A DNA stretch of 64,000 bases from Phytoactinopolyspora halotolerans. GTDB taxonomy: Bacteria; Actinomycetota; Actinomycetes; Jiangellales; Jiangellaceae. The DNA is taken from the NCBI RefSeq assembly GCF_010550675.1, contig NZ_JAAGOA010000032.1, positions 1 to 64,000 of the forward strand, written 5' to 3'. Position 1 is the first letter of the stretch; every line of letters begins with the position of its first letter. Position numbers and translations under genes: made by a program. Of this stretch, positions 1 through 64,000 are shown piece by piece. The notes below the pieces were generated by a model, which saw only the letters and a list, made by a program, of their open reading frames with translations, did no database searches and was not told where the DNA came from.

Positions 1-1301
1 AAAACGGGCGGACGATGCCGGCCACCCTGGCCGGCATGGTCGAGGGGGCGATCTCGTATGAGCATGCCGTGGTGATCGCCAAGACCATGGCGAAGATCCC
101 CACCGACATCCCCGCCGACGACGCCGCGCGGGCGGAGGACGACCTGGCCGCGTTCGCCCGCGAGTACGACCCGGCCACGCTGCAGCGCCTGGCCGATCAC
201 CTGCTGCACGTGCTCACCAGTGACAGTCTGGAAGACCGCGACGAACGCGCCCAGCGCAAACGATCGCTACGCATCTGTGATCGGGGGGACGGCACCGTAC
301 GCATCACCGGCCTGCTCGGCACCGAGGCCGCGGCGATCGTGCGCAGCGCACTGGACCCGCTCGCCGCGCCCGAACCGGGCGAAGACGGCGAGAAAGACCA
401 GCGCACCGCGGACCAGCGCCTGGCCGATGCGCTGACCGAACTCGCCCGCCGCGCCCTGGCCACCGACACCCTGCCCACCCGCCACGGCCACCCCACCCAA
501 CTCCTCCTGCTCGCCAACCTGAACACCCTGCTCGACCACACCACCAGCCAGAACAACCACGGCAGCGACGGCGACGGCTGCGGCGACAGCGCCCACGCCG
601 ATCCCGACTCCACCGCTGGCGCTGGCGCTCACACCGACGCCGCCGGTGACGACGCCCACGGTGACGGTAACGGCGTCCACGTCGACAACGCTGACACGGA
701 CGCCGCCGCCGCCGGCGACGGCGCTGGCGGCGCTGTCGGCGCTGTCGGCGCTGGCGTTGGTAGGGAGGGTGGGGTGTTCACCGCGGGTGGCTGCCCGCAC
801 CCCGACACACCCCCGCGATGGCTCCAGGACACCTGGGCCCGACGCTTCGGCGTCGCCCCGGCCGAACTCACCCACGGCGGACCCATCTCCTCGGAATCAC
901 TACGCCGCCTGGCCTGCGACGCCGACATCACCACCGTCCTGGTCGACCAGCACGGCGTCCCCCTGCGCGTCGGACGCACCGAACGTCTGGTCACCCCCGG
1001 CATCTACACCGCCCTCATCGCCCGCGACCGCGGCTGCGCCTTCCCCGGCTGCACCCGACCCCCGGCCTGGACCCAAGCGCATCACATCGTCCATTGGGCC
1101 GACGGTGGCCCCACCGACCTGGAGAACCTCGTCCTGGTCTGCACGCACCACCACCGCGTCATCCACCACGGCGGCTGGCAAGTCCGCCTGGGCACCGACG
1201 GCCACCCCGAATTCCTCCCACCCCCGTGGGTGGACCCGGACCGCACACCCAGACGCAACACCCGACCCCGACACGACCACCAACCCCCACCCGACACATA
1301 G
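1..1301 (+). CDS. DUF222 / HNH endonuclease domain protein, 5' end outside window
   Basis: The reading frame is open from base 3 to the stop at 1301, and the residues before the first ATG (15) continue in frame, so the true start lies upstream. The N-terminal part is the helical DUF222 (13E12 repeat) region. The C-terminal part is an HNH nuclease domain: a zinc-ligand-like CAFPGC stretch, then AHHIVHW, then LVCTHHHRVIHHGGW. Between them, about residues 180-250, is a low-complexity linker rich in Gly, Asp, Ala and His, encoded by short GC-rich repeats. Such proteins are multicopy in many actinobacteria and their role is unsettled; nuclease activity is inferred from the HNH residues only. No neighbour gives a pathway. 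Confidence 0.85.
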   Translation, partial: NGRTMPATLAGMVEGAISYEHAVVIAKTMAKIPTDIPADDAARAEDDLAAFAREYDPATLQRLADHLLHVLTSDSLEDRDERAQRKRSLRICDRGDGTVRITGLLGTEAAAIVRSALDPLAAPEPGEDGEKDQRTADQRLADALTELARRALATDTLPTRHGHPTQLLLLANLNTLLDHTTSQNNHGSDGDGCGDSAHADPDSTAGAGAHTDAAGDDAHGDGNGVHVDNADTDAAAAGDGAGGAVGAVGAGVGREGGVFTAGGCPHPDTPPRWLQDTWARRFGVAPAELTHGGPISSESLRRLACDADITTVLVDQHGVPLRVGRTERLVTPGIYTALIARDRGCAFPGCTRPPAWTQAHHIVHWADGGPTDLENLVLVCTHHHRVIHHGGWQVRLGTDGHPEFLPPPWVDPDRTPRRNTRPRHDHQPPPDT

Positions 1302-1473
1302 CACCCACGCCACCCACCGACACCCAAACCTGACATCTGACACCTGACACGCACAACTGTCGGCGCCAGGTATCGGTGAGCAGCCAAAACCGGGCACCTC
1401 GCCAGCCCACACCACCACGATCCCCCGGTGCATCTCACGCCTGCGCCGGGGCCTCGTGCTGCCCTGCCGCTGC

Positions 1474-2565
1474 TCAGCTGCCTCGCAGCGGATCATCCGA
1501 GGGCGGTGCTGTGCTGTTACGAACGACGAGCCACGTCGGCACAAGCGTCGTTCCGCGCTCGTGCGAATCGGTCTGCACCTGACGGAGTGCACTCGCCACG
1601 CAACGTCGCCCGACCTCATCGAAATCCTGGTGCACCGTGGTGAGCGGCGGCATGTATGAGCCCGCCTCCGGGATATCGTCGAAACCGACGATGCTGACGT
1701 CGCGCGGCACGGCCCTGCCCTGCTCGTGCAAGGCGCGCTGCACCCCTAGCGCCATCTGGTCGTTCGCGACGAAGACAGCAGTACAGTCGCGTTCGGCCGC
1801 GACCCTGAGCCCCATCTCGTAGCCAGACTCCGCGGACCAGTCACCGTGCAGAACAGGCGGAACCTCCCGCCCGCTGCCCTTGAGCGTCGTCCGCCAACCA
1901 TCCGCGCGCCCCTGTGCGGCGAACGAATCCTCGGGGCCGGCCACATGCCAGACTGTTCGATGCCCCAGATCAAGGAGGTGCTGCACCGCTTGCCGCGCGC
2001 CCTCGGCTTGATCGGTGTCGACCACGCTGTACCGGTCACCGGCTTTGGAGTCGACCACCACAACCGGCGCGCCCGGCGGTAACGAGACGGTGGCCGCGTC
2101 CAGCAGGTGCACCTCCATGATGGCCACCACGGCGTCCACCGCCAGTTCGCCGAGCCTGGTGAACGCGCCACGCACACTGTCCTGGGTGGGGACCGCGACA
2201 GGAATCAGGGTAATCGCGTAGCCCTCCCGGGCCGCCGACGTGGCGATCGCATCAAGTGTCCGCATGTTGCCCGTCGTCGAGAGAGTGAACAGGATGACGC
2301 CGATCATGCGGAATCGGCCGCTCTTCAACGCCCGCGCCGCGCTGTTCGGCCGGTATCCCAGCTCGCGCATCGCCGTCAGCACCCGATCGCGGGTCGATTC
2401 GACGACGCCCGGGTAGCCGTTGGAGACCCGCGAAACCGTCTGCGGTGACACCCCGGCCACACGAGCGACGTCGGCCATCGACACCCGCCGCGGGCGCCCG
2501 CCGCTGCCGACCGCCCTGGTGTCCGGCGCGCCGTCAGCGTGCGTGTCCTCGGCCTCTGCACCCAT
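1474..2565 (-). CDS. LacI-family transcriptional repressor
   Basis: The N-terminal helix-turn-helix is typical of LacI (VSMADVARVAGVSPQTVSRV, then a hinge helix around NSAARALKSGR). It is followed by a periplasmic-binding-protein-like effector domain with late motifs VFVANDQMALG and VSIVGFDD. The open frame extends to 2670, but the ATG at 2565 has a GAGGAG nine bases upstream and gives a normal length of 363 residues, so I chose it. It is transcribed divergently from the sugar importer and beta-galactosidase at 2790-8298 and is their likely repressor. A perfect inverted repeat in the shared promoter region (2679-2729) is the likely operator. The inducer is unknown; a galactoside is inferred from the GH42 gene. 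Confidence 0.9.
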   Translation of the reverse strand: MGAEAEDTHADGAPDTRAVGSGGRPRRVSMADVARVAGVSPQTVSRVSNGYPGVVESTRDRVLTAMRELGYRPNSAARALKSGRFRMIGVILFTLSTTGNMRTLDAIATSAAREGYAITLIPVAVPTQDSVRGAFTRLGELAVDAVVAIMEVHLLDAATVSLPPGAPVVVVDSKAGDRYSVVDTDQAEGARQAVQHLLDLGHRTVWHVAGPEDSFAAQGRADGWRTTLKGSGREVPPVLHGDWSAESGYEMGLRVAAERDCTAVFVANDQMALGVQRALHEQGRAVPRDVSIVGFDDIPEAGSYMPPLTTVHQDFDEVGRRCVASALRQVQTDSHERGTTLVPTWLVVRNSTAPPSDDPLRGS

Positions 2566-2678
2566 CCACTTCATCTCCTCGTCGGTGCGCTGTCCCGCCT
2601 GGGAATGTAACGATTGTCGTCTTCCGGAAACCGACGGGTTGACGGGAAACACAGCTGGTGACAGCATCATCGTAATCC

Positions 2679-2729
2679 ATGGTTACGTAAACATCCGGCG
2701 TTTGGCCACCTCGATGTTTACGTAACCAT
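2679..2729. promoter_or_regulatory. Perfect 17-bp inverted repeat, probable LacI-type operator pair
   Basis: Arms at 2679-2695 and 2713-2729 are exact reverse complements separated by 17 bases. Each arm itself contains the 8-bp palindrome TTACGTAA with the central CG typical of LacI-family sites. The repeat lies between the divergent LacI gene and the first permease (start 2790). The centres of the two TTACGTAA boxes are 34 bp apart, about three helical turns, so two dimers could bind the same face. Binding itself is inferred. Confidence 0.8.
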
Positions 2730-2789
2730 CGCTCGTCGCCCAGCCGCACGCACTGCCGTCGGCCGCACCGCAAGGAGCAGAGAAGCTCA

Positions 2790-3719
2790 ATGACGACGCT
2801 GTCCTATACCTCTGGCACGCGGGACACTCCTGCAGTCCCGGCGGGTCGGAGAGCGCGCCGGCGCCAATGGACCGGCTGGGGCTTCATGGGGCCGTTCATG
2901 GCGGTCTTCACCCTCGTCTTCCTGGCGCCGATCGCCTACTCCATCTACCTGAGCCTGTTCCGTGACCAGATGGTCGGCGGAACCACGTTCGTCGGCCTGG
3001 AGAACTACGAGCGAGCCTTCAGCGACTCCCAGTTCTGGTCCGCCCTCGGCCGGGTCTCGCTCTTTCTCGCCGTCCAGGTTCCGATCATGCTGTTCATCGC
3101 GTTGCTGGTCGCGCTGGCGATCGACAGCGGCCGGCTGTACGGAAAGAGCTTCTTCCGGATCACGATCTTCCTGCCCTATGCCGTGCCGGCCGTGGTCGCG
3201 ACGCTCATGTGGGGCTTCATGTACGGGACCCGTTTCGGACTCGTCGGCAATATCAACGACGCCCTCGGCGTCGCGCTGCCCAACCCACTCTCCCCCGACC
3301 TCATCCTCGCGTCGATCGGCAACATCGTCACCTGGGAGTTCGTCGGCTACAACATGCTGATCTTCTACGCCGCCCTGCGGGTGATCCCGCATGAGCTCTA
3401 CGAGGCGGCCGAGATCGACGGCGCCAGCCAGTTCCGCGTCATCACCGCGATCAAACTGCCCGCCATCCGCGGAGCGCTCGTCATCGCCACGATCTTCTCG
3501 ATCATCGGCAGCTTCCAGTTGTTCAACGAGCCCAGCATTCTTCAGAGCCTCGCACCCAACGCGATCACCACCTACTTCACGCCGAATTTGTACGCCTTCT
3601 CGTTGTCCTTCTCCGGTCAGCAGCACAACTACGCCGCCACCGTGGCGATCATCATGGGGCTGATCACGATGGTGATCGCCTACCTCGTCCAGATCCGCGG
3701 CATGCGGAAGGCGGTGTGA
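2790..3719 (+). CDS. Sugar ABC transporter permease (MalF/LacF type)
   Basis: Inner-membrane subunit of a carbohydrate importer. The protein of 309 residues has a basic N-terminus and about six hydrophobic segments, starting GFMGPFMAVFTLVFLAPIAYS. The cytoplasmic EAA loop (YEAAEIDGASQFRVITAIKLP region) contacts the ATPase. The ATG is preceded by AAGGAG. It is the first gene of a run with a second permease and a binding lipoprotein. No ATPase gene is present nearby, so a shared MsiK-like ATPase encoded elsewhere is expected, as is common for actinobacterial CUT1 importers. Confidence 0.92.
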   Translation: MTTLSYTSGTRDTPAVPAGRRARRRQWTGWGFMGPFMAVFTLVFLAPIAYSIYLSLFRDQMVGGTTFVGLENYERAFSDSQFWSALGRVSLFLAVQVPIMLFIALLVALAIDSGRLYGKSFFRITIFLPYAVPAVVATLMWGFMYGTRFGLVGNINDALGVALPNPLSPDLILASIGNIVTWEFVGYNMLIFYAALRVIPHELYEAAEIDGASQFRVITAIKLPAIRGALVIATIFSIIGSFQLFNEPSILQSLAPNAITTYFTPNLYAFSLSFSGQQHNYAATVAIIMGLITMVIAYLVQIRGMRKAV

Positions 3720-3723
3720 GACC

Positions 3724-4668
3724 GTGACGACTCCAGCACCGAACCCCGCACCGGCGACGTCGCGACGCCCACAGGTCACCCTCTCGTCTGCTCGGCGACG
3801 CCCGCGCAAGCTCCACACCGTCGAACGTCCGCGCCGCAGCCCGCTGCTGACCGGCCTCACCGGCCTGGTCCTCGTCTACAGCTTGGTGCCGCTGCTCTGG
3901 CTGTTCATCAACGCCACCAAAACCCAGGAAGGGCTCTTCGACTCGTTCGGCCTGTGGTTCCACGGCGACGTCGCGATCTGGGACAACATCGTCGACACGC
4001 TCACCTACGACGACGGCATCTTCACGCGCTGGCTGGTCAACACGCTGATCTACGTGCTGCTCGGCGCCGGCGGAGCCACATTCCTCGCCGTGCTCGGAGG
4101 ATACGCGCTGGCCACGTTCGATTTCCCCGGCAAGCGCGCCGTCTTCGCGATCGTCATCGGAGCGGTCGCGGTGCCCGGTACGGCGTTGGCCGTACCCACG
4201 TTCCTGATGTTCAGCGAGGTCGGACTCACCAACACCCCGTGGGCAGTGATCATCCCGTCGTTGATCTCACCGTTCGGTCTCTACCTGATGTGGGTGTTCT
4301 CGTCGGAGGCCATCCCGTCCGAGCTGCTGGAAGCGGCCCGGGTGGACGGGTCCGGGGAGTTCAGCACGTTCTTCCGGGTCAGCCTGCCGTTGCTGGCACC
4401 CGGCATCGTCACAGTACTGCTGTTCACCATGGTCGCCACCTGGAACAACTACTTCCTGCCGCTGATCATGCTGCGGAACCCGGACTGGTACCCGCTGACG
4501 CTGGGCCTGAACGCGTGGAACTCGCAGGCCTCGACCGCCGGCGGTGAAGCGATCTTCAACCTCGTCATCACCGGCTCGCTGCTGACGATCGTGCCGTTGA
4601 TCGTGGCGTTCCTGCTGCTCCAGCGGTACTGGCAATCGGGTCTGGCCGCCGGCAGCGTCAAACAATGA
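3724..4668 (+). CDS. Sugar ABC transporter permease (MalG type)
   Basis: Second membrane subunit of the same importer, 314 residues, GTG start four bases after the preceding stop, so translation is probably coupled. A Pro/Arg-rich N-terminal tail of about 38 residues comes before the first transmembrane helix. The EAA loop reads LLEAARVDGSGEFSTFFRV, and the end is polar after LLLQRYWQSG, as usual for MalG-like proteins. With the gene before it, it would form the heterodimeric pore. Substrate is inferred from the downstream beta-galactosidase and is not visible in this protein. Confidence 0.92.
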   Translation: MTTPAPNPAPATSRRPQVTLSSARRRPRKLHTVERPRRSPLLTGLTGLVLVYSLVPLLWLFINATKTQEGLFDSFGLWFHGDVAIWDNIVDTLTYDDGIFTRWLVNTLIYVLLGAGGATFLAVLGGYALATFDFPGKRAVFAIVIGAVAVPGTALAVPTFLMFSEVGLTNTPWAVIIPSLISPFGLYLMWVFSSEAIPSELLEAARVDGSGEFSTFFRVSLPLLAPGIVTVLLFTMVATWNNYFLPLIMLRNPDWYPLTLGLNAWNSQASTAGGEAIFNLVITGSLLTIVPLIVAFLLLQRYWQSGLAAGSVKQ

Positions 4669-4720
4669 CCCACACGTCCCACACTCCCCGCACGTCGACA
4701 ACGATGTAGGAGGAATACCC

Positions 4721-6100
4721 ATGTCCATATCGCTCGATCACACCCGCACATCCAGGGATGCGCGGCCGTCCCGCCGCAACAAGCTGGGCGGTGCACTTGC
4801 GCTCACCGGCGCGCTGACGCTCGTCCTCGCCGCGTGTGGCTCGGACGACGATTCCGATTCCGGCGAAGGCTCGGACGCCGTGGACCTGGAGTCCGTGCTG
4901 GAGGAGGGCGGCAGCCTAACGGTCTGGGCCTGGGAGCCCACCCTTGAACAGGTCGTCGAGGATTTCGAAGCCGAGTATCCCGAGGTCGACGTCGACCTGG
5001 CCAACGTCGGAACGGGCGACGAGCACTACACCGCGCTGAACAACGCCATCTCGGCAGGCTCCGGGGTCCCGGACGTCGCACAGATCGAGTACTTCGCCCT
5101 GCCCGAGTACGCGCTGCAAGAGTCCGTCACGGACCTCCGTGAGTTCGGCGCCGAAGAGCTCGACGGCACCTACACGCCCGGTCCCTGGGGCTCGGTCCAC
5201 CAGGGCGAGGCGATCTACGGTCTGCCGATGGACTCCGGTCCGATGGCGCTGTTCTACAACCAAGAAGTGTTCGACACCCACGGCGTCGACGTGCCCACCA
5301 CCTGGGATGAGTTCGTCGACGCGGCGCGCGCCCTGCAGGCCGCCGACCCCGACGTCTACATCGCCAGCGACACCGGCGACGCCGGGTTCACCACCAGCAT
5401 TCTCTGGCAGGCCGGTGCCCAGCCCTACCAGGTCGACGGCACCGATCTCACCATCGACTTCGGTAGCGCGGAGGTCACCCGGTATGCCGAGACATGGCAG
5501 CAGCTGATCGACGAGGGCCTGGTCGCCGAGATCAGCGGCTGGACCGATGAGTGGTACCAGGGTCTGGCCGACGGCACCATCGCGACCCTGGCCACCGGCG
5601 CCTGGATGCCGGCGAACTTCGAATCCGGCGTCTCGGCCGCGTCCGGTGACTGGCGAGTCGCCCCGTTGCCACAGTGGGACGAAGGAGCATCGGCGAGCGC
5701 CGAGAACGGCGGCAGCTCGCTCGCCGTCCCCGAGGCGAGCGGAAACAAGGAGCTGGCCTACGCGTTCATCGAGTACGCCAACGCGGGCGACGGCGTGCAG
5801 ACCCGGATCGACCAAGGCGCGTTCCCAGCCACGTCGGAGCACCTGGAGTCCGAGGAGTTCCTGAACACCGAGTTCGAGTACTTCGGCGGTCAGCAGGCCA
5901 ATCAGATCTTCGCCGAGTCGGCGGCGAACGTGGTCGAGGGCTGGTCTTATCTGCCGTTCCAGGTCTACGCGAACTCGATCTTCAACGACACGGTCGGGCA
6001 GGCCTATGTCTCCGGCACATCCCTGCTCGAAGGACTGCAGGCTTGGCAGGACGCCACCGTCACCTACGGCACGGACCAGGGATTCACGGTCAACCAATAG
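4721..6100 (+). CDS. Extracellular sugar-binding lipoprotein (family 1)
   Basis: Captures the sugar outside the membrane and delivers it to the permease pair. The start ATG has a strong GGAGGAA leader. The signal peptide ends in a lipobox with Cys39 (LVLAACGS), followed by an acidic Asp/Ser/Glu linker and a 400-residue binding domain. Family-1 features include the first strand LTVWAWEPT and the segment IYGLPMDSGPMALFYNQEVF. Trp- and Tyr-rich stretches such as WTDEWYQG are usual for sugar stacking. It sits third in the operon, directly before the GH42 gene, which suggests a beta-galactoside oligosaccharide ligand. Confidence 0.93.
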   Translation: MSISLDHTRTSRDARPSRRNKLGGALALTGALTLVLAACGSDDDSDSGEGSDAVDLESVLEEGGSLTVWAWEPTLEQVVEDFEAEYPEVDVDLANVGTGDEHYTALNNAISAGSGVPDVAQIEYFALPEYALQESVTDLREFGAEELDGTYTPGPWGSVHQGEAIYGLPMDSGPMALFYNQEVFDTHGVDVPTTWDEFVDAARALQAADPDVYIASDTGDAGFTTSILWQAGAQPYQVDGTDLTIDFGSAEVTRYAETWQQLIDEGLVAEISGWTDEWYQGLADGTIATLATGAWMPANFESGVSAASGDWRVAPLPQWDEGASASAENGGSSLAVPEASGNKELAYAFIEYANAGDGVQTRIDQGAFPATSEHLESEEFLNTEFEYFGGQQANQIFAESAANVVEGWSYLPFQVYANSIFNDTVGQAYVSGTSLLEGLQAWQDATVTYGTDQGFTVNQ

Positions 6101-6133
6101 CCGACGACGGTAAGGGCCAGGCCCCGAGCCGAG

Positions 6134-6184
6134 GGCAGCACCAGCCGACGGGCAGCACCAGCCGACGGGCAATACGAGCCGACG
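6134..6184 (+). repeat. Three 17-bp tandem repeats
   Basis: The unit GGCAGCACCAGCCGACG occurs twice exactly (6134-6150, 6151-6167) and once with three changes (6168-6184). It fills part of the gap between the binding protein and GH42 genes, upstream of the GH42 ribosome site. No stem is evident; it looks like replication slippage. Confidence 0.85.
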
Positions 6185-6216
6185 GCCGGCACGAGAGCAC
6201 AGAGGAGCACACATCG

Positions 6217-8298
6217 ATGACCGAGACGAGCACGCCACGCTGGCTGAGGTGGCCGGACGGGCCGTCCCATCCACGGATCGGCTTCGGCGCGGACTACAAC
6301 CCCGATCAGTGGTCACGCGAGGTCTGGGACGAGGACGTCCGGCTGATGCGGCAGGCAGGGGTCAACATCGTCTCGCTTGCGATCTTCTCCTGGGCGCGGA
6401 TTCAGCCCACCGAAGACAGTTGGGACTTCGCCTGGCTGGATGAGGTGATCGATCTGTTGCACGCGAACGGCATCGCGGTGGACCTGGCCACCGCCACCGC
6501 GTCGCCGCCGCCGTGGCTGTCCCGGCGGCATCCCGAGATCCTGCCGGTCACGCACCGCGGCGAGACGCTGTGGCCGGGCGGCCGGCAGCACTGGCGCCCG
6601 ACGTCGCCGGTCTTCCGGGAGTATGCCCTGCGCCTGGTGACCGCGCTCGCCGAGCGGTATGCCGAGCACCCGGCGATCGCCGCCTGGCACGTCAACAACG
6701 AACTGGGCTGCCACAACGTCTACGACTACTCCGACGACGCAGCGCGCGCCTTCCGCGGCTGGCTGCGCGACCGCTACCGGAGCCTGGACGCGCTGAACCA
6801 CGCGTGGGGTACGGCGTTCTGGTCGCAGCGGTACTCCGACTGGGAGGAGATCCTACCGCCTCGCCAGGGCGCCGCCCAGTCGAACCCCACGCAGCAGCTG
6901 GACTTCACCCGGTTCTCCTCCGATGCGCTCAAAGACTACCTGCGCGCCGAGCGGGAGATCCTGCGACGCATCACGCCGGGCATCCCGGTGACCACCAATT
7001 TCATGGTGATGTCCGGCACCAAGCCGATGGACTACGCGAGCTGGGCGGACGAGGTGGACTTCGTCTCCAACGACCACTACATCGTTCCGCGCGAGCAGAG
7101 CTTCGACGAGCTATCCTTCTCCGCCAACCTGACCAGCAACATCGCGGGTGGCCGGCCATGGTTCCTGATGGAGCACTCCACCAGCGCCGTGAACTGGCAA
7201 CCGGTGAACCTGCCGAAGAAGCCAGGCCAGATGATCCGGGACTCGCTCACCCACGTCGCGCACGGCGCCGACGCCGTCTGCTTCTTCCAGTGGCGACAGT
7301 CCGCGGCCGGCGCGGAGAAGTACCACTCGGCGATGGTCCCGCACGCCGGCGAGGACTCCGCCGTCTACCGCTCGGTCACCGAGCTCGGACGCACGTTGGA
7401 GGCTCTCGCGCCCGTCGTCGGCTCCGAACGCAAGGCGTCCCCGGTGGCCATCCTGTTCGACTGGGACTCCTGGTGGGCCAGCGAACAAGACTCACACCCC
7501 ACCGAGCAGCTGCGTTATCACCAGGAAGCGCTGGACTGGTACTCCGCGCTGCTCGCCCTCGGTGTGCGGGCCGACGTCGTGCCCACCGGCCGGGACCTCT
7601 CCGGCTACGACCTGGTCGTCGCCCCGATCCTGCACGTCATGCCGGAGTCGCTGGCGCAGCGGCTGATCCGCTACGTCGACGGCGGCGGGCATCTGGTCAC
7701 CACCTACTTCTCCGGCATCGTGGACGAGAACGACCACGCCTGGCTGGGCGGCTATCCCGGCCCGCTCCGCGATCTGCTGGGGGTACGGATCGAGGAGTTC
7801 GCGCCACTGCTGCCGGACGAGACCGTGGCCCTAGGCACCGGCGCGAGCGGGTCGACGTGGACGGAGCGGGTGGAGGTGCGCGATCCGGCGACGAAGGTCC
7901 TCGCGTCGTATGCGTCGGGCGACCACGCCGGGTGGCCCGCGCTCACCCGACGCGCCGTCGGACCCGGTTCCGCGACCTACGTCTCGACCAGGCTCGGCGC
8001 CGCCGGCATCCGGCCCCTCCTCTCCGAGCTGCTTGCTTCCGCGGGCGTCAGCAGCGAACTCACCCGCGACGTGGCCGGGCGAGTCGAGTTGGTCATCCGC
8101 ACGGACGGCGCCGAGGAGTTCTGGTTCCTGATCAACCGCACCACCGAGACAGTGCGCGTCACCGGCGTGGCCGGCGGCGTCGTCGCCAGCCCGAACGCGG
8201 CCGCGGACGACGGCTCGGACACGGTCACACTCGAACCGCACGGCGTCGTCGTCATCAGGCGCCCGGTGTCCGATACGCGCGGGGAGAGTACCGGCTGA
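6217..8298 (+). CDS. GH42 beta-galactosidase
   Basis: Hydrolyses terminal beta-D-galactosyl residues. The frame is open further upstream, but the ATG at 6217 with GAGGAG before it starts the family N-terminus (FGADYNPDQWS) and gives 693 residues, normal for GH42. The TIM barrel carries the acid/base glutamate in HVNNELGC (Glu162) and the nucleophile in FLMEHSTSAVNW (Glu319). A trimerisation-like domain (PVAILFDWDSWWA) and a small C-terminal beta domain follow. There is no signal peptide, so it acts in the cytoplasm on sugars brought in by the importer upstream, under the LacI regulator at 1474. Confidence 0.95.
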   Translation: MTETSTPRWLRWPDGPSHPRIGFGADYNPDQWSREVWDEDVRLMRQAGVNIVSLAIFSWARIQPTEDSWDFAWLDEVIDLLHANGIAVDLATATASPPPWLSRRHPEILPVTHRGETLWPGGRQHWRPTSPVFREYALRLVTALAERYAEHPAIAAWHVNNELGCHNVYDYSDDAARAFRGWLRDRYRSLDALNHAWGTAFWSQRYSDWEEILPPRQGAAQSNPTQQLDFTRFSSDALKDYLRAEREILRRITPGIPVTTNFMVMSGTKPMDYASWADEVDFVSNDHYIVPREQSFDELSFSANLTSNIAGGRPWFLMEHSTSAVNWQPVNLPKKPGQMIRDSLTHVAHGADAVCFFQWRQSAAGAEKYHSAMVPHAGEDSAVYRSVTELGRTLEALAPVVGSERKASPVAILFDWDSWWASEQDSHPTEQLRYHQEALDWYSALLALGVRADVVPTGRDLSGYDLVVAPILHVMPESLAQRLIRYVDGGGHLVTTYFSGIVDENDHAWLGGYPGPLRDLLGVRIEEFAPLLPDETVALGTGASGSTWTERVEVRDPATKVLASYASGDHAGWPALTRRAVGPGSATYVSTRLGAAGIRPLLSELLASAGVSSELTRDVAGRVELVIRTDGAEEFWFLINRTTETVRVTGVAGGVVASPNAAADDGSDTVTLEPHGVVVIRRPVSDTRGESTG

Positions 8299-8403
8299 AC
8301 GCATCAGTGCCTTGCGCAAGACGAAACGGCGTTGCCAGACCGTCACCGGAGCATGCGAGGCTGACAGCACAACCACGCAAACGGATGGCGGTGCGAAGAA
8401 GAC

Positions 8404-9162
8404 GTGAACGAACAGGCGAGTGGACGCTGGTCGGCTGACGAGTCCGGCGGTGACGACTGCCGGGTGGCCCGGCTGATCCTGGTCAGGCATGGCGAATCCG
8501 AATGGAACGCCGAAGGGCGCATCCAGGGTCAGGGTGGCACCGGGTTATCCGCGCGCGGCGAGGCGCAAGCCGTCGAGGTCGCGGAGCACTTGGCCGTGAC
8601 CTACCCGGACCCGCATCTGGTCGTCAGCAGTGACCAGGAGCGCGTCGTCCAGACGTCCCAGCCGTATCTGTCCAGGACGGGTCGGACTGCCGAGTTCGAC
8701 AAGCGGCTGCGCGAGATCGACAGCGGCGTCTGGACCGGACTGCTGACCACAGAGGTCGCCGAGCGCTACCCGGATCAGATCGCCGCTGTCCGCCGGGGCG
8801 AGGACATCGCCCGCGGTGGAGGAGAGAATTTCGCCGCGATGCGCAGCCGTGTGGCGGAGGCCCTGCACGATCTGGCGCGGCTCGCCCGCACGCACGTCGG
8901 CCCCGGCGAGACGATGACGGCGATCGTGTTCACCCATGGCGGGCCGATCCGCGTCGCCGTCGCCGACGCGCTCGGGCTCCCGCCGAACGGCCACCGCCTG
9001 CTCGACCCGCCGCGGAATTGCTCGGTCACGATCCTCAACGCCGATGTCGGGAACCTCGACGACGAGACCGGCCGGTTCCGGCTGGAGGGCTACAACAGCA
9101 CCGGGTTCATCGTGACCCCCTCGGGCAAGACCAGTTACGACGCCGTCGGGGAACGGCGATGA
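8404..9162 (+). CDS. Histidine phosphatase family protein
   Basis: Phosphoglycerate-mutase-like phosphatase fold of 252 residues. The catalytic signature LVRHGESEWN places the phosphorylated histidine at about residue 29, and the second-half motif VFTHGGPIRVAVADAL supplies the other active-site His. GTG start at 8404; the leader is weak (GAAGA). The stop overlaps the next gene by ATGA, so the two are probably co-translated. The substrate is unknown; a sugar phosphate is possible given the operon context, but family members range from phosphoglycerate to alpha-ribazole phosphate. Confidence 0.88.
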   Translation: MNEQASGRWSADESGGDDCRVARLILVRHGESEWNAEGRIQGQGGTGLSARGEAQAVEVAEHLAVTYPDPHLVVSSDQERVVQTSQPYLSRTGRTAEFDKRLREIDSGVWTGLLTTEVAERYPDQIAAVRRGEDIARGGGENFAAMRSRVAEALHDLARLARTHVGPGETMTAIVFTHGGPIRVAVADALGLPPNGHRLLDPPRNCSVTILNADVGNLDDETGRFRLEGYNSTGFIVTPSGKTSYDAVGERR

Positions 9163-9941
9163 GCCCGTTCACCTTCGTCGCCATGACGTACAACCTCTGG
9201 GGCGGCCACCGGCTCGCCGAACGTACACCGGCGCTGCGCTCGCTGTTCGAGGTGCGCTCCCCCGACGTCGTCGGCGTTCAGGAGCTGCACCCGGAGTCAC
9301 GGGCACTGATCGATGCGGCACTGCCGGATCACGATCGGGTCCATGACGACTTTCCGGGCTGGGCGACCCAGGGCAACATCTGGTGGCGCCGGGGTCTGTT
9401 CGAGCTCGACGAGTACGGCGCCGACGACGTCGGCATCCGCTCGGAGAACGCCCGGCTGTTCTGGGCCCGGCTCCGCCCTATCGGGCGCGACGGCTTGCCC
9501 GCTCTCGTCTTCAGCACGGCGCACCTGACCTGGCCGGGTCATCCGCAAGAACGCGCCGACGACGTCAACCCGCGGGTCAAGCAGGCCCGTAACGTGGTCG
9601 CCGCCCTCGACCGGATCGCATCCGACGGGCCGTGTGTCTTCGGCGTGGACATCAACGACTACGCCCGTCCGGTGTGGGCCATGCGCGAGGGTGGATTCCG
9701 GGACTCGTTCGCCGCGCTGGGCGCCAGTTCGCCGGTGACGCATCCGGTTCTCCCACTGATCGAGCCCGGCGACGGATGGACGGCACCGCCGGCCACCCAG
9801 AAGGCGATCGACTGGTTGTACCACCGTGGCCCGATACGGGCCCGTTGCAGCGAAGTGATCGACTTCTTCTACGAGGGGCGAGCACCCTCCGATCACAAGC
9901 CGGTCACCGCGGCGTACACGCTGGAGGTCACGGCGCCGTAG
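9159..9941 (+). CDS. Endonuclease/exonuclease/phosphatase-fold protein
   Basis: Predicted metal-dependent phosphodiesterase or phosphatase of 260 residues. The start ATG overlaps the stop of the preceding gene; the longer open frame upstream is shadow sequence. Family motifs are MTYNLWGG at the N-terminus, VVGVQELHPES with the metal-binding Glu, DIND in the centre and SDHKPVTAAY with the catalytic Asp-His near the end. There is no signal peptide. Pairing with a histidine phosphatase suggests two phosphate-removing steps on one compound, but the substrate is not visible. Confidence 0.87.
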   Translation: MSPFTFVAMTYNLWGGHRLAERTPALRSLFEVRSPDVVGVQELHPESRALIDAALPDHDRVHDDFPGWATQGNIWWRRGLFELDEYGADDVGIRSENARLFWARLRPIGRDGLPALVFSTAHLTWPGHPQERADDVNPRVKQARNVVAALDRIASDGPCVFGVDINDYARPVWAMREGGFRDSFAALGASSPVTHPVLPLIEPGDGWTAPPATQKAIDWLYHRGPIRARCSEVIDFFYEGRAPSDHKPVTAAYTLEVTAP

Positions 9942-10127
9942 GCGCTGCACTCACCGCGGCGCATTGCACAGCGCGCAACCTCATTGTCTCCCTTCCGGCC
10001 CCGCCTCTAGCGTGATGATCCGGGCGCTCCGCGCACGTCAGCGGGCACGCGGACCGGTGGTACCCGGGGCCGCTCGCCGTCGCGAGCCCACCGGCCCACG
10101 TCGGGCTTACGAAGAGTGGAGGGTGTT

Positions 10128-11645
10128 GTGTTCCGTTTGCCGAACCACCGAACTGGCGTCTATCTGACGGTCTCACTGGTCACCGTGTTCGCCGCCTCAT
10201 GCGGCGGCTCCGACACCTCCGGCGAGAGCGCAGAGCAGGTCTTCCGGTACTCGCCGGGCTTGTTCCCGGTCTCCCTCGATACGCACCAGTATCCCGCCGA
10301 GGAAGGTGTTCAGACCGCGGTGCAGCAGGTTCTCGAGCCACTGGTGGCGCTGGACGACGGCGAGCCGGTTCCGGTGCTGGCCGAGTCCTGGGACAACCCG
10401 GACGAATCCACATGGGTCTTCACTCTCCGGGACGGTGTCGAGTTCTCCGACGGCACCCCGTTGACCGCCGAGGACGTCAAGGCGTCGGCGGAACGGTTGA
10501 TCGAGATGGAAGGTCCGTTGGCTCCGTTGTGGGAGCCGGTCGAGGCGATCGAGGCGACCGACGATGCCACGGTGATCTTCCATACCTCGGAGCCGCTCGG
10601 CACTCTGCCGAGCACGCTGTCGCTGCTGTTCGTCGGTCAGGCGGAGGCGATGGAGGACGACGCGTACTGGCAACGCCCGGTGGGCACAGGGCCGTTCGTC
10701 GTCGACGAGTTCGTCCCAGACGAGCGCGTCGCGCTCTCTAGGAACGACGCCTACTGGGGCGAGAAGGCGCTGCTCGACCGCGTCGAGATCGTCTCCATCC
10801 CGGAGGAGTCCAGCCGCATCACCGCTCTGCACAACGGCGAGATCGACGCGATGTCGACCATCCCGCCGGACCAGGTCGGCGAGGTGGACGGTGCGGACGG
10901 AATCGTCTACGAGACCGGCCCGAGCTTCACGTACTACTTCATCTGGTTCAACGAGTACGCCGAGCCTTTCGACGACGTGCGCGTCCGGCAGGCGATGTGG
11001 CATGCGGTCAACGTGGAGGGCACCATCGGCGACCTGTTCGGCGAGATGGCGACGCCGGCGCGGGCGCCGGTGACGCAGGCGGTGTTCGGCGCGCCGGAGC
11101 TGGAGCCGTACTCCTACGACCCAGAGCTGGCGAAGCGGTTGCTGGCGGAGGCCGGTTACCCGGACGGATTCCAGACCACCATTCACTGGCCGCGCGAGGG
11201 CGGGCCGAACATCCTGGCGCTCGCGCAGTCGTTCATCTCGGACTGGGCGGACGTAGGCATCCAGGTGGAGCCGCTGGAAAAGGAACGGGCGCAGTGGCTT
11301 GAGGACTTCGGGAACATGAACTGGGATATGAACCTGCAGACCAACGCCACCGGAACCGGGGACGCCGACTTCACGCTCGGCCGGCTGTACGTGTGCGCCG
11401 CCGACCGGATGGGATACTGCAACGAGGAGCTGGACAGCCTGCTCGCGCAGGCACGCGCCAGCCTGGATCCGGCCGAGCGGGAACGACTGTACCGGGAGGC
11501 GTCCGAGATCATGTGGGAAGACGCCGTCGGCATCTTCCCTGCTGATCTGGCGAACAACACCGCGTACCGGGAGAACGTGCAGGGTTACGAGTTCCCGCCG
11601 AACGGCCGGCCGTCGTTCGCCACCGTCTCCATCACTTCCGGCTGA
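10128..11645 (+). CDS. ABC transporter substrate-binding lipoprotein, peptide/opine type (family 5)
   Basis: Binding component of a Dpp/Opp-like importer. I chose GTG 10128 because GGAGGG lies four bases before it; a GTG at 10116 is also open but would leave no leader. The signal peptide ends FAASC with Cys25 as a likely lipidated residue. Family-5 features include LAESWDNPDESTWVFTLRDG, the segment FSDGTPLTAEDVKAS and the late AKRLLAEAGYPDG. It is monocistronic, and the permease/ATPase genes that would suit it begin 4.9 kb downstream at 16519, where no binding protein is encoded. I infer that they work together. Ligand unknown. Confidence 0.9.
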   Translation: MFRLPNHRTGVYLTVSLVTVFAASCGGSDTSGESAEQVFRYSPGLFPVSLDTHQYPAEEGVQTAVQQVLEPLVALDDGEPVPVLAESWDNPDESTWVFTLRDGVEFSDGTPLTAEDVKASAERLIEMEGPLAPLWEPVEAIEATDDATVIFHTSEPLGTLPSTLSLLFVGQAEAMEDDAYWQRPVGTGPFVVDEFVPDERVALSRNDAYWGEKALLDRVEIVSIPEESSRITALHNGEIDAMSTIPPDQVGEVDGADGIVYETGPSFTYYFIWFNEYAEPFDDVRVRQAMWHAVNVEGTIGDLFGEMATPARAPVTQAVFGAPELEPYSYDPELAKRLLAEAGYPDGFQTTIHWPREGGPNILALAQSFISDWADVGIQVEPLEKERAQWLEDFGNMNWDMNLQTNATGTGDADFTLGRLYVCAADRMGYCNEELDSLLAQARASLDPAERERLYREASEIMWEDAVGIFPADLANNTAYRENVQGYEFPPNGRPSFATVSITSG

Positions 11646-11703
11646 CGACGCCGCACACCGAGCCACCTCGGGGTGGACGCCCTGCGGCACACGGACGCGG
11701 AAA

Positions 11704-12712
11704 ATGCGCTTGCTCCGCTGCGATCCGCTGGCCACACTCGGTGAGGTGAGCCGAAGCCAGCCCACGACGGCGGTACGCCAAGCCGAACCGAGTTCTCCGC
11801 CGGAGCGTGCGCTGAACCGGATCGTGTCCAAGAGCGGCGTGCCAGACCTGGTGGATGTACTCGCACATCGGCTCAGCGGGAGTGATCTCACCACGCTGTT
11901 GCTGGAGGTGATGCGTCGGCGGGCCGGCGCGGTGACCCCTGCGCACCTGCTGCGACAGTATGAGCGCGACCGCTTCGTGCAGCCCGGCGACGCGGCACCC
12001 GCGGACATCCGTCGCTGCTTCGATCTTCTCGCCGACGCGTTGGCCCCAGCGTCGAGCTCATGGAACTCGCGCCGGTTGCTCCGCTGGGTACGCACTCCGC
12101 GGTCGGGACCGTGGACCAGCACAAGGTGGTCTCGACCGTGCGCGGCACCGAGGTGGCGGCCGACCCCACGAACGCGCTCGCGCTTGAGGCTGCCGTGTGC
12201 CGCCGATCCGTCCTCGCGGCGGATTCGCGGTCCACGGAGCTGGTGCGGCTCGGCGGCCTGCAGCGGGTGGTCCGTGCGCAAGGGTTCTCAGGGCCCCGAC
12301 AGTTCGCCCATTTCGCCTTGTTCGGTCTGGTGACAGCCGGCCGGGACGCCGGCGGCCGACGGTTCGAGGCGGCGTCGCTGACCGAGCACTGTCAGTTCCA
12401 CATCGACTGCATCCGTGCGCCGGCGCCGACGATGTCGAGGTCCGCTTGACGGACTTCACCGGCCGGTTCACCCGTGTGCTCGATGAGCTGCGGCGCACTC
12501 TCGAGGGGGCGTGCGTCGTCGAAGACCCGGAACGACGCGGCGGGCGGGGCTACTATGCAGGGCTCTGCTTCAAGGTGTACGGCAGCAGGGACGGCCGACG
12601 GTACGAACTCTCCGACGGCGGCGTCGTCGATTGGACCCAGCAACTGCTGCAGAATCGCAAGGAGCGGCTGACCATCAGCGGCATCGGGGTCGAACGCCTG
12701 CTGGCCCTCTGA
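11704..12712 (+). pseudogene. Class II aminoacyl-tRNA synthetase-like protein, broken by two frameshifts
   Basis: One protein appears to run through three frames. From 11704 to about 12048 it reads in frame 1 (LVDVLAHRLSGSDLTTLLLE). It continues to about 12420 in frame 3 (ELAPVAPLGTHSAVGTVDQ) and ends at 12712 in frame 2 (GRGYYAGLCFKVYG, then ERLTISGIGVERLL). Each switch equals loss of one base. The middle and end resemble motif 2 and motif 3 of HisRS/HisZ-like class II synthetase folds, and the ending GIGVER fits motif 3. That family placement is tentative. Either the gene is decayed or the sequence has two indel errors. It converges on the LacI gene, only 9 bases away. Confidence 0.6.
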
Positions 12713-12721
12713 TGACGCCGC

Positions 12722-13819
12722 TCAGCCGGCGCGTACCGCGCGCGTCGTCGATTCGCGGACGATCAGCTCGGGCGCAAGCATGAGCTTCTCCGGCCGATCA
12801 CCCTCGTCCCTGCCGGTGGTGTCGCCTGCGCCCCGTGCGTTCCGCCGTTGTCGCATCCGCGAGAGCAGCAGGTCCACGGACGCCGCACCGACCTGCTGAG
12901 CGGGTAGATGGACCGAGGTCAACGGCGGGCTGAGGAATCCCGAGTAGGGGTGGTCACCGTAGCCGACGATCAGCATGTCGTCAGGTACGCGCAGCCCTTG
13001 TTCCGCCAGCGCCCGGTACAAACCCAGGGCGAAGAAGTCGTTTCCGGCGATGATCGCGTCCGGCCGGTCTGGTCGCCGCACCAGGTCCTGGGCCACGCGG
13101 TACGCCTCCTCCGGCTGCCACGGCAGCACCGCAGACTCGTATCTCCGGGTCGGCACCGAGATCACGCTGTCCGCGCTGAGAGGCAATCCGGCGTCCTGCA
13201 TGGCTCGGCGGAAGCCGGTGATCCGTTCGGAGATGGTGGTGATCGGGAGATCCTCCTCAAGCGCCCACACCTGACGTGCGCCCCGCTCGATGACGTGCTT
13301 CGTCGCCTGGTACGCCCCGTGCCCGTGGTCGATACCGACGAAGTCATGCTGCCGCCCGGGGACCTCCCGGTTGACGAAGACGAGCGGAATGCCGGAACCC
13401 TCCAGACGCTTCCAGTGGTCCGACTCGGACTGAACCGGGACCGCGATCGCGCCGTCCACCGCGGATTGCAGCAACGACTCTGTGGCCTGCCGCTCGTTGT
13501 CCGCGCTCTCGTCGGTGACCAGCAGAAGCAGCGTGTACCCCTGGGCGCGACCGCGCAGTTCGATGCCGCTGATCAGTTGTGCGTAGAACGGGTTGGACGG
13601 GTTGGTGATGACCAGGCCCAAGGTCATCGCGGACCCCAGCACCAATGAACGCGCCAGCGTGTTCGGAACGTAGCCGAGCCGCTCGGCCTCGGCCTTGACC
13701 TGCGCACGTGTGTGTTCGCTGACACTGTCTTTGTCTGCCAGAGCGCGAGACACGGTGTTCACCGAGACGCCCAACGACGCGGCGATGTCACGCAACGTGG
13801 CCCTGCGTGTCCCGCTCAC
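12722..13819 (-). CDS. LacI-family transcriptional repressor
   Basis: 365 residues. The helix-turn-helix is TLRDIAASLGVSVNTVSRAL and the hinge is NTLARSLVLGS, followed by a ligand domain with TNPSNPFYAQLISGIE and the late DAIIAGNDFFALG and LIVGYGDHPYS. The GTG at 13819 has AAGGAG four bases before it. The same-strand genes upstream (13908, 14246) may share its transcript. Candidate operators at 15308-15325 and 15471-15486 lie in the promoter region between those genes and the IclR/importer operon, so this repressor may govern both. The effector is unknown. Confidence 0.9.
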   Translation of the reverse strand: MSGTRRATLRDIAASLGVSVNTVSRALADKDSVSEHTRAQVKAEAERLGYVPNTLARSLVLGSAMTLGLVITNPSNPFYAQLISGIELRGRAQGYTLLLLVTDESADNERQATESLLQSAVDGAIAVPVQSESDHWKRLEGSGIPLVFVNREVPGRQHDFVGIDHGHGAYQATKHVIERGARQVWALEEDLPITTISERITGFRRAMQDAGLPLSADSVISVPTRRYESAVLPWQPEEAYRVAQDLVRRPDRPDAIIAGNDFFALGLYRALAEQGLRVPDDMLIVGYGDHPYSGFLSPPLTSVHLPAQQVGAASVDLLLSRMRQRRNARGAGDTTGRDEGDRPEKLMLAPELIVRESTTRAVRAG

Positions 13820-13907
13820 AACTCTCCTTCGTGCCCGTCACCATGACCGTCAACCGCCATTTGCGGCGACGATGCCGCTCACGGTCGATGCTCATGGGTG
13901 GTTCGCT

Positions 13908-14240
13908 TCAGCTCTTCACCGCCAGGTAGATCCGCGCCGTCACGGTACCCTCTCCGGGATCGACCGAGCCACGGACTCGCAGCCAATGCCCGAATTCGCG
14001 GACCGGCCAGCTCGTCACGCCGACGCCGGCGGCCACGTGCTCGGCGTCGTCGTAATCGCACCACGTGATGCCGTCGGGCGATATCTGTGTTCGAAGCCGG
14101 AGACCCACCGCATGGTCGAGCGCCAGGATCTGCACGAACCAGCGCGCCTCCGTCGCCCATGCCACCTCGTAGGGCTCCGTGGCGAACTCCCCGTCGAACG
14201 TGGTGTCCCGCTCCAGCACCGCCGTCATCGATTGCCGCAT
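13908..14240 (-). CDS. Hypothetical protein, small beta-rich
   Basis: 110 residues with no signal peptide and no recognised domain. The composition is rich in Val, Thr and aromatic residues with alternating hydrophobic positions (ARWFVQILALDHAVGLRLRT), which suggests a beta-sandwich. It starts just past the stop of the upstream gene. ATG 14240 is chosen; a TTG at 14252 inside the upstream gene is an alternative. The tight coupling implies that it works with the 320-residue protein at 14246-15208. Function unknown. Confidence 0.6.
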   Translation of the reverse strand: MRQSMTAVLERDTTFDGEFATEPYEVAWATEARWFVQILALDHAVGLRLRTQISPDGITWCDYDDAEHVAAGVGVTSWPVREFGHWLRVRGSVDPGEGTVTARIYLAVKS

Positions 14241-14245
14241 CAGCC

Positions 14246-15208
14246 CTACCAATCCACCGAGATCAATACTGAATCCAGAAACAGGAAATTCCGCACCGGC
14301 GCATGCGTACGCACACTGAAATAGAAGTTCAAGAGATTCTCCAGTGACCCGTAGCTCTCCGCGTACGGCGGCACCGGAACCTCTGACATGTCCATTACCC
14401 GGTCATTGACCTGCAATTCGACATTCCGGCGCTTCGCGGTGTCGATCCGCCAGCGCAGATAGTGCCAGTTCACTTTGGTGGGCACCTCGTTGTAGCACAA
14501 TTCCTGGGGAGCGCCGAAAACGTGCCAGTCGTCCGGATCCGGCGCGGTGAAATCAGCACCATACTCCAGCTTCACCTTGCCCTGAACATGCTCGCGCGGC
14601 GTCGGTTCGGGGACCGCCGGATACATCCAGCGTCGGCTCAGCCGGTTGTCGAGGTCCGTGTTCTGGTAGCGGGCCACGGTGTGGTATCGCAAGCCTTGGT
14701 CGCCGCAGATATCGGTGGCGACGGTGAACGCACCGAACTGCGCCTCAGACGGGTGCAGGTTGCCGTCCCATTCCACCCCGCCGAACGAGTCGACGCCGTG
14801 GTCGCCCGTCGTGGCCTCGGCTTTGAAGGTGAAGTAGGCCTCGATCTGGACCAGGCCGCGGCCGCTCATGGTCAGCCGCCGAATTCCGACGGCCGTGTGC
14901 CCGGCGATCGGGCGCGTCGCCAGCTTCAGCGCGTATGTGCCAGACATCGCACCATGGGTGCCGATGTCGAAGAAGTTGCAGCCGGACAATTGAGGCGGCC
15001 GGAAATCACGCATGTGATCGTCGACGGTGGCGAGGTCGCCCTTGCCGTTGTAGTTCCCGATCAACTCGCACCATCCGTGCGTTCCGCTGTCGAATTGATC
15101 GTGCGCGAGGATGCGTTTCAGCGGTCGGAATCTCGACAAACGCGGATCGGCCGCGACCATCGCCTCTCGCAGATCATCTTGGATGGAATTGCGTGTACCA
15201 GCGGCCAA
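14246..15208 (-). CDS. Uncharacterised beta-sandwich-like protein
   Basis: 320 residues. TTG start, supported by a strong AAGGAGGA six bases upstream. No signal peptide or membrane segment. Sequence such as HDQFDSGTHGWCELIGNYNG, then IEAYFTFKAEATTG and LRWRIDTAKRRNVELQVND, looks like a concanavalin-type beta-sandwich with paired strands. Similar proteins occur in sugar-use clusters, but I cannot name an activity. It lies in a unit with the small protein at 13908, and possibly the LacI gene at 12722. The promoter region carries several operator-like repeats. Confidence 0.72.
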   Translation of the reverse strand: MAAGTRNSIQDDLREAMVAADPRLSRFRPLKRILAHDQFDSGTHGWCELIGNYNGKGDLATVDDHMRDFRPPQLSGCNFFDIGTHGAMSGTYALKLATRPIAGHTAVGIRRLTMSGRGLVQIEAYFTFKAEATTGDHGVDSFGGVEWDGNLHPSEAQFGAFTVATDICGDQGLRYHTVARYQNTDLDNRLSRRWMYPAVPEPTPREHVQGKVKLEYGADFTAPDPDDWHVFGAPQELCYNEVPTKVNWHYLRWRIDTAKRRNVELQVNDRVMDMSEVPVPPYAESYGSLENLLNFYFSVRTHAPVRNFLFLDSVLISVDW

Positions 15209-15242
15209 TCTGTCCTCCTTGTTGCAGCACCGGCGAATTGAT

Positions 15243-15263
15243 GTTCACGTGGGTTCACGTGAA
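15243..15263. promoter_or_regulatory. Direct repeat GTTCACGTG x2 containing palindrome TTCACGTGAA
   Basis: GTTCACGTG occurs at 15243-15251 and 15253-15261, ten bases apart, one helical turn. The second copy extends into the perfect palindrome TTCACGTGAA (15254-15263). The sites are 35-55 bases upstream of the TTG start of the minus-strand gene at 15208, so they are placed to control it. The cognate factor is not shown; LacI (12722) and IclR (15695) are the local candidates. Confidence 0.6.
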
Positions 15264-15307
15264 ATCGGCTTCAGACGCGCCAGCGAATGCCGCCGGATGA
15301 GCGTGCC

Positions 15308-15325
15308 GTGAACATTAACGTTCAC
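15308..15325. promoter_or_regulatory. LacI-like operator half of a pair (CATTAACGTT box)
   Basis: The 18-base stretch is GTGAAC, six bases, GTTCAC, a perfect 6-bp inverted repeat with a central AACGTT. The core CATTAACGTT at 15313-15322 recurs as its exact reverse complement at 15477-15486, so the region has two sites in inverted order. This is the sort of spacing seen for looping repressors. Confidence 0.6.
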
Positions 15326-15470
15326 TCCAGCTGACGTCAAGGAGTTGTTGCAGCATAGGAAACGAGCACTATGGCGCATCCCTCGCGCCTCGTCCACGAC
15401 AACGGGGGCCCATTCAATCGCCAGCCTTGACATGGATTGTCCCGTTACTCTAGCGTCATCGATGAACGAT

Positions 15471-15486
15471 CACGTTAACGTTAATG
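15471..15486. promoter_or_regulatory. Second CATTAACGTT box, inverted
   Basis: CACGTTAACGTTAATG includes the palindrome AACGTT twice in register (AACGTTAACGTT-like) and carries the reverse complement of the 15313-15322 core. It lies downstream of the TTGACA at 15427, where a bound repressor would block rightward transcription into the IclR and importer genes. The role is inferred. Confidence 0.55.
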
Positions 15487-15694
15487 CCCACACGCGCCGC
15501 CAGCATCGACCCGGGCTCGGAGCGGAAGTGCGCCCGGGTCGGACCACCACCAGCACGGATCGCCGACATGCCGCAGGGATCGGCCACCCTGGCCGATGCC
15601 CGGTCGCCAGGTCTCGACGACGAGTCGCCAGACCCGGGCGAAGAGTGACCCGACCAGACGCAACCGGCCACAGCACCGTCGAAGTGAGGATCCG

Positions 15695-16519
15695 ATGAAG
15701 TCGTTGAGCCGAGCCCTGATGGTGCTGAACGAACTCAGCCGATGCGGACGGCCGCTGACGTTGTCCGACATCGCCGGGGCGGTCGATCTGCACAAGAGCA
15801 CGGTCCACCGCATGCTGGCGACGTTCGTCGAACATGGGCTGGTCCGCCGGGACGAGGCGAATCGATACGTCGTCGGGCTGGGTGCGCTCGAGCTTGCCCG
15901 GGCCGCGCAGGGCCAGGCCGGCCCGGGCCCACTGGTCGAGGCCACCCTGTCCAAGCTGCGCGACAGCACCGGGCTCGCCGCGGTGTACGCCCAGCCTCGC
16001 GGCGGCCAGCTGATCTGCACCGCGCTGGCGGAGCGACGCCGCGGCATCGACCCGTCCGTGGTGCGGCCGGGCGCGATGCCGGCCAGGCCTCCCGCGCCCA
16101 CGACCCTCTCGATGCACATCGCCTTCCCCATGCACGCAACCGCTGTGGGCAAGGCGTACCTGGCGCATCGTCCCCGGGCGGAGGTCGACCGCTTCACCTC
16201 CCGCGCGCCGTTCCCCGGATACACGCCACGCACCATCACCGACGCCTATGCCCTGCTGCGCAGTCTCGCCCGCACCCGCGATCGCGGTTTCGCCGTCGAC
16301 GACCGCGAATACGCCGTCGATCTGCGCTCGATCTCAGCGCCCGTACTCGACCATGACGGGCTCGCGATCGCCGCCGTCGGGGTCGCCGCACCGGCACGGC
16401 TCAGCCGCCCCGATGACCTCCGCCGATTCGCGGCCGCGGTCACCGCCGGCGCGGACGAGCTGGGCGAGGGATTGTTGCACGGCGCCCGCACCGATGCCCT
16501 CGCGGGCAGGAGCGCCTGA
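15695..16519 (+). CDS. IclR-family transcriptional regulator
   Basis: 274 residues from the ATG at 15695, which follows GTGAGGA; the frame is open further upstream but the added residues are Arg-rich shadow. The N-terminal winged helix-turn-helix reads LTLSDIAGAVDLHKSTVHRM with the wing RYVVGLGALELA. The C-terminal effector domain has the typical AVGKAYLAHRP and GFAVDDREYAVDLRSISAPV. Its TGATG stop/start overlap with the first permease gene shows that it is the leading gene of the importer operon, which suggests autoregulated local control. Effector unknown. Confidence 0.93.
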   Translation: MKSLSRALMVLNELSRCGRPLTLSDIAGAVDLHKSTVHRMLATFVEHGLVRRDEANRYVVGLGALELARAAQGQAGPGPLVEATLSKLRDSTGLAAVYAQPRGGQLICTALAERRRGIDPSVVRPGAMPARPPAPTTLSMHIAFPMHATAVGKAYLAHRPRAEVDRFTSRAPFPGYTPRTITDAYALLRSLARTRDRGFAVDDREYAVDLRSISAPVLDHDGLAIAAVGVAAPARLSRPDDLRRFAAAVTAGADELGEGLLHGARTDALAGRSA

Positions 16520-17442
16520 TGGGTGCGTACGTCGCACGGCGGCTGTTCTTCGCACTCTTTGTGCTGTGGGGCGCCGTCTCAGTCATCTTCCTGGTACTTC
16601 GGCTGGTTCCGGGCGACCCTGCCGTGGTCCTGCTGGGCCCGGATGCGAACCCGGACCAGATCGCCGCGCTGCGTGCGCGGATGGGGCTGGACCAGCCGAT
16701 CATCGTCCAGTACGGCATCTACATGCGCGATGTCGTGCAACTCGACTTCGGCGACTCCTTCCGGTTCCACACAGACGCGATGGATCACGTCCTCGCCCAC
16801 CTGCCCAATTCGGCACAGCTCGCCGTGACCTCGGTGTGTCTGGCGTTGCTGGTCGGCTTCCCTCTCGGGATCATCGCCGCACTCAAGGCGAACACGGTCG
16901 TCGACCGCGTCATCTCCGTGTTCTCGCTGGCGACCCAGTCGTTGCCGAACTTCTGGGTCGGTATCGTGCTGATCCTGGTGTTCGCCCGCGGATTGCAGGT
17001 CCTGCCTAGCTACGGCCAGGGCAGCTGGCAGCATCTGGTCCTTCCCTCGGTGACGCTGGCGCTCCCCTTCTTGGCGATTCTGGTCCGGTTGACCCGAAGT
17101 GGTCTGCTCGAAGTCATCCACGAGGGCTACGTGCAAACGGCCCGCGCCAAGGGGTTGCGGGAGCGGGCGGTGATCTTCCCGCACGCACTGCGCAACGCCC
17201 TGATCCCGGTGATCACCGTGGTCGGTCTGCAGTTCGGCGCGCTGCTGGGCGGCACCGTCATCGTCGAGACCGTCTTCGCCTGGCCGGGAGTCGGCCGGGT
17301 TCTGATCGAGTCGATCTCGCACCGCGACTACGGCGTCGTGCAGGCAGCGATCCTACTGATCGCCGCTGCCTTCGTCGTCACCAACCTCGTCGTCGATCTC
17401 CTCTACGGCTATCTCGATCCACGCGTACGGCTGGCAGGGTGA
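16519..17442 (+). CDS. ABC transporter permease, DppB type
   Basis: 307 residues and about six membrane helices. The N-terminal MGAYVARRLFFALFVLWG is the usual first helix, followed by the family segment LGPDANPDQIAALRARMGLD. The cytoplasmic loop near residues 195-220 (TARAKGLRERAVIFPHALRN) contacts the ATPases. Its start overlaps the IclR stop. It pairs with the permease at 17446. There is no binding-protein gene in this operon; the orphan at 10128 is the best candidate. Confidence 0.93.
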   Translation: MGAYVARRLFFALFVLWGAVSVIFLVLRLVPGDPAVVLLGPDANPDQIAALRARMGLDQPIIVQYGIYMRDVVQLDFGDSFRFHTDAMDHVLAHLPNSAQLAVTSVCLALLVGFPLGIIAALKANTVVDRVISVFSLATQSLPNFWVGIVLILVFARGLQVLPSYGQGSWQHLVLPSVTLALPFLAILVRLTRSGLLEVIHEGYVQTARAKGLRERAVIFPHALRNALIPVITVVGLQFGALLGGTVIVETVFAWPGVGRVLIESISHRDYGVVQAAILLIAAAFVVTNLVVDLLYGYLDPRVRLAG

Positions 17443-17445
17443 CTC

Positions 17446-18396
17446 ATGACCGATCTCGTCAGCGATCCGACCACGTCGGCCGATGCCGGCCGATCGAACC
17501 GTCCGCCACGGTGGCCACTGCCGAACCGGTTCCGGCCCGGCCGAGCGTCCACTCCGCCGCGATCGCGTCCCGGTGCCGGGCGAATCCGGTTCGCCTCAGC
17601 CGTCGTCGCCGTATACGTCCTCGCCGCCGTCTTCGGGCCGCGGCTGGTGCAATACGACCCAGTCGCCACCAGCACGACGGATCGTCTGCTCCCGCCGGGA
17701 TCGCGGCTCAGCGACGGCTCATTGGCCGTCTTCGGGACCGACGACGTCGGGCGTGACCTGCTGGCGCAGATCATGCAAGGCGCACGCATCTCGATCGCCG
17801 TCGGGGTGGCGACGTTGGTGTTGGCCGGGCTCATCGGGATCACCATCGGGGTGCTCCCTGGATACTTCGGCGGGTGGCTCGACGGTGCGCTGATGCGGCT
17901 GGCCGATATCCAGCTCACCTTCCCGTCGATCTTGCTCGCGATCTTCATCGCCGCGCTCCTCGGGCCGAGCGTCGTCAACGTCGTCATCGTGCTGGCGATC
18001 TCGAACTGGGTGACCTTCGCCCGGGTGACCCGCGCCCAAGTCCTGACCACCAAGGGCCGCGACTTCGTCGACGCGACGCGCACGCTGGGCGCACGGACGT
18101 GGCACCTGCTCCGTCGCTGTATCCTGCCCGCGTGCACGGCGCCGATCCTGGTGGTCGCCACGGTGGAGATCGGGAGCGTGATCCTGGCCGAGGCGTCGCT
18201 GAGCTTCCTCGGACTGGGCACCCCGACCAGCACGCCGAGCTGGGGCATCACCATCTCCAACGGCCGGAACTACCTCTCCGACGCGTGGTGGATCTCCACC
18301 ATCCCCGGCATAGCGCTGGCCGTGCTCGTGGTCTCGTTCGGGATCCTCGGCGACGCACTGCGCGACCGGTTCGATCCGAAGCTGAAGAACCTCTGA
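17446..18396 (+). CDS. ABC transporter permease, DppC type
   Basis: 316 residues. An Arg/Pro-rich cytoplasmic N-tail of about 45 residues is followed by the first helix (FASAVVAVYVLAAVFGPRLV). The family motif FGTDDVGRDLLAQIM comes before the membrane core, and the EAA-type loop is TRTLGARTWHLLRRCILPAC. The motif ASLSFLGLGTPTSTPSWG is characteristic of DppC. It starts three bases after the DppB-like stop, so the two are coupled. Confidence 0.93.
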   Translation: MTDLVSDPTTSADAGRSNRPPRWPLPNRFRPGRASTPPRSRPGAGRIRFASAVVAVYVLAAVFGPRLVQYDPVATSTTDRLLPPGSRLSDGSLAVFGTDDVGRDLLAQIMQGARISIAVGVATLVLAGLIGITIGVLPGYFGGWLDGALMRLADIQLTFPSILLAIFIAALLGPSVVNVVIVLAISNWVTFARVTRAQVLTTKGRDFVDATRTLGARTWHLLRRCILPACTAPILVVATVEIGSVILAEASLSFLGLGTPTSTPSWGITISNGRNYLSDAWWISTIPGIALAVLVVSFGILGDALRDRFDPKLKNL

Positions 18397-18423
18397 CACG
18401 TCAGGCCGAGGAGGCTGCCACAG

Positions 18424-19494
18424 ATGACCGGGCCAACGCCGCACACTCAGGCACACGAGCGGTCTGCCGGCGCACCGCTACGGGCTGCCGGCGCACCGCT
18501 CTTGAGCGTGCACGACCTGCGGGTCGAGTTCGGCACCCGGGCCGGCATCATCCGCGCCGTCGACGGCGTCTCATTCGACGTCCGCCCGGGCGAGACACTT
18601 GCGATCCTCGGCGAGTCCGGCAGCGGGAAGAGCGTCACGTCGCAGGCGATCATGGGGATCGTGCCGAAACCCGCCGGCCGGGTGACCGGTGGCCAGATCC
18701 GCTACCGCGGCGCCGACCTGCTCTCGCGCCCGCCGGGCGAGGTCCGCAAGCTCCGCGGCACCGAGATCAGCATGGTCTTCCAGGATCCGCTGAGCTCGCT
18801 GAATCCGGTCTTCCGGATCGGCTACCAGATCGGTGAGATGTTCCGGCGGCACCGCGGCTACTCCCGCAGGGACGCGCGCGACGCCGCGGTCGAGCTGATG
18901 GAGCGGGTCGGCATCCCGGCGGCGCGCGAGCGGGTGGACGACTTCCCGCACCAATTCTCCGGCGGGATGCGGCAGCGGATCATGATCGCGATCGCGCTGG
19001 CGCTCGATCCGGCGCTCCTGATCGCCGACGAGCCGACGACGGCACTGGACGTGACCGTGCAGGCGCAGATCATGCGGCTGCTCGCCCGGCTGCAGCGCGA
19101 GGAGGGCATGTCGATGATCCTCATCACTCATGACCTCGGCGTAGTCGCCGACGTCGCCGACCGGGTGCTGATGATGTACGCGGGGCGAGTCGTCGAGACC
19201 GGCGACATCCGCGAGGTCTACGACCACTCGGCCCATCCGTACACAAACGGCCTGATGGCGTCGATCCCGGACCTGGACCATCCGTCCGACCGGCTGACAC
19301 CCATCAGCGGCTCCCCACCGAACCTGTTGGACCTGCCGAGCGGTTGCTCGTTCCGGCCGCGGTGCCCGCACGCGCGACAGTTGTGCGCCGACGACGATCC
19401 CGGCCTGTACCACGTCGGACAGCGACCGGTATCGCACCTCGCCGCCTGCCACTTTGCCGAGGAGGTGACCGCAGATGTCCGCGAGCGCATCTGA
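18424..19494 (+). CDS. ABC transporter ATPase, DppD type
   Basis: 356 residues. Walker A is GESGSGKS, the signature is [12 protein letters not shown] and Walker B is [14 protein letters not shown], with the switch His in ILITHDLGV. The C-terminal oligopeptide extension ends in a Cys pattern ([15 protein letters not shown]) that binds a metal cluster in many family members. It powers import with the partner ATPase at 19475, with which it overlaps by 20 bases. The N-terminal 25 residues contain a small repeat ([11 protein letters not shown]). Confidence 0.94.
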
Positions 19495-20518
19495 GCGGGA
19501 CCGCGCGGTCACGGCGAGTCCGCTGCTGTCGGTTCGTGATCTGCACACGACGTTCCCGGTGCGGTCCCGCTTGCTGCGGCGGACCGTCGCACACGTACAG
19601 GCGGTGTCCGGCGTCTCGTTCGACCTGTATCCCGGCGAGACACTCGGCCTGGTCGGCGAGTCCGGATCGGGCAAGTCGACCGTGGCGCGGACCATCCTGG
19701 GTCTGGAGAAGGCGACGGCCGGAACCGTCACGTTCGACGGGCGCGACCTCACCTCCCTTTCAGCGTCCGAGATGCGCCCGGTGCGACGAGACGTCCAGAT
19801 GATCTTTCAGGATCCCTACTCGTCACTCAACCCGCGCCGCACGGTGGAGGAGATCGTCCGCGAGGCATGGGAGATCCATCCCGGCGTCGTACCCAAGAGC
19901 CGATGGAAGGACGAGGCCAGGGAGCTCCTCGAACGGGTCGGGCTGAATCCGGACCATGCGGACCGCTACCCACACCAGTTCTCCGGCGGGCAACGGCAGC
20001 GGATCGGCATCGCTCGCGCGCTGGCGCTGCATCCGAAGCTGATCATCTGCGACGAGGCGGTCTCCGCGCTGGACGTCTCCATCCAGGCACAGGTGCTGAA
20101 CCTGCTGCAGGACCTGCAGCGCGATCTGGGCCTGACGTACCTGTTCATCGCACACGACCTGTCCGTTGTGCGGCACGTCTCGACCAGGGTGGCGGTGATG
20201 TATCTCGGAAAGATCGTCGAGATGGCCGGGCGGCGAGAGATCTTCGAGCAGCCCACGCATCCCTACACGCAGGCTCTACTGTCCGCGGTGCCCGTCCCCC
20301 GACCGTGGGACGCACCGCGACGTGCGGAGATCGTCGTCGCCGGCGACATCCCGTCGCCCGCCAACCCACCGTCGGGCTGCCGTTTCCGGACGAGGTGCTG
20401 GAAGGCGCAGCCGCGGTGCGCCGACGACGAGCCCGCCCTGCAGCCGCGCCTCGGCCTGCACCCCAGCGCCTGCCACTTCGCCGAGCCTCTGCAGACCGCC
20501 GATACCGCACCGATGTGA
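19475..20518 (+). CDS. ABC transporter ATPase, DppF type
   Basis: 347 residues. Walker [10 protein letters not shown], signature [12 protein letters not shown], Walker [14 protein letters not shown] and the switch loop LFIAHDLSV are all present. The oligopeptide C-terminal extension has [15 protein letters not shown]. The start lies inside the DppD-like gene. It ends the operon, 80 bases before a 92-bp palindromic element (20599) that could end the transcript. Walker B carries Glu-Ala where many relatives have Glu-Pro, which is normal for this subfamily. Confidence 0.94.
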
Positions 20519-20598
20519 ACCCGGAGCACACTCACCACCCCGCGGGCGGCGAGCAGACCCGCACGCGGCGGCGCCTGTCCCGAACCCACACCCCTGCC

Positions 20599-20690
20599 CT
20601 AAATGATCATGTGAAGTGGGTCTTCTCGTGCCGTAACAGGTCTGCAGACATGGTAGAGCACGAGAAAACCCACTTCACATGATCATTTAG
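20599..20690. repeat. 92-bp palindromic element, copy A
   Basis: Starts CTAAATGATCATGTGAAG and ends with its reverse complement; the centre CTGCAG falls exactly between bases 20644 and 20645. The outer 30 bases pair almost perfectly and the inner 10 or so do not. The left inner arm is type 1 (GTGCCGTAACAGG) and the right inner arm is type 2 (CTACCATG when read inwards). It lies after the DppF-like gene and before an unknown gene, in a 295-bp gap otherwise empty of features. Three more copies occur in the window. Confidence 0.92.
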
Positions 20691-20813
20691 GTCCCGCATG
20701 GCGGTGGTGAGGCTCGTGACCGGTCCGGTCTGGTGGGTAAAGGACTAGCACGTACGCGGGTAACAGACCAGACTAGGACCAAGAGCCTGTTGAGCCTGTG
20801 GGGGTGCACCTAC

Positions 20814-21530
20814 ATGTCCGGCCTCACCGAATCGCCCGCCGTGCTTCCCGTCCTGTCGCGCGGCAAGCACCGCCGCCCACGCAAGGGCGCCTGTTTCATG
20901 GAGTTCGCCTCCTTCCTCGCCGGCGAACGCTGGAGCGACCACCCTGACTGCACGCATCCGCTGCTGGCGTCGATGGCCAGGCAGGTCAACGACGTGGTCG
21001 CCGACAGCTACCGCCCCCGGCTCGCGGAGCTGGTGCCGGCGGTGATCGGGGTGAACGGCGACGACCCGCACCTGGACGCGATCATCGCCCGCCGGGCGGC
21101 GGCCACGGCGCTCCCGGTGGCGGCGGCGTGGAGACAGCGCGTGCTCTCGGTCGCTCTGCTGTCCGCAGAGCGGGTTCTGGCCGAACTCGACGGCCGCCCG
21201 GCGGACAGCATCAGCGACATGAGCCAGCGGGCGCTCGCCCACGCGCCGGACGCGACGAAGTGGGCCCGCTCGTTCAGCGTCGGTGCGGCAACCACGCCAC
21301 GCGGGTTCCGCCGGCACGCGGGCCCCACCGCCGTGCGTTGTTCAGTCGAGGGAATCGCGCAAGCATGCGCTCCGGATACGGACCGCATGCTGCACGATCT
21401 CCTCGCTCGCACGATCGAGGACTGCCGTCAGTGGAGTCAGCTGCGCACGCCCGCCACACCGGACGCCGGCCGCTGGGAGGACGCCTGCAAGCTGACCGGC
21501 GTGTCGGCGGGCGGCGTCACCGTGAGCTGA
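20814..21530 (+). CDS. Conserved protein of unknown function
   Basis: 238 residues from the ATG at 20814; the frame opens earlier, but the conserved part starts just after (RGKHRRPRKGACFMEFASFL, then GERWSDHPDCTHPLLASMAR). This Cys- and Trp-containing N-terminal block is shared by an uncharacterised actinobacterial family; the C-terminal half varies. There is no signal peptide or membrane helix. The last 94 bases overlap the opposite-strand efflux gene ending at 21437, which is unusual. Function cannot be assigned; Cys and His residues in the block could bind metal, but that is speculation. Confidence 0.72.
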   Translation: MSGLTESPAVLPVLSRGKHRRPRKGACFMEFASFLAGERWSDHPDCTHPLLASMARQVNDVVADSYRPRLAELVPAVIGVNGDDPHLDAIIARRAAATALPVAAAWRQRVLSVALLSAERVLAELDGRPADSISDMSQRALAHAPDATKWARSFSVGAATTPRGFRRHAGPTAVRCSVEGIAQACAPDTDRMLHDLLARTIEDCRQWSQLRTPATPDAGRWEDACKLTGVSAGGVTVS

Positions 21531-23107
21531 GCGACCACACCGTCACGGGGCGTGCGGTCGGCGGGTGCGCGCCCGACGATCGGCTCTACCTGGGTAGGCA
21601 CCGGTTCGGCAGGGGTCGATGCTGAACCGGGCGCCGACGAGCTCGTGCCCGTCTTCCGGACGGCCAGCGCGACGACGGCGCCGACGACGGTGACCAGCGC
21701 GGCCACCCAGCCGGAAGCCCGGAGGCCGTCGATGGTGGCGATGCCTGCGCCGGACCCGTCGCCGTGCCCCGCGTTGGCGACGGCGATCAGAACGGCCAGC
21801 CCCATCGCGCCGCCGATCTGCTGAGCGGTCGAGGTCATCGCCGACGCGACCCCCTGTTCCTGATCGCGGACGTCGGACCCGGCCGCCGCGAACACCGCGG
21901 GATAGGCCGTCCCGGCGAACAGGCCGAACAGCGCCAGCCCTGGCAGCAGCGCCCAATAACTCCCCTGCGGTGCCATCGCCAGCACGATGGCGACGATCGA
22001 TCCGGCGATTCCCAGCAGCCCGACGAACAGCGCCCGCCGCATGCCCCACCGGCTCAGCAACCTCGGCAGCAGCAGCCACGAGCCCGCCATCGCCAGCGCG
22101 CTCTGCGGGAGGAAACCCAGGCCGGCCGTCAGCGCATCGTAGCCGAGCATGTCCTGCAGGTAGGTCGTGTACAGGTAGTGCATCCCGGTCACCGGTCCCA
22201 TCAGGACGAAGATGAGTCCGACCGCCGCCACCAGGTTCCGGTTGCGCAGCATCTTCAACGGCATGAGCGGCGCCGCGGTCCTGCTTTCGATCAGCAAGAA
22301 GACGCCGAGCATGGCCACCCCGGTCACCACGGTGACGAGCGTCGTCGGCGAGCTCCAGCCCGCCTCGGACCCGTTGACCAGTGCAAAGACCACGAGCAGC
22401 GAGCCGACCGTCGCCGCCGTCGCCCCAGGCACATCGAAGCCCCGGCGAGCACCGCCGGTTCGGGCGTCCGCGGCCAGCACTTTGGGTGCTGCCGCGGCGG
22501 CGACCGCCGTCAGCGGGATCATCACGGTGAAGACGGATGCCCAGCCGAACGCGCTGGTCAGCACGCCGCCCGCGGCGCCGCCTGCCAGTGCCCCGGTGGC
22601 GCCGGCCAGGCCCCAGACCGCGAGCGCCCGGGTACGCTCGGCACCCGCGGCGAATCGGGTGTTGACCAGCGCCAGCGTCGCCGGGAAGAGCAACGCCGCG
22701 GCTACCCCCTGGCCCGCCCGCGCGGCGATCAGGATGCTCGGGTCGGTCGCGAGCGCACCCACGACGGATGCCACACCGAACGAGACCGCGCCGGCGACGA
22801 AGACCCGGCGAGCCCCGATGCGGTCCACCAGTCTCCCGCCGAGCAGCAGAAAGCCACCGAAACCCAGGGCATACGCGCTGACCACCCATTGCAGTGACGA
22901 CGCGGTGAAGCCGAGCTGCCGGCCGATCTCCGGCAGCGCGATGTAGACGATGTTGAAGTCGACAGAGACGATGAAGTGCGCCAGCGCCAGCAGCGCCAGC
23001 GCCAGGCCGGAACGCCGGGTCCGGTCGTCCTGGCGAGACGGCGTGTTCCGCCGACCTAACCCGATGTCCGATGCCTGCGCGCCGTCCTCGTTCGTGGAGG
23101 AGGTCAT
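21437..23107 (-). CDS. MFS efflux transporter, DHA2 (14-helix) type
   Basis: 556 residues from ATG 23107, which has GGAG eight bases upstream; the open frame reaches 23176, but that stretch has no good leader. An Arg-rich N-terminus precedes about 14 helices. Motifs include LGGRLVDRIGARRVF (motif A) and, further on, the antiporter-type AAGQGVAAALLFPATLALV region. The C-tail of about 60 residues is cytoplasmic and Pro/Thr-rich. It is divergent from an HxlR regulator, which likely controls it. Probable drug or metabolite export; substrate unknown. Confidence 0.9.
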   Translation of the reverse strand: MTSSTNEDGAQASDIGLGRRNTPSRQDDRTRRSGLALALLALAHFIVSVDFNIVYIALPEIGRQLGFTASSLQWVVSAYALGFGGFLLLGGRLVDRIGARRVFVAGAVSFGVASVVGALATDPSILIAARAGQGVAAALLFPATLALVNTRFAAGAERTRALAVWGLAGATGALAGGAAGGVLTSAFGWASVFTVMIPLTAVAAAAAPKVLAADARTGGARRGFDVPGATAATVGSLLVVFALVNGSEAGWSSPTTLVTVVTGVAMLGVFLLIESRTAAPLMPLKMLRNRNLVAAVGLIFVLMGPVTGMHYLYTTYLQDMLGYDALTAGLGFLPQSALAMAGSWLLLPRLLSRWGMRRALFVGLLGIAGSIVAIVLAMAPQGSYWALLPGLALFGLFAGTAYPAVFAAAGSDVRDQEQGVASAMTSTAQQIGGAMGLAVLIAVANAGHGDGSGAGIATIDGLRASGWVAALVTVVGAVVALAVRKTGTSSSAPGSASTPAEPVPTQVEPIVGRAPADRTPRDGVVAQLTVTPPADTPVSLQASSQRPASGVAGVRS

Positions 23108-23196
23108 GTCTTGGTCTCCATTCATGTCCTTGGGTGATGTTTTGTTACTGAGAACATGATGTGTGACTATGAGCATCGGCGGAAGGAGGCACTTTC

Positions 23197-23604
23197 ATGT
23201 CCCAGCGGAACACCGATGTGACCGCCCAGGTCATCCAGGATCAGGCGTGCCCGATTGTCGAGGTGCTCGACCACGTGGCGGGCAAGTGGAGCATCGGCGT
23301 CATCGTCGCCGCGGCCGACGGCCCCATCCGCTTCACCGAGCTCGAGCGTGCGGTGAACGGCATCAGCCGCCGGATGCTCACGCTGACGCTACGCAAGCTC
23401 GAGCGTGACGGCCTCCTCGTGCGCACGGTCTACCCGACGGTGCCCCCCAGGGTCGAGTACTCGTTGACCGACATGGCCCGAGAGCTGCACGCTTCGCTCC
23501 TGACGCTCACGTCGTGGGCCGAACGTCATCGTGCCGACATCATCGCCGCCCGCGCCGAGTACGACGAGCGCGAGGACGCCGAGCTGTCCACCGCCACCGC
23601 ATGA
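23197..23604 (+). CDS. HxlR-family transcriptional regulator
   Basis: 135 residues with the HxlR winged helix: the CPI Cys near residue 14, LDHVAGKWSIGVIVAA, RFTELERAVNGISRRMLTLT and the wing VPPRVEYSLTDMAREL. The Cys residue in this position is redox or electrophile responsive in studied relatives such as HypR and QorR. It is divergent from the DHA2 pump, 89 bases between starts, so it is the likely local regulator. ATG start with AAGGAGG upstream. Confidence 0.92.
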   Translation: MSQRNTDVTAQVIQDQACPIVEVLDHVAGKWSIGVIVAAADGPIRFTELERAVNGISRRMLTLTLRKLERDGLLVRTVYPTVPPRVEYSLTDMARELHASLLTLTSWAERHRADIIAARAEYDEREDAELSTATA

Positions 23605-23627
23605 GCGCCGCCACCGCATGAGCGCCG

Positions 23628-23680
23628 CCCTCAGGTGAACACGACCCCTCAGGTGAACACGACCCTCAGGTGAGCATGGC
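23628..23680 (+). repeat. 18-bp tandem repeats after hxlR-like gene
   Basis: CCCTCAGGTGAACACGAC occurs at 23628-23645 and 23646-23663, followed by a degraded third copy to about 23680. Just before it, the stretch ending the HxlR gene (GCCGCCACCGCATGAGC) is also duplicated, so the stop region is repeated. Both look like slippage products between converging genes. Confidence 0.8.
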
Positions 23681-23723
23681 CTTCAGATGAGCAACGCCGC
23701 CCGCAAGCGCCGCGGCCCGTGCC

Positions 23724-24341
23724 CTACTCGTCGAGATATCGCTGGATAACGGGCGCCACCAGGGAGATCAGCTCACCTACGGGAGCCGACGCCATCGGCT
23801 CGATCTTGACGAGATAACGAGCCACGCTGATCCCGAACAGATGCGAGATCGCCGCCTCCACCCGCAACTCCGAGTTCGGACCACGCAGCGCCGGCGCAAC
23901 GCGGGACAACATGACCACGTCCGCGAATTGGCGAAACAGCTCCGCCGCGCTCTGCTGCGTCATGGCCGATCGGACCATCGCCAGGATCGACTCTCGCTTC
24001 GCCGGGTCTTCCCAGACCCCGAAGTAGAGCGCCGCCATCCGCCGGGCCCGTTCAGACGGCGCCGCCGCCGCGATCGCCGAGGCGATTCCCTCCGGATCGA
24101 ACGGCGGCTCGATCGACGCGACCAGCAGCCGCTCCTTGGCACCGAAATAGTGATACATGAGCGCGGGATCCACTCCGGCACGGCTCGCGATCCTCCGCAT
24201 CGACGTGCCCTCGTAACCGTGTTCCGCGAACTCGAGTCGCGCCGCGGCGATGATCTGGTTACGAGTGTCCGGACGCCCGGGGCGGCGTCCCGGGCGGCGT
24301 CCACCGACGGCTCCCTCCATGGCCTTTGTTCGCCGTGACAT
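23724..24341 (-). CDS. TetR-family transcriptional regulator
   Basis: 205 residues from ATG 24341; GTG 24350 and ATG 24320 are alternatives and no leader decides among them. The N-tail is Arg/Gly-rich (GGRRPGRRPGRPDTRN), followed by the DNA-binding domain with IASRAGVDPALMYHYFGAKERLL. The C-terminal domain is helical and resembles TetR_C of the group often called PsrA/YcdC-like. The tail ends VIQRYLDE, like the TetR at 24642 (LQRYLDE), and the two are paralogues. No operator is evident upstream. Target unknown. Confidence 0.88.
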   Translation of the reverse strand: MSRRTKAMEGAVGGRRPGRRPGRPDTRNQIIAAARLEFAEHGYEGTSMRRIASRAGVDPALMYHYFGAKERLLVASIEPPFDPEGIASAIAAAAPSERARRMAALYFGVWEDPAKRESILAMVRSAMTQQSAAELFRQFADVVMLSRVAPALRGPNSELRVEAAISHLFGISVARYLVKIEPMASAPVGELISLVAPVIQRYLDE

Positions 24342-24641
24342 CAACCGCACACCGCCGGCGGCACAGCAGGGACCTGCCCGTCGAGGGCGATGGCGACGGC
24401 GCCCCCGACGACTCGACGCACCGATGAACCCGCGACGAACTGCTGCGATCGGCAGACGTCCGCCCGGGGCTCAGCGCCGACGCAGGCGCGGACACTCCCG
24501 AGCCGGGGCGGACGTCTCGCATCGATGCGGCCGGCGCCAGTCGCGCCGTCGCGCACGTGACTTAGGTCCGTTCCGTCCACGACGCCTCGCTGCGGTCAAT
24601 AAAACGAATCCTCATTTTCCAACTAGCGTACCACCAGCCGA

Positions 24642-25196
24642 TCACGGCTCCGGCTCGTCCAGATAGCGCTGGAGCGTCGGACCGAGCCAGGCGACCACAT
24701 CTTCCCGGCTCATCTCGACTACCGGCGGGAACCGCAGAATGTACCTGCACAGCGCGAACCCGAGAATCTGACTCGCGGCCAGACCCGCACGCCGGCCCGC
24801 CTCCTCCGGCGAGACCCAGAACTCCGTCATGACGGGCAGAAGCTGTCCGGCGAAGATGGCACGCATGCGCTCGGCGGCATCGTCGTTGGTCACACCGGAG
24901 CGCAGCAACACCATCAATGCCTCGTCATCCTCCCACCGATCGAGGAAGTGCCGGACCAGAGCGCCACCCACCTGCTCTCGCGGCAGCTCGACGAGGCGCG
25001 GCACTTTGAGGTCGAAATCCGAGGCGGCCGCGAAAAGCTGCTCCTTGCTGCCGAAGTACCGCATCACCATCGACGGATCGATCCCGGCGTCGTTGGCGAT
25101 GGACCGGATGGTGCCGCGCTCATAGCCGTCCTTCGCGAAGCGCTCACGTGCCGCGGCCAGGATGATCGCTTTGGTCTCAGTTGACGTTCTGCGCAT
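24642..25196 (-). CDS. TetR-family transcriptional regulator
   Basis: 184 residues. The helix-turn-helix is RSIANDAGIDPSMVMRYFGSKEQLF and the C-terminal domain is helical (VRHFLDRWEDDEALMVLLRSGVTND). The ATG at 25196 lies two codons inside a GTG at 25202. No leader is visible for either, and the promoter is crowded by operator sites at 25211-25239, so translation may start close to the transcript end. It is divergent from the FAD protein remnant at 25308, and the CAACA/TGTTG operators between them are almost certainly its sites. The ligand is unknown. Confidence 0.9.
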   Translation of the reverse strand: MRRTSTETKAIILAAARERFAKDGYERGTIRSIANDAGIDPSMVMRYFGSKEQLFAAASDFDLKVPRLVELPREQVGGALVRHFLDRWEDDEALMVLLRSGVTNDDAAERMRAIFAGQLLPVMTEFWVSPEEAGRRAGLAASQILGFALCRYILRFPPVVEMSREDVVAWLGPTLQRYLDEPEP

Positions 25197-25210
25197 GCGC
25201 ACAGGCTATA

Positions 25211-25295
25211 CCAACAACCGTTGGCCAACAAGTGTTGACATCGCGCCGGGCGACTCCTATATTTGTGCCAACAGTTGTTGACCAACAGTTGTTGG
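25211..25295. promoter_or_regulatory. Two clustered TetR-type operators (CAACA-nn-TGTTG)
   Basis: Site 1 (25211-25239) has CCAACAACCGTTGG joined to CAACAAGTGTTG. Site 2 (25268-25295) has CCAACAGTTGTTG twice, at 25268 and 25282, a 14-base period. Each box is an inverted repeat of CAACA and TGTTG around two bases. Site 2 ends one base before the AAGGAGGA of the rightward gene and site 1 ends 14 bases before the TetR start, so both divergent transcripts would be covered. Confidence 0.88.
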
Positions 25296-25307
25296 CAAGG
25301 AGGAATC

Positions 25308-25682
25308 ATGCTCCCCACCACTACGGACGTCCTCGTCATAGGCGCTGGCCCCACGGGCTTGACATTGGCGCTCTGGCTGGCCGGAAGCGGCCACAGCGTG
25401 ACCGTTGTCGACGACCAAGCCGCCGGAGACAACACGTCGCGGGCCGCGGTCGTCCACGCGCACACGCTGGAAACCCTGGACCCCTCCGGCGTCTCCGATT
25501 ACACCGCCTCGCGGCGACCGGTCGCCGTCCACGTGGTCAACCTCGCCGACCGGCTCACCCGGCTCGCCACCACCGGCCACGCACTGCGACCGCTGCGCAA
25601 CGGCATCCTCCGGCTGCTCGGCCGGATCCCGGCATTCCGCCGGCGACTCGCGATGCAGCTGTCCGGGCTCGTCTACCGCTGA
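25308..25682 (+). pseudogene. FAD-dependent monooxygenase, internally deleted but in frame
   Basis: 124 residues with strong AAGGAGGA before the ATG. The first 60 or so residues are the N-terminus of an aromatic-hydroxylase-type flavoprotein: dinucleotide motif VLVIGAGPTGLTLALWLAG, then RAAVVHAHTLETLDPSGVSD. From about residue 68 it matches the C-terminal part of the same kind of protein (DRLTRLATTGHALRPLRN, then LLGRIPAFRRRLAMQLSGLV). The middle, roughly 250 residues with the substrate domain and the second FAD motif, is absent. Full-length relatives are near 400 residues. I infer one in-frame deletion. A hydroxylase activity is unlikely. Confidence 0.75.
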
Positions 25683-25715
25683 TCGACACCGTCCACACCA
25701 CACGATTGGAGCGTC

Positions 25716-26468
25716 ATGCGCATCGTCAACAAGCACCTCAATCCGGCTCCGGCCAGCCTGCGCGAGCCGAGTAGCACCGGATACCTCCTGCTCGCCGCCG
25801 AGGTCGACCGCCGGCCGATGTTCCTTCCGCCCAAAGCTGCCAAGCGCAGGCTCATCGGTGAAGCGAAACAGCTGGCGCACGAACTGATGGCGGACGACGC
25901 GGTCGTGCGCGCCACGGTGTTCCGTGGCTTCGCCAACCTGGTCTTCGGCCAGAACCACGGCTTACTGCGGCGGGCCACGACGTCGGGCCGGCTGCAACGC
26001 GCCCGCTACGACGTCGTCGTACTCATCGAGACGACGGATCCCGCCGCCGCTCGCTCCCTCCGGCATAACACCGTCTACCAGCGGCTGGCCGCCCGGATTC
26101 AGCACAGCGCCCGCCGCACGTACGAGGTGGCCGCCGAGAACCCACGCAACATGGGCGACGTGGATGCCACCCGGCAGGGCGTGTTCTTGTTCAACTTCTT
26201 CTACGCCGACGACGAGCGCGAGTTGATTCCCGTATGGGAATACACGGCGGGCTGGTGGAACGTGAAGACCCAGTTGGACAACTCGCGGGTGCTGCGACCC
26301 ATCGAGGATGAACGGCGCGACTACGGCATCATCAACCACTGCCGCTGGGACAGCCTGCGCGTGGTCGCACCGAACATGATCTTCCGGCCGTCGTTCCGCC
26401 GCTTCGTGCTGGCCAACTTCGCGGCGAACGGCATCTCCGCGCAGCCGATCCTCTACCGGCGTGCATGA
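25716..26468 (+). CDS. Conserved protein of unknown function
   Basis: 250 residues, ATG start 33 bases after the FAD remnant, so probably in the same TetR-controlled transcript. No signal peptide, membrane helix or known domain is visible. Conserved-looking stretches are VFLFNFFYADDERELIPVWEYTAGWW and WDSLRVVAPNMIFRPSFRRFVLANF, rich in aromatic residues; the fold may be a ferredoxin-like barrel, but I cannot confirm it. Its link to a TetR/flavoprotein unit suggests a role with small aromatic or hydrophobic compounds. Codon use resembles its neighbours. Confidence 0.72.
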   Translation: MRIVNKHLNPAPASLREPSSTGYLLLAAEVDRRPMFLPPKAAKRRLIGEAKQLAHELMADDAVVRATVFRGFANLVFGQNHGLLRRATTSGRLQRARYDVVVLIETTDPAAARSLRHNTVYQRLAARIQHSARRTYEVAAENPRNMGDVDATRQGVFLFNFFYADDERELIPVWEYTAGWWNVKTQLDNSRVLRPIEDERRDYGIINHCRWDSLRVVAPNMIFRPSFRRFVLANFAANGISAQPILYRRA

Positions 26469-26598
26469 GCGCTACGCACTCGCGCCGGCTCCTTCAGACG
26501 CGGATCAGCTCAGCAGGAGCCGTCGGCGGCGACGAGGAGGTGATCACGTCAGCACCGAGGAGCAGGCGATCATCAGCGAGGATCAGAGGATCAGGCAA

Positions 26599-27933
26599 TC
26601 AGTCGGCGGGCAGGGCGGCGCGGAGCTCCGCCAACTCGTCGAGCTCCCGCGCCAGGATCCGCTCCGCCGCGCGCACCGAGCCCACGAGCGGATGGATGGC
26701 CAGCGCCTTCACCGCGTGCGACCGCGAACCGCTGATCGCGGCCTCGATGGTCGTCCGCTCCACCGCCTTGACACTGGAGACCAGCGCCGCCTCCGGCGCG
26801 CCCAGCGAACCGGCGGCCACCGGATGGGCACCGTTCCGTCCCACCAGGCAGGGCACCTCCACCACCGCGTCCGCATCGAGATTCGGTATCGCGGAACGGT
26901 TGCGCACGTTCAGCACCAGGGTCGTCTTCTCGTCGGCGGCGATCGCACGCATCAGCGCCAGCGCCACCTTGTCGTAGCCTCCGCCGTCCAGATCGTCGGT
27001 GTGCCGGTGGCCGGCGCCCGACGCCTCCCGGCTCTCGGCCATGTAGGTCGCCTCCCGCTCCCGGCGGACCTGGTCCCAGCGCGCGGCTGCCCCCGGCTCG
27101 TCGGCGCCGCGGTAGAACGCCGCCTGCTGGTCGAGGAGGAACTCGCCGCGCGTCGCCGGAGCCTCGGTGATCGAAGCGATCGCGTCCTGCGTGAAGTAGT
27201 AGTAGTAGAGGTACTCGTTCGGGATCGCGCCGAGCGCGCGCAGCCACGGACCGCCGAACAGCTGCCCCTCCTCGAACGTCGCCAAGGCGTCGTCGTCGGC
27301 CAGCAGGTCGGGCAGCACGTCGCGGCCATCCACCAGGACGCGGCGCAGCCAGCCCAGATGGTTCAGCCCGGCGTAGTCGAACCAGGCGCTGGCCGGTTCC
27401 ACTCCGAGCGCCCGCGCCACCCGCCGGAACAGCCCGACCGGGGAATCGCAGATCCCGATGACCCGGTCCCCGAGCACCCGGCTCATCGCCTCGGTCACCA
27501 TACCGGCCGGGTTCGTGAAGTTGATCACCCAGGCCGACGGAGCGTGCTCGCGCACCGCCTCGGCGATCCGCAACGCCACCGGCACCGTACGCAGGCCGTA
27601 GCAGACCCCGCCGGCACCCGTGGTCTCCTGGCCGAGCACGCCTTCGGCGAGCGCCGAACGCTCGTCCAGGGTGCGTCCGCGCAGGCCGCCGACCCGGATC
27701 GCCGAGAAGATGAAGTCCGTGCCTTTCAGGGCGGTGGCCAGATCGTCCTCGACGATGATCTCCGGACCACCACCTCCGGACGACGCCTCGTCGAGCACGG
27801 CCCGCACCGCCCGCACCCGGGCCGGATCCGTGTCATGCAGGACGACCGTCTCGACGCCGGAGTCCTCCGACGCCAGCGCCGAGTGGACGAGCGGCACGCG
27901 GAACCCGCCGCCGCCCAGGATCGTCAGCCTCAT
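26599..27933 (-). CDS. GH4 glycosidase, 6-phospho-beta-glucosidase type
   Basis: 444 residues. NAD-dependent GH4 enzymes oxidise C3 and eliminate the aglycone, using a divalent metal. The N-terminal Rossmann motif is RLTILGGGGFRVPLV. The NAD/substrate segment is VINFTNPAGMVTEAM. Metal ligands are expected at the Cys of VIGICDSPVG (about residue 162) and the His of GLNHLGW (about 190). It starts by ATGA overlap with the DeoR gene. No PTS gene is in the window, so a phosphorylated substrate would have to be made by a kinase, such as the PfkB protein divergent from it, or the enzyme acts on unphosphorylated glycosides. Confidence 0.9.
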   Translation of the reverse strand: MRLTILGGGGFRVPLVHSALASEDSGVETVVLHDTDPARVRAVRAVLDEASSGGGGPEIIVEDDLATALKGTDFIFSAIRVGGLRGRTLDERSALAEGVLGQETTGAGGVCYGLRTVPVALRIAEAVREHAPSAWVINFTNPAGMVTEAMSRVLGDRVIGICDSPVGLFRRVARALGVEPASAWFDYAGLNHLGWLRRVLVDGRDVLPDLLADDDALATFEEGQLFGGPWLRALGAIPNEYLYYYYFTQDAIASITEAPATRGEFLLDQQAAFYRGADEPGAAARWDQVRREREATYMAESREASGAGHRHTDDLDGGGYDKVALALMRAIAADEKTTLVLNVRNRSAIPNLDADAVVEVPCLVGRNGAHPVAAGSLGAPEAALVSSVKAVERTTIEAAISGSRSHAVKALAIHPLVGSVRAAERILARELDELAELRAALPAD

Positions 27934-28682
27934 GCGGTGATCACCTCTACTCCAGATTCACGCAATGTATCGAGGGTGTCCGGCGACGCCCCGTCGTTCG
28001 TCACGACGACGTCGAGGGCGTCCGGGCCACACACGGTCGCGTAGCCGTTGCCGGGAAACTTGGACTCGTCGGCCAGCAGGATGACCTGGTCCGATGATGC
28101 GATCATGGCGCGCCGCCCGGGCACCTCGACGGCCGTGGTGTCCACGACGGTCCCGTCCGGACGCACACCGCTGGTGCCCATGAACAGCCGCCCAGCTCGG
28201 ACCTGTCGCACGCAGTCCTCGGTGAGGAACCCCACCAGTGACCGGTAGTTCCGCCGCACGACGCCGCCGAGCAGGATGAGTTCGATCTCGGGGTCGGGCA
28301 CCAGTTCCTCATAGACGGCCAGGTTGGAGGTCATCACCGTCACCGATCGCCCGTGCAGGTAGGTGGAGAACTGATGGACCGTGGTACCGATGTCGAGCAT
28401 CAGGACGTCGCCTTCGCGGACCAGGTCGGCGGCGCGGCGCGCCACCGCGTCCCGGGTCTCCTTGCCGACCGTGGCCACCTCGGCGAACGGTTCCTCCAGC
28501 GTGTTGGTGGCGGACGCGCCGCCGCGGACACGGGTCAGCAGGTCGAGCCGCTCCAGCCGGTTCAGGTCACGACGGATCGTGGCCTGGCTGACGTTGAGAC
28601 GCTCAGCCAGCGTGCCGACCGCCACCGGGCCCTCGGCACGCAGGATCTGCATGATCATCTCGTAGCGTCGCTGTGCAAGCAC
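27930..28682 (-). CDS. DeoR-family transcriptional regulator
   Basis: 250 residues. The N-terminal DeoR helix-turn-helix is VGTLAERLNVSQATIRRDLNRLERLDLLTRVRGGA. The C-terminal sugar-phosphate sensor domain has DIGTTVHQFSTYLHGRSVTVMTSN and IELILLGGVVRRNYRSLVG. It starts with GTG 28682 without a clear leader. It is first in a unit with the GH4 gene and divergent from the PfkB kinase and sugar importer, so a phosphorylated sugar made in this pathway is its likely inducer. Confidence 0.93.
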   Translation of the reverse strand: MLAQRRYEMIMQILRAEGPVAVGTLAERLNVSQATIRRDLNRLERLDLLTRVRGGASATNTLEEPFAEVATVGKETRDAVARRAADLVREGDVLMLDIGTTVHQFSTYLHGRSVTVMTSNLAVYEELVPDPEIELILLGGVVRRNYRSLVGFLTEDCVRQVRAGRLFMGTSGVRPDGTVVDTTAVEVPGRRAMIASSDQVILLADESKFPGNGYATVCGPDALDVVVTNDGASPDTLDTLRESGVEVITA

Positions 28683-28988
28683 GAATGCACAATATCAATC
28701 AACCGTGCGCATCTGTCCACTGGAGATTTGTAATATTGCGCGAAACTGCACACAAACGCCGATGAGACGGGACCGTTACAATCAGGTCTTGTCAACTTTG
28801 CGCAGGACCGCTATGTTCTTACAACACAACATGCTCGACGGACCCCGGACGTCGCGCACCGACGGACCCGCGCATGGGCCGGTGGCCGGATCACACCCGG
28901 ATCGTCGGCCTTTCGCGATCGACGGTCGGCACACCATGCACATCACGGACCACGGCCAAGCACCACGACCAAGCACATCGAGGTATAC
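28683..28988. other. 306-bp divergent promoter region between DeoR and PfkB genes
   Basis: No gene seen. The first 100 bases are AT-richer than the surroundings. They hold several related short strings (TGCACAATAT at 28686, AATATTGCGC at 28733, AACTTTGCGCA at 28794) that could be repeated DeoR half-sites. The rightward promoter is listed at 28789. The remaining 170 bases form a long leader before the GTG at 28989, with nothing I can name. Confidence 0.55.
28789..28817 (+). promoter_or_regulatory. Candidate promoter for the PfkB-importer operon
   Basis: TTGTCA (28789-28794) and TATGTT (28812-28817) are separated by 17 bases and resemble vegetative sigma -35 and -10 boxes. A TTGCGCA string falls in the spacer, where DeoR could bind. 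The boxes imply a 5' leader of about 165 bases. Confidence 0.5.
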
Positions 28989-30113
28989 GTGCCCAGCAGC
29001 AGCGACCATCCCATCTCCGGCCAGACGGTCGGGCCGCAGCCTGACCTCAGGTCGCCGTACGATCCGTTGGCTGCCATCCGCCGGGACGACGATCCGGAGT
29101 TCGACGTCTTCCTCACCGGAACCGTCTTCTTCGACATCATCTTCATCGGTTTGGAGGCACCGCCGCAGACCGGCACCGAGGTGTGGGCGTCCGGCATGGG
29201 GTCCTCCCCCGGCGGCGTGGCCAACATGGCCGTGGCATGTTCCCGGCTCGGCCTGCGCACCAGCCTGGCGGCGACGTTCGGGGAGGATCTGTACGGCGAC
29301 TACTGCCGCCAGACCCTCGGCATCCAGGAAGGTGTCGACCTGTCCTACTCCCGCTACGTCACCGGGTGGCACTCCCCGGTCACGGTCTCGGTGGTGTACG
29401 AGCGGGACCGCACCATGGTCACGCACGGCCACATCCCCGATGTGCAGGCCCGGCTGGTACGGCAGCCCCCGCAGGCACGGGTGTCGTTCGTCGACCTCGG
29501 CTCGGACCGGCAGCCGTGGGTCGACGCGTTCGCCGCCGACGGCGGGCGCATCTTCGCCGACCTGGGCTGGGACCCGGAGGACCGGTGGGACATCGGGAGG
29601 CTGCGGGAGGGCCTGCAGGATTGCTATGCCTTCTCCCCGAACGCGATGGAGGCGATGGCCTACACCCGCACCGACACGCCCCAGAAGGCGCTGGAGGTGC
29701 TCGCCGAGCTCGTCCCGCTGGCCGTCATCACCTGCGGCCCCGACGGCGCCATCGCCCACGACCGGGAGAGCGGGGTCACCGTGCACGCGCCGGCCATACC
29801 GGTGGAGGCGATGGACCCGACCGGTGCCGGCGATGTCTTCGCGGCGGGCCTGATGGTGGGCACCGTCGCCGGCTGGCCGTTGGAGCACCGTCTGCGGCTG
29901 GCCAACCTCGGTGCCGCGCTCTCCGTCCGGCATTTCGGCGGGGCGCTGGCGGCACCGGGCTGGGGCGACATCGCCACCTGGTGGCGGGAGACCGGCTCGA
30001 AGGACCCGGTCCTGGCCGATGATTACACCTTTCTCTCCAAGACCCTCCCCGACTACGACCTTCCGGAGGTCTCCAGGGCGATCGCCACCCTAGGCTTCCG
30101 GTCGAGGCGTTGA
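28989..30113 (+). CDS. PfkB-family carbohydrate kinase
   Basis: 374 residues. Transfers phosphate from ATP to a sugar hydroxyl. The N-terminal family block is FLTGTVFFDIIFIGLE with GMGSSPGGVANMAVACSRLG. The C-terminal signature MDPTGAGDVFAAGLMVG contains the catalytic Asp and the anion hole. The GTG start has GAGG seven bases upstream. The protein has a longer C-tail than ribokinases (about 40 extra residues after SVRHFGG). It begins a transcript with the binding protein and two permeases, so it most likely phosphorylates the imported sugar. Specificity is unknown. Confidence 0.92.
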   Translation: MPSSSDHPISGQTVGPQPDLRSPYDPLAAIRRDDDPEFDVFLTGTVFFDIIFIGLEAPPQTGTEVWASGMGSSPGGVANMAVACSRLGLRTSLAATFGEDLYGDYCRQTLGIQEGVDLSYSRYVTGWHSPVTVSVVYERDRTMVTHGHIPDVQARLVRQPPQARVSFVDLGSDRQPWVDAFAADGGRIFADLGWDPEDRWDIGRLREGLQDCYAFSPNAMEAMAYTRTDTPQKALEVLAELVPLAVITCGPDGAIAHDRESGVTVHAPAIPVEAMDPTGAGDVFAAGLMVGTVAGWPLEHRLRLANLGAALSVRHFGGALAAPGWGDIATWWRETGSKDPVLADDYTFLSKTLPDYDLPEVSRAIATLGFRSRR

Positions 30114-30164
30114 GCAACCACGGCCAGTGGTAGCAGGGAGCACCTACACCAGAAGGGCAGTTAG

Positions 30165-31613
30165 ATGAAGAGCAGTCTCACCAGGATCGGCAACGCAGAG
30201 CCGGGCGGCCCCGGCAGGGTCCGTGCGTGGGCGCGGTTCGCCGCCGCGGCGTCGGCGATCGCGATTCTCGCCGCGTGTGCGCCCGGCGACGACGAGGACG
30301 ACGACAGCGGCGACGGCGGCGACGGCGGCGACACGAGCGAGACCGACTCCGGCGAGTCGGACGAGTCGGGCGGCAGCGACGTCCAGACCGATCCGTCGCA
30401 GCTCGGCGAGATCACCTTGACCGTCTGGGACCAGGAGGTCCGGGGCGGGCAAGCCGAGCAGATCGAACAGCTCAATGCGGCGTTCGAGGAGGCCTACCCG
30501 AACATCACGATCGACCGGGTGTCTCGCTCCACCGAGGATCTGAGCACCACCTTGCGGCTCGCCCTGACCGACGCCGAGCCGCCGGACGTCGTCCAGGCGA
30601 ACAACAGCCGTGCGGAGATGGGGCAGTACGTCGGATCCGACCTGCTGCTGCCGCTCGACGACTACGCCGAGGCCTACGGCTGGTTCGACCGGTTCCCGGA
30701 GTCGGTGCGGTCGCTGGCGATGTACAGCGACGACGGCAGCGTCTACGGCGACGGCGAGCTCTACGGCCTGCCCCAGATGGGGGAGATCGTCGGCCTGTTC
30801 TACAACAAGACGAAGCTCGACGAACTGGGCCTGGAGCCACCGGCGACCACGGAGGACTTCGACGCGGCCGTGCAGGCGGCGCAGGACGCCGGTGAGATCC
30901 CGATCCACTTCGGCAACTCGGAGCCGTGGGCCGGCATCCACGAGTACGGATTCGTCCAGAACCAGTTCGTCGACGCCGAGACCATCCGTGACCTCGGCTT
31001 CGGCCGGCCGGGCTCGTCGTGGACGTCGGAGGACAACGTCGCCGCGGCGGAGGAGATCGTCTCCTGGGTCGATGAGGGGTACTTCGTCGACGGATTCGGC
31101 GGCATCGACTACGACACGTCCTGGCAGGCGTTCGCCCAGGGTGACGGCGTCTTCTTCGTCGGCGGCACGTGGCTCGTCGCCGACCTGCAAGAGGCGATGG
31201 GCGAGGAGGTCGGCTTCGTGTTGACGCCGGCCGGCGCCAGCGGACAGAACCTGGTGACCGGTGGCATCAGCATCCCGTGGTCGATCCCGGCCAACAGCGA
31301 CGCGCAGGATGCGGCGGCCGCCTACATCGACTTCATCACCAACGCCGAGGCCATGAGCACGGTCACCGAGACCGGCAACCTGCCGGTGGTGGACGCGGGG
31401 TCGCAGCAGGTGGAGGGTCTGCAGGCGGAGGTGTTCGACGCGTGGGCCCGGGCCGGCGAGGAAGACCTGCTGGTGCCGTACCTGGACTACGCGACCGAGA
31501 CCTTCTACGACACCATCACCGCGGCCATCCAGGATCTCCTGGCCGGGCAGCAGAGCCCGCAAGAGTTCCTGGACACCCTCGAAGCGGAGTACACCGCCCA
31601 GGTCGGCGGCTGA
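30165..31613 (+). CDS. Extracellular sugar-binding lipoprotein (family 1)
   Basis: 482 residues. The lipobox AILAACAP gives Cys38, followed by a very acidic 45-residue linker (Asp/Glu/Ser/Gly). The mature domain starts ITLTVWDQEVRGGQAEQIEQ and includes YGLPQMGEIVGLFYNKTKLDELG. AGGG lies 9-12 bases before the ATG. It delivers the ligand to the permeases at 31686 and 32708. A long perfect hairpin (31621) directly after its stop would favour a higher level of this protein than of the permeases. Confidence 0.93.
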   Translation: MKSSLTRIGNAEPGGPGRVRAWARFAAAASAIAILAACAPGDDEDDDSGDGGDGGDTSETDSGESDESGGSDVQTDPSQLGEITLTVWDQEVRGGQAEQIEQLNAAFEEAYPNITIDRVSRSTEDLSTTLRLALTDAEPPDVVQANNSRAEMGQYVGSDLLLPLDDYAEAYGWFDRFPESVRSLAMYSDDGSVYGDGELYGLPQMGEIVGLFYNKTKLDELGLEPPATTEDFDAAVQAAQDAGEIPIHFGNSEPWAGIHEYGFVQNQFVDAETIRDLGFGRPGSSWTSEDNVAAAEEIVSWVDEGYFVDGFGGIDYDTSWQAFAQGDGVFFVGGTWLVADLQEAMGEEVGFVLTPAGASGQNLVTGGISIPWSIPANSDAQDAAAAYIDFITNAEAMSTVTETGNLPVVDAGSQQVEGLQAEVFDAWARAGEEDLLVPYLDYATETFYDTITAAIQDLLAGQQSPQEFLDTLEAEYTAQVGG

Positions 31614-31620
31614 CGCTCAT

Positions 31621-31668
31621 GATCTTCAACCGTTGCCCCGGCGATGGCCGGGGCAACGGTTGAAGATC
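31621..31668 (+). terminator. 22-bp perfect hairpin after the binding-protein gene
   Basis: Arms 31621-31642 and 31647-31668 are exact reverse complements with the tetraloop GATG. There is no T-run. It lies eight bases after the binding-protein stop and 17 bases before the permease start, so it is more likely a partial terminator or a 3' end protector that stabilises the upstream message. Confidence 0.85.
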
Positions 31669-31685
31669 ACCGGAAGAAAGAGAGA

Positions 31686-32711
31686 GTGACGTTGCCGCAG
31701 GAGATACGGAGCGGCGAGACCACGACGCGGCGGGCGGGACGCGCCGGCCAAGCCCCCGCCCGCCGCCGTCGGCAAGGCCCACCTGGTGAGCCACGAAACC
31801 TGGCATACCTGTACATCTTGCCGGCGGTGGTGGTCTTCGCCCTCTTCATCGGCATGCCGCTGGTGCGCACGGCCACCTTCTCCCTCTACGAGTGGAACGG
31901 CCTGGGCGCCAGCACGTGGGTCGGGCTGGACAATTTCCAGCAGGTCTTCACCGATCCCCAGCTGCGAGGCGCGCTCACGCACGCGCTGGTGCTGATCATC
32001 TTCTACTCCGCCATCCCGGTCACGCTCGGGCTGCTGATCGCGGCGACCATGATGCGCGCCCGGCGGATGCGGGGTCTGGCGGTGTTCCGGGTCTTGATCT
32101 TCCTGCCCCAGGTGATCCCGATGGTCGTCGTCGGTATCGCCTGGCGGCAGATCTACCAGCCGGACGGGCCGCTCAACGACCTGCTGCGCGCCGTCGGGCT
32201 GGACGGTTTCGCCCGGCCGTGGCTCGGCGACTACACGTGGGCGCTGCCGTCGGTCGGGCTGGTGGGCACCTGGGTCGGCACCGGGCTGTGTTTCGTGCTG
32301 TTCCTCGCCGGGATGGCGAAGATCCCGCGGGAGCTGTACGAGGCGGCCAGGCTGGACGGCTCCGGCCCGCTGCGGGAGTTCTTCGCCATCACGCTTCCGG
32401 CGGTCCGTGGTGAGTTCGCCGTCGCACTCACCCTCACCATCATCGCCGCTCTGAAGACGTTCGACCTGGTCTACGTGATGACCAGCGGCGGCCCGGGCCG
32501 CGAGACCACGGTTCCGTCGTTCGAGGTCTACCAGCGCGCGTTCCAGTTCGGCCAGGTCGGTTCCGCCGCCGCGCTCGCCCTCGTCCTCACCGCCACGATC
32601 TTCGTCGTCACGGTCCTGGTCAACCGGATCGGAGCCGGCGACGACGACACCACGCCGAACCCGCGCCGCCGTCTCTCCCGGCGCGCGGCGGCGCGCCAGG
32701 AGGCCCGATGA
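31686..32711 (+). CDS. Sugar ABC transporter permease (MalF type)
   Basis: 341 residues from GTG 31686. An ATG at 31644 is in frame but sits in the hairpin loop, so it is unlikely. The basic N-terminal tail of about 35 residues (rich in Arg, Ala and Gly) leads into AYLYILPAVVVFALFIGMPL. The EAA loop is YEAARLDGSGPLREFFAITL. Its stop overlaps the next start (ATGA). It forms the pore with the permease at 32708; the ATPase must be encoded elsewhere. Confidence 0.9.
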   Translation: MTLPQEIRSGETTTRRAGRAGQAPARRRRQGPPGEPRNLAYLYILPAVVVFALFIGMPLVRTATFSLYEWNGLGASTWVGLDNFQQVFTDPQLRGALTHALVLIIFYSAIPVTLGLLIAATMMRARRMRGLAVFRVLIFLPQVIPMVVVGIAWRQIYQPDGPLNDLLRAVGLDGFARPWLGDYTWALPSVGLVGTWVGTGLCFVLFLAGMAKIPRELYEAARLDGSGPLREFFAITLPAVRGEFAVALTLTIIAALKTFDLVYVMTSGGPGRETTVPSFEVYQRAFQFGQVGSAAALALVLTATIFVVTVLVNRIGAGDDDTTPNPRRRLSRRAAARQEAR

Positions 32712-33511
32712 TCTCCCGCACCGAACGCCTGCTCAACTACGCGATCCTGGTGCTGTTCGCGACCGTCGCGCTCTACCCGGTGCTGCTCATCGTCTCCACC
32801 GCGCTCTCTCCCGACCGGATCGGCGATACCGGCGGGCTGCACTTCGGCAACTTCGCCGACGCGTGGGACCAGGGACGGTTCGGCTCCTACATGGGCACCA
32901 GCGTCACGGTCGCGGTGCTCGTCGTCGGCATGGCGTCGCTGTTCTCGGTGATGGCCGGATACGCGTTCGGCACGATGCGCTTCCGCGGCTCCGAGGTGGT
33001 CTTCTACATCATCCTGCTCGGCATCATGGTGCCGGCGGAGGCGCTGGTCATCGCGCTCTACTTCGACCTGCGCGAGGTCGGGCTGACCAACACGCTGGTG
33101 GCGATCGTGATGCCCCAGGTGGCCCAGTCGGTCGCCTTCGGCACGTTCTGGATGCGGGCGTACTTCCGGACCAGCTCACGCGAGGTGGTGGAGGCGGCCC
33201 GGCTGGACGGCGCCGGTCACTGGCGGACGCTGTGGCGGGTGCTGGTGCCGATGGGCCGCCCGGCGATCACCACCATGCTGGTGCTGATGTTCATGTGGAC
33301 CTGGAACGAGTTCCTCATTCCGCTGGTGATGGCCACCAGCGAGGATCTGCGGACGGCGCCGCTGGGGCTGGCGTTCTTCCAGGGCCAGTACACCTCCGGC
33401 ACCGCGCTGCTGGCCGCTGGCGCCACCCTCGTCGCGCTGCCCGTCGTCGTGGTCTACCTCTTCCTCCAACGCCACTTCATCCGCGGCATGGTCGAGGGAG
33501 TGGCTAAATGA
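32708..33511 (+). CDS. Sugar ABC transporter permease (MalG type); stop codon within a 92-bp element
   Basis: 267 residues and six helices, with the EAA loop VEAARLDGAGHWRTLWRVLV and the C-terminal HFIRGMVEGVAK expected of the family. The last codons are GCT AAA TGA, of which the end is the first bases of the palindromic element at 33504-33595. The element therefore supplies the termination codon without removing conserved residues. The start overlaps the previous gene by four bases. Confidence 0.92.
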   Translation: MISRTERLLNYAILVLFATVALYPVLLIVSTALSPDRIGDTGGLHFGNFADAWDQGRFGSYMGTSVTVAVLVVGMASLFSVMAGYAFGTMRFRGSEVVFYIILLGIMVPAEALVIALYFDLREVGLTNTLVAIVMPQVAQSVAFGTFWMRAYFRTSSREVVEAARLDGAGHWRTLWRVLVPMGRPAITTMLVLMFMWTWNEFLIPLVMATSEDLRTAPLGLAFFQGQYTSGTALLAAGATLVALPVVVVYLFLQRHFIRGMVEGVAK

Positions 33512-33595
33512 TCATGTCAAGTAGGTCTTCTCCAGCACCCCCATGTCTGCAGACCTGTTACGGCACGAGAAAACCTACTTCACATGATCATTTAG
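33504..33595. repeat. 92-bp palindromic element, copy B
   Basis: Same length and same CTGCAG centre (33549/33550) as the other copies. Type 2 inner arm on the left, type 1 on the right, so it is inverted relative to copy A. Both outer arms read AAGTAGG where the other copies read AAGTGGG, a paired change that keeps the stem. The left arm also has GTCAAG for GTGAAG. It starts inside the last codons of the permease gene and ends 117 bases before the PIG-L gene. Confidence 0.92.
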
Positions 33596-33711
33596 GACCG
33601 GGGGCGCGGGGGCCGCCGGGACGCGTGGGTGTCCGTATCCGCACAACCCCGTCCCGCAAGAGATCGAGTATCACGCCTGTCTCACATCGCCAGAGAAAGG
33701 ACGGAACTTCC

Positions 33712-36537
33712 ATGCGATTATCGAAGCGCCTGGCGGCGATCCCCGCAGCAGCGCTGCTGGTCTCGCCCCTGGCCGCCGCGTCCGTCGCCGCGGCCGGGCC
33801 GAACGGCGACTCGGCCGGCAAGGCTGCCGACGGCACCGTCGACCTCGACGTGCTCTACGTCGGCGCCCATCCCGACGACGAGGCCGGTCTGCTGGCCACG
33901 TTCGGACAGTGGAAGGAGTTCGACGACCTGAAGGCCGGGGTGATCACGGTCACCCGCGGCGAGGGCGGCGGCAACGCCGTCGGCCTGGAGGAGGGCCCTG
34001 AGCTCGGTATCCTCCGCGAAGCCGAAGAACGACGCGCCGTCGGCTACGCCGGCATCGAGAACATCTACAACCTCGACAAGGTCGACCTCTTCTACACCCT
34101 GAGCGCGCCGCTGCACCGTGACGCGTGGGACGCGGAGGCCGCCGACGACACACTCGCGCGCGTCGTCCGCACCGTCCGGGCCACCAAGCCCGAAGTAATC
34201 GTCACCATGAACCCCTCCCCCACGCCGGGCAACCACGGCGGACACCAGGAGGCGGCCCGGCTGGCGGTCGAGGCGTACCAGGCCGCGGCCGATCCCGACG
34301 CCTTCCCGGAGCAGATCGACGACGAAGGCCTCGAACCGTGGGCGGTCGGCCGCATCCTGCAGGGCGGCGCATCGGGATCCGGCATCACAGGGTCCGCATG
34401 TGAGACCACGCCCTATGAGCCCCGCGACCCCTCCGCCCGCGTGTTCGGCACCTGGCAGGGCCGGACGTCCGAGGAGGCGGGTGAGACCTGGGCGTTGCTC
34501 GAGCGGCGCGCACAATGGGAGTACGCGAGCCAAGGCTGGGCCGGCTTCCCTCCGCCACCCGACGACCCCGAGCAGATCGGCTGTGACTGGCTGACCCTGA
34601 TCGACAGCCGCACTCCGCATCCGGACCCGGCCAGCGGGCCGACCGCCGCCGTGCAGGGTGCGGCGCTCCCGATCGACGGCGGGCTTCCGCTGGGTACGGA
34701 GCTGGCCATCGAGCCGTCGTCGTTCACCTTCCTGCCCGGCGTCTCCTTCGAGGCGACCGTGGAGGTCAAGGCCGCCGACCGCCCGCTGCTCCGCCCCCGG
34801 GTGGAACTCGACGTGCCGGACGGCTGGACCGTCGACGAGGTGGGCGCGCTGCCCACGGCGATCAGGCCCGGCGACGAGGTGACCGTCGACGCGGTGATCA
34901 CACCCGCCGACGACGCCGAGATCGGCGGACGGTTCAACATCGGAGCGACCGTGACGACCCGGGACGGCGCCAGCGGCCGCAACGCCGCCGCCGTCGAGGC
35001 GGTCAACGAGGTGCACGGGCGGCTCTCCGCTCGGGAAGAGATCGCGGACTTCAACAGCTGGACGCACGAGCAGAACCTGCCGAAGCTGGAGACGCTGATC
35101 GCCCAGACCACGTCGGTCGGCACCGGGCGTTCCCAGGAGGTCACGGTCGACGTCACCAACGACGGCGACGACGTGGCCAGCGGTGCCGTGGCGCTCGACC
35201 TTGCCGATGGCTTCGCGGCGGAACCCGCCGAGCAGCCGTTCGACGACCTGGCCCCCGGCGAGTCGACGTCGGTGACGTTCGAGGTCACCAACACCGATAC
35301 GTCACTGCCGACGTCGAGCAATGCCGATGGGGGCGGCTACCCGTTCCAGATCCTGACGACGGTCGGCTCTACCACCGATGTACAGGACGCACTGCTGGAG
35401 TTGGTGCCGACCAGCGAGGTGCCGCAGCTGGAGGAGGCGCCGACACTGGACGGCGTCGCCGACGACGGCGAGTACCCGGGCGAGGTGCTGGACGCCTCCA
35501 CGCACTGGGAGGGGCAGCGCACGAGCGCGGACGACGTGTCGGCCACGGCCCAGGTCAGCTTCACCGACGATGCGCTCTACGTCTTTGTCGACGTCACCGA
35601 CGACGTGCTGGGCACGAAGCTCACCCCGGAGGACTGCAAGCGGCACTGGCGGACCGATTCGGTCGAGCTGACCATCGATCCGCGCGGGACGTCGGAGAAC
35701 GCCTCCACCGCGTTCAAGACCGGCATCTTCCCGATCACCGACGACCCGGACAATGGCGACGCGCCATGCTACGAGCGGGACGCCGACAACCACCAGGGTC
35801 CCGGCGACATCACCGCTCCGGGCATGGAGGTGGCCTCTGTGGTGCGCGGGGTCCGCGGCACCGCACACACCGCCGGCTGCGGTTCTTGTGGATGCGCGGC
35901 CTGCACGGGTGCGGCGGTCGAGGTCGATCCGGCGGACGAGTACACCGGCTACACCTTGGAGGTGAAGATCCCGTTCGAGGATCTGCCGGATAACGTCGAT
36001 CCGGATCGGATGGGCTTCGACGTCCTGATCTACGACTCCGACACCCAGGACAAGACCGGCCAGACGCGGCTCGGCTGGTCCACGTTCGGCGGCGTGCAGG
36101 CGAACCCGAACGCATGGGGCCTGCTGACGCTCCCGGGGCTGGCGGATGCGGGACCGGATCCGCAGGAACCGATCCTGCCGTCGGAGGCGGCGTTGAGCGT
36201 CAACTCTCCGCAGAGCATCGCCCAGTCCGCGATGGACGGGGTTCCGCTCGGCAGCGGTCCCGGACTCGGGTCCAAGGCGCTGTCGGTGACGTCGGCCTCG
36301 CTGAGTGGTGACGCGGCGACCGTGCAGCTGCGTACCCGGGCCGCGGGTCAGGCCAACGTGTTCATCTGGGACGGCGAGAACGTGGTCGGCTCGGTGAACG
36401 GCGCCGACGTCGGCAAGGGCAAGACGACGCTCGACGTCCCGGTCGAACTGGGCGACGACGTCGGCGACGAGTTGCAGGCGCTGATCGCGTTCATGAACGA
36501 CGACGGCACCGCCGCCGCAGCCGAACCCCTCGGCTGA
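33712..36537 (+). CDS. Secreted PIG-L family deacetylase with C-terminal carbohydrate-binding-like domains
   Basis: 941 residues from the ATG at 33712 (AGAAAGGA upstream). A Sec signal peptide (RLAAIPAAALLVSPLAAASVAAAG) precedes the LmbE/PIG-L domain: AHPDDE at residues 52-57 and a second metal/catalytic motif NHGGHQEAARLA near residue 175. Family members remove N-acetyl groups from GlcNAc-type sugars, using zinc. The centre, about 340-560, has two NEW3-like beta-sandwich repeats, and about 570-800 is a CBM9-like domain (YVFVDVTDD, then DSVELTIDPRG). A CxxCxCxxC cluster sits near residues 724-733. The context suggests action on N-acetylated glycans outside the cell. Confidence 0.87.
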   Translation: MRLSKRLAAIPAAALLVSPLAAASVAAAGPNGDSAGKAADGTVDLDVLYVGAHPDDEAGLLATFGQWKEFDDLKAGVITVTRGEGGGNAVGLEEGPELGILREAEERRAVGYAGIENIYNLDKVDLFYTLSAPLHRDAWDAEAADDTLARVVRTVRATKPEVIVTMNPSPTPGNHGGHQEAARLAVEAYQAAADPDAFPEQIDDEGLEPWAVGRILQGGASGSGITGSACETTPYEPRDPSARVFGTWQGRTSEEAGETWALLERRAQWEYASQGWAGFPPPPDDPEQIGCDWLTLIDSRTPHPDPASGPTAAVQGAALPIDGGLPLGTELAIEPSSFTFLPGVSFEATVEVKAADRPLLRPRVELDVPDGWTVDEVGALPTAIRPGDEVTVDAVITPADDAEIGGRFNIGATVTTRDGASGRNAAAVEAVNEVHGRLSAREEIADFNSWTHEQNLPKLETLIAQTTSVGTGRSQEVTVDVTNDGDDVASGAVALDLADGFAAEPAEQPFDDLAPGESTSVTFEVTNTDTSLPTSSNADGGGYPFQILTTVGSTTDVQDALLELVPTSEVPQLEEAPTLDGVADDGEYPGEVLDASTHWEGQRTSADDVSATAQVSFTDDALYVFVDVTDDVLGTKLTPEDCKRHWRTDSVELTIDPRGTSENASTAFKTGIFPITDDPDNGDAPCYERDADNHQGPGDITAPGMEVASVVRGVRGTAHTAGCGSCGCAACTGAAVEVDPADEYTGYTLEVKIPFEDLPDNVDPDRMGFDVLIYDSDTQDKTGQTRLGWSTFGGVQANPNAWGLLTLPGLADAGPDPQEPILPSEAALSVNSPQSIAQSAMDGVPLGSGPGLGSKALSVTSASLSGDAATVQLRTRAAGQANVFIWDGENVVGSVNGADVGKGKTTLDVPVELGDDVGDELQALIAFMNDDGTAAAAEPLG

Positions 36538-36562
36538 CCCAAGCACCGGGGAGGAACACAGT

Positions 36563-36624
36563 CGACCCCTCTGGCCCTGCACATGGTGGCCCACAAGGCG
36601 CACCGGGCAGGACCAGAGGGGTCG
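36563..36624. terminator. Hairpin between convergent genes
   Basis: Arms 36563-36580 and 36607-36624 pair over 18 bases with one mismatch; the loop is 26 bases. It lies 25 bases after the PIG-L stop and 49 bases before the end of the opposite gene, so it can stop transcription in both directions. No T-run is present, as is common in GC-rich actinobacteria. Confidence 0.75.
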
Positions 36625-36672
36625 TTCATGTCGCGGCCACGGAGCGTGCGCGGCACACGCTCGCGCTGGTTC

Positions 36673-39024
36673 TCATCCCACGTCCGACCGCCCGGCCGCG
36701 GCGATCATCTGATCAGCTTCGGCAGCGTCGAGTATGCCCCGCTCGACCAGGTCCTCGGCCAGCGACGACACGTGCCTGACGAACGATCCATGGTTCGGCC
36801 ACTCGCGATCATCGTGGATCAGGTCGTTGATCGTGCACCCATCGCCCGCGTACCGGTTCGGCACCTCGCTGTCGATGTCTCCCGCGTACACATGGTCACG
36901 CACATCAGAATCGGCGCACGTGTCGTGCGGCGGCCGGTAGCGCAACAGCCGGTTCGTGTTGGTTCCGTCACCGGTATGCAGCAAATAGAAGTCACCCCGC
37001 GGATCCAGCGTCAGACGGCGGGTGCCACCCTGCCGGAGGACGCTGACGGTCTTGGCGAGCGGATCCACGCGGAACAGGCGCGCGGCGGAGTGACCGTAGA
37101 TGTGCTCGTCGGGGTGGAGTATGAGGTCACCGTCGGTCTCACCGGCGTTGCCCGTGAAGATGGTCGTCTCGTATAGGACGTCGTGCGTTTCCGGGTCCAG
37201 GATGAACAGCGTGCCGTCGGCCAGCCCCCACAGATTTCCGTCAGGTCCGGCGAGCAGCGCGTTGATACTGTACGCGCCTGGGATCGGCGCGAACTCGCCG
37301 GTCTTGTGACCGGTGGCGATATCCCAGGTGAAGATCTTCGCCTCAGTGGCGATGGGATCGGTTCCTCCACCTCCGGCGACGCTCGACCCACCGAAGAGCG
37401 TGCCGTCGATGGCCTCCAGAGACGAGATCGTCTGGTCCTGGACGATGTGGCGATGGACCTGGTGGGCGCCTGTGGTGAAGTCGTATACCGTCAACGCTCC
37501 CCCGTGTTCCCCATAGCCGGGAGTCGTCCCGACGTACAGCTTGCCGGCGGTGTCGAGAAGCGCGGTCGGACGGTTCTGCTCGTCGCCCTCGAGAGCGAAC
37601 AGGACGCGGGGATTGGTACCGGCCTCCCACGGCCGGGCCGGGTCGTACTCCAGTAACCGGCCGGCAGGATAGGTGCCGATGTAGAGCTTGCCGCCGTGCC
37701 AGGCCCACCCCTCGGCCTGGCCGAGCCTCGGGTACTGAGTCGTCCGTCCGGTCGCCGGATCGTATACGCCGACGTCGCCATTGATGTACGCGCTGGTATA
37801 GACCTTCCCGTCACCGTCCGTTCCGGCGTGCAGGTGTGACAGGTCGGTCGGCACGCGATCGAAGGGCAGCGTATACCGGTCGAGCGTGCCCGCCACCGGG
37901 TCGTAGGTGAACGCCCGCCCCGCGTAGTTGCCCGCCAAGGCGTAGAGCACCTCACGTGACGGGTCGTCCGGAGACGGCAGCCACCCGAACCCGATCCCCG
38001 CACCGTCGACCGCCGCCGGCTCGCCGTCCACCAGCACCTCATGGACCGTGCTGGTCGGGAGGTCGTAGCGCATCAGCGCCGATCCCCCGGCCGTGTAGTA
38101 GACCGAGCGTCCGTCCGGGGCGAGTGGTGCCGTTCCGCGCGAGACGATGGGCACCGTCTGCGCGGTCTCGCCGGTGGCAGCCACCGTGATGTCCTGCATC
38201 TCACCGGTCACCGGGTCGAGCACCGCGAGAGCGGGACCAGGGTGCAGCTTCACGAAGAGCTTGCCACCCACGTAGTCGAGGTCGTACACCTCGGCGTAGT
38301 CGGACAGCGCAGCGGGCAAGAAGTCTTGACGCTCACCGGTGCCGAGGTCGACCCGCACCAGGTTGGCCCGCGCTCCGATGCCGGCGAACACGTAGTCGTG
38401 GTCGGCGTCGTACGCCACCGAGCGGACGTAGTTCTGCTCCGGGTCCATCCGTCCGTAGTCGGTGAAACCGTCCGCCGGTGAGTAGGAGAACAGGTGGGCG
38501 CCGGAGTATGTCCCTCCGAAGACGCTCCCGTCCGGACCGGGAACGAGCGAGTAGAGGTATCTCTCGCCGGAGACCGCTTGACCGAGATCGGTGAGGCGGT
38601 CGGCTTCAGGCTCGTACCGGTAGAGGTGTCCGTTGTAGTACGTGCCGATGTAGACGTTGCCGTCACTGGCGACGGTGACGCCCCATGCGCCGGAAGCGCC
38701 GGGTAACGGGATCGTCTTGATCAGCTCGCGGGTGCGGGGGTCGACGACGTTCAGCTTGGCCTGCTCGCTCGCCACCACAGCGTAGACGGCGTCACCACCG
38801 TGCGGACCTGGGCCGTAGGCACCTTCCATGATGGTGAGCGCTGTGACCGTGTGCCCCAGGTCGGTGAAGGTCCCGGCAGCACTCGGGTCGGGCGATGCCG
38901 GCTCGGATGGGTGCGGCGCGGCTCCGACCCCCGGGGCCGATATCGCCAGGACAAGGCATAGCGTGGCCCCAACCGCGGCGGCCAGGGCGCCGTTCAGCAG
39001 GGGTCGAGGACGAAAGAGAGCCAT
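36673..39024 (-). CDS. Secreted beta-propeller protein with C-terminal helical hairpin
   Basis: 783 residues. ATG 39024 has GGAGGTGG upstream; the open frame to 39069 is not needed. Sec signal peptide (AAAVGATLCLVLAISAPGVGAA). The body is a series of about seven to nine propeller blades built on the phrase VYIGTYYNGHLYRYEPEADR and KLYIGTYPAGRLLEYDPARP. The final 45 residues (SSLAEDLVERGILDAAEADQ) are a helical hairpin like the FIMAH-type C-terminus of secreted glycan enzymes. No catalytic motif is evident; sugar binding or a lyase-like activity is possible. It is a paralogue of the protein at 57038-59563. Confidence 0.82.
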   Translation of the reverse strand: MALFRPRPLLNGALAAAVGATLCLVLAISAPGVGAAPHPSEPASPDPSAAGTFTDLGHTVTALTIMEGAYGPGPHGGDAVYAVVASEQAKLNVVDPRTRELIKTIPLPGASGAWGVTVASDGNVYIGTYYNGHLYRYEPEADRLTDLGQAVSGERYLYSLVPGPDGSVFGGTYSGAHLFSYSPADGFTDYGRMDPEQNYVRSVAYDADHDYVFAGIGARANLVRVDLGTGERQDFLPAALSDYAEVYDLDYVGGKLFVKLHPGPALAVLDPVTGEMQDITVAATGETAQTVPIVSRGTAPLAPDGRSVYYTAGGSALMRYDLPTSTVHEVLVDGEPAAVDGAGIGFGWLPSPDDPSREVLYALAGNYAGRAFTYDPVAGTLDRYTLPFDRVPTDLSHLHAGTDGDGKVYTSAYINGDVGVYDPATGRTTQYPRLGQAEGWAWHGGKLYIGTYPAGRLLEYDPARPWEAGTNPRVLFALEGDEQNRPTALLDTAGKLYVGTTPGYGEHGGALTVYDFTTGAHQVHRHIVQDQTISSLEAIDGTLFGGSSVAGGGGTDPIATEAKIFTWDIATGHKTGEFAPIPGAYSINALLAGPDGNLWGLADGTLFILDPETHDVLYETTIFTGNAGETDGDLILHPDEHIYGHSAARLFRVDPLAKTVSVLRQGGTRRLTLDPRGDFYLLHTGDGTNTNRLLRYRPPHDTCADSDVRDHVYAGDIDSEVPNRYAGDGCTINDLIHDDREWPNHGSFVRHVSSLAEDLVERGILDAAEADQMIAAAGRSDVG

Positions 39025-39483
39025 GACCGTTCCACCTCCGTGTCCACGGCGCCTGCACACCGCGAACATGCCGGGCCGCGTGGCGCGCGGGCGGAGCCCC
39101 GGTGCAGGGGCGTCCGGGTGCGGTACGCGACCGATGTGTGGATGCCATCGGAAATGACATCGGGAGATTACGGTCCGGCCGGATCGTCATATCGTTACGG
39201 TCGTAACGTAAGAGGAGACCTGCCTACTGTCAACCCTTCGACTGCCGCCGCTTCGCGCGATCACGGTGCCGAGCCACGCCTTCTCACCTGCGACGCTCGA
39301 CGCAAACACGGGCACACCGGAGGTCTTGGCGCCTGCCCGCCGCCGCGCTCTCCACGCCGCGGGCACGCGTTGGCGTCAAAGCAATTCAAGACAGGCGGCA
39401 ATAGATAATAGAGTCTAGAAAAAATGGCGTCCGGTGACTATTGTGTTCTGCACTGACCGTGCGTCTGTCCTAGGAGGCCGCTC
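39025..39483. other. 459-bp divergent intergenic region
   Basis: Separates the propeller gene from the aminotransferase gene. It carries the inverted repeat at 39193. An AT-rich segment with GATAAT at 39404-39409 could be a -10 box for the aminotransferase; no good -35 is seen at standard spacing. Several open frames here have shadow-like composition and no leader, and I reject them as genes. Confidence 0.55.
39193..39208. promoter_or_regulatory. Operator-like inverted repeat CGTTAC-GGTC-GTAACG
   Basis: Perfect 6-bp arms around four bases, 169 bases upstream of the propeller gene start and 276 bases upstream of the aminotransferase. GTTAC half-sites also occur in the LacI-type operator at 2679. 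It could bind a LacI- or GntR-type regulator; none is encoded adjacently. Confidence 0.5.
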
Positions 39484-40749
39484 GTGCCATACGAACCGCC
39501 GCTCGCCCTGCATGGCGGGACGCCGACCCGCACAGCCGCGTTCCCGTCGGTGTCGGACGCCGCTGGCCGGCGGCTCGGGGACGAGGAAGTCGCCGCGCTG
39601 GAACGCGTCGTCCGCAGTGGACAATTGAACTCGACCGTAGGCGCCGAGACGCGCGCATTCGAGCGGGAGTTCGCCGAGTACTACGGCGTGCCGCATGCGG
39701 TGGCGTCGAGCACCGGGACATCGGCCATTCACCTGGCCGTCGCCGCCGTGAACCCCGAGCCCGGCGACGAGATCATCACGACGGGTCTCTCCGATGCCGG
39801 TACCGTGCTCCCGATCCTGTTCCAGAACGCCGTGCCGGTCTTCGCCGACGTCGATGCGGCGACCGGCAACCTCGACGTCGCCCATGTCCGGGAGAAGATC
39901 ACGCCTCGTACGCGGGCGATCATCGCCGTCCATCTGTTCGGGCAACCCGCTCCGGTCGCCGAGCTGCGCTCCCTTGCCGACGAGCGGGGCCTGGTGCTGA
40001 TCGAGGACTGCGCTCAGGCCTACCTGACCCGATGTGCGCCGGATGGTGCCCTCGCGGGCACCGTGGGTCATCTGGGATGCTTCAGCCTGCAGCAGTCGAA
40101 GCACATCACCGCGGGCGACGGCGGCATCACGATCGGAACCGACGACGCGCTCACCCGCCGGGCGCGGCTGTTCGCGGACAAGGCGTGGCCGCGCGACACG
40201 GACGAACGCACACACCTGTTCCTCGGGCTGAACTATCGCATGACGGAGTTGCAGGCGGCCGTCGCTCGTGAGCAGCTGAAGAAGCTCGCCGGTGCGGTCG
40301 ACAGCCGGTGCAAGGCGGCCGAGCCGCTGAACGCCGCGATCGAGGCCCTGCCCGGCCTGGCGACCGGCGCGACAGATGGGGCCACCTACTGGCTGTACCC
40401 GGTGTTCGTCGACCCGGCGGCGGCCGGTGCGGACGCGCATCGGTACGCCGAGGCGCTGCGGGCCGAAGGCGTTCCGGCCGTCGGCGGGTACATCCCGCGG
40501 CCGCTCTACCTCACGCCCGCCCTGGCGGAACGTCGTACGTACGGCGAGTCGGGCTATCCGCTGTCCGCGCCGCCGGCCGACGTCGCGCCGCGCTACGAGG
40601 CCGGCCTGTGCCCTGCGACCGAGGCACTGATCGGCGAGCGGATGCTCGTGATCCCCTGGAACGAGAACTACAGCGGCGACGATGTCGCCGACGTCATCGC
40701 CGCGCTGGAAAAGGTCCACCACGCCTTCACCGACGCGCCGCCCCCATGA
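39484..40749 (+). CDS. DegT/DnrJ/EryC1/StrS-family PLP enzyme
   Basis: 421 residues, GTG start with AGGAGG seven bases upstream. Fold-type I sugar aminotransferase family. PLP-binding features are ASSTGTSAIHLAVAAV, the Asp of VLIEDCAQAY, and the Schiff-base lysine in SLQQSKHITAGDGG at about residue 206. Family enzymes usually transaminate keto-sugars of nucleotide diphosphates or inositols. In this catabolic setting it may act on a keto-inositol or amino sugar; that is inference. Its stop lies inside a bidirectional hairpin. Confidence 0.92.
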   Translation: MPYEPPLALHGGTPTRTAAFPSVSDAAGRRLGDEEVAALERVVRSGQLNSTVGAETRAFEREFAEYYGVPHAVASSTGTSAIHLAVAAVNPEPGDEIITTGLSDAGTVLPILFQNAVPVFADVDAATGNLDVAHVREKITPRTRAIIAVHLFGQPAPVAELRSLADERGLVLIEDCAQAYLTRCAPDGALAGTVGHLGCFSLQQSKHITAGDGGITIGTDDALTRRARLFADKAWPRDTDERTHLFLGLNYRMTELQAAVAREQLKKLAGAVDSRCKAAEPLNAAIEALPGLATGATDGATYWLYPVFVDPAAAGADAHRYAEALRAEGVPAVGGYIPRPLYLTPALAERRTYGESGYPLSAPPADVAPRYEAGLCPATEALIGERMLVIPWNENYSGDDVADVIAALEKVHHAFTDAPPP

Positions 40750-40796
40750 TCATGAACAGTAACCGTGCACATAGAACGGTTACTGTTCATGATCAT
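40746..40796. terminator. Perfect 20-bp hairpin holding both convergent stop codons
   Basis: Arms 40746-40765 and 40777-40796 are exact reverse complements with an 11-base loop. The TGA of the aminotransferase (40747-40749) and the TAA of the opposite toroid gene (40780-40782) both lie inside it. This compact design suits a bidirectional terminator. The outer bases ATGATCATG match the ends of the 92-bp element family, but the rest does not. Confidence 0.88.
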
Positions 40797-42477
40797 CGGG
40801 TTGTGCCGCGTGGTTGAGTCGCGCGACGTCGTAGGCCGTCGACGGGAACACGGCGTAATCGTGGCCGTTGAACATGTCGCGAAGGTGGGTGAGGATCGAG
40901 CCGTCCCACGGCGTCAGGCCGGCCCAGGCACCGGCTTGACGTTCGTACGCCTCGAGGCCGATCGGTCCCCGGCCGTCGATGAATCTGTTCACGGTGAGGG
41001 TTCCGTCGTCGGCGACGACGGCGATGTTCTGGGTGAAGGTGGCGGCGAAGCGTTCCATGTCCGCTCCGGTGAAGACCGGCTCTCCCGCGCCCGCGAACAC
41101 CGGGATGTCGCGGAACATCTCCAACGCGAAGTTCATGTCGATCTGGCCGTGGCTGACATCCTCCGCACTCTGGTTCCCCGGCAACCATGGCCGGTACTGC
41201 GAGGCCGGGTCGTCGATGTCCCAGCCGCTGTAGACCCGACCCTTGGACCACCAGTACGTCCATACGTAGGCGCCGCTCTCGGTGATCGTCAGATCATCGT
41301 GGAGGGTCCGTGCCATGGCGCGCGTCCGGTCAACGTAGCGCGCATCGCCCGTGACCGCGGCCAACTGCAGGGTGGCTCGACCGAGTGCGAGGAACTGGTT
41401 GATCGGTAGATCGATCCCCGCCCACCAGACAGGAGCATCAGGCGATGCGACGTAGTATCCCTCGCCGAGTTCGGTCTCGCGCCATTCCGGATCATGAACC
41501 GCGACGGCTTCCTCCGCGGCGGTCAGATACGTGTCCGCACGCTTGCGGTACCGGGCGTTTGCTCGCAGGTTCGGGTCCGACCTGACGATCCGGGCGAACA
41601 TGACGAGAGGGAGCGCGATCTGGCCGGTGTGTACACCGAAGACGTACGGTGGCGAGGTCATCTGGTAATCGCCGATGGCGACGGTGTCCTGGGCGGAGCC
41701 ACCTGGGCGCAGGTCCTTCAGCGTGACCTGCACCCGGTCCGGCGACTCCGTCCGGAACCCTCGCAGGACTCGGTCCACGGCGTAGTCGGCGCTCGACGTA
41801 TCCAGGACGAGGTTGTCGTAACTCGTCGTCCGGTCATAGAAGCGGTGCCGGACATCGAGGCGGAACGTTCCGTCCCTCGACCCCGGCGACACTGTGGCGA
41901 CGGCGTCGTCGGCGTAGGCGAGCGCCGTGCGCACCTGGAGAACGGGGCGCCCCTGGGTGTCCGGGACGACGGTTGTGCCAACCGTGTAGTGGTGGTCCGC
42001 ACGCCACGCGGGGTGAGAGGCGCCCCGGTAGTCGCGGACTCCGCGCTCACTGTCGCGGTTCGCCAGGACATGATCGATGTGGTCGACCATCTTGTCCAGG
42101 TAATACGTGTCCCGGTACGTCTGGTACATGAGCGCATACCCCTGCAAGAGGTATGCCTCTCCCCAGGCGAGCTTCCCGCTGAGCCCCGAGCTGTCTTTGT
42201 CGTTCGTCTCGTCCTTCCAGCCGTGCCCGTCGTTGAAGGACTGGTCGAGGCGGTCGAACGCCTCGCGGGTCACGGAGTCGTATTCGCCGCCTCCAGCCGC
42301 CGAGGCGGCCTGCGGGCGCGTTCCGGGCAGGCTGAGCGCGCCGAGAGCTGGGGCAACGGTCGCGCCCAGGGAGGCTGCGCCGACGCCCAGCGCACGCCCC
42401 AGGAATGTCCGTCGCGTTGTGCCGCCCTGGCGTTTCGCTGGTGTGTCGTGCGATGTGTGCCGGCTTCGGTCGTTCAT
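40780..42477 (-). CDS. Tat-exported alpha/alpha-toroid protein of unknown activity
   Basis: 565 residues from ATG 42477. The Tat motif TRRTFLGRALG is at residues 21-31, followed by a hydrophobic run. The mature part has helical stretches rich in Trp, Tyr and Asp (WGEAYLLQGYALMYQTYRDT, NQFLALGRATLQLAAVTGDARYVDR, VWTYWWSKGRVYSG). These resemble six-hairpin toroids of glycosidases, glycan lyases and C5-epimerases, and a beta-rich insert around 130-215 is present. I cannot assign a family. Its place between an aminotransferase and an AGE-type epimerase supports glycan processing. A leader is weak. Confidence 0.78.
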   Translation of the reverse strand: MNDRSRHTSHDTPAKRQGGTTRRTFLGRALGVGAASLGATVAPALGALSLPGTRPQAASAAGGGEYDSVTREAFDRLDQSFNDGHGWKDETNDKDSSGLSGKLAWGEAYLLQGYALMYQTYRDTYYLDKMVDHIDHVLANRDSERGVRDYRGASHPAWRADHHYTVGTTVVPDTQGRPVLQVRTALAYADDAVATVSPGSRDGTFRLDVRHRFYDRTTSYDNLVLDTSSADYAVDRVLRGFRTESPDRVQVTLKDLRPGGSAQDTVAIGDYQMTSPPYVFGVHTGQIALPLVMFARIVRSDPNLRANARYRKRADTYLTAAEEAVAVHDPEWRETELGEGYYVASPDAPVWWAGIDLPINQFLALGRATLQLAAVTGDARYVDRTRAMARTLHDDLTITESGAYVWTYWWSKGRVYSGWDIDDPASQYRPWLPGNQSAEDVSHGQIDMNFALEMFRDIPVFAGAGEPVFTGADMERFAATFTQNIAVVADDGTLTVNRFIDGRGPIGLEAYERQAGAWAGLTPWDGSILTHLRDMFNGHDYAVFPSTAYDVARLNHAAQPDDHEQ

Positions 42478-42737
42478 GAGCGTCACCGCTTCCCGATCGT
42501 TTCGGCCCGACTGAGCGACATCATCGGGCACCGTTTCGAGCGCGTCAATCTTTTGGACGCATTATTTTGCGATTAGCATGTGCTCATAATTGTCTCTGGA
42601 TGGCCGACGTGGTCCGGCGACACGAGTGGCCGTGGCGCCCGGTACCGGATCATGACCACTGTGTCGTGCCGTGGCGCAGCGGGCCGGTCGTCGTCGGATG
42701 AGGTACACCAGCATCGAAGGCAGATCGGAAGCGTGAC

Positions 42738-44003
42738 GTGGACCTACGGAAGCATCTCTTCGACGACGTCCTGGCGTGGTGGCTCACGCGGGGACCCGAC
42801 GACCAGTACGGCGGGGTCTTCACCTGCTGGGACAACCACGGCTCCCGGCTCCTGTCCACCGACAAGTACACCTGGTCACAAGGACGGTGGGTCTGGCTGC
42901 TCGCCGCGACGGCGGATGCCATGCGACGCGAGCCGGCGCCGGATGGATCGGCGGTGACGGTCGAACGATGTCTGACCGAAGCCCGGTCCACGGCCCGGCT
43001 CCTGCGTGCGGGCGCCGTGCAGCCAGACCATTCGACCGTGTACGTCACTGACCGTACCGGCGCGGCGTTCGAACCGTCGCCGGGATCGGGGCTGTCGACA
43101 AGCGTGTTCGCCGACTGCTTCGTCGCGCTCGGGTTCGCCCGGTTGGCGCAGGTCGACCGCGACGAGGAACTCGGCGCGCTCGCAGAACTGATCCTGCTTT
43201 CCGCCGCCGGAAGAATCGACGACGGCACCGCACGTACCGACCCGTACCCCGTGCACCCGGCGTTCGCCTCGTTCGCGCTCCCGATGATCCAGCTCGGCAC
43301 CGCCACCGAGGTCTATCAGGCGACGGGTTCCGACGCCTCCGCACAGATGACGGCCGACGCCGTACGGACGCTCGTCGGCCGGTTCCGGAACGCGGACGAC
43401 AGAGCCGACTTGTGCGAACAGCCGCCCCGGCAGGACGGGTTCGCTGACACGCTGCTGGCGCGCCACCGGGCGCCCGGGCATGCGCTGGAGTGTCTGTGGT
43501 TCCTGGTACACGCGATCAACGCCGTCCCGGCCGCCGCACAGGCGTTGACGGACGCGGAGCTGGGGCCGGAGTGGATATGCGAATCGGCTCGCCGGTCGCT
43601 CGCACTCGGCTGGGACGACGAGCATGGCGGGCTGTTGCGATACGCCGACGCCGACGGCGGTCCCCCACGTGGTCGGCTGCTGGACGACCCGTACGAACGA
43701 CTGGTGACCGAGACGTGGGACACCAAACTGTGGTGGCCGCATGCGGAGGCTTTGTACACCACGGCGCTGCTCTCCACCACTTACGGAGACGCCGACCTGA
43801 GTCGGTGGCATGAACGCCTGGCGCGCTACACGTTCTCGGTCTTCCCGGCGGGCCCAGGCCAGGAATGGATCCAGATCCGGGACCGGGCGGGGGCGCCACT
43901 GGACCGCACGGTGGCGCTCCCCGTGAAGGATCCCTTCCACATCGCCCGAGCTCTGTTGCTACTCATCGATCTCGAATCTCCTCACCGCCGGCCGGCCGCC
44001 TAG
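42738..44003 (+). CDS. N-acylglucosamine 2-epimerase (AGE) family isomerase
   Basis: 421 residues. GTG start with GGAAG upstream. The (alpha/alpha)6 barrel is indicated by repeated Trp/Tyr helices. Active-site signatures are RHRAPGHALECLWFL, with the catalytic His, and the later TKLWWPHAEALY. Enzymes of this fold interconvert GlcNAc/ManNAc, glucose/mannose or disaccharides such as cellobiose. No signal peptide, so it works inside. The neighbouring toroid protein and lyase suggest a sugar released from the same polymer. Specificity cannot be read. Confidence 0.92.
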   Translation: MDLRKHLFDDVLAWWLTRGPDDQYGGVFTCWDNHGSRLLSTDKYTWSQGRWVWLLAATADAMRREPAPDGSAVTVERCLTEARSTARLLRAGAVQPDHSTVYVTDRTGAAFEPSPGSGLSTSVFADCFVALGFARLAQVDRDEELGALAELILLSAAGRIDDGTARTDPYPVHPAFASFALPMIQLGTATEVYQATGSDASAQMTADAVRTLVGRFRNADDRADLCEQPPRQDGFADTLLARHRAPGHALECLWFLVHAINAVPAAAQALTDAELGPEWICESARRSLALGWDDEHGGLLRYADADGGPPRGRLLDDPYERLVTETWDTKLWWPHAEALYTTALLSTTYGDADLSRWHERLARYTFSVFPAGPGQEWIQIRDRAGAPLDRTVALPVKDPFHIARALLLLIDLESPHRRPAA

Positions 44004-44157
44004 GGCAGCCAGGCTTGACGGACAGGGCCAGCACGAGGAGGAGCGCCTCACCTCTGACCCAACGGCGATCCGGTGACCGCACAGGATGTCGAGCGCACAC
44101 ACCGACGGCTGCTCGCCAAGGACGCGTCCGCAGGCTCACCCCACGTCACATCAAGTT

Positions 44158-44190
44158 ACTAACGTTGATGATAGTATCTTAAACGTTAGT
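44158..44190. promoter_or_regulatory. 9-bp inverted repeat ACTAACGTT...AACGTTAGT before the DUF234 ATPase
   Basis: Perfect arms at 44158-44166 and 44182-44190, 15-base spacer. The spacer contains an AT-rich TAGTAT that looks like a -10 box, so a bound dimer would cover the promoter. The repeat is 25 bases upstream of the GTG at 44216. The regulator is not encoded next to it. Confidence 0.7.
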
Positions 44191-44215
44191 CTCTGACCCT
44201 TCGAACGGAGGCGGT

Positions 44216-45634
44216 GTGATCGACTTCGTCGGCCGCGATGACGAGCTGAGTCAGCTTTCCTGGCTTTTCGACCAGGTGCGAGATGCTGTCGGCGGCCGCG
44301 AACCCGGACAGTGTGTCCAGATGCGCGGCCGCCGACGGATTGGCAAGTCGAGCCTGGTGGAGGAGTTTCTCCGTCGAGCCGATGTTCCCGCGGTCTTCTT
44401 CACAGCCGAGCGGCGATCCGCCGAGGACGAGCTCGGGTCATTCTGGCGCACGGTTGTTGACTCCGGCGTCGACCAACGCGGCCTTGCCAGCGCCATCGCC
44501 CCTCACGACTGGAGCGGAGCCTTCCAAACCCTGGCTCTGGTTCTTCCCGACGACCAACCGACCGTGGTCGTCATCGACGAACTCCCCTACCTGATCGACC
44601 AGGTAGATGCGTTCGAAGGCATACTTCAGAAGGCCTGGGACAGGGAGCTCAGCCGCAAGCCCGTTCTGCTGATTCTGGTCGGCTCCGACCTGGGAATGAT
44701 GGAGGCTCTGAACCAGTACGATCGCCCGTTCCACCAACGGGGCCGCGAAATGGTCGTCGGGCCGCTGAATCCCGCGGATGTTGCTCGAATGCTGGAACTC
44801 GACGCGGCGGACGCCTTCGATGCGACGCTCGTCACCGGAGGGCTCCCCCTGATCTGCGCAGAGTGGGAGCGAGGAGCGACGCCCTGGGACTATCTCGAGA
44901 GCGCCCTGAGCAACCCGCTGTCCGCGCTGCTTGTCTCGGCCGAGCGAGTCCTCGCCGCGGAGTTCCCACCCTCACTGCAAGCCCGACACGTACTAGGAGC
45001 GATCGGCAGCGGCGAACGCACATTCACCAATATCGCGCGTGCTGCCGGCGACATCCCACAGATGTCACTCAACCGCGCCCTTGACCTTCTTCGCAGCAAA
45101 CGCATCGTCGATGCTGATCTCCCACTATCCAACCGGCCATCCAAGGAGCGTCGTTATCGCGTATCGGATCCCTACCTCCAGTTCTGGTTCACCTTCATCG
45201 AGCCGAACCTGAGCCTGATCGAGCGGCGCCGTCCGGATCTGGCACTGGAACGCGTCCGCCGGCATTGGACGACGTGGCGCGGTCGCGCTGTCGAGCCCCT
45301 CGTCCGGAAGTCGCTGGCACGGCTCCTGCCCGCCCAGGGCATACCGGCAGCAGCCGAGGTCGGAGCCTATTGGACACGTTCCAACGACGTCGAGATCGAC
45401 ATCGTGGGCGCGGACCGTGGCCCCGTCGCCACGCACATATACTTCGTCGGCTCGATCAAGTGGCTCGACCAACGCCCGTTCGATCTTCACGACCTGGGCG
45501 AGCTAGCCCTGCACCGGGGTCGCTTGCCGGGAGCCGAGGAGCACACGCCCCTCCTCGCTGTCTCACGCAGCGGCGTGACAGTCGACGGACTCGCGTCGTT
45601 CGACCCCGAAGATCTCGTCGCAGCGTGGACGTGA
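44216..45634 (+). CDS. DUF234-type AAA-like ATPase
   Basis: 472 residues, GTG start after GGAGG. The family has an N-terminal STAND/archaeal-type ATPase domain: Walker A QMRGRRRIGKSSLVEEFL (residues 36-53) and Walker B TVVVIDELPYLI (about 119-130). A winged-helix-like middle (AAGDIPQMSLNRALDLLRSKRIV) and a C-terminal DUF234 nuclease-like region (EVGAYWTRSNDVEIDIVGAD) follow. The last segment has the D-x(n)-E-x-D pattern of PD-(D/E)xK folds (NDVEIDIV). Function is unknown, with suggestions of defence, toxin or DNA-related roles in this broad group. It is unrelated to its sugar-gene neighbours. Confidence 0.85.
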   Translation: MIDFVGRDDELSQLSWLFDQVRDAVGGREPGQCVQMRGRRRIGKSSLVEEFLRRADVPAVFFTAERRSAEDELGSFWRTVVDSGVDQRGLASAIAPHDWSGAFQTLALVLPDDQPTVVVIDELPYLIDQVDAFEGILQKAWDRELSRKPVLLILVGSDLGMMEALNQYDRPFHQRGREMVVGPLNPADVARMLELDAADAFDATLVTGGLPLICAEWERGATPWDYLESALSNPLSALLVSAERVLAAEFPPSLQARHVLGAIGSGERTFTNIARAAGDIPQMSLNRALDLLRSKRIVDADLPLSNRPSKERRYRVSDPYLQFWFTFIEPNLSLIERRRPDLALERVRRHWTTWRGRAVEPLVRKSLARLLPAQGIPAAAEVGAYWTRSNDVEIDIVGADRGPVATHIYFVGSIKWLDQRPFDLHDLGELALHRGRLPGAEEHTPLLAVSRSGVTVDGLASFDPEDLVAAWT

Positions 45635-45651
45635 CGCTTCCTCGCTTCGTT

Positions 45652-48600
45652 TCAGGCCGCCGACCACTCGCGGGTCAGCGGTATGGACACCCGGGCACCG
45701 CGTTCGACGTCGTAACGGAATCCCTGCTCGAAGTCCTCGGGATCGACATAGCCGCGGATCAGGGTGACGTCGCCGATGTCGAGTACCACGCGGTTTCCCT
45801 TCCTCGGGCGCACGCCGCGGATGCGGTAGACGGCGTTGCGCTCGCCGTCGTTCTCGACGTAGACGTCCGCACCGGCAAGCACGCCCGGGTAACCGCCGCG
45901 CAGATCGGAGAGGTTGTCCAGCTCGACCGTGAGCAGGTTCGTGTGGCTCAGCTCGGTGGTGAAGTCCTCCAGCGTGCCGGTCAGCGCCGCCGGCCGGTCC
46001 GACAGCGCCGGGATCCCGGCCAGCTCGTCGGCGCCGTGCGTGAAGCCGTACTCGACGGCGCCATCGCGCCAGGAGCATACACCGAACGCGCCGCGGAAGG
46101 TGAACCGGCCGTCCACGCGGAGCTTGACATCCGGCCGGGCACAGCTGATCACGTAGTCGGTGCGGCCGTCGGCCAGGTCGACCTTGACGGCCGCGACCTC
46201 GTGGTCGGCCACGGCGCCGTCGATCGCGGTCACCTCCACGCGCTCGACCGCCGCGATGCTCGCGGTGCCGACGTACGGCTCCAGCACGGAGATGAACTGG
46301 CTCACCAGCTCCTCCTCTGAGTGCCGGTGCGAGATCACGTAGCGCAGTGACTCCGGGTTTCCGGGCTTGTTGCGTGGTGGGACACCGTCGGCCAGCGCGA
46401 CATCGTCCGCATCGTGCAGCGCGTGCATGCGCAGATGCAGGTCCTCCGGCGCGCCGACGTCATAGGTGTCGACGACGGACCAGTCGACGCTGAACGCCGA
46501 CGGCGGGGCCTCGTCCCGCTCGACATTGCCCAACCAATCGAATCCGTTGACGCCCGGGCGTTGCGGCGCCTCCGGCGGTGGCGGTGCGATGCCCGGCCCC
46601 GCGTAGCTCCCCTCGACCCGGGCGTCGACGGCGAAGTGGTCCGAATTCGAATCGACCTGCCAGGCGGTGGAGTCCGGGTCCTCGAAGCCACCGTTCTCGA
46701 CGGTGGCCCCGGTGAGGGAGACATCGTCGAAGAGGACCATCACGCCGAAGTTGCCGACACCGCGCTTCTCGTAGACGCGAAGCGTCAGGGTGGCCGTCGT
46801 CTTGCCGGCGAGCTGCTCCGTGACATCGGCGGTGAGCTCCGCCCACTCGCCACCGCCGGCGACGTCTCGCTCGGCGACGACGGCGTCGTCGATGAGCACC
46901 TGGATGACGTGGTACCCGGCTGTGCCGCCGGTGTAGTCGTCGCGCACCCGGACCGCCAATTGATGCGATTCGGCGGCCTCGACCGTGATCTCCTGCGTCA
47001 ACGCACCGTAATCGCCCGCGCGGGACGGTGTGCGCCACGGATAGGTGATCCGCCCTGCCGCACCGGCCTGCGGCACCAGTGCCAGCCCGTCGGCGGTGGC
47101 GGCGCCCTCCGCCGCGTGGAAGCTGAACCGGTGGTCACGCCCGCCGACGACGCGGAACACGTCCACCGTGTAGGAGTTCGCCGCGTTCACCGCGACCTGC
47201 GCCGTCACCCGCCGATAGACGCTGGTCTGCGGGTACACGCGAGGCGCCGCGATGTCGACCATCTGGACGCGATCCGTGGCGCCGAACCCACGCGGGATCG
47301 ACACCCATTGGAGGCCCTGTGGTGCGGCATCGACCACCACCGTGTTGTGCGCGATGGTGTTAGCGGTCCACTCGTGCCGCCGGGCACCGTTGTCCGCGTA
47401 CTCGGGGTATCCGAGGTCCGGCGCCAGGTCCACGCCGTATCCGTAGAGCCCGAGGTTGAGGGTGCCCCGGTGCCCGTGGCCGCCGCTGCGGCCGTAGTAG
47501 ATCCAGGCAGCCCGGGCGTGTTCGGGGTCTCCCGCCCGGAGCGCCGCGAAGCCGAATCCGGTGAGGTTCTCACTGGGGAGGTCGAGCGTACCGTGCTCGG
47601 CGATGGCGTCGGCGATGCGCTCCTGGGTGCCGGAGACATCGAGAGCGAAGACGTCGCTGTAGAGCTGGTCCACGTCGCCGTCGCCGACGATGTAGGCGAG
47701 CTGCGCATGCTCGATGTCGCCGTAGCGCTCGAACGCGGCGACGTGGTCGTTCGTCGAGCCGAACAGGCCCGGCTTGCCGGTCTGCCCGGAGTCGCCAATC
47801 GACGGGGTGTAAGCCCCGAGCATCGGCAGCCGGTAGCGCATCTGGAACATCTTGCTGTACTTGGGATGCTCGTAGAGGTCGGCTTGCGGATAACGGGTGT
47901 AGCCGGCCAGCACGTCGGCGACGCTCTGGACGTGGCCGATCCACAGCCGGTTGTAGCCTGGGGCACCCTCGTCTCCGGATCCGTCCCGGTCGACCTTGTC
48001 CACCAGGGTCTGGTAGAAGGCGCCGCCGGTGACGTGGTACTCCGGATCCCTGACCCGGCCGCCGCTGGCGAAGACGAAGTCGATCCACGCCGGGGAGGCG
48101 TCCGGATCATCGAGGACGACGGCGGCCGCGGCGAGGGTGTGCTGGTGCATGCCGAAGTTGCCGAAGATCTTCGCGCTGAGTACGCCTTTACAGGTCTCGC
48201 GCAGCACGCCGTTCTCCACATTCAGCCGGATGTCATCCACCGACTCCTTGGGCGGCAGCCCGTGCTCCTGCGCCTTGTCCCGGAGGAACGGGACGACGTC
48301 GGCCGTGTCGGCGTCGGCGATGGCCGGGAAGAACGCGTCGTAGGCGTAGATGTAGTCGCGGATCAGCCCGGTCTCCCAGATGCAGCCGACCACCCGGCCG
48401 TTGCCGCTGAGCCCATCGGAGTGGAAGTAGCCGTCCTCGCGTTTGTACGGCTCGGTGTCCATGGACGGGTACAGGTCGGCGACCCGGTCCAGCAGGATCA
48501 ACCCGGCCCTGGCGTACCGGGGTTCGCCGGTGTAGAGGTACGCATCGCGCAGTGCCCTGATGCCGCTGGTCAGCCCTCCGCCGTCGAGCACGTTGTACCA

Positions 48601-49320
48601 GAGCGCCCAGTGGACGTAGTAGGCGATGAACGTCCAATTGTCACCGTTGTCGTCGATCCAGCCGAAGCCGTCGTCGACGCCCCACGTCTCGCCTCGCTCC
48701 GGGTAGAGCTCGTTGACCAGCAGGCTCTCGTCGGCGAGCGAACGGTCGAACTCGCCGCGCTCGTTCAGTCCGCTGCGGTAGAAGGCGCCGAAGTCGTTGG
48801 TGGGGAAGACGTAGTCGCTGGACGGGTCGGTCAGCTTCCACGGCTGCTCGAAGACGTCCATCCGCCACGGGTAATTGCCGTACTGGTAGATGTCCTGCCC
48901 GGTGATCGGCGAACCCAGGTCTTGGTTGACGGCGTAGCTGCGGGGCAGCCCCTGGCCCGTGGGTAATGCCCACAGCCAGTCGTCACCGGCGTCGAGGTAG
49001 GGCTGGGCGGTGGCGACCGCGTCGTCGCGGAGTTTCGCCGCCCAGGCGTGGTCGGCGACGTTGCGCCGCGCGGCGTCTACCTTGTCGGGCGTATAGAACG
49101 TCGCGGCCGTCTTGGTCGGACGGTCCGCGGGGTCGTGGGGAAGATCGGCGGCGGTGTCGCGGACGGCGGGCATGGAGCGGCCGAACGCGGCGTGGGGCGT
49201 GATGCCGGCGAGGATGCCGGTGGCGCCGGCCAGTCCGGCGGTTCGCAGCACGGATCGGCGGGTCCACAGGGATCGGCGGGGTCCACGGGTCCAGGCAGGT
49301 CTGATTCCAGGTTCGTCCAT
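45652..49320 (-). CDS. Tat-exported heparinase II/III-like polysaccharide lyase
   Basis: 1222 residues. ATG 49320 with GGGAG seven bases upstream. The Tat signal TRRSVLRTAG is at residues 20-29. Residues 60-560 form a helical toroid. The heparinase II/III core follows with GRSGGHGHRGTLNLGLYGYG (about 607-626), the LGYPEYADNG strand and NTIAHNTVVVDAAPQ (about 655-670). A beta-sandwich insert (about 755-920, with QVLIDDAVVAERDVAGG and DDVSLTGATVENGGFEDP) interrupts the beta domain, which resumes at PESLRYVISHRHSEEEL. Lyases of this type cleave uronic-acid polymers such as heparan, alginate or ulvan-like chains by elimination. The exact target is unknown. Confidence 0.88.
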   Translation of the reverse strand: MDEPGIRPAWTRGPRRSLWTRRSVLRTAGLAGATGILAGITPHAAFGRSMPAVRDTAADLPHDPADRPTKTAATFYTPDKVDAARRNVADHAWAAKLRDDAVATAQPYLDAGDDWLWALPTGQGLPRSYAVNQDLGSPITGQDIYQYGNYPWRMDVFEQPWKLTDPSSDYVFPTNDFGAFYRSGLNERGEFDRSLADESLLVNELYPERGETWGVDDGFGWIDDNGDNWTFIAYYVHWALWYNVLDGGGLTSGIRALRDAYLYTGEPRYARAGLILLDRVADLYPSMDTEPYKREDGYFHSDGLSGNGRVVGCIWETGLIRDYIYAYDAFFPAIADADTADVVPFLRDKAQEHGLPPKESVDDIRLNVENGVLRETCKGVLSAKIFGNFGMHQHTLAAAAVVLDDPDASPAWIDFVFASGGRVRDPEYHVTGGAFYQTLVDKVDRDGSGDEGAPGYNRLWIGHVQSVADVLAGYTRYPQADLYEHPKYSKMFQMRYRLPMLGAYTPSIGDSGQTGKPGLFGSTNDHVAAFERYGDIEHAQLAYIVGDGDVDQLYSDVFALDVSGTQERIADAIAEHGTLDLPSENLTGFGFAALRAGDPEHARAAWIYYGRSGGHGHRGTLNLGLYGYGVDLAPDLGYPEYADNGARRHEWTANTIAHNTVVVDAAPQGLQWVSIPRGFGATDRVQMVDIAAPRVYPQTSVYRRVTAQVAVNAANSYTVDVFRVVGGRDHRFSFHAAEGAATADGLALVPQAGAAGRITYPWRTPSRAGDYGALTQEITVEAAESHQLAVRVRDDYTGGTAGYHVIQVLIDDAVVAERDVAGGGEWAELTADVTEQLAGKTTATLTLRVYEKRGVGNFGVMVLFDDVSLTGATVENGGFEDPDSTAWQVDSNSDHFAVDARVEGSYAGPGIAPPPPEAPQRPGVNGFDWLGNVERDEAPPSAFSVDWSVVDTYDVGAPEDLHLRMHALHDADDVALADGVPPRNKPGNPESLRYVISHRHSEEELVSQFISVLEPYVGTASIAAVERVEVTAIDGAVADHEVAAVKVDLADGRTDYVISCARPDVKLRVDGRFTFRGAFGVCSWRDGAVEYGFTHGADELAGIPALSDRPAALTGTLEDFTTELSHTNLLTVELDNLSDLRGGYPGVLAGADVYVENDGERNAVYRIRGVRPRKGNRVVLDIGDVTLIRGYVDPEDFEQGFRYDVERGARVSIPLTREWSAA

Positions 49321-49533
49321 GACGAGGCTCCCAGGGGCTGTGGAGTGGAGCGTGCTATCGGGCGGGGCTCATGGTCGGCATGTCGTCTGCCACTGGTCCG
49401 GCATTCCGTCGGCGACGTCGTCGAGCCGTCTCGATCTGGCCACGATCACGTCCTCCCTCCGGAACGCCGCGGCGCCACTCGGCCGCTACGTGAGCTGGAG
49501 TGATAATTTCGGCCTGTAAGAAACGATGTTGAA

Positions 49534-49558
49534 GCATGACCGTATAGGCGGGTCATGC
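49534..49558. promoter_or_regulatory. 8-bp inverted repeat GCATGACC...GGTCATGC
   Basis: Perfect arms at 49534-49541 and 49551-49558 with a nine-base spacer, in the region upstream of the lyase gene (start 49320). Candidate operator; binding protein unknown. A hairpin in the lyase leader is an alternative, though it is 214 bases from the start. Confidence 0.5.
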
Positions 49559-49750
49559 CGATGTCAATGTCCGAGCGACTCGCTTCTCTGCGCGGGCCGG
49601 CCCCCTGGCGCGGCATACGCCGCATGGCTGGCCTCGGTTGACGTTGTTCTCGGCGTATGGAGTCCGGGTGTAGCCCAGTCGAGCGGCCGCCGTCGCCCAG
49701 CAGAATCAGTCATACGGAGCCGCCGAGACCATTTTGTTTCCCGGAGGGCG

Positions 49751-49831
49751 TTGACATCGTTCCAGGTACAGAAATAAAGTCCAGCTACAAATTTAGCCAT
49801 CGGGCAGCCGAAAATATTGCAACAAGGTTGC
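49751..49831 (+). promoter_or_regulatory. Importer promoter with downstream operator-like repeat
   Basis: TTGACA (49751-49756), 18 bases, then TAAAGT (49775-49780) as a -10-like box. GCAAC-AAG-GTTGC at 49819-49831 is an inverted repeat placed about 32 bases beyond the predicted transcript start, where a regulator could block elongation. The importer start codon is at 49887. The regulator at 55583, in the same operon, is a candidate ligand-controlled factor. Confidence 0.6.
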
Positions 49832-49886
49832 CGCCCAGTGTCGTACCTTGCAGCGGTGCGACACCCGTGAAGGAAGAGGTGCACCG

Positions 49887-51719
49887 ATGGGAGCAGGCGA
49901 GAACTCGAGCCTCAAGCCATGGCCCGGCGCAACCCGACGAGAGTTTCTGCGCGTCTCCGGCCTGGTCGGACTCGCCGTCGGCGGCGGATGGACACTGTCC
50001 GGTTGCGGCCTCACAGGTGAGGACGACGGATCGCCCGCCGCGGACACGGACGGCGACGGAGGAGGAGGTGATGGCGGCGGTGCCAAGGTATTGCGGATGA
50101 CCTTCGTCCCGGTTGAGGTGCTCGACCCGCAGATCATCACCAATGGCATGTGGATCCTGACCCGGGGCATCCTAGAAGGCTTGGTGGTCCAGAACGAGGA
50201 AGGCACCGACGTCGTTCCCGCCACCGCGGAGAGCTGGGACGTCTCCGACGACGCGCTGACCTACACCTTCCATATCCGGCAAGACGCGAAGTGGTCCAAC
50301 GGCGATCCTGTCACCGCGCAGGACTTCGAGCGCACCTACCAGCGGCTGCTCACGCCCAGCAGCGGCGGCGCCGGCGGCACCACGCTCGGGCAGAACTCGT
50401 ACCAGGCCACCACCGGCATCAAGGGCGCACTCGCCTATCTCGGTGGTGCGACGGAAGACTGGTCCGACGTCGGGGTCCAAGCCACCGGCGACCACGAACT
50501 CGTCCTGACTCTGGAGAGCCCGAACCCGGACTTCCTGCTGGCCATGACCCACCCCGCGCTGTTGCCGCTACATATGGACAGTGTCGACGAGATGCCGGAC
50601 GAGTGGCAGGTGCCGCCCAACTTCATCTCCAACGGCCCCTACGCGGTGGACAGCTTCGTCGCCAACTCCAGCATCGGACTGTCGCCGAACGAGGAGTATT
50701 GGGATCGGGAAGCCGTGACGCTCGATGCGATCGACATCCAACAGGTGGACCCCGGTGCCAGCGCGGGAACTCTGACCGTGCCGTACGAGAACAACGAGAC
50801 CGACATCCTGCCGATCGAGGCGGCGGATGTGCTCCGCTTCCAGCAGGACCCGGAGCTGTCCGACCACCTGCAAGAGATCGACACGTACAGCGTGGGATAT
50901 CTGGCGAAGCTGCGCAGCGAGCACCCGGCCCTCGAAGACGTGCGCGTGCGCAGAGCCCTGTCCCTCTCCCTGGACCGGGCCACCCTCGCCAGCGTGCTGC
51001 CCGGCGGCCGGCCCGGCCTGTCGCTGCCGCACGATCAGGTTGCGGGTTGGGACGAGAGCCTGGCGGTCGAGGAGAACCTGGACGAGGCGAAACAGTTGCT
51101 CGCCGACGCCGGGTATCCCGACGGCGATGGACTTCCCCAGGTGCGCATCCTGCACGGAGCGGATTCACCAGTGGTGGACGCGGTGATCGACCAGTGGAAG
51201 AACCGGCTCGGCATCGACGCACTCAATGACCGGGTCGAGGCCGGCGTCTACGTCGAACGACGCTGGGCCGTCCAAGAAGGCGACTACATCGGCTACTACT
51301 GGGGAACCTTCGCCGGGCTACCGACGCTGCCCACTTACGTCGGCGCGCTGTGGTCTCCGGCGGATATCCAGAAGTTCAGCCTGCCGGGAGAGGTCTGGCG
51401 CGAATACCAACAGATCGAAGCGGACGAGGACCTCGGCGGGGAAGAAAAGGCACAGCAGCTGACCGCCCTGATCGACGAGCACGCGTCCGAGGGCTCCAAG
51501 CAGATGGCGGACCTGGTGGCGCAGGCCACCGAAGAACTCGACGACGAGGCCAGACGGCAGCTGTACCTGGAGGCTGCCCGGGTCCGAGAGGAGGAGTTCC
51601 TCTATTTCGCCGTGGTGTGGCTGTCCTCCTTCTTCGCGGTGCGGCCCACCGTCACCGGGATGCAATTGCGCAGGTACCCGGACTTCTTCTACCTCAAGCC
51701 GCTCGGGCTCGAAGCCTGA
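49887..51719 (+). CDS. ABC transporter substrate-binding lipoprotein (family 5), Tat-type export
   Basis: 610 residues from ATG 49887; the longer frame from 49848 has no leader. The signal region [14 protein letters not shown] (Arg17-Arg18) fits Tat export and the lipobox LSGCG gives Cys40. An acidic Gly/Asp linker follows. Family-5 motifs include [20 protein letters not shown] and the segment [20 protein letters not shown]. It heads an operon with two permeases and two ATPases. Such systems take up peptides or, in several glycan loci, oligosaccharides; the lyase gene divergent from it favours the latter. Confidence 0.92.
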
Positions 51720-51737
51720 TCGGCGGGAGGTGCGCGC

Positions 51738-52739
51738 ATGGGCTTGTTGCGGTATCTCGGGAGTCGTGCCGGGCGCCTGGCACTGTCGCTGATAGCGGTC
51801 TCCATCATCACCTTCGGCCTGCTCCAGCTGGCGCCCGGCAACTTCGCCGACATCCAGCGCGTGACCAGCGGCGCCACCAGCATCGCCGGTACCGGCACGG
51901 AATCCATGCTGGCCGAGACACAGGCGCGCTATGGCGAGGGCACACCGGTGGTCGAGCAGTACCTCACCTTCATGCAGGGTGTGGTCACCTGGGACATGGG
52001 CCCCTCGTACCGGTACGCGGGGCGTGCCGTCGAGGACATCATCGAATCCGCGTTCCCGGTCTCGGCGACGCTGGCGGTGCTCGCGGTGCTGCTGGCGTTG
52101 CTCATCGCGATCCCGGCCGGTGTGTACGCCGCGCTGCGGCAGAACTCCAAGTCCGACCACACCACCATGTTCCTGGTGACGCTCGGCCACGCACTGCCGA
52201 ATTACCTCATCGCAGCCTTTCTGATCATCGTCTTCACCGCGTACCTGGGGTGGTTCCCGTCGAGCGGGTGGAGCACGCTGGACCACGTCGTTCTTCCGGT
52301 TGTGGCGCTCTCCCTCGGTCCCGCCGCCGTCCTGGCCCGGTACGTGCGGTCCAGCATGCTGGAGACGCTCCGGGAGGAATACGTGACGGCCGCCCTGGCC
52401 AAGGGTGGCCCGTACCGGACCGTCATCCTCCGGCATGCGCTGCGGAACTCACTGATCCCGCTGGTGACGGTGGTGGGTCCGCTGCTCGCGGCGCTGATGA
52501 CCGGCACCGTCTTCGTCGAGGCGCTGTTCCGGATCCCCGGGCTCGGCTACTACGCGGCCACCGCCGCCGCCAGCCGGGACATGCCGCTGCTGATGGGGAC
52601 CGTGCTGTTCTTCGCGCTGATCATCATGGTGATGAACCTGCTGGTCGACCTCACCTACGGCTTCCTCGACCCACGCATCCGAGCTGAAGGGGGGTGGGGA
52701 CGATCGCGACCGCGGAAAGTCTCGACCCAACCGGCCTGA
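51738..52739 (+). CDS. ABC transporter permease, DppB type
   Basis: 333 residues. First helix GRLALSLIAVSIITFGLLQL, about six helices, and a large extracellular loop near residues 35-100 (ATSIAGTGTESMLAETQARYG). The ATPase-contact loop reads VTAALAKGGPYRTVILRHAL. It starts 18 bases after the binding-protein stop with GGGAGG upstream and overlaps the next gene by 46 bases, so the two must be coupled. The C-tail after DPRIRAEGG is longer than usual by about 15 residues. Confidence 0.92.
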   Translation: MGLLRYLGSRAGRLALSLIAVSIITFGLLQLAPGNFADIQRVTSGATSIAGTGTESMLAETQARYGEGTPVVEQYLTFMQGVVTWDMGPSYRYAGRAVEDIIESAFPVSATLAVLAVLLALLIAIPAGVYAALRQNSKSDHTTMFLVTLGHALPNYLIAAFLIIVFTAYLGWFPSSGWSTLDHVVLPVVALSLGPAAVLARYVRSSMLETLREEYVTAALAKGGPYRTVILRHALRNSLIPLVTVVGPLLAALMTGTVFVEALFRIPGLGYYAATAAASRDMPLLMGTVLFFALIIMVMNLLVDLTYGFLDPRIRAEGGWGRSRPRKVSTQPA

Positions 52740-53644
52740 CCACCGACGACGACGGTCACCGCGACGGCGCCGCAGACCAGCTAGGGACTCTGCGGGCCCG
52801 AGGTCCCTGGGCCAAGGCCTGGGACCGGTTCCGGCGGAACCGGCTGGCTCTGATCAGCCTGGTCTTCTGCGGGGTGCTCGTCGTCGTGGCCGCCGCGGCG
52901 CCGTGGATCGCGCCGTACCATTACTCGGCCACCGACTACGGCAGTCAACTGGTCGGGGTCGGCGCGGACGGTCACCTGCTCGGCACCGACCAACTCGGCC
53001 GTGACATCCTCAGCCGCACCATCTACGGCCTGCGCACGGCGTTGATCGTGGCGTTCGGCGCCGAGCTGCTGGCGCTGGTGTGCGCGCTGGCGGTCGGCCT
53101 CGCCGCGGGCTACCGCGGTGGCCGGATGGAGCAGGGGCTGATGGCGTTCACCGACGTGATGTACGCCTTTCCCAGTTATCTGTTCGCCATCGTCATGGTC
53201 GCTGTGCTCGGACGGAGCATCTTCGCGCTGATCGTCGCGATCGGCATCGCCGGATGGGTGACCCAGGCCCGGCTGGTCCGCGCCCAGGTACTGGCCATCA
53301 AACAACGGGAGTATGTCGAGGCGGCGCGCGCGATGGGCGCGTCCGGTCCGACCATCGCGGTGCGGTACATCCTGCCGAACGCGATCGGCCCGATGCTGGT
53401 GACCACCAGTTTCGCCATCCCGGCCGCGATCGCGGCGGAGGCGGGGCTCGGCCTGCTGGGCCTCGGGGTCCAGCCGCCCACTCCGTCGTGGGGAGGCATG
53501 ATCTCCGAGGGCACCCGCTACCTGCTCTCCGCACCGCATATGCTTCTCGCCCCGGCCGCCGTGTTCGCGCTGGCGTTGCTCGCGTTCACCTGGGTCGGTG
53601 ACGGAGTGCGCGACGCGTTCGACCCGCGTGGAGATCAACGATGA
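52694..53644 (+). CDS. ABC transporter permease, DppC type
   Basis: 316 residues. GTG start after AAGGGG, 46 bases inside the DppB-like gene. The N-terminal part is polar and acidic until WDRFRRNRLALISLVFCGVL. Family features: LLGTDQLGRDILSRTIYGLR, the cytoplasmic loop EAARAMGASGPTIAVRYIL, and AGLGLLGLGVQPPTPSWG. It pairs with the preceding permease to form the pore. No deviation from the family was noticed apart from the overlap. Confidence 0.92.
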   Translation: MGTIATAESLDPTGLTTDDDGHRDGAADQLGTLRARGPWAKAWDRFRRNRLALISLVFCGVLVVVAAAAPWIAPYHYSATDYGSQLVGVGADGHLLGTDQLGRDILSRTIYGLRTALIVAFGAELLALVCALAVGLAAGYRGGRMEQGLMAFTDVMYAFPSYLFAIVMVAVLGRSIFALIVAIGIAGWVTQARLVRAQVLAIKQREYVEAARAMGASGPTIAVRYILPNAIGPMLVTTSFAIPAAIAAEAGLGLLGLGVQPPTPSWGGMISEGTRYLLSAPHMLLAPAAVFALALLAFTWVGDGVRDAFDPRGDQR

Positions 53645-54660
53645 CGATGACCGAACCACGAGACGGCGCCACGGCACCGACGGCGACGGAACCGTTGCTG
53701 CACGTGGCCGACCTGCACACGGAGTTCCGGCGGGAACAGGGTGAGCCGCTGCGCGCCGTCGACGGCGTCAGCTTCGACATCGCACCCGGGCGCGCACTGG
53801 CGATCGTCGGCGAGAGCGGGAGCGGCAAGAGCGTGACGATGCGCACGGTGCTCCGGCTCCTCCCGCGCACCGCTCGCACCACCGCCGGCACCGCCCGGTT
53901 CCAGGGGCGAGACCTGCTGACGCTATCCGCGCGGGACATGCGCCGGGTGCGGGGACGGGACATCGGCATGGTGTTCCAGAACGCCATGGAGGCGATGAAC
54001 CCCACGCTCACCCTGGAACGCCAGCTCACCGAGCACCTGCTCTGGCACGGCATCTGCGGCAAGGCGGAAGCGAAGAAGCGCGCGGTGCAGGCGCTGGCCG
54101 ACGTCGGCATACCGGAGCCGGAACGCCGGATCCGCGTCTACCCGTTCCAGCTCTCCGGCGGGATGCGGCAGCGGGCGATGATCGCCATGGCCATGATCAC
54201 GCAACCGGCGCTGCTGATCGCGGACGAACCGACCACCGCCGTCGACGTCACCGTGCAGCGGCAGATCCTCGATCTGCTGGCGGGCCTGAAGGAACGCGGC
54301 ACCGGGATCATCATGATCACGCACGACCTGGGCGTCGCCCGCTATTTCTGCGACGACGCCGTCGTCATGTACGCGGGCCGGGTCGTGGAACGGGCGCCGA
54401 CGCGCGACCTGCTCGACACCCCGCGGCACCCGTACACCCGCGGGCTGCTCGGCTCCAGCGTCGAGGTCGGCGGCCGGGACCGGCCGCTCGCGCCGATCCC
54501 CGGCAGCCCTCCCGACCTGGCCCGGCGGCCGGTGGGATGCGCGTTCCATCCGCGGTGCGCCGAGGCTCAGCTACCGCGCTGCCGCGAGGATCAGGAGCTC
54601 ATCGAGATCAGCACGACGCGCGCAGCGGCATGCTGGCGGGCAGGAGACGACGATGACTGA
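53641..54660 (+). CDS. ABC transporter ATPase, DppD type
   Basis: 339 residues with Walker [12 protein letters not shown], signature LSGGMRQRAMIAMA, Walker [14 protein letters not shown] and the switch His in IIMITHDLGVA. The C-terminal extension ends CAFHPRCAEAQLPRC with three Cys residues, as in metal-cluster-bearing relatives. Starts by ATGA overlap with the permease and overlaps the next ATPase gene by eight bases. Drives import together with it. Confidence 0.94.
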   Translation: MTMTEPRDGATAPTATEPLLHVADLHTEFRREQGEPLRAVDGVSFDIAPGRALAIVGESGSGKSVTMRTVLRLLPRTARTTAGTARFQGRDLLTLSARDMRRVRGRDIGMVFQNAMEAMNPTLTLERQLTEHLLWHGICGKAEAKKRAVQALADVGIPEPERRIRVYPFQLSGGMRQRAMIAMAMITQPALLIADEPTTAVDVTVQRQILDLLAGLKERGTGIIMITHDLGVARYFCDDAVVMYAGRVVERAPTRDLLDTPRHPYTRGLLGSSVEVGGRDRPLAPIPGSPPDLARRPVGCAFHPRCAEAQLPRCREDQELIEISTTRAAACWRAGDDDD

Positions 54661-55465
54661 GACGACCCCGGCCGTGACCCCAGGTGAGGAGACGGTGGAC
54701 GCGATCGTCCGGGCGGAGAACGTCACGAAGGTCTTCTCCACTCGAGCAGGAGACGTGCGCGCGGTGGACGACGTGTCGCTCTGGGTGGCCCGAGGCGAGA
54801 CCGTCGGCGTCGTCGGTGAGAGCGGCAGCGGCAAATCCACGGTGGCCAGACTGCTGATGGGACTGCAACCGTGCACGTCCGGCCGGGTGGTCTTCGACGG
54901 GCGTGACCTGGCCTCCGTGCAGGGCCGCGAGTTGCGGGTACTGCGTCGGCGCATGCAGATGGTGTTCCAGAATCCGTTCGGGTCACTGCTGCCGCACTAC
55001 AGCGCGGCCGCGAACGTCATGGAACCCATGCGGCTACATGGCCGCGGAACCAAGGAGTCCCGGCGAGACCGCGCCGTCGAGTTGCTCGACCTGGTAGGGG
55101 TCAACCCGCGGTTCGCGGACCTGTATCCGACCCAGTTCTCCGGCGGCCAGCAGCAGCGCATCGCCATTGCGCGGGCGCTGGCCCTGGAACCGGAACTGCT
55201 GGTGTGCGACGAGCCGACGTCGTCGCTCGACGTATCGATCCAGGCGCAGATCCTGTCCCTCATCGGCGACCTGCAAGACCGGCTCGGCCTGTCCTGCCTG
55301 TTCATCTCGCACAACCTCGCCGTCGTGGAGCGGCTGGCCGACCGCGTCGCCGTGATGTCCGAGGGTCGGATCGTCGAGGAGGGACCGGCGGAGCAGCTGT
55401 TCGAGTCGCCGCAGCACCCGTACACGCAGCGGTTGCTCGGTGCCGTGCTACCGGTCACCAGCTGA
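54653..55465 (+). CDS. ABC transporter ATPase, DppF type, short form
   Basis: 270 residues. Walker [15 protein letters not shown], signature FSGGQQQRIAIARAL, Walker B LLVCDEPTSSLDV and the switch loop LFISHNLAVV. It stops at PYTQRLLGAVLPV, so it lacks the Cys-containing C-terminal extension present in the relative at 19475 (347 residues). Many DppF proteins are complete without it, and the core is intact. ATG overlaps the previous gene. Last importer gene before the regulator at 55583. Confidence 0.93.
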   Translation: MTETTPAVTPGEETVDAIVRAENVTKVFSTRAGDVRAVDDVSLWVARGETVGVVGESGSGKSTVARLLMGLQPCTSGRVVFDGRDLASVQGRELRVLRRRMQMVFQNPFGSLLPHYSAAANVMEPMRLHGRGTKESRRDRAVELLDLVGVNPRFADLYPTQFSGGQQQRIAIARALALEPELLVCDEPTSSLDVSIQAQILSLIGDLQDRLGLSCLFISHNLAVVERLADRVAVMSEGRIVEEGPAEQLFESPQHPYTQRLLGAVLPVTS

Positions 55466-55582
55466 GGCACCCGCGGTCATCACACGGTCCGCGGTCGGGC
55501 GGCCATCACACGGTCGGGCGGCGAGGTACGCTCGTCGTCGTCGGGAGGAGCGCTGAGCGCTGGGGTGGCTGGGGAGAGAGCG

Positions 55583-56911
55583 ATGCACGGATCGAACGGC
55601 GCCCGGGAAGAGGTGACCATCGGCGTCGTGGGGGCGGCGGAAGCCATCGAGCGGATCATGTCGGTGGCGCGTGACACCGGCTCGTCTTGGTGGCGGCTCG
55701 TCGCTGCCGCGTACACGGATGAGGCGGACGCGCATGCGCAGTTCGTCAAGATCGCGTCGCGGATCGATGTCTGCCTGTTCTCCGGCCCGTTGCCGTACGA
55801 CATGGTCACCGGCACCGGCGGCCTGTCGGTCCCGGCCGCCTACGTGCCGGTGGACGGCGCCGCGATACACGGCACGTTGCTGCGCGGGATCCTCGGCGGG
55901 GTCTTCGATCCGACGCGGATCAGCATCGACTCGGTCGCCAAGCGCGATGTGATGCGCACGTACGCGGAGATCGGCCTGAGCTCGCAGCACGTCCGGGTAC
56001 TCCCCTACTCGCGGCCCGGTTCGGCAGACGAGTTCCTCGGCTTTCACCAGACCCGCTACGAACTCGGTGAGACGACCGGTGCCGTGACCACGGTGCCCAC
56101 GGTGGCCGCCGCGCTCGCCAGCGCCGGGGTGCCGGTGTTGACCATGGCCCCGGCGGAGACCACGGTTCGACACGCTCTGCAGACGGCCGGCCTGATCGGG
56201 AGTCAGGCGAAGCTGGAGGGGGCGCGCATCGTCACCGTGATCGTGCGGGTGCCGACGTCGATGCTTCCGCCGCACCCCGGCCCCAGCAGCTACTCCTACC
56301 AGGAGTCCAAGCTGTCCCTCTACCGCGAGCTGCTGCGCGAGGCGCGGCCCATGGACGCGGCTGTGCTCGCCCGGGATGAGCGCAGTTACCTGGTGGTGAC
56401 GACCATGGGATCGTTGCGGATCGGCACCGACGACCTGACCGTGGCCCCGTTCGTGCAGCGCATCTCGAGCGAGCTCGGCATCGACGTCGAGGTGGGCATC
56501 GGGCTCGGCCACTCCACCCGGGAAGCGGAGCTGAACGCGCAGACCGCCGTGGACAAGGCGGCGGCCGCCGGCGATCACACCGCGTTCCTGCTCGGCCCGG
56601 CCGGCGCGGTCCTGCAGCTTCCGGTCGAGCGGCGGCCCGAGCCGCACGTCGTCCATCCGGGCGGCGGGGCGTCGTCGAAGGCCGCCGAGACGCTCGCCCG
56701 GCTCGCCGGCGGGCTGGAGACGGAAGAGAACCATGTGGTCGACGCGGAGAAGGTCGCGGAGATCCTCGACGTGCGGCTGCAGACCGCACGCCGTGCGCTG
56801 CGGATGCTGGTGGACGAGGGACTGGCCTGGCCGATGCCGCCGGCGCGCGCTCGCAAGGTCGGCCGCCCTCCCCAGCTGTTTCAACTGCTGTTCGAGAAGC
56901 TCCACACCTGA
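55583..56911 (+). CDS. Predicted transcriptional regulator with cyclase-like middle domain and C-terminal winged helix
   Basis: 442 residues from ATG 55583, six bases after GGAGAG. The N-terminal half (about 1-240) resembles a sensor domain with alternating strands and helices and no known motif. The middle (about 250-365: MDAAVLARDERSYLVVTTMG, then GIDVEVGIGLGHSTREAELN) looks like the degenerate GGDEF/nucleotide-cyclase-type domain seen in PucR/CdaR regulators. The C-terminal 70 residues (VVDAEKVAEILDVRLQTARRALRMLVDEGL) form a winged helix-turn-helix, unlike the PucR type. It follows the importer by 117 bases, so it is the likely controller. The family assignment is inferred from pattern only. 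Confidence 0.65.
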   Translation: MHGSNGAREEVTIGVVGAAEAIERIMSVARDTGSSWWRLVAAAYTDEADAHAQFVKIASRIDVCLFSGPLPYDMVTGTGGLSVPAAYVPVDGAAIHGTLLRGILGGVFDPTRISIDSVAKRDVMRTYAEIGLSSQHVRVLPYSRPGSADEFLGFHQTRYELGETTGAVTTVPTVAAALASAGVPVLTMAPAETTVRHALQTAGLIGSQAKLEGARIVTVIVRVPTSMLPPHPGPSSYSYQESKLSLYRELLREARPMDAAVLARDERSYLVVTTMGSLRIGTDDLTVAPFVQRISSELGIDVEVGIGLGHSTREAELNAQTAVDKAAAAGDHTAFLLGPAGAVLQLPVERRPEPHVVHPGGGASSKAAETLARLAGGLETEENHVVDAEKVAEILDVRLQTARRALRMLVDEGLAWPMPPARARKVGRPPQLFQLLFEKLHT

Positions 56912-56924
56912 CCCCGCCCCCGTC

Positions 56925-57016
56925 CTAAATGATCATGTGAAGTGGGTTTTCGCCAGCACTACCATGCCTGCAGACCTGGTACGGCACGAGAAAACCCACT
57001 TCACATGATCATTTAG
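56925..57016. repeat. 92-bp palindromic element, copy C
   Basis: Starts 13 bases after the regulator stop and ends 21 bases before the end of the opposite propeller gene, so it sits between convergent genes. CTGCAG centre at 56970/56971. Outer arms match the family and pair with GTGAAGTGGGTTTTC. Inner arms are type 2 on the left and type 1 on the right, the same orientation as copy B. Can fold into a long hairpin usable as a two-way terminator. Confidence 0.92.
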
Positions 57017-57037
57017 GCGGTGCGAGTGGGCCGTCCG

Positions 57038-59563
57038 TCAGCGCGGGCGGCGGTGCGCCCAGTGCTGTGGGTGCAGGTCGAACCGCGCCAGCCGGCGGTC
57101 GCTCACGCCCCACGCGTGCCAGTCGTCGTCGAACTCCAGCTGCGGCACGGTGTACCAGCTGGTGGGGATGGGGCCGAGGATCAGCTCGTCGTCGTCGGCG
57201 CCAGGGCCGATACGGGAGATGTCGTCGGAGAAGTTCGTCGCCGCGAAGACCTGACCGCGGTGGGTGACGATCTCGCCGTAACCGCTGAGCGTGCCCTGAT
57301 GCAGGATCTCCTGGGACTCCAGATCCATCGCGAACCAGGTGCCGCTGGTGCGCTTGTACACCCCGTACAGGATGCCGTCATGCACCTCCACATGCTGCAG
57401 GCTGGGGCAATCGGGCAACGGTTCGATCCGCCACAGCACCGTCCTGGAGTCGAGGTCGAACGCGGCGAGCTGTGCCGTGGTCCAGATCGGCGTCGAGTCG
57501 TAGCCGCCTCGAGCGTCGCCGGCGACGTACGCGATCCCATCCGCGACGCAGACCGACAGGTAACTCTGCCCAGGGATGATGTCGGTATAGACGGTCATCT
57601 CACCGGACTCGGGTTCGAGAATGGTGAGTCCGCCGTCGAGCATCCCATAGCGGGCAGCGGTGGCGATGAGCACCTCGCCGCCGGTCTCGTCGTACACCAT
57701 TTCCCACGGGCGCTGCTGGTTGTGGCCGATCAACCCGAACGAGCGGGCCCGTCCGTCGGCGGGATCGATCTCCACCACCTCACTGCTGGGATACATGGCG
57801 GCCAGCAGCTTGCCGTTCAGCGGCAGCAACGCCTTTGGTTCGCCGGCGACGCGGATCCGGCGGGAGCTGCCCTCGGCCGGATGGTGCACGGTGATGCCGA
57901 AGTGGCCGCCGACGTAGACGGCCGCGCGCCCGGCGTCGTAGGCGATGGACTGGACCAGGTCCGGGCCGGAGACGTCCGTCTCGGTGAGGTCGAACACGTC
58001 CGCTTCCCCGGTGTCGGGATGGTAATACCACACGACCCCGCTTCCACCACCGCCGATCAGCACGCCGTCGTCGCGCATGACGACGCCGCGCGTCTCGTCG
58101 CCGGCGTTCGCGATGCCGACCGGCTCCAGGGCGTCGCCGACGCGGCGGTAGATCTGACCGGTACGTCGCGCGACGGCGTACAGCACACCGTCGTCAGTCA
58201 CAGTGAGCGCGTCCATCCCGGACGGAGCGTTCGGTGCCGCCAGGAACACCGGATCGGAACCGTCCGATGCCATGTCGACGAGCTGGTCACCGATGGCGGC
58301 GACCACGCGGCCGGCGGTGGCCACGATGGCCGAGACGGCGTTGTCCCGGTCGATCTCGGTCGGTGCGATGTCGGTCATCGTGCCGGACACCCGGTCGATC
58401 GCGATCACGTGGCAGCGCGGCGTCGTACCGACGTAGACGAACCGCTCGTCGGCGGCGATCACCCTGGCGTACTGCACGTCGCCGGAAGCCCGGCCCAGGT
58501 TGCGCAGCGTCTCGGTGCCCGGGTCGTACTCCCAGACCTCACACCGCGGATAGGTGCCGGCGTAGACGACGCCGTCGGGTGCGGTCGTCAGGCACCACAC
58601 GAACCCTCCCGCCGGCCCGATGGTGCCGAGCAACTCTACGTCGCCGGACTCGGGATGGTAGCGGTACAGGTCAGGCGTCGGATACGTACCCGCGTAGACG
58701 TAGCCGCCGGAGATGGTGGTGGCCCACGCGCCCTCGCCACGATCGAGCCGCACGATCCGCTCCACCCGTCGCTCGGCCAGGTTCAGAGTGACCAGCTTGG
58801 GCGGCGTCTGGCCGCGGGTGACGACGTATCCGGTGTCGCCGTTCACCGCCATGCCGACGATCGCAGCCGTGGGCGAAGCGATCCCGAACGTCTCCACCCG
58901 GCTTTCGTCCAGCACCGTAGGCGCGAGCCGGGCGTCGTCGGCGTAGCTGGTGCCGGTGTTGGCGGCGCTGAGATAGATCAGCACCGTCGCGTGAGTGGCG
59001 TCGTCCGGCGCGTGGCCGTTGACCCGCAACTCCTGCCAGCTGTCCAGGGTGGGGTTGGTTCGGAACTGCGCGGATATCCGAGTGCCGGCGGCGTTCCAGA
59101 ACTCCAGGTAGAGATCCGACTGCCCGCTCGTGTTGTACGTGAACACCGTGGCCTGGTACGACGTCCCGGCGGTCACCGGAACGCGGTCGCTGCGCAGCCC
59201 GATGCCGAGGCTGCCGCTGGGGTCGTCGAGGCGCACGCTGCGTGCCCCGCTGCGGGTGACGTCGGTGGCGCTGTGCACATGTTCAGCGGATCGGGCGTTG
59301 AATGGCTCCCAGGCCGTGGGAAGGCCGGCGTCGACACGCTCGAACCCCGGGTTGGCCAGCAGGTTCTTGTCGTCCGCGCGAGGTTTTCCGGTCTCCGCCG
59401 ACGTGTGCGTCGTCGCCCATGGGCTCGCCAGCGTGGCGATGCCGAGGCCGGTGGCGACTGAGGCTTGCAGGAATCGGCGACGGCTGCTGCCGGGCTGGGA
59501 CGTGCCGTGCGGTGCGGTATCGGGGTCGGGGTCGGCGTCGGGGTGCTGGACGGAATCGGCCAT
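57038..59563 (-). CDS. Tat-exported beta-propeller protein with N-terminal carbohydrate-binding-like domain
   Basis: 841 residues. The Tat motif SSRRRFLQASVATG is at residues 26-39. Residues 65-200 form a CBM4/9-type beta-sandwich (NLLANPGFERVDAGLPTAWE, then TAGTSYQATVFTYN and WQELRVNGHAPDDATHATVL). The remainder is propeller blades with the repeated phrase VYAGTYPTPDLYRYHPESGD, VYAGTYPRCEVWEYDPGTET and VYVGTTPRCHVIAIDRVSG. It is a paralogue of 36673-39024 but lacks the C-terminal helical hairpin. No catalytic residues recognised. A role in glycan binding or cleavage outside the cell is inferred. Confidence 0.83.
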   Translation of the reverse strand: MADSVQHPDADPDPDTAPHGTSQPGSSRRRFLQASVATGLGIATLASPWATTHTSAETGKPRADDKNLLANPGFERVDAGLPTAWEPFNARSAEHVHSATDVTRSGARSVRLDDPSGSLGIGLRSDRVPVTAGTSYQATVFTYNTSGQSDLYLEFWNAAGTRISAQFRTNPTLDSWQELRVNGHAPDDATHATVLIYLSAANTGTSYADDARLAPTVLDESRVETFGIASPTAAIVGMAVNGDTGYVVTRGQTPPKLVTLNLAERRVERIVRLDRGEGAWATTISGGYVYAGTYPTPDLYRYHPESGDVELLGTIGPAGGFVWCLTTAPDGVVYAGTYPRCEVWEYDPGTETLRNLGRASGDVQYARVIAADERFVYVGTTPRCHVIAIDRVSGTMTDIAPTEIDRDNAVSAIVATAGRVVAAIGDQLVDMASDGSDPVFLAAPNAPSGMDALTVTDDGVLYAVARRTGQIYRRVGDALEPVGIANAGDETRGVVMRDDGVLIGGGGSGVVWYYHPDTGEADVFDLTETDVSGPDLVQSIAYDAGRAAVYVGGHFGITVHHPAEGSSRRIRVAGEPKALLPLNGKLLAAMYPSSEVVEIDPADGRARSFGLIGHNQQRPWEMVYDETGGEVLIATAARYGMLDGGLTILEPESGEMTVYTDIIPGQSYLSVCVADGIAYVAGDARGGYDSTPIWTTAQLAAFDLDSRTVLWRIEPLPDCPSLQHVEVHDGILYGVYKRTSGTWFAMDLESQEILHQGTLSGYGEIVTHRGQVFAATNFSDDISRIGPGADDDELILGPIPTSWYTVPQLEFDDDWHAWGVSDRRLARFDLHPQHWAHRRPR

Positions 59564-59735
59564 CGTCGGACTCCTTCGCCCTGGTCAGGATCCGCATGCT
59601 GCCCGGCACACGGACGCGTAGCGAATGAAAGTGATTGGAAGGCTAATGAACCGATCACCTTCAGTCAACGACTCTTCCACGATTCGGTCACCCCATATGC
59701 CATCTCCAGCCCGACCGTAATCCCCCACCGGACTT

Positions 59736-59827
59736 CTAAATGATCACGTGAAGTGGGTTTTCTCGTGCCGTGACAGGGCTGCAGACCTGGTAGGGCGCGA
59801 GAAAACCCACTTCACATGATCATTTAG
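59736..59827. repeat. 92-bp palindromic element, copy D
   Basis: CTGCAG centre at 59781/59782. The left outer arm has CACGTG for CATGTG; otherwise it matches the others. Type 1 inner arm on the left, a type 2-like arm on the right, the same orientation as copy A. Its last eight bases overlap the end of the minus-strand ceramidase-like gene, whose stop TGA (59820-59822) is supplied by the element. Confidence 0.92.
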
Positions 59828-61148
59828 GGCGAGGCGAGCCGAGGTGAGGCTGGGCGAGGCGAGTTGTGGCGGAGTGGAGGGCGTCGCGCAGTAGTTGCTC
59901 GGCCTTCGGCGCAAGAGGGCCCGGCATGCCGAAGTAGTACGGCGCCTCTGCCGGTTCGTACCCGCCCTCGGCCAGCTGCTGGGCGGTCACCAGATACCCG
60001 GTCATCCCGTTGGTGTATCCCAGCGGCAGGACCGCCCCGCCCGAGTCCGCCTTCACCTGCAACCCGTACGCGCTGACCGGTTCCGCGGACATGCCCAGCA
60101 AGGTCAGGCCGGAAGCTATCCGCAGCCGCGAGAACACCACCGGAACCGTGGACGTGAGCCGGTCTGGGTCGGCCAGCAGCAGCCGCGCCCACTGACCCAG
60201 CAGTCCGGGTTCGTCCGCCCGTTCACGCAGCTGAATCGGGCTAGGCGGACCGTCGACGGGCAGCTCGACCGTCCAGCTTCCGCCGGCGACGGACACCGCG
60301 TCCAACGCCACGCACTCCCCCGCCAACGCGGCGTCCACCCGGTCCGCGAGCCGCTCGCCGAGGCTGCGGACCGCCGCCTGGTCGCCGTCACGGAAGCGGC
60401 CCTCGTCGTCGTAGGCGTCGGGATTGACGTCTCCGCAGCACCCCTGCGCGTAGAGGGCGACCGCGCCCGCATGCCGACGCTCCAGCTCGTCCATCGCCGC
60501 GCCACAGAAGTCCGAGCTCACCGCGTTGGCATGATGGACGACCGGGTGGCAGGCGTAGTGCACGAGCAGTGCGACGGTCTCCTTACCGCGCCGGAACCGC
60601 ACCACGGTGGCGTCATCGTCCACCGCGACGCGCGGCACCTCACCGCGGGTCCGCGCCCACCGGCGGTCGACCCCCAGGCCGGCCGGCGCGGACGCACGCT
60701 CGACGGTCACCGCCGTCGACGCCGCCAGGGCGCGCCCCACGCTGTCGACGGCCGTGCTGCACAGCCGGTCGATGTAGGACTGATCGGCCTCGCCGAGCAG
60801 CGGGACGAACCGGTGCGACGTCTGCGGACCCGAATGGGTGTGCGTGGCGTGCAGGAGGATCGCATCCGTCGGGATGCCGTAACGGGCTGAGATCTCGCTG
60901 CGCAGCCGATCCGCGGTGTCGCTGCCCCACCACAGCAGGTCGGCCCCGATCAGCACAGCGCGTCCGGACGCATCGTGTCCGGGCCCATCGCGTCGATCGC
61001 CGGTGGCGAACGTCAGCGTGCGCAGCCGGAGCGGCGCGCTCACCTGGGTCGCCGGGCCGAGCTCGGCACGTGCGGCGAATCCGGCAAGGGCGATCGGAAC
61101 CCGCGGCGTGATGTCGACCCGATCGGCACCCACGCGCAGATCTGACAT
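59820..61148 (-). CDS. Neutral/alkaline ceramidase-like N-terminal domain hydrolase
   Basis: 442 residues. Starts RVGADRVDITPRVPIALAGF, typical of the family N-terminus. Metal-site residues are likely in LLHATHTHSGPQTSH and later LLVHYACHPVVHHANAVSSD, and the segment ALYAQGCCGDVNPDAYDD is a family marker. It has no signal peptide, so a cytoplasmic amidase or esterase role on an N-acyl compound is more likely than ceramide breakdown; relatives of this kind occur in sugar-use loci. The C-terminal residues (HLGSPRPK) end within palindromic element copy D, which supplies the stop. Confidence 0.85.
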   Translation of the reverse strand: MSDLRVGADRVDITPRVPIALAGFAARAELGPATQVSAPLRLRTLTFATGDRRDGPGHDASGRAVLIGADLLWWGSDTADRLRSEISARYGIPTDAILLHATHTHSGPQTSHRFVPLLGEADQSYIDRLCSTAVDSVGRALAASTAVTVERASAPAGLGVDRRWARTRGEVPRVAVDDDATVVRFRRGKETVALLVHYACHPVVHHANAVSSDFCGAAMDELERRHAGAVALYAQGCCGDVNPDAYDDEGRFRDGDQAAVRSLGERLADRVDAALAGECVALDAVSVAGGSWTVELPVDGPPSPIQLRERADEPGLLGQWARLLLADPDRLTSTVPVVFSRLRIASGLTLLGMSAEPVSAYGLQVKADSGGAVLPLGYTNGMTGYLVTAQQLAEGGYEPAEAPYYFGMPGPLAPKAEQLLRDALHSATTRLAQPHLGSPRPK

Positions 61149-61241
61149 GCAGGCTCCTCACGGATCCGCCCCCGAGACGATGTGCTGCCGACACTATGCC
61201 GCGCCACCTCGGTTGGCAATCAGGCCCTACGATGACCCGCT

Positions 61242-61997
61242 ATGCGGATCCTTGTGGTCGAAGATGACGACCGCGTCGCCCGCGGTCTGGTCACCGTCCT
61301 GACGAACGCCTCGTTCGACGTACGACGGGTCGCCACCGCCGCCGAGGCGCTCGCCGAGCCGCCCGCCGACGTCGTACTGCTCGACCTGAACCTGCCCGAC
61401 GCCGACGGCCTGGACGTGCTGCGCAGGCTGCGCGAGCATCCGGAGACCGCGGTCATCGCCGTCACCGCACGCGCCGAGGAACGTGAGCGCGTCCAAGGGT
61501 TGCGCCGCGGCGCCGACGATTACGTGGTCAAACCGTTCGGCGTGGCGGAGCTGCTGGCACGCATCGACGCGGTGCTCCGCCGCACCCGCGCGGCCCGCCG
61601 CCAGGACCGGCCGGACGACGAGCCGCGCACCCTTGGCCCGCTGACCATCGACCACGCCACCCGGGAGGCCGCCGTCGACGGTGAACCGGTCACCCTGACC
61701 CGAAAGGAGTTCGAGCTGCTCGCGCTGCTGGCGGACCGCGCCCCGGCCGTCGTCAGCCGGGACCTCATCCTCGACCAGGTGTGGGGGGCCAGCTGGGAGT
61801 CGTCGTCGCGCACGCTCGACACCCACATCGCCTCGCTCCGGGCGAAACTCGGCGACGCGGCGCCGATCCGCACGGTCCGCGGCGTCGGGTACCGGTTGAC
61901 GACGGCGACGGACGCGGACACGGCGCACGCGACGGACACGGCGCACGCGACGGACACGGCGCACGCGACGGACACGACGAACGCCGCGGACGGTTGA
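61242..61997 (+). CDS. OmpR-type response regulator
   Basis: 251 residues. Receiver domain with the acidic pair EDDD at residues 5-8, phospho-acceptor Asp48 in VVLLDLNLPD and the conserved Lys in DDYVVKPFGVAEL. The C-terminal winged helix is typical (VTLTRKEFELLALLADRAPAVVS, then SRTLDTHIASLRAKLGD). A 20-residue tail made of TDTAHA repeats follows the domain, which should end near YRLTTATD. It is the partner of the histidine kinase six bases downstream. Target possibly the TAXI/TRAP transporter opposite. Confidence 0.94.
   Translation: MRILVVEDDDRVARGLVTVLTNASFDVRRVATAAEALAEPPADVVLLDLNLPDADGLDVLRRLREHPETAVIAVTARAEERERVQGLRRGADDYVVKPFGVAELLARIDAVLRRTRAARRQDRPDDEPRTLGPLTIDHATREAAVDGEPVTLTRKEFELLALLADRAPAVVSRDLILDQVWGASWESSSRTLDTHIASLRAKLGDAAPIRTVRGVGYRLTTATDADTAHATDTAHATDTAHATDTTNAADG
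61912..61979 (+). repeat. 18-bp tandem repeat inside the response-regulator gene
   Basis: The unit ACGGACACGGCGCACGCG is repeated three times plus partial units, coding for TDTAHA repeats at the C-terminus. The length is a multiple of three, so copy-number change would leave the frame intact. It lies outside the folded domain. Confidence 0.85.
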
Positions 61998-62003
61998 GCA
62001 GCA

Positions 62004-63593
62004 GTGCGTCGCCGGCTCCTCGTGGTCCTGGTGCCGCTGGCCGTGTTGCTGGTGGGTGCGCTCGGCGTGCCGCTCGCCGCCACCGTGGCGCAGCGCGAGA
62101 TCCAGGAGACCTACGTCGACCGCCTCAACGACGCCGGCCGCTTCGCGTCGCTGGCGGAGTCTGCGCTTTCCACCGGCCGGACCGAGGCACTCACCCTGGA
62201 GCTGCGCCGTTACTACGAGCTGTACGGCATCCCGGCCGCCGTCCTCGGCCCGGACGGGGCGGCGGTGCTCGGCTCCGGCCAGGCCATCAGCGAGGCACGC
62301 GCGGAGTATCCGGAGCTGTCCGCCATCATCGCCGAGGCGCTCGCCGGTTACCGCCCGGAGCCGCCGGCGGTCCGGTGGCCGTGGGACGGCCGGCCGCTGA
62401 TCGTCGCCGAGCCGGTCGGGCGGGACAGCGAGGTGATCGGCGTCGTCGTCACCGTCTCCCCCACCGACCGCACCCGCTCCACGGTGCTGACCACATGGGG
62501 ACAGCTCGCGGGTCTGGGCGTCGTCCCGCTGGCCGGTTTGGTGGCCGTCGCCTGGCCCGTCTCGGGGTGGATCCTACGCCCGGTGCGCAGGCTCGACGAC
62601 GCCACGGCGGCCATCGCCAAGGGCGACCTGGCGACGCGCGCGGACGCCGCCGGCGGACCGGCCGAGCTGCGTCGGCTGGCGGGGTCGTTCAACGCGATGA
62701 TGGACGCCGTCGAGCGCGCCCTGCAGCGACAGCGGGCGTTCGTCTCGGACGCCTCGCACCAGCTGCGCAACCCGCTGACGAGCTTGCGGCTCGCGGTGGA
62801 GAGCCTGGAGCCGTACCTGTCCCGGCCGGACGCCCGGGAGGCGCACGCGGTCGCGGTCGACGAAGCGAAATCGATGCACCGCATGCTCAACGCGCTGCTC
62901 GCCGCCGCCCGGATGGACAGCGTGCGCAACGCCGAACCGGTCGACCTCGATACGGTGCTGGCGACGCGGGTGGAGCGCTGGCGCGCGCTCGCCGCGGCGA
63001 CTGGGATGCAGGTGCAGGTGCGGGCCCCGGACGGCATTCAACTGCTGGAACCGCCGGGTGGCCTGGGCAGCGTTCTCGACGAGGTGGTCAGCAACGCACT
63101 CCGGCTGTCCGGCGGGAGCCGGGTGCTGATCTCCGCGACACTCGGGCGCGACGACGGCGCATCGACGACGGACCGAAGCACACCGGCGACGGAGCCTGGC
63201 GCATCGACGACGGGCCGCAGACCTGCGCCTATCACGGACGGCGGAGCGGTGCCGACCACCGTGGAGCTGACCGTCGCCGACGACGGAGCGGGGCTCAGTC
63301 CCGACGAGCGGGAGCGCGCACTGCACCGCTTCTGGCGGTCGCCACGGCACCAGAACACCGCCGGCACCGGGCTCGGACTGGCGATCTGCGCCGACCTGGT
63401 GGAGGCGGCAGGCGGCTCGCTGACGCTACGGCCCGGGTTGCCGCGCGGTGACGGGCACGGCTTGGCCGCGGTGATCATGCTTCCAGCCGCGGAGGACGCC
63501 GACCCGCACGACGCCGACCCACGCCACGCCGACCCGGACGTCACCGCTTCTGGGCGCGGAACCACTCCCTCGCACCGGGATGCAGCGGGATAG
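62004..63593 (+). CDS. Two-component sensor histidine kinase
   Basis: 529 residues, GTG start. Two membrane helices (residues about 5-25 and 165-190) flank an extracellular sensor of roughly 135 residues. A HAMP region follows (DDATAAIAKGDLATRADAAG), then the H box DASHQLRNPLTSLRL with His252, the N box LDEVVSNAL, the G boxes VADDGAGLSPDE and GTGLGLAICADL. Between the N box and the first G box is a Pro/Thr-rich insert of about 40 residues (near 390-425) that is unusual. The tail after the domain is Asp/His-rich. Overlaps the opposite TAXI gene by 53 bases. Confidence 0.92.
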   Translation: MRRRLLVVLVPLAVLLVGALGVPLAATVAQREIQETYVDRLNDAGRFASLAESALSTGRTEALTLELRRYYELYGIPAAVLGPDGAAVLGSGQAISEARAEYPELSAIIAEALAGYRPEPPAVRWPWDGRPLIVAEPVGRDSEVIGVVVTVSPTDRTRSTVLTTWGQLAGLGVVPLAGLVAVAWPVSGWILRPVRRLDDATAAIAKGDLATRADAAGGPAELRRLAGSFNAMMDAVERALQRQRAFVSDASHQLRNPLTSLRLAVESLEPYLSRPDAREAHAVAVDEAKSMHRMLNALLAAARMDSVRNAEPVDLDTVLATRVERWRALAAATGMQVQVRAPDGIQLLEPPGGLGSVLDEVVSNALRLSGGSRVLISATLGRDDGASTTDRSTPATEPGASTTGRRPAPITDGGAVPTTVELTVADDGAGLSPDERERALHRFWRSPRHQNTAGTGLGLAICADLVEAAGGSLTLRPGLPRGDGHGLAAVIMLPAAEDADPHDADPRHADPDVTASGRGTTPSHRDAAG

Positions 63594-64000
63594 AACCTGT
63601 CGAGATGCCGGTGCGGACGTTGATCTGCCACGCCTGCGGCACCGCCGGCGCGTCCGGGCGATCGGTCGTCAGCTCCCCGGCGCGCGTGAACACCGTCTCG
63701 GTGACCGCACGAACCACGTCGTCGTCGAGGTCGGACCGCGCCAACAAGACGTTCGGTACCGCCACCGTCGGCGTCGCGCGCACCCCTTCGTACACGGTGG
63801 CCGGGATGGTCGCCGGGATGTAGGGCCCGGGAAACGCGTCGGCGAGCGCACCTGCCTGCTCCTCCATCGCGACGAACCGTATCTCGCGCTCGGCCGCCAG
63901 CTCGCTGATCGCGGGTGTCGGGATCCCGGTCAGGGAGAACGCGGCGTGGATGTCACCGGAGTCCAGCGCCTCGGCCGATTCGGCCTGGTCGAGCCGGACC
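63541..64000 (-). CDS. TAXI-family TRAP transporter solute-binding protein, 5' end outside window
   Basis: The frame is open to the window edge with no start inside that fits, so only the C-terminal 152 residues are present. Features of TAXI-type binding proteins are SGDIHAAFSLTGIPTPAISELA and the later ATPTVAVPNVLLARSDLDDD, ending HPGAREWFRAQ. It would deliver an organic acid such as glutamate or a dicarboxylate to a TRAP permease, which must lie upstream beyond the window. Convergent with the two-component genes; regulation by them is plausible since similar arrangements occur. Confidence 0.85.
   Translation of the reverse strand, partial: VRLDQAESAEALDSGDIHAAFSLTGIPTPAISELAAEREIRFVAMEEQAGALADAFPGPYIPATIPATVYEGVRATPTVAVPNVLLARSDLDDDVVRAVTETVFTRAGELTTDRPDAPAVPQAWQINVRTGISTGSIPLHPGAREWFRAQKR

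Follow-up and report, generated by a model that had tools for sequence, protein, structure and literature searches.

A predicted one-component regulator combining a PrpR-like sensor fold, a degenerate GGDEF-like module and a winged helix at the end of an Opp operon in Phytoactinopolyspora halotolerans

In the PucR-type regulator MabR (Rv2242), a degenerate GGDEF domain (HGTWL) lies between the sensor and the helix-turn-helix (HTH), and the effector is given as unknown (PMC11617747). PrpR is activated by 2-methylcitrate (PMC4987338). The review PMC7288161 describes a common core for GGDEF, class III cyclase, GTP cyclohydrolase III and palm domains. We analyzed a gene in 64,000 nucleotides of P. 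halotolerans DNA (contig NZ_JAAGOA010000032.1, positions 1 to 64,000; hereafter the window) whose product, here called REG, is predicted to join modules reminiscent of each of these systems. All three modules are known singly; we found their combination nowhere in the open-licence full texts searched. The gene and its modules are the following.

55583..56911, + strand: REG, the regulator coding sequence, 442 amino acids, from the open reading frame and sequence, its start backed by relatives
55610..56212, + strand: N-terminal sensor module, residues 10-210, with a PrpR_N fold predicted from the model (2q5c Z 17.4, 2pju Z 16.2)
56213..56623, + strand: middle module, residues 211-347, with a predicted GTP cyclohydrolase III / GGDEF / class III cyclase fold (2qv6 Z 15.2)
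56375..56389, + strand: DERSY, residues 265-269, the degenerate GGDEF position by alignment columns
56495..56509, + strand: GIGLG, residues 305-309, its three glycines invariant in 30/30 aligned proteins and the same motif present in the 2qv6 alignment
56672..56890, + strand: predicted winged helix for DNA binding, roughly residues 364-436, carrying GRPP..(F/Y)QL towards its end, from the model, Foldseek and hhalign against IclR/DeoR

The REG frame runs from an ATG at 55583 to a stop at 56911 in the ORF listing and translation. A GTG at 55565 is also in frame but is the less likely start, since an ATG stands at the position of 55583 in several close relatives. The frame is not a chance ORF, as relatives at 22-80% identity cover nearly its whole length. 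The OppF gene (54653-55465) precedes REG, and a consensus scan of the intervening 117 bases found neither promoter-like nor terminator-like sites. On the REG protein, every Pfam and NCBIfam model stays below its cut-off, and the three distant relatives with feature annotation are each called 'hypothetical protein'. The sequence-only reading of this gene had suggested a little-known regulator family, and the lack of any curated family at cut-off and of a described architecture in the open-licence texts fits that suggestion. A PADLOC scan found no defence link.

REG was modeled with AlphaFold2 from 12 sequences, giving middling confidence (mean pLDDT 70.4, pTM 0.54). Strands and helices alternate through residues 10-210 of the model, and residues 8-211 match the PrpR N-terminal domain (2pju) with a Z of 16.2 and a Clostridium relative (2q5c) with a Z of 17.4, at an rmsd of 2.7-3.0 across 184-185 residues between model and solved structures. 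These values of 16-17 compare with about 10 for LacI and hydantoin racemase, and Foldseek agrees with the fold assignment of the first two modules. Residues 10-210 are thereby modeled as the two-lobed PrpR N-terminal sensor fold. The sequence family PF06506 (PrpR_N) matched neither the REG protein nor in any of 21 genomes of the family, and in hhalign PrpR_N was the best of 18 targets for the REG sensor (30%) but with one lobe paired with the other. Sequence proof of PrpR_N kinship therefore failed, and it is the fold that supports the assignment. Unlike PrpR, REG has no sigma-54 AAA+ module; none of the six Pfam matches of the protein is a sigma-54 domain.

In the same model, residues 216-337 follow the order b-a-b-b-a-b-a-b and are succeeded by one short strand and then by helices. 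The best match for residues 213-341 is the second half of GTP cyclohydrolase III (MJ0145, 2qv6), with a Z of 15.2 and an rmsd of 2.6 over 121 residues; GGDEF domains (Z about 10-13, maximum 12.7) and class III cyclases (about 10-11) come next. Weak sequence matches, independent of the structure model, point in the same direction: PF05165 matches 13 of the 30 aligned REG-family proteins at E<=1 (best 9e-5), a GTP cyclohydrolase IIa profile matches 17 of the 30 at the same threshold (best 2.4e-4), and hmmsearch matches 2qv6 at E 0.0036, with a GIG.G plus helix motif common to both. The REG protein itself falls short of the enzyme models (13.0 against a cut-off of 21.3 bits for PF05165, 14.9 against 306 bits for PRK02240). 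Residues 211-347 are thus modeled as a palm fold of the cyclase/GGDEF kind, nearest to that of GTP cyclohydrolase III, although REG matches one ~120-residue half of a 250-residue enzyme chain, below cut-off, and carries it inside a regulator.

When modeled alone, the REG C-terminus shows the winged-helix order H-E-H-H-E-E, and Foldseek returned CadC, MarR, ROK and TFE with probabilities of 0.95-1.00 among the matches listed (50), the best E being 0.004. With a C-terminal profile, hhalign gave probabilities of 69% and 66% for the IclR- and DeoR-type proteins of the window, about 20% for LacI and <=1.5% for other targets; as a control, the OmpR-type response regulator of the window, also a winged helix, was missed (0.3%). 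The assignment of the C-terminus as a winged helix, with predicted DNA binding, rests on Foldseek and the HMMs. REG shares this fold with SufR, ArsR, MarR, IclR and DeoR, which REG relatives match weakly by HMM, but its winged helix is C-terminal behind two other modules and reaches no family cut-off.

From the letters, the gene had been described as an unknown sensor, a degenerate GGDEF/cyclase-like middle and a C-terminal winged helix, in an order and with an HTH foreign to PucR. The suggested fold prediction was run and returned the cyclase/GGDEF palm fold, so that the model and the DERSY motif speak for the degenerate middle, and the H-E-H-H-E-E order and Foldseek matches for the winged helix. 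The HTH is indeed of another kind, since the PucR HTH model PF13556 is unmatched and a winged helix is predicted instead. The sensor can be recognized as a fold while it stays outside the sequence family PF06506. The proposal on module order was mistaken: sensor, GGDEF-like module and HTH is the PucR order, as in MabR (PMC11617747). REG thus resembles the one-component PucR/CdaR regulators in placing a probably dead GGDEF-like module between sensor and C-terminal HTH, and differs in that its sensor is PrpR_N-like where theirs is globin, and its HTH a winged helix where theirs is PF13556. REG as a standard PucR protein was rejected, as neither the PucR HTH nor the GGDEF_2 model (PF13556 and PF17853) matched at E<=1, despite the GGDEF-kind fold.

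REG directly follows five Opp genes, whose promoter region and products are these.

49751..49780, + strand: promoter-like TTGACA-18-TAAAGT of the Opp operon, kept in loci L004, L005 and L009
49790..49819, + strand: conserved block directly past the -10, a candidate operator, with core 49798-49813 CATCGGGCAGCCGAAA
49887..51719, + strand: OppA-like substrate-binding lipoprotein (SBP_bac_5 E 1e-67; OppA structures), ORF from 49848 and conserved ATG at 49887
51738..52739, + strand: OppB-type permease (Pfam/NCBIfam)
52694..53644, + strand: OppC-type permease (Pfam/NCBIfam)
53641..54660, + strand: OppD-type ATPase (Pfam/NCBIfam)
54653..55465, + strand: OppF-type ATPase (Pfam/NCBIfam)

The top solved-structure matches of the binding protein are OppA-type, with murein-peptide-binding proteins lower. 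An oligopeptide is therefore a likelier substrate than the oligosaccharide that had been put forward, next to a nucleotide, as the sensed compound. The five-gene operon lies directly upstream of REG in the window and in L004, L005 and L009, with gaps of about 50-117 bases, and these four loci are exactly the members of one REG clade (window, Phytoactinopolyspora endophytica, the DX1 MAG and P. alkaliphila; support 98/93). All four keep TTGACA-18-TAAAGT and, directly past the -10, a block with the consensus AATT....CCATCGGGCAGCCGAAAT, while the sequence further upstream is mostly unconserved, apart from similarity between the window and L004, its nearest relative. An 18-nt core has 0-1 mismatch in the four Opp loci versus >=3 elsewhere in the loci compared, and the 16-nt core has a single mismatch-free occurrence in the genome of P. 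halotolerans. At <=3 mismatches that genome has 149 places for the core versus 68 for the reversed pattern, and weak core matches are therefore meaningless.

In four near-identical Kribbella loci the same Opp subfamily starts ~3 kb downstream of REG and is convergent with it. In 4/4 of these genomes the top relative of the Opp binding protein (59%) sits in the Opp cluster near REG, at E about 1e-229 to 1e-232 versus 1e-16 to 1e-19 for the next. The Kribbella Opp promoters retain TTGACA but not the core, whose best ungapped match there in the four genomes has 7 of 16 positions mismatched; a MAFFT alignment of two of the four contains a gapped look-alike of the block. We looked for the candidate operator beside the other REG copies and did not find it. 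Short resembling sequences behind REG in three Kribbella loci and behind a broken REG copy (L015) were rejected as too weak. The conserved block is thus no more than a candidate operator of a single clade, and it could instead serve another regulator or the transcript leader.

On balance we judge it somewhat probable that REG is a cytoplasmic one-component protein that senses a ligand and regulates, probably by repression, the Opp operon that it ends. What the computation itself shows is the three-module build, the absence of the catalytic motif, the place in the operon and the conservation of the promoter block. The PrpR-like two-lobed N-terminal domain would bind a small metabolite. The middle domain, probably catalytically dead, would relay the signal or dimerize, as the GGDEF-like domain may in PucR proteins, and it might carry a second, nucleotide input. 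As DNA target of the winged helix we infer the conserved block directly past the -10 of the Opp promoter, and since a protein sitting there would obstruct RNA polymerase, REG is taken as a repressor. The imported peptide, or something made from it, would lift the repression.

The closest named relative of REG is that of P. endophytica (80% identity), and the P. halotolerans assembly holds three copies: the window copy, one at 65% and one at 38%. A profile built on 30 aligned proteins and searched in a class sample of 246 genomes gave full-length matches in 20 genomes of its own taxonomic family f1, P. halotolerans among them, in 21 genomes of f17 and in a single one of f19; the remaining listed matches are short stretches, mainly of the winged-helix end. 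The alignment comprises the window protein and those of 29 of 49 loci, and omits the window's own place (L001), same-place duplicates, close repeats, the broken L015, fragments (L040, L049) and some stop-containing reads (L026, L031, L033). A single-protein query of a phylum sample, with the best five candidates per genome scored, matched 3 of 296 genomes: that of P. halotolerans, G278 (56% over nearly full length) and G099 (a short stretch). Distant relatives at 22-27% identity were met with on Paenibacillus, Bacillus badius and Prescottella replicons, and a plasmid-collection search for more returned the same four records. Full-length relatives are thus found in Jiangellaceae, Kribbella and Nonomuraea-type genomes and, distantly, in Bacillus and Paenibacillus. 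The broken copy belongs to P. halophila (L015, 8001-9336) and is split into two reading frames.

The importer link seen from the letters alone is real for the window and holds for one clade and, more loosely, for Kribbella. The association of homologues with Dpp/Opp operons, suggested as a check, was surveyed in 35 distinct loci of 12.8-20 kb in addition to the window; L097, which coincides with L005, was not counted. Complete five-gene Opp sets were found in seven of these, namely L004, L005, L009 and the four Kribbella loci. The other relatives had no complete Opp set within these stretches, and a family-wide association was rejected. In the B. badius locus (L047), a peptide-binding protein and a single Opp-type ATPase are encoded 6-9 kb from REG, and two paralogous loci (L006, L008) have an ABC-2 transporter in place of Opp. 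As most relatives do not stand beside Opp, ligands must differ within the family.

Other neighbors recur. In 11/11 Nonomuraea-type loci an EPSP-synthase-like gene lies directly upstream of REG on the same strand (Pfam run on three). In one of them (L044, 5342-10278) REG is last in a run of purD-, purC- and EPSP-synthase-like genes; this link of a GTP-cyclohydrolase-like regulator with purine genes could be accidental. Nine of the 29 neighborhood stretches (the window and 28 loci) contain DegT-type genes; REG positions there were taken from tblastn, and the simple gene caller overlooked REG in L080 and L095 and gave wrong sizes for several genes. The REG family thus regulates, or at least travels with, differing small gene sets per clade. 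On the DX1 contig (L005 7938-16938, equal to L097), two REG copies flank a DegT gene, a propeller gene and an unclassified 594-aa protein, relatives of which (591-616 aa; weak DUF4350 in the three scanned) lie near REG in five loci. At L093 (2507-3685) a regulator of AraC type, its N-terminus matching GGDEF_2 (E 2.7e-6), is next to a REG relative and a gene for a class III aminotransferase.

The strongest rival to the Opp reading concerns the gene on the other side of REG.

57038..59563, - strand: beta-propeller protein (DUF6923 / PQQ-like), the convergent neighbor of REG, recurring near REG relatives

The true and original target of REG would then be the neighboring beta-propeller/aminotransferase set, Opp having been captured secondarily in one clade, which we consider rather unlikely. 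A propeller lies within 7 kb of REG in 18/20 genomes and within 14 kb in 19/20, among the matches listed, where random placement would give about 0.8 and 1.4 genomes; these counts amount to no probability, the genomes being related and not independent and picked for holding REG (19 Jiangellaceae and one of f19), and the gaps are upper bounds in genomes with many propellers, where the nearest-looking matches were taken. In the f19 genome (G452) the one propeller match among those listed and the one full-length REG are separated by 3.2 kb, in which lies a DegT aminotransferase gene divergent from REG, and the window has a second propeller gene ~16.5 kb from REG. However, the Nonomuraea-type loci have the EPSP-synthase-like gene beside REG and no propeller in the stretches read, one genome (G010) has no propeller near REG among the matches listed, and the sole conserved promoter block found is at Opp.

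The N-terminus of the propeller protein carries a Tat-like RRRFLQ by eye, for which Pfam TAT gives E 0.2. Between REG and the propeller gene, at 56924-57017, lies a ~94-base palindrome with arms 86% complementary. It is a dispersed repeat with 80 matches on both strands of its own genome (about 40 places scored, 98 candidates); among 22 genomes it is present in many copies in G001, G002, G004 and G005, once in G009 and not in the other 16. Window positions 36673-61148 hold genes for GlcNAc 2-epimerase-like, heparinase II/III-like, DegT aminotransferase, two propeller and ceramidase-like proteins, and this region looks like a glycan or amino-sugar use cluster.

A further alternative is that GTP or a different guanine nucleotide is bound, but not turned over, by the middle module, so that REG would read both a metabolite and nucleotide status; we hold this to be unlikely. 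Its nearest fold is the GTP-binding GTP cyclohydrolase III, and the three glycines of GxGxG are those invariant throughout the alignment. The motif GG(D/E)E(F/Y) is missing in 29/30 aligned proteins, while one distant relative (Paenibacillus L045) retains GGDEY. Catalytic residues were judged solely via alignment with GGDEF columns, and a site on the first strand, which we take to be the metal-binding acid position of GGDEF enzymes, is Arg in 15/30 proteins, REG and 14 others, and Asp or Glu in 11/30. The nucleotide site may therefore be less decayed elsewhere in the family, whereas in REG both the arginine and the lost motif argue against binding. MabR, moreover, offers a precedent that works with GGDEF motifs missing and with its effector given as unknown (PMC11617747). 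Catalysis by the REG middle module is unlikely given the degenerate motif, and the reading as an active diguanylate cyclase was rejected on DERSY. That the module is an active cyclase or cyclohydrolase to which the winged helix is accessory is very improbable, as the fold alone speaks for it, against the degenerate motif and scores below the enzyme-family cut-offs.

The regulator that we favor, a probable repressor of its own Opp operon, represents a new way to assemble a common kind of bacterial switch and a concrete case of a GTP-cyclohydrolase-III-like domain in an apparent regulatory role. A doubtful but broader possibility is an unrecognized regulator family of soil Actinomycetota, present in Bacillota, in which a PrpR-like pocket, a dead guanine-nucleotide sensor derived from GTP cyclohydrolase III and a winged helix would read one specific nutrient together with the cellular guanine-nucleotide level. 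The interest of REG would rise if the GTP-cyclohydrolase-like module reads a nucleotide. The defined architecture, the candidate operator and the two gene partnerships would allow the REG family to be named and tested.
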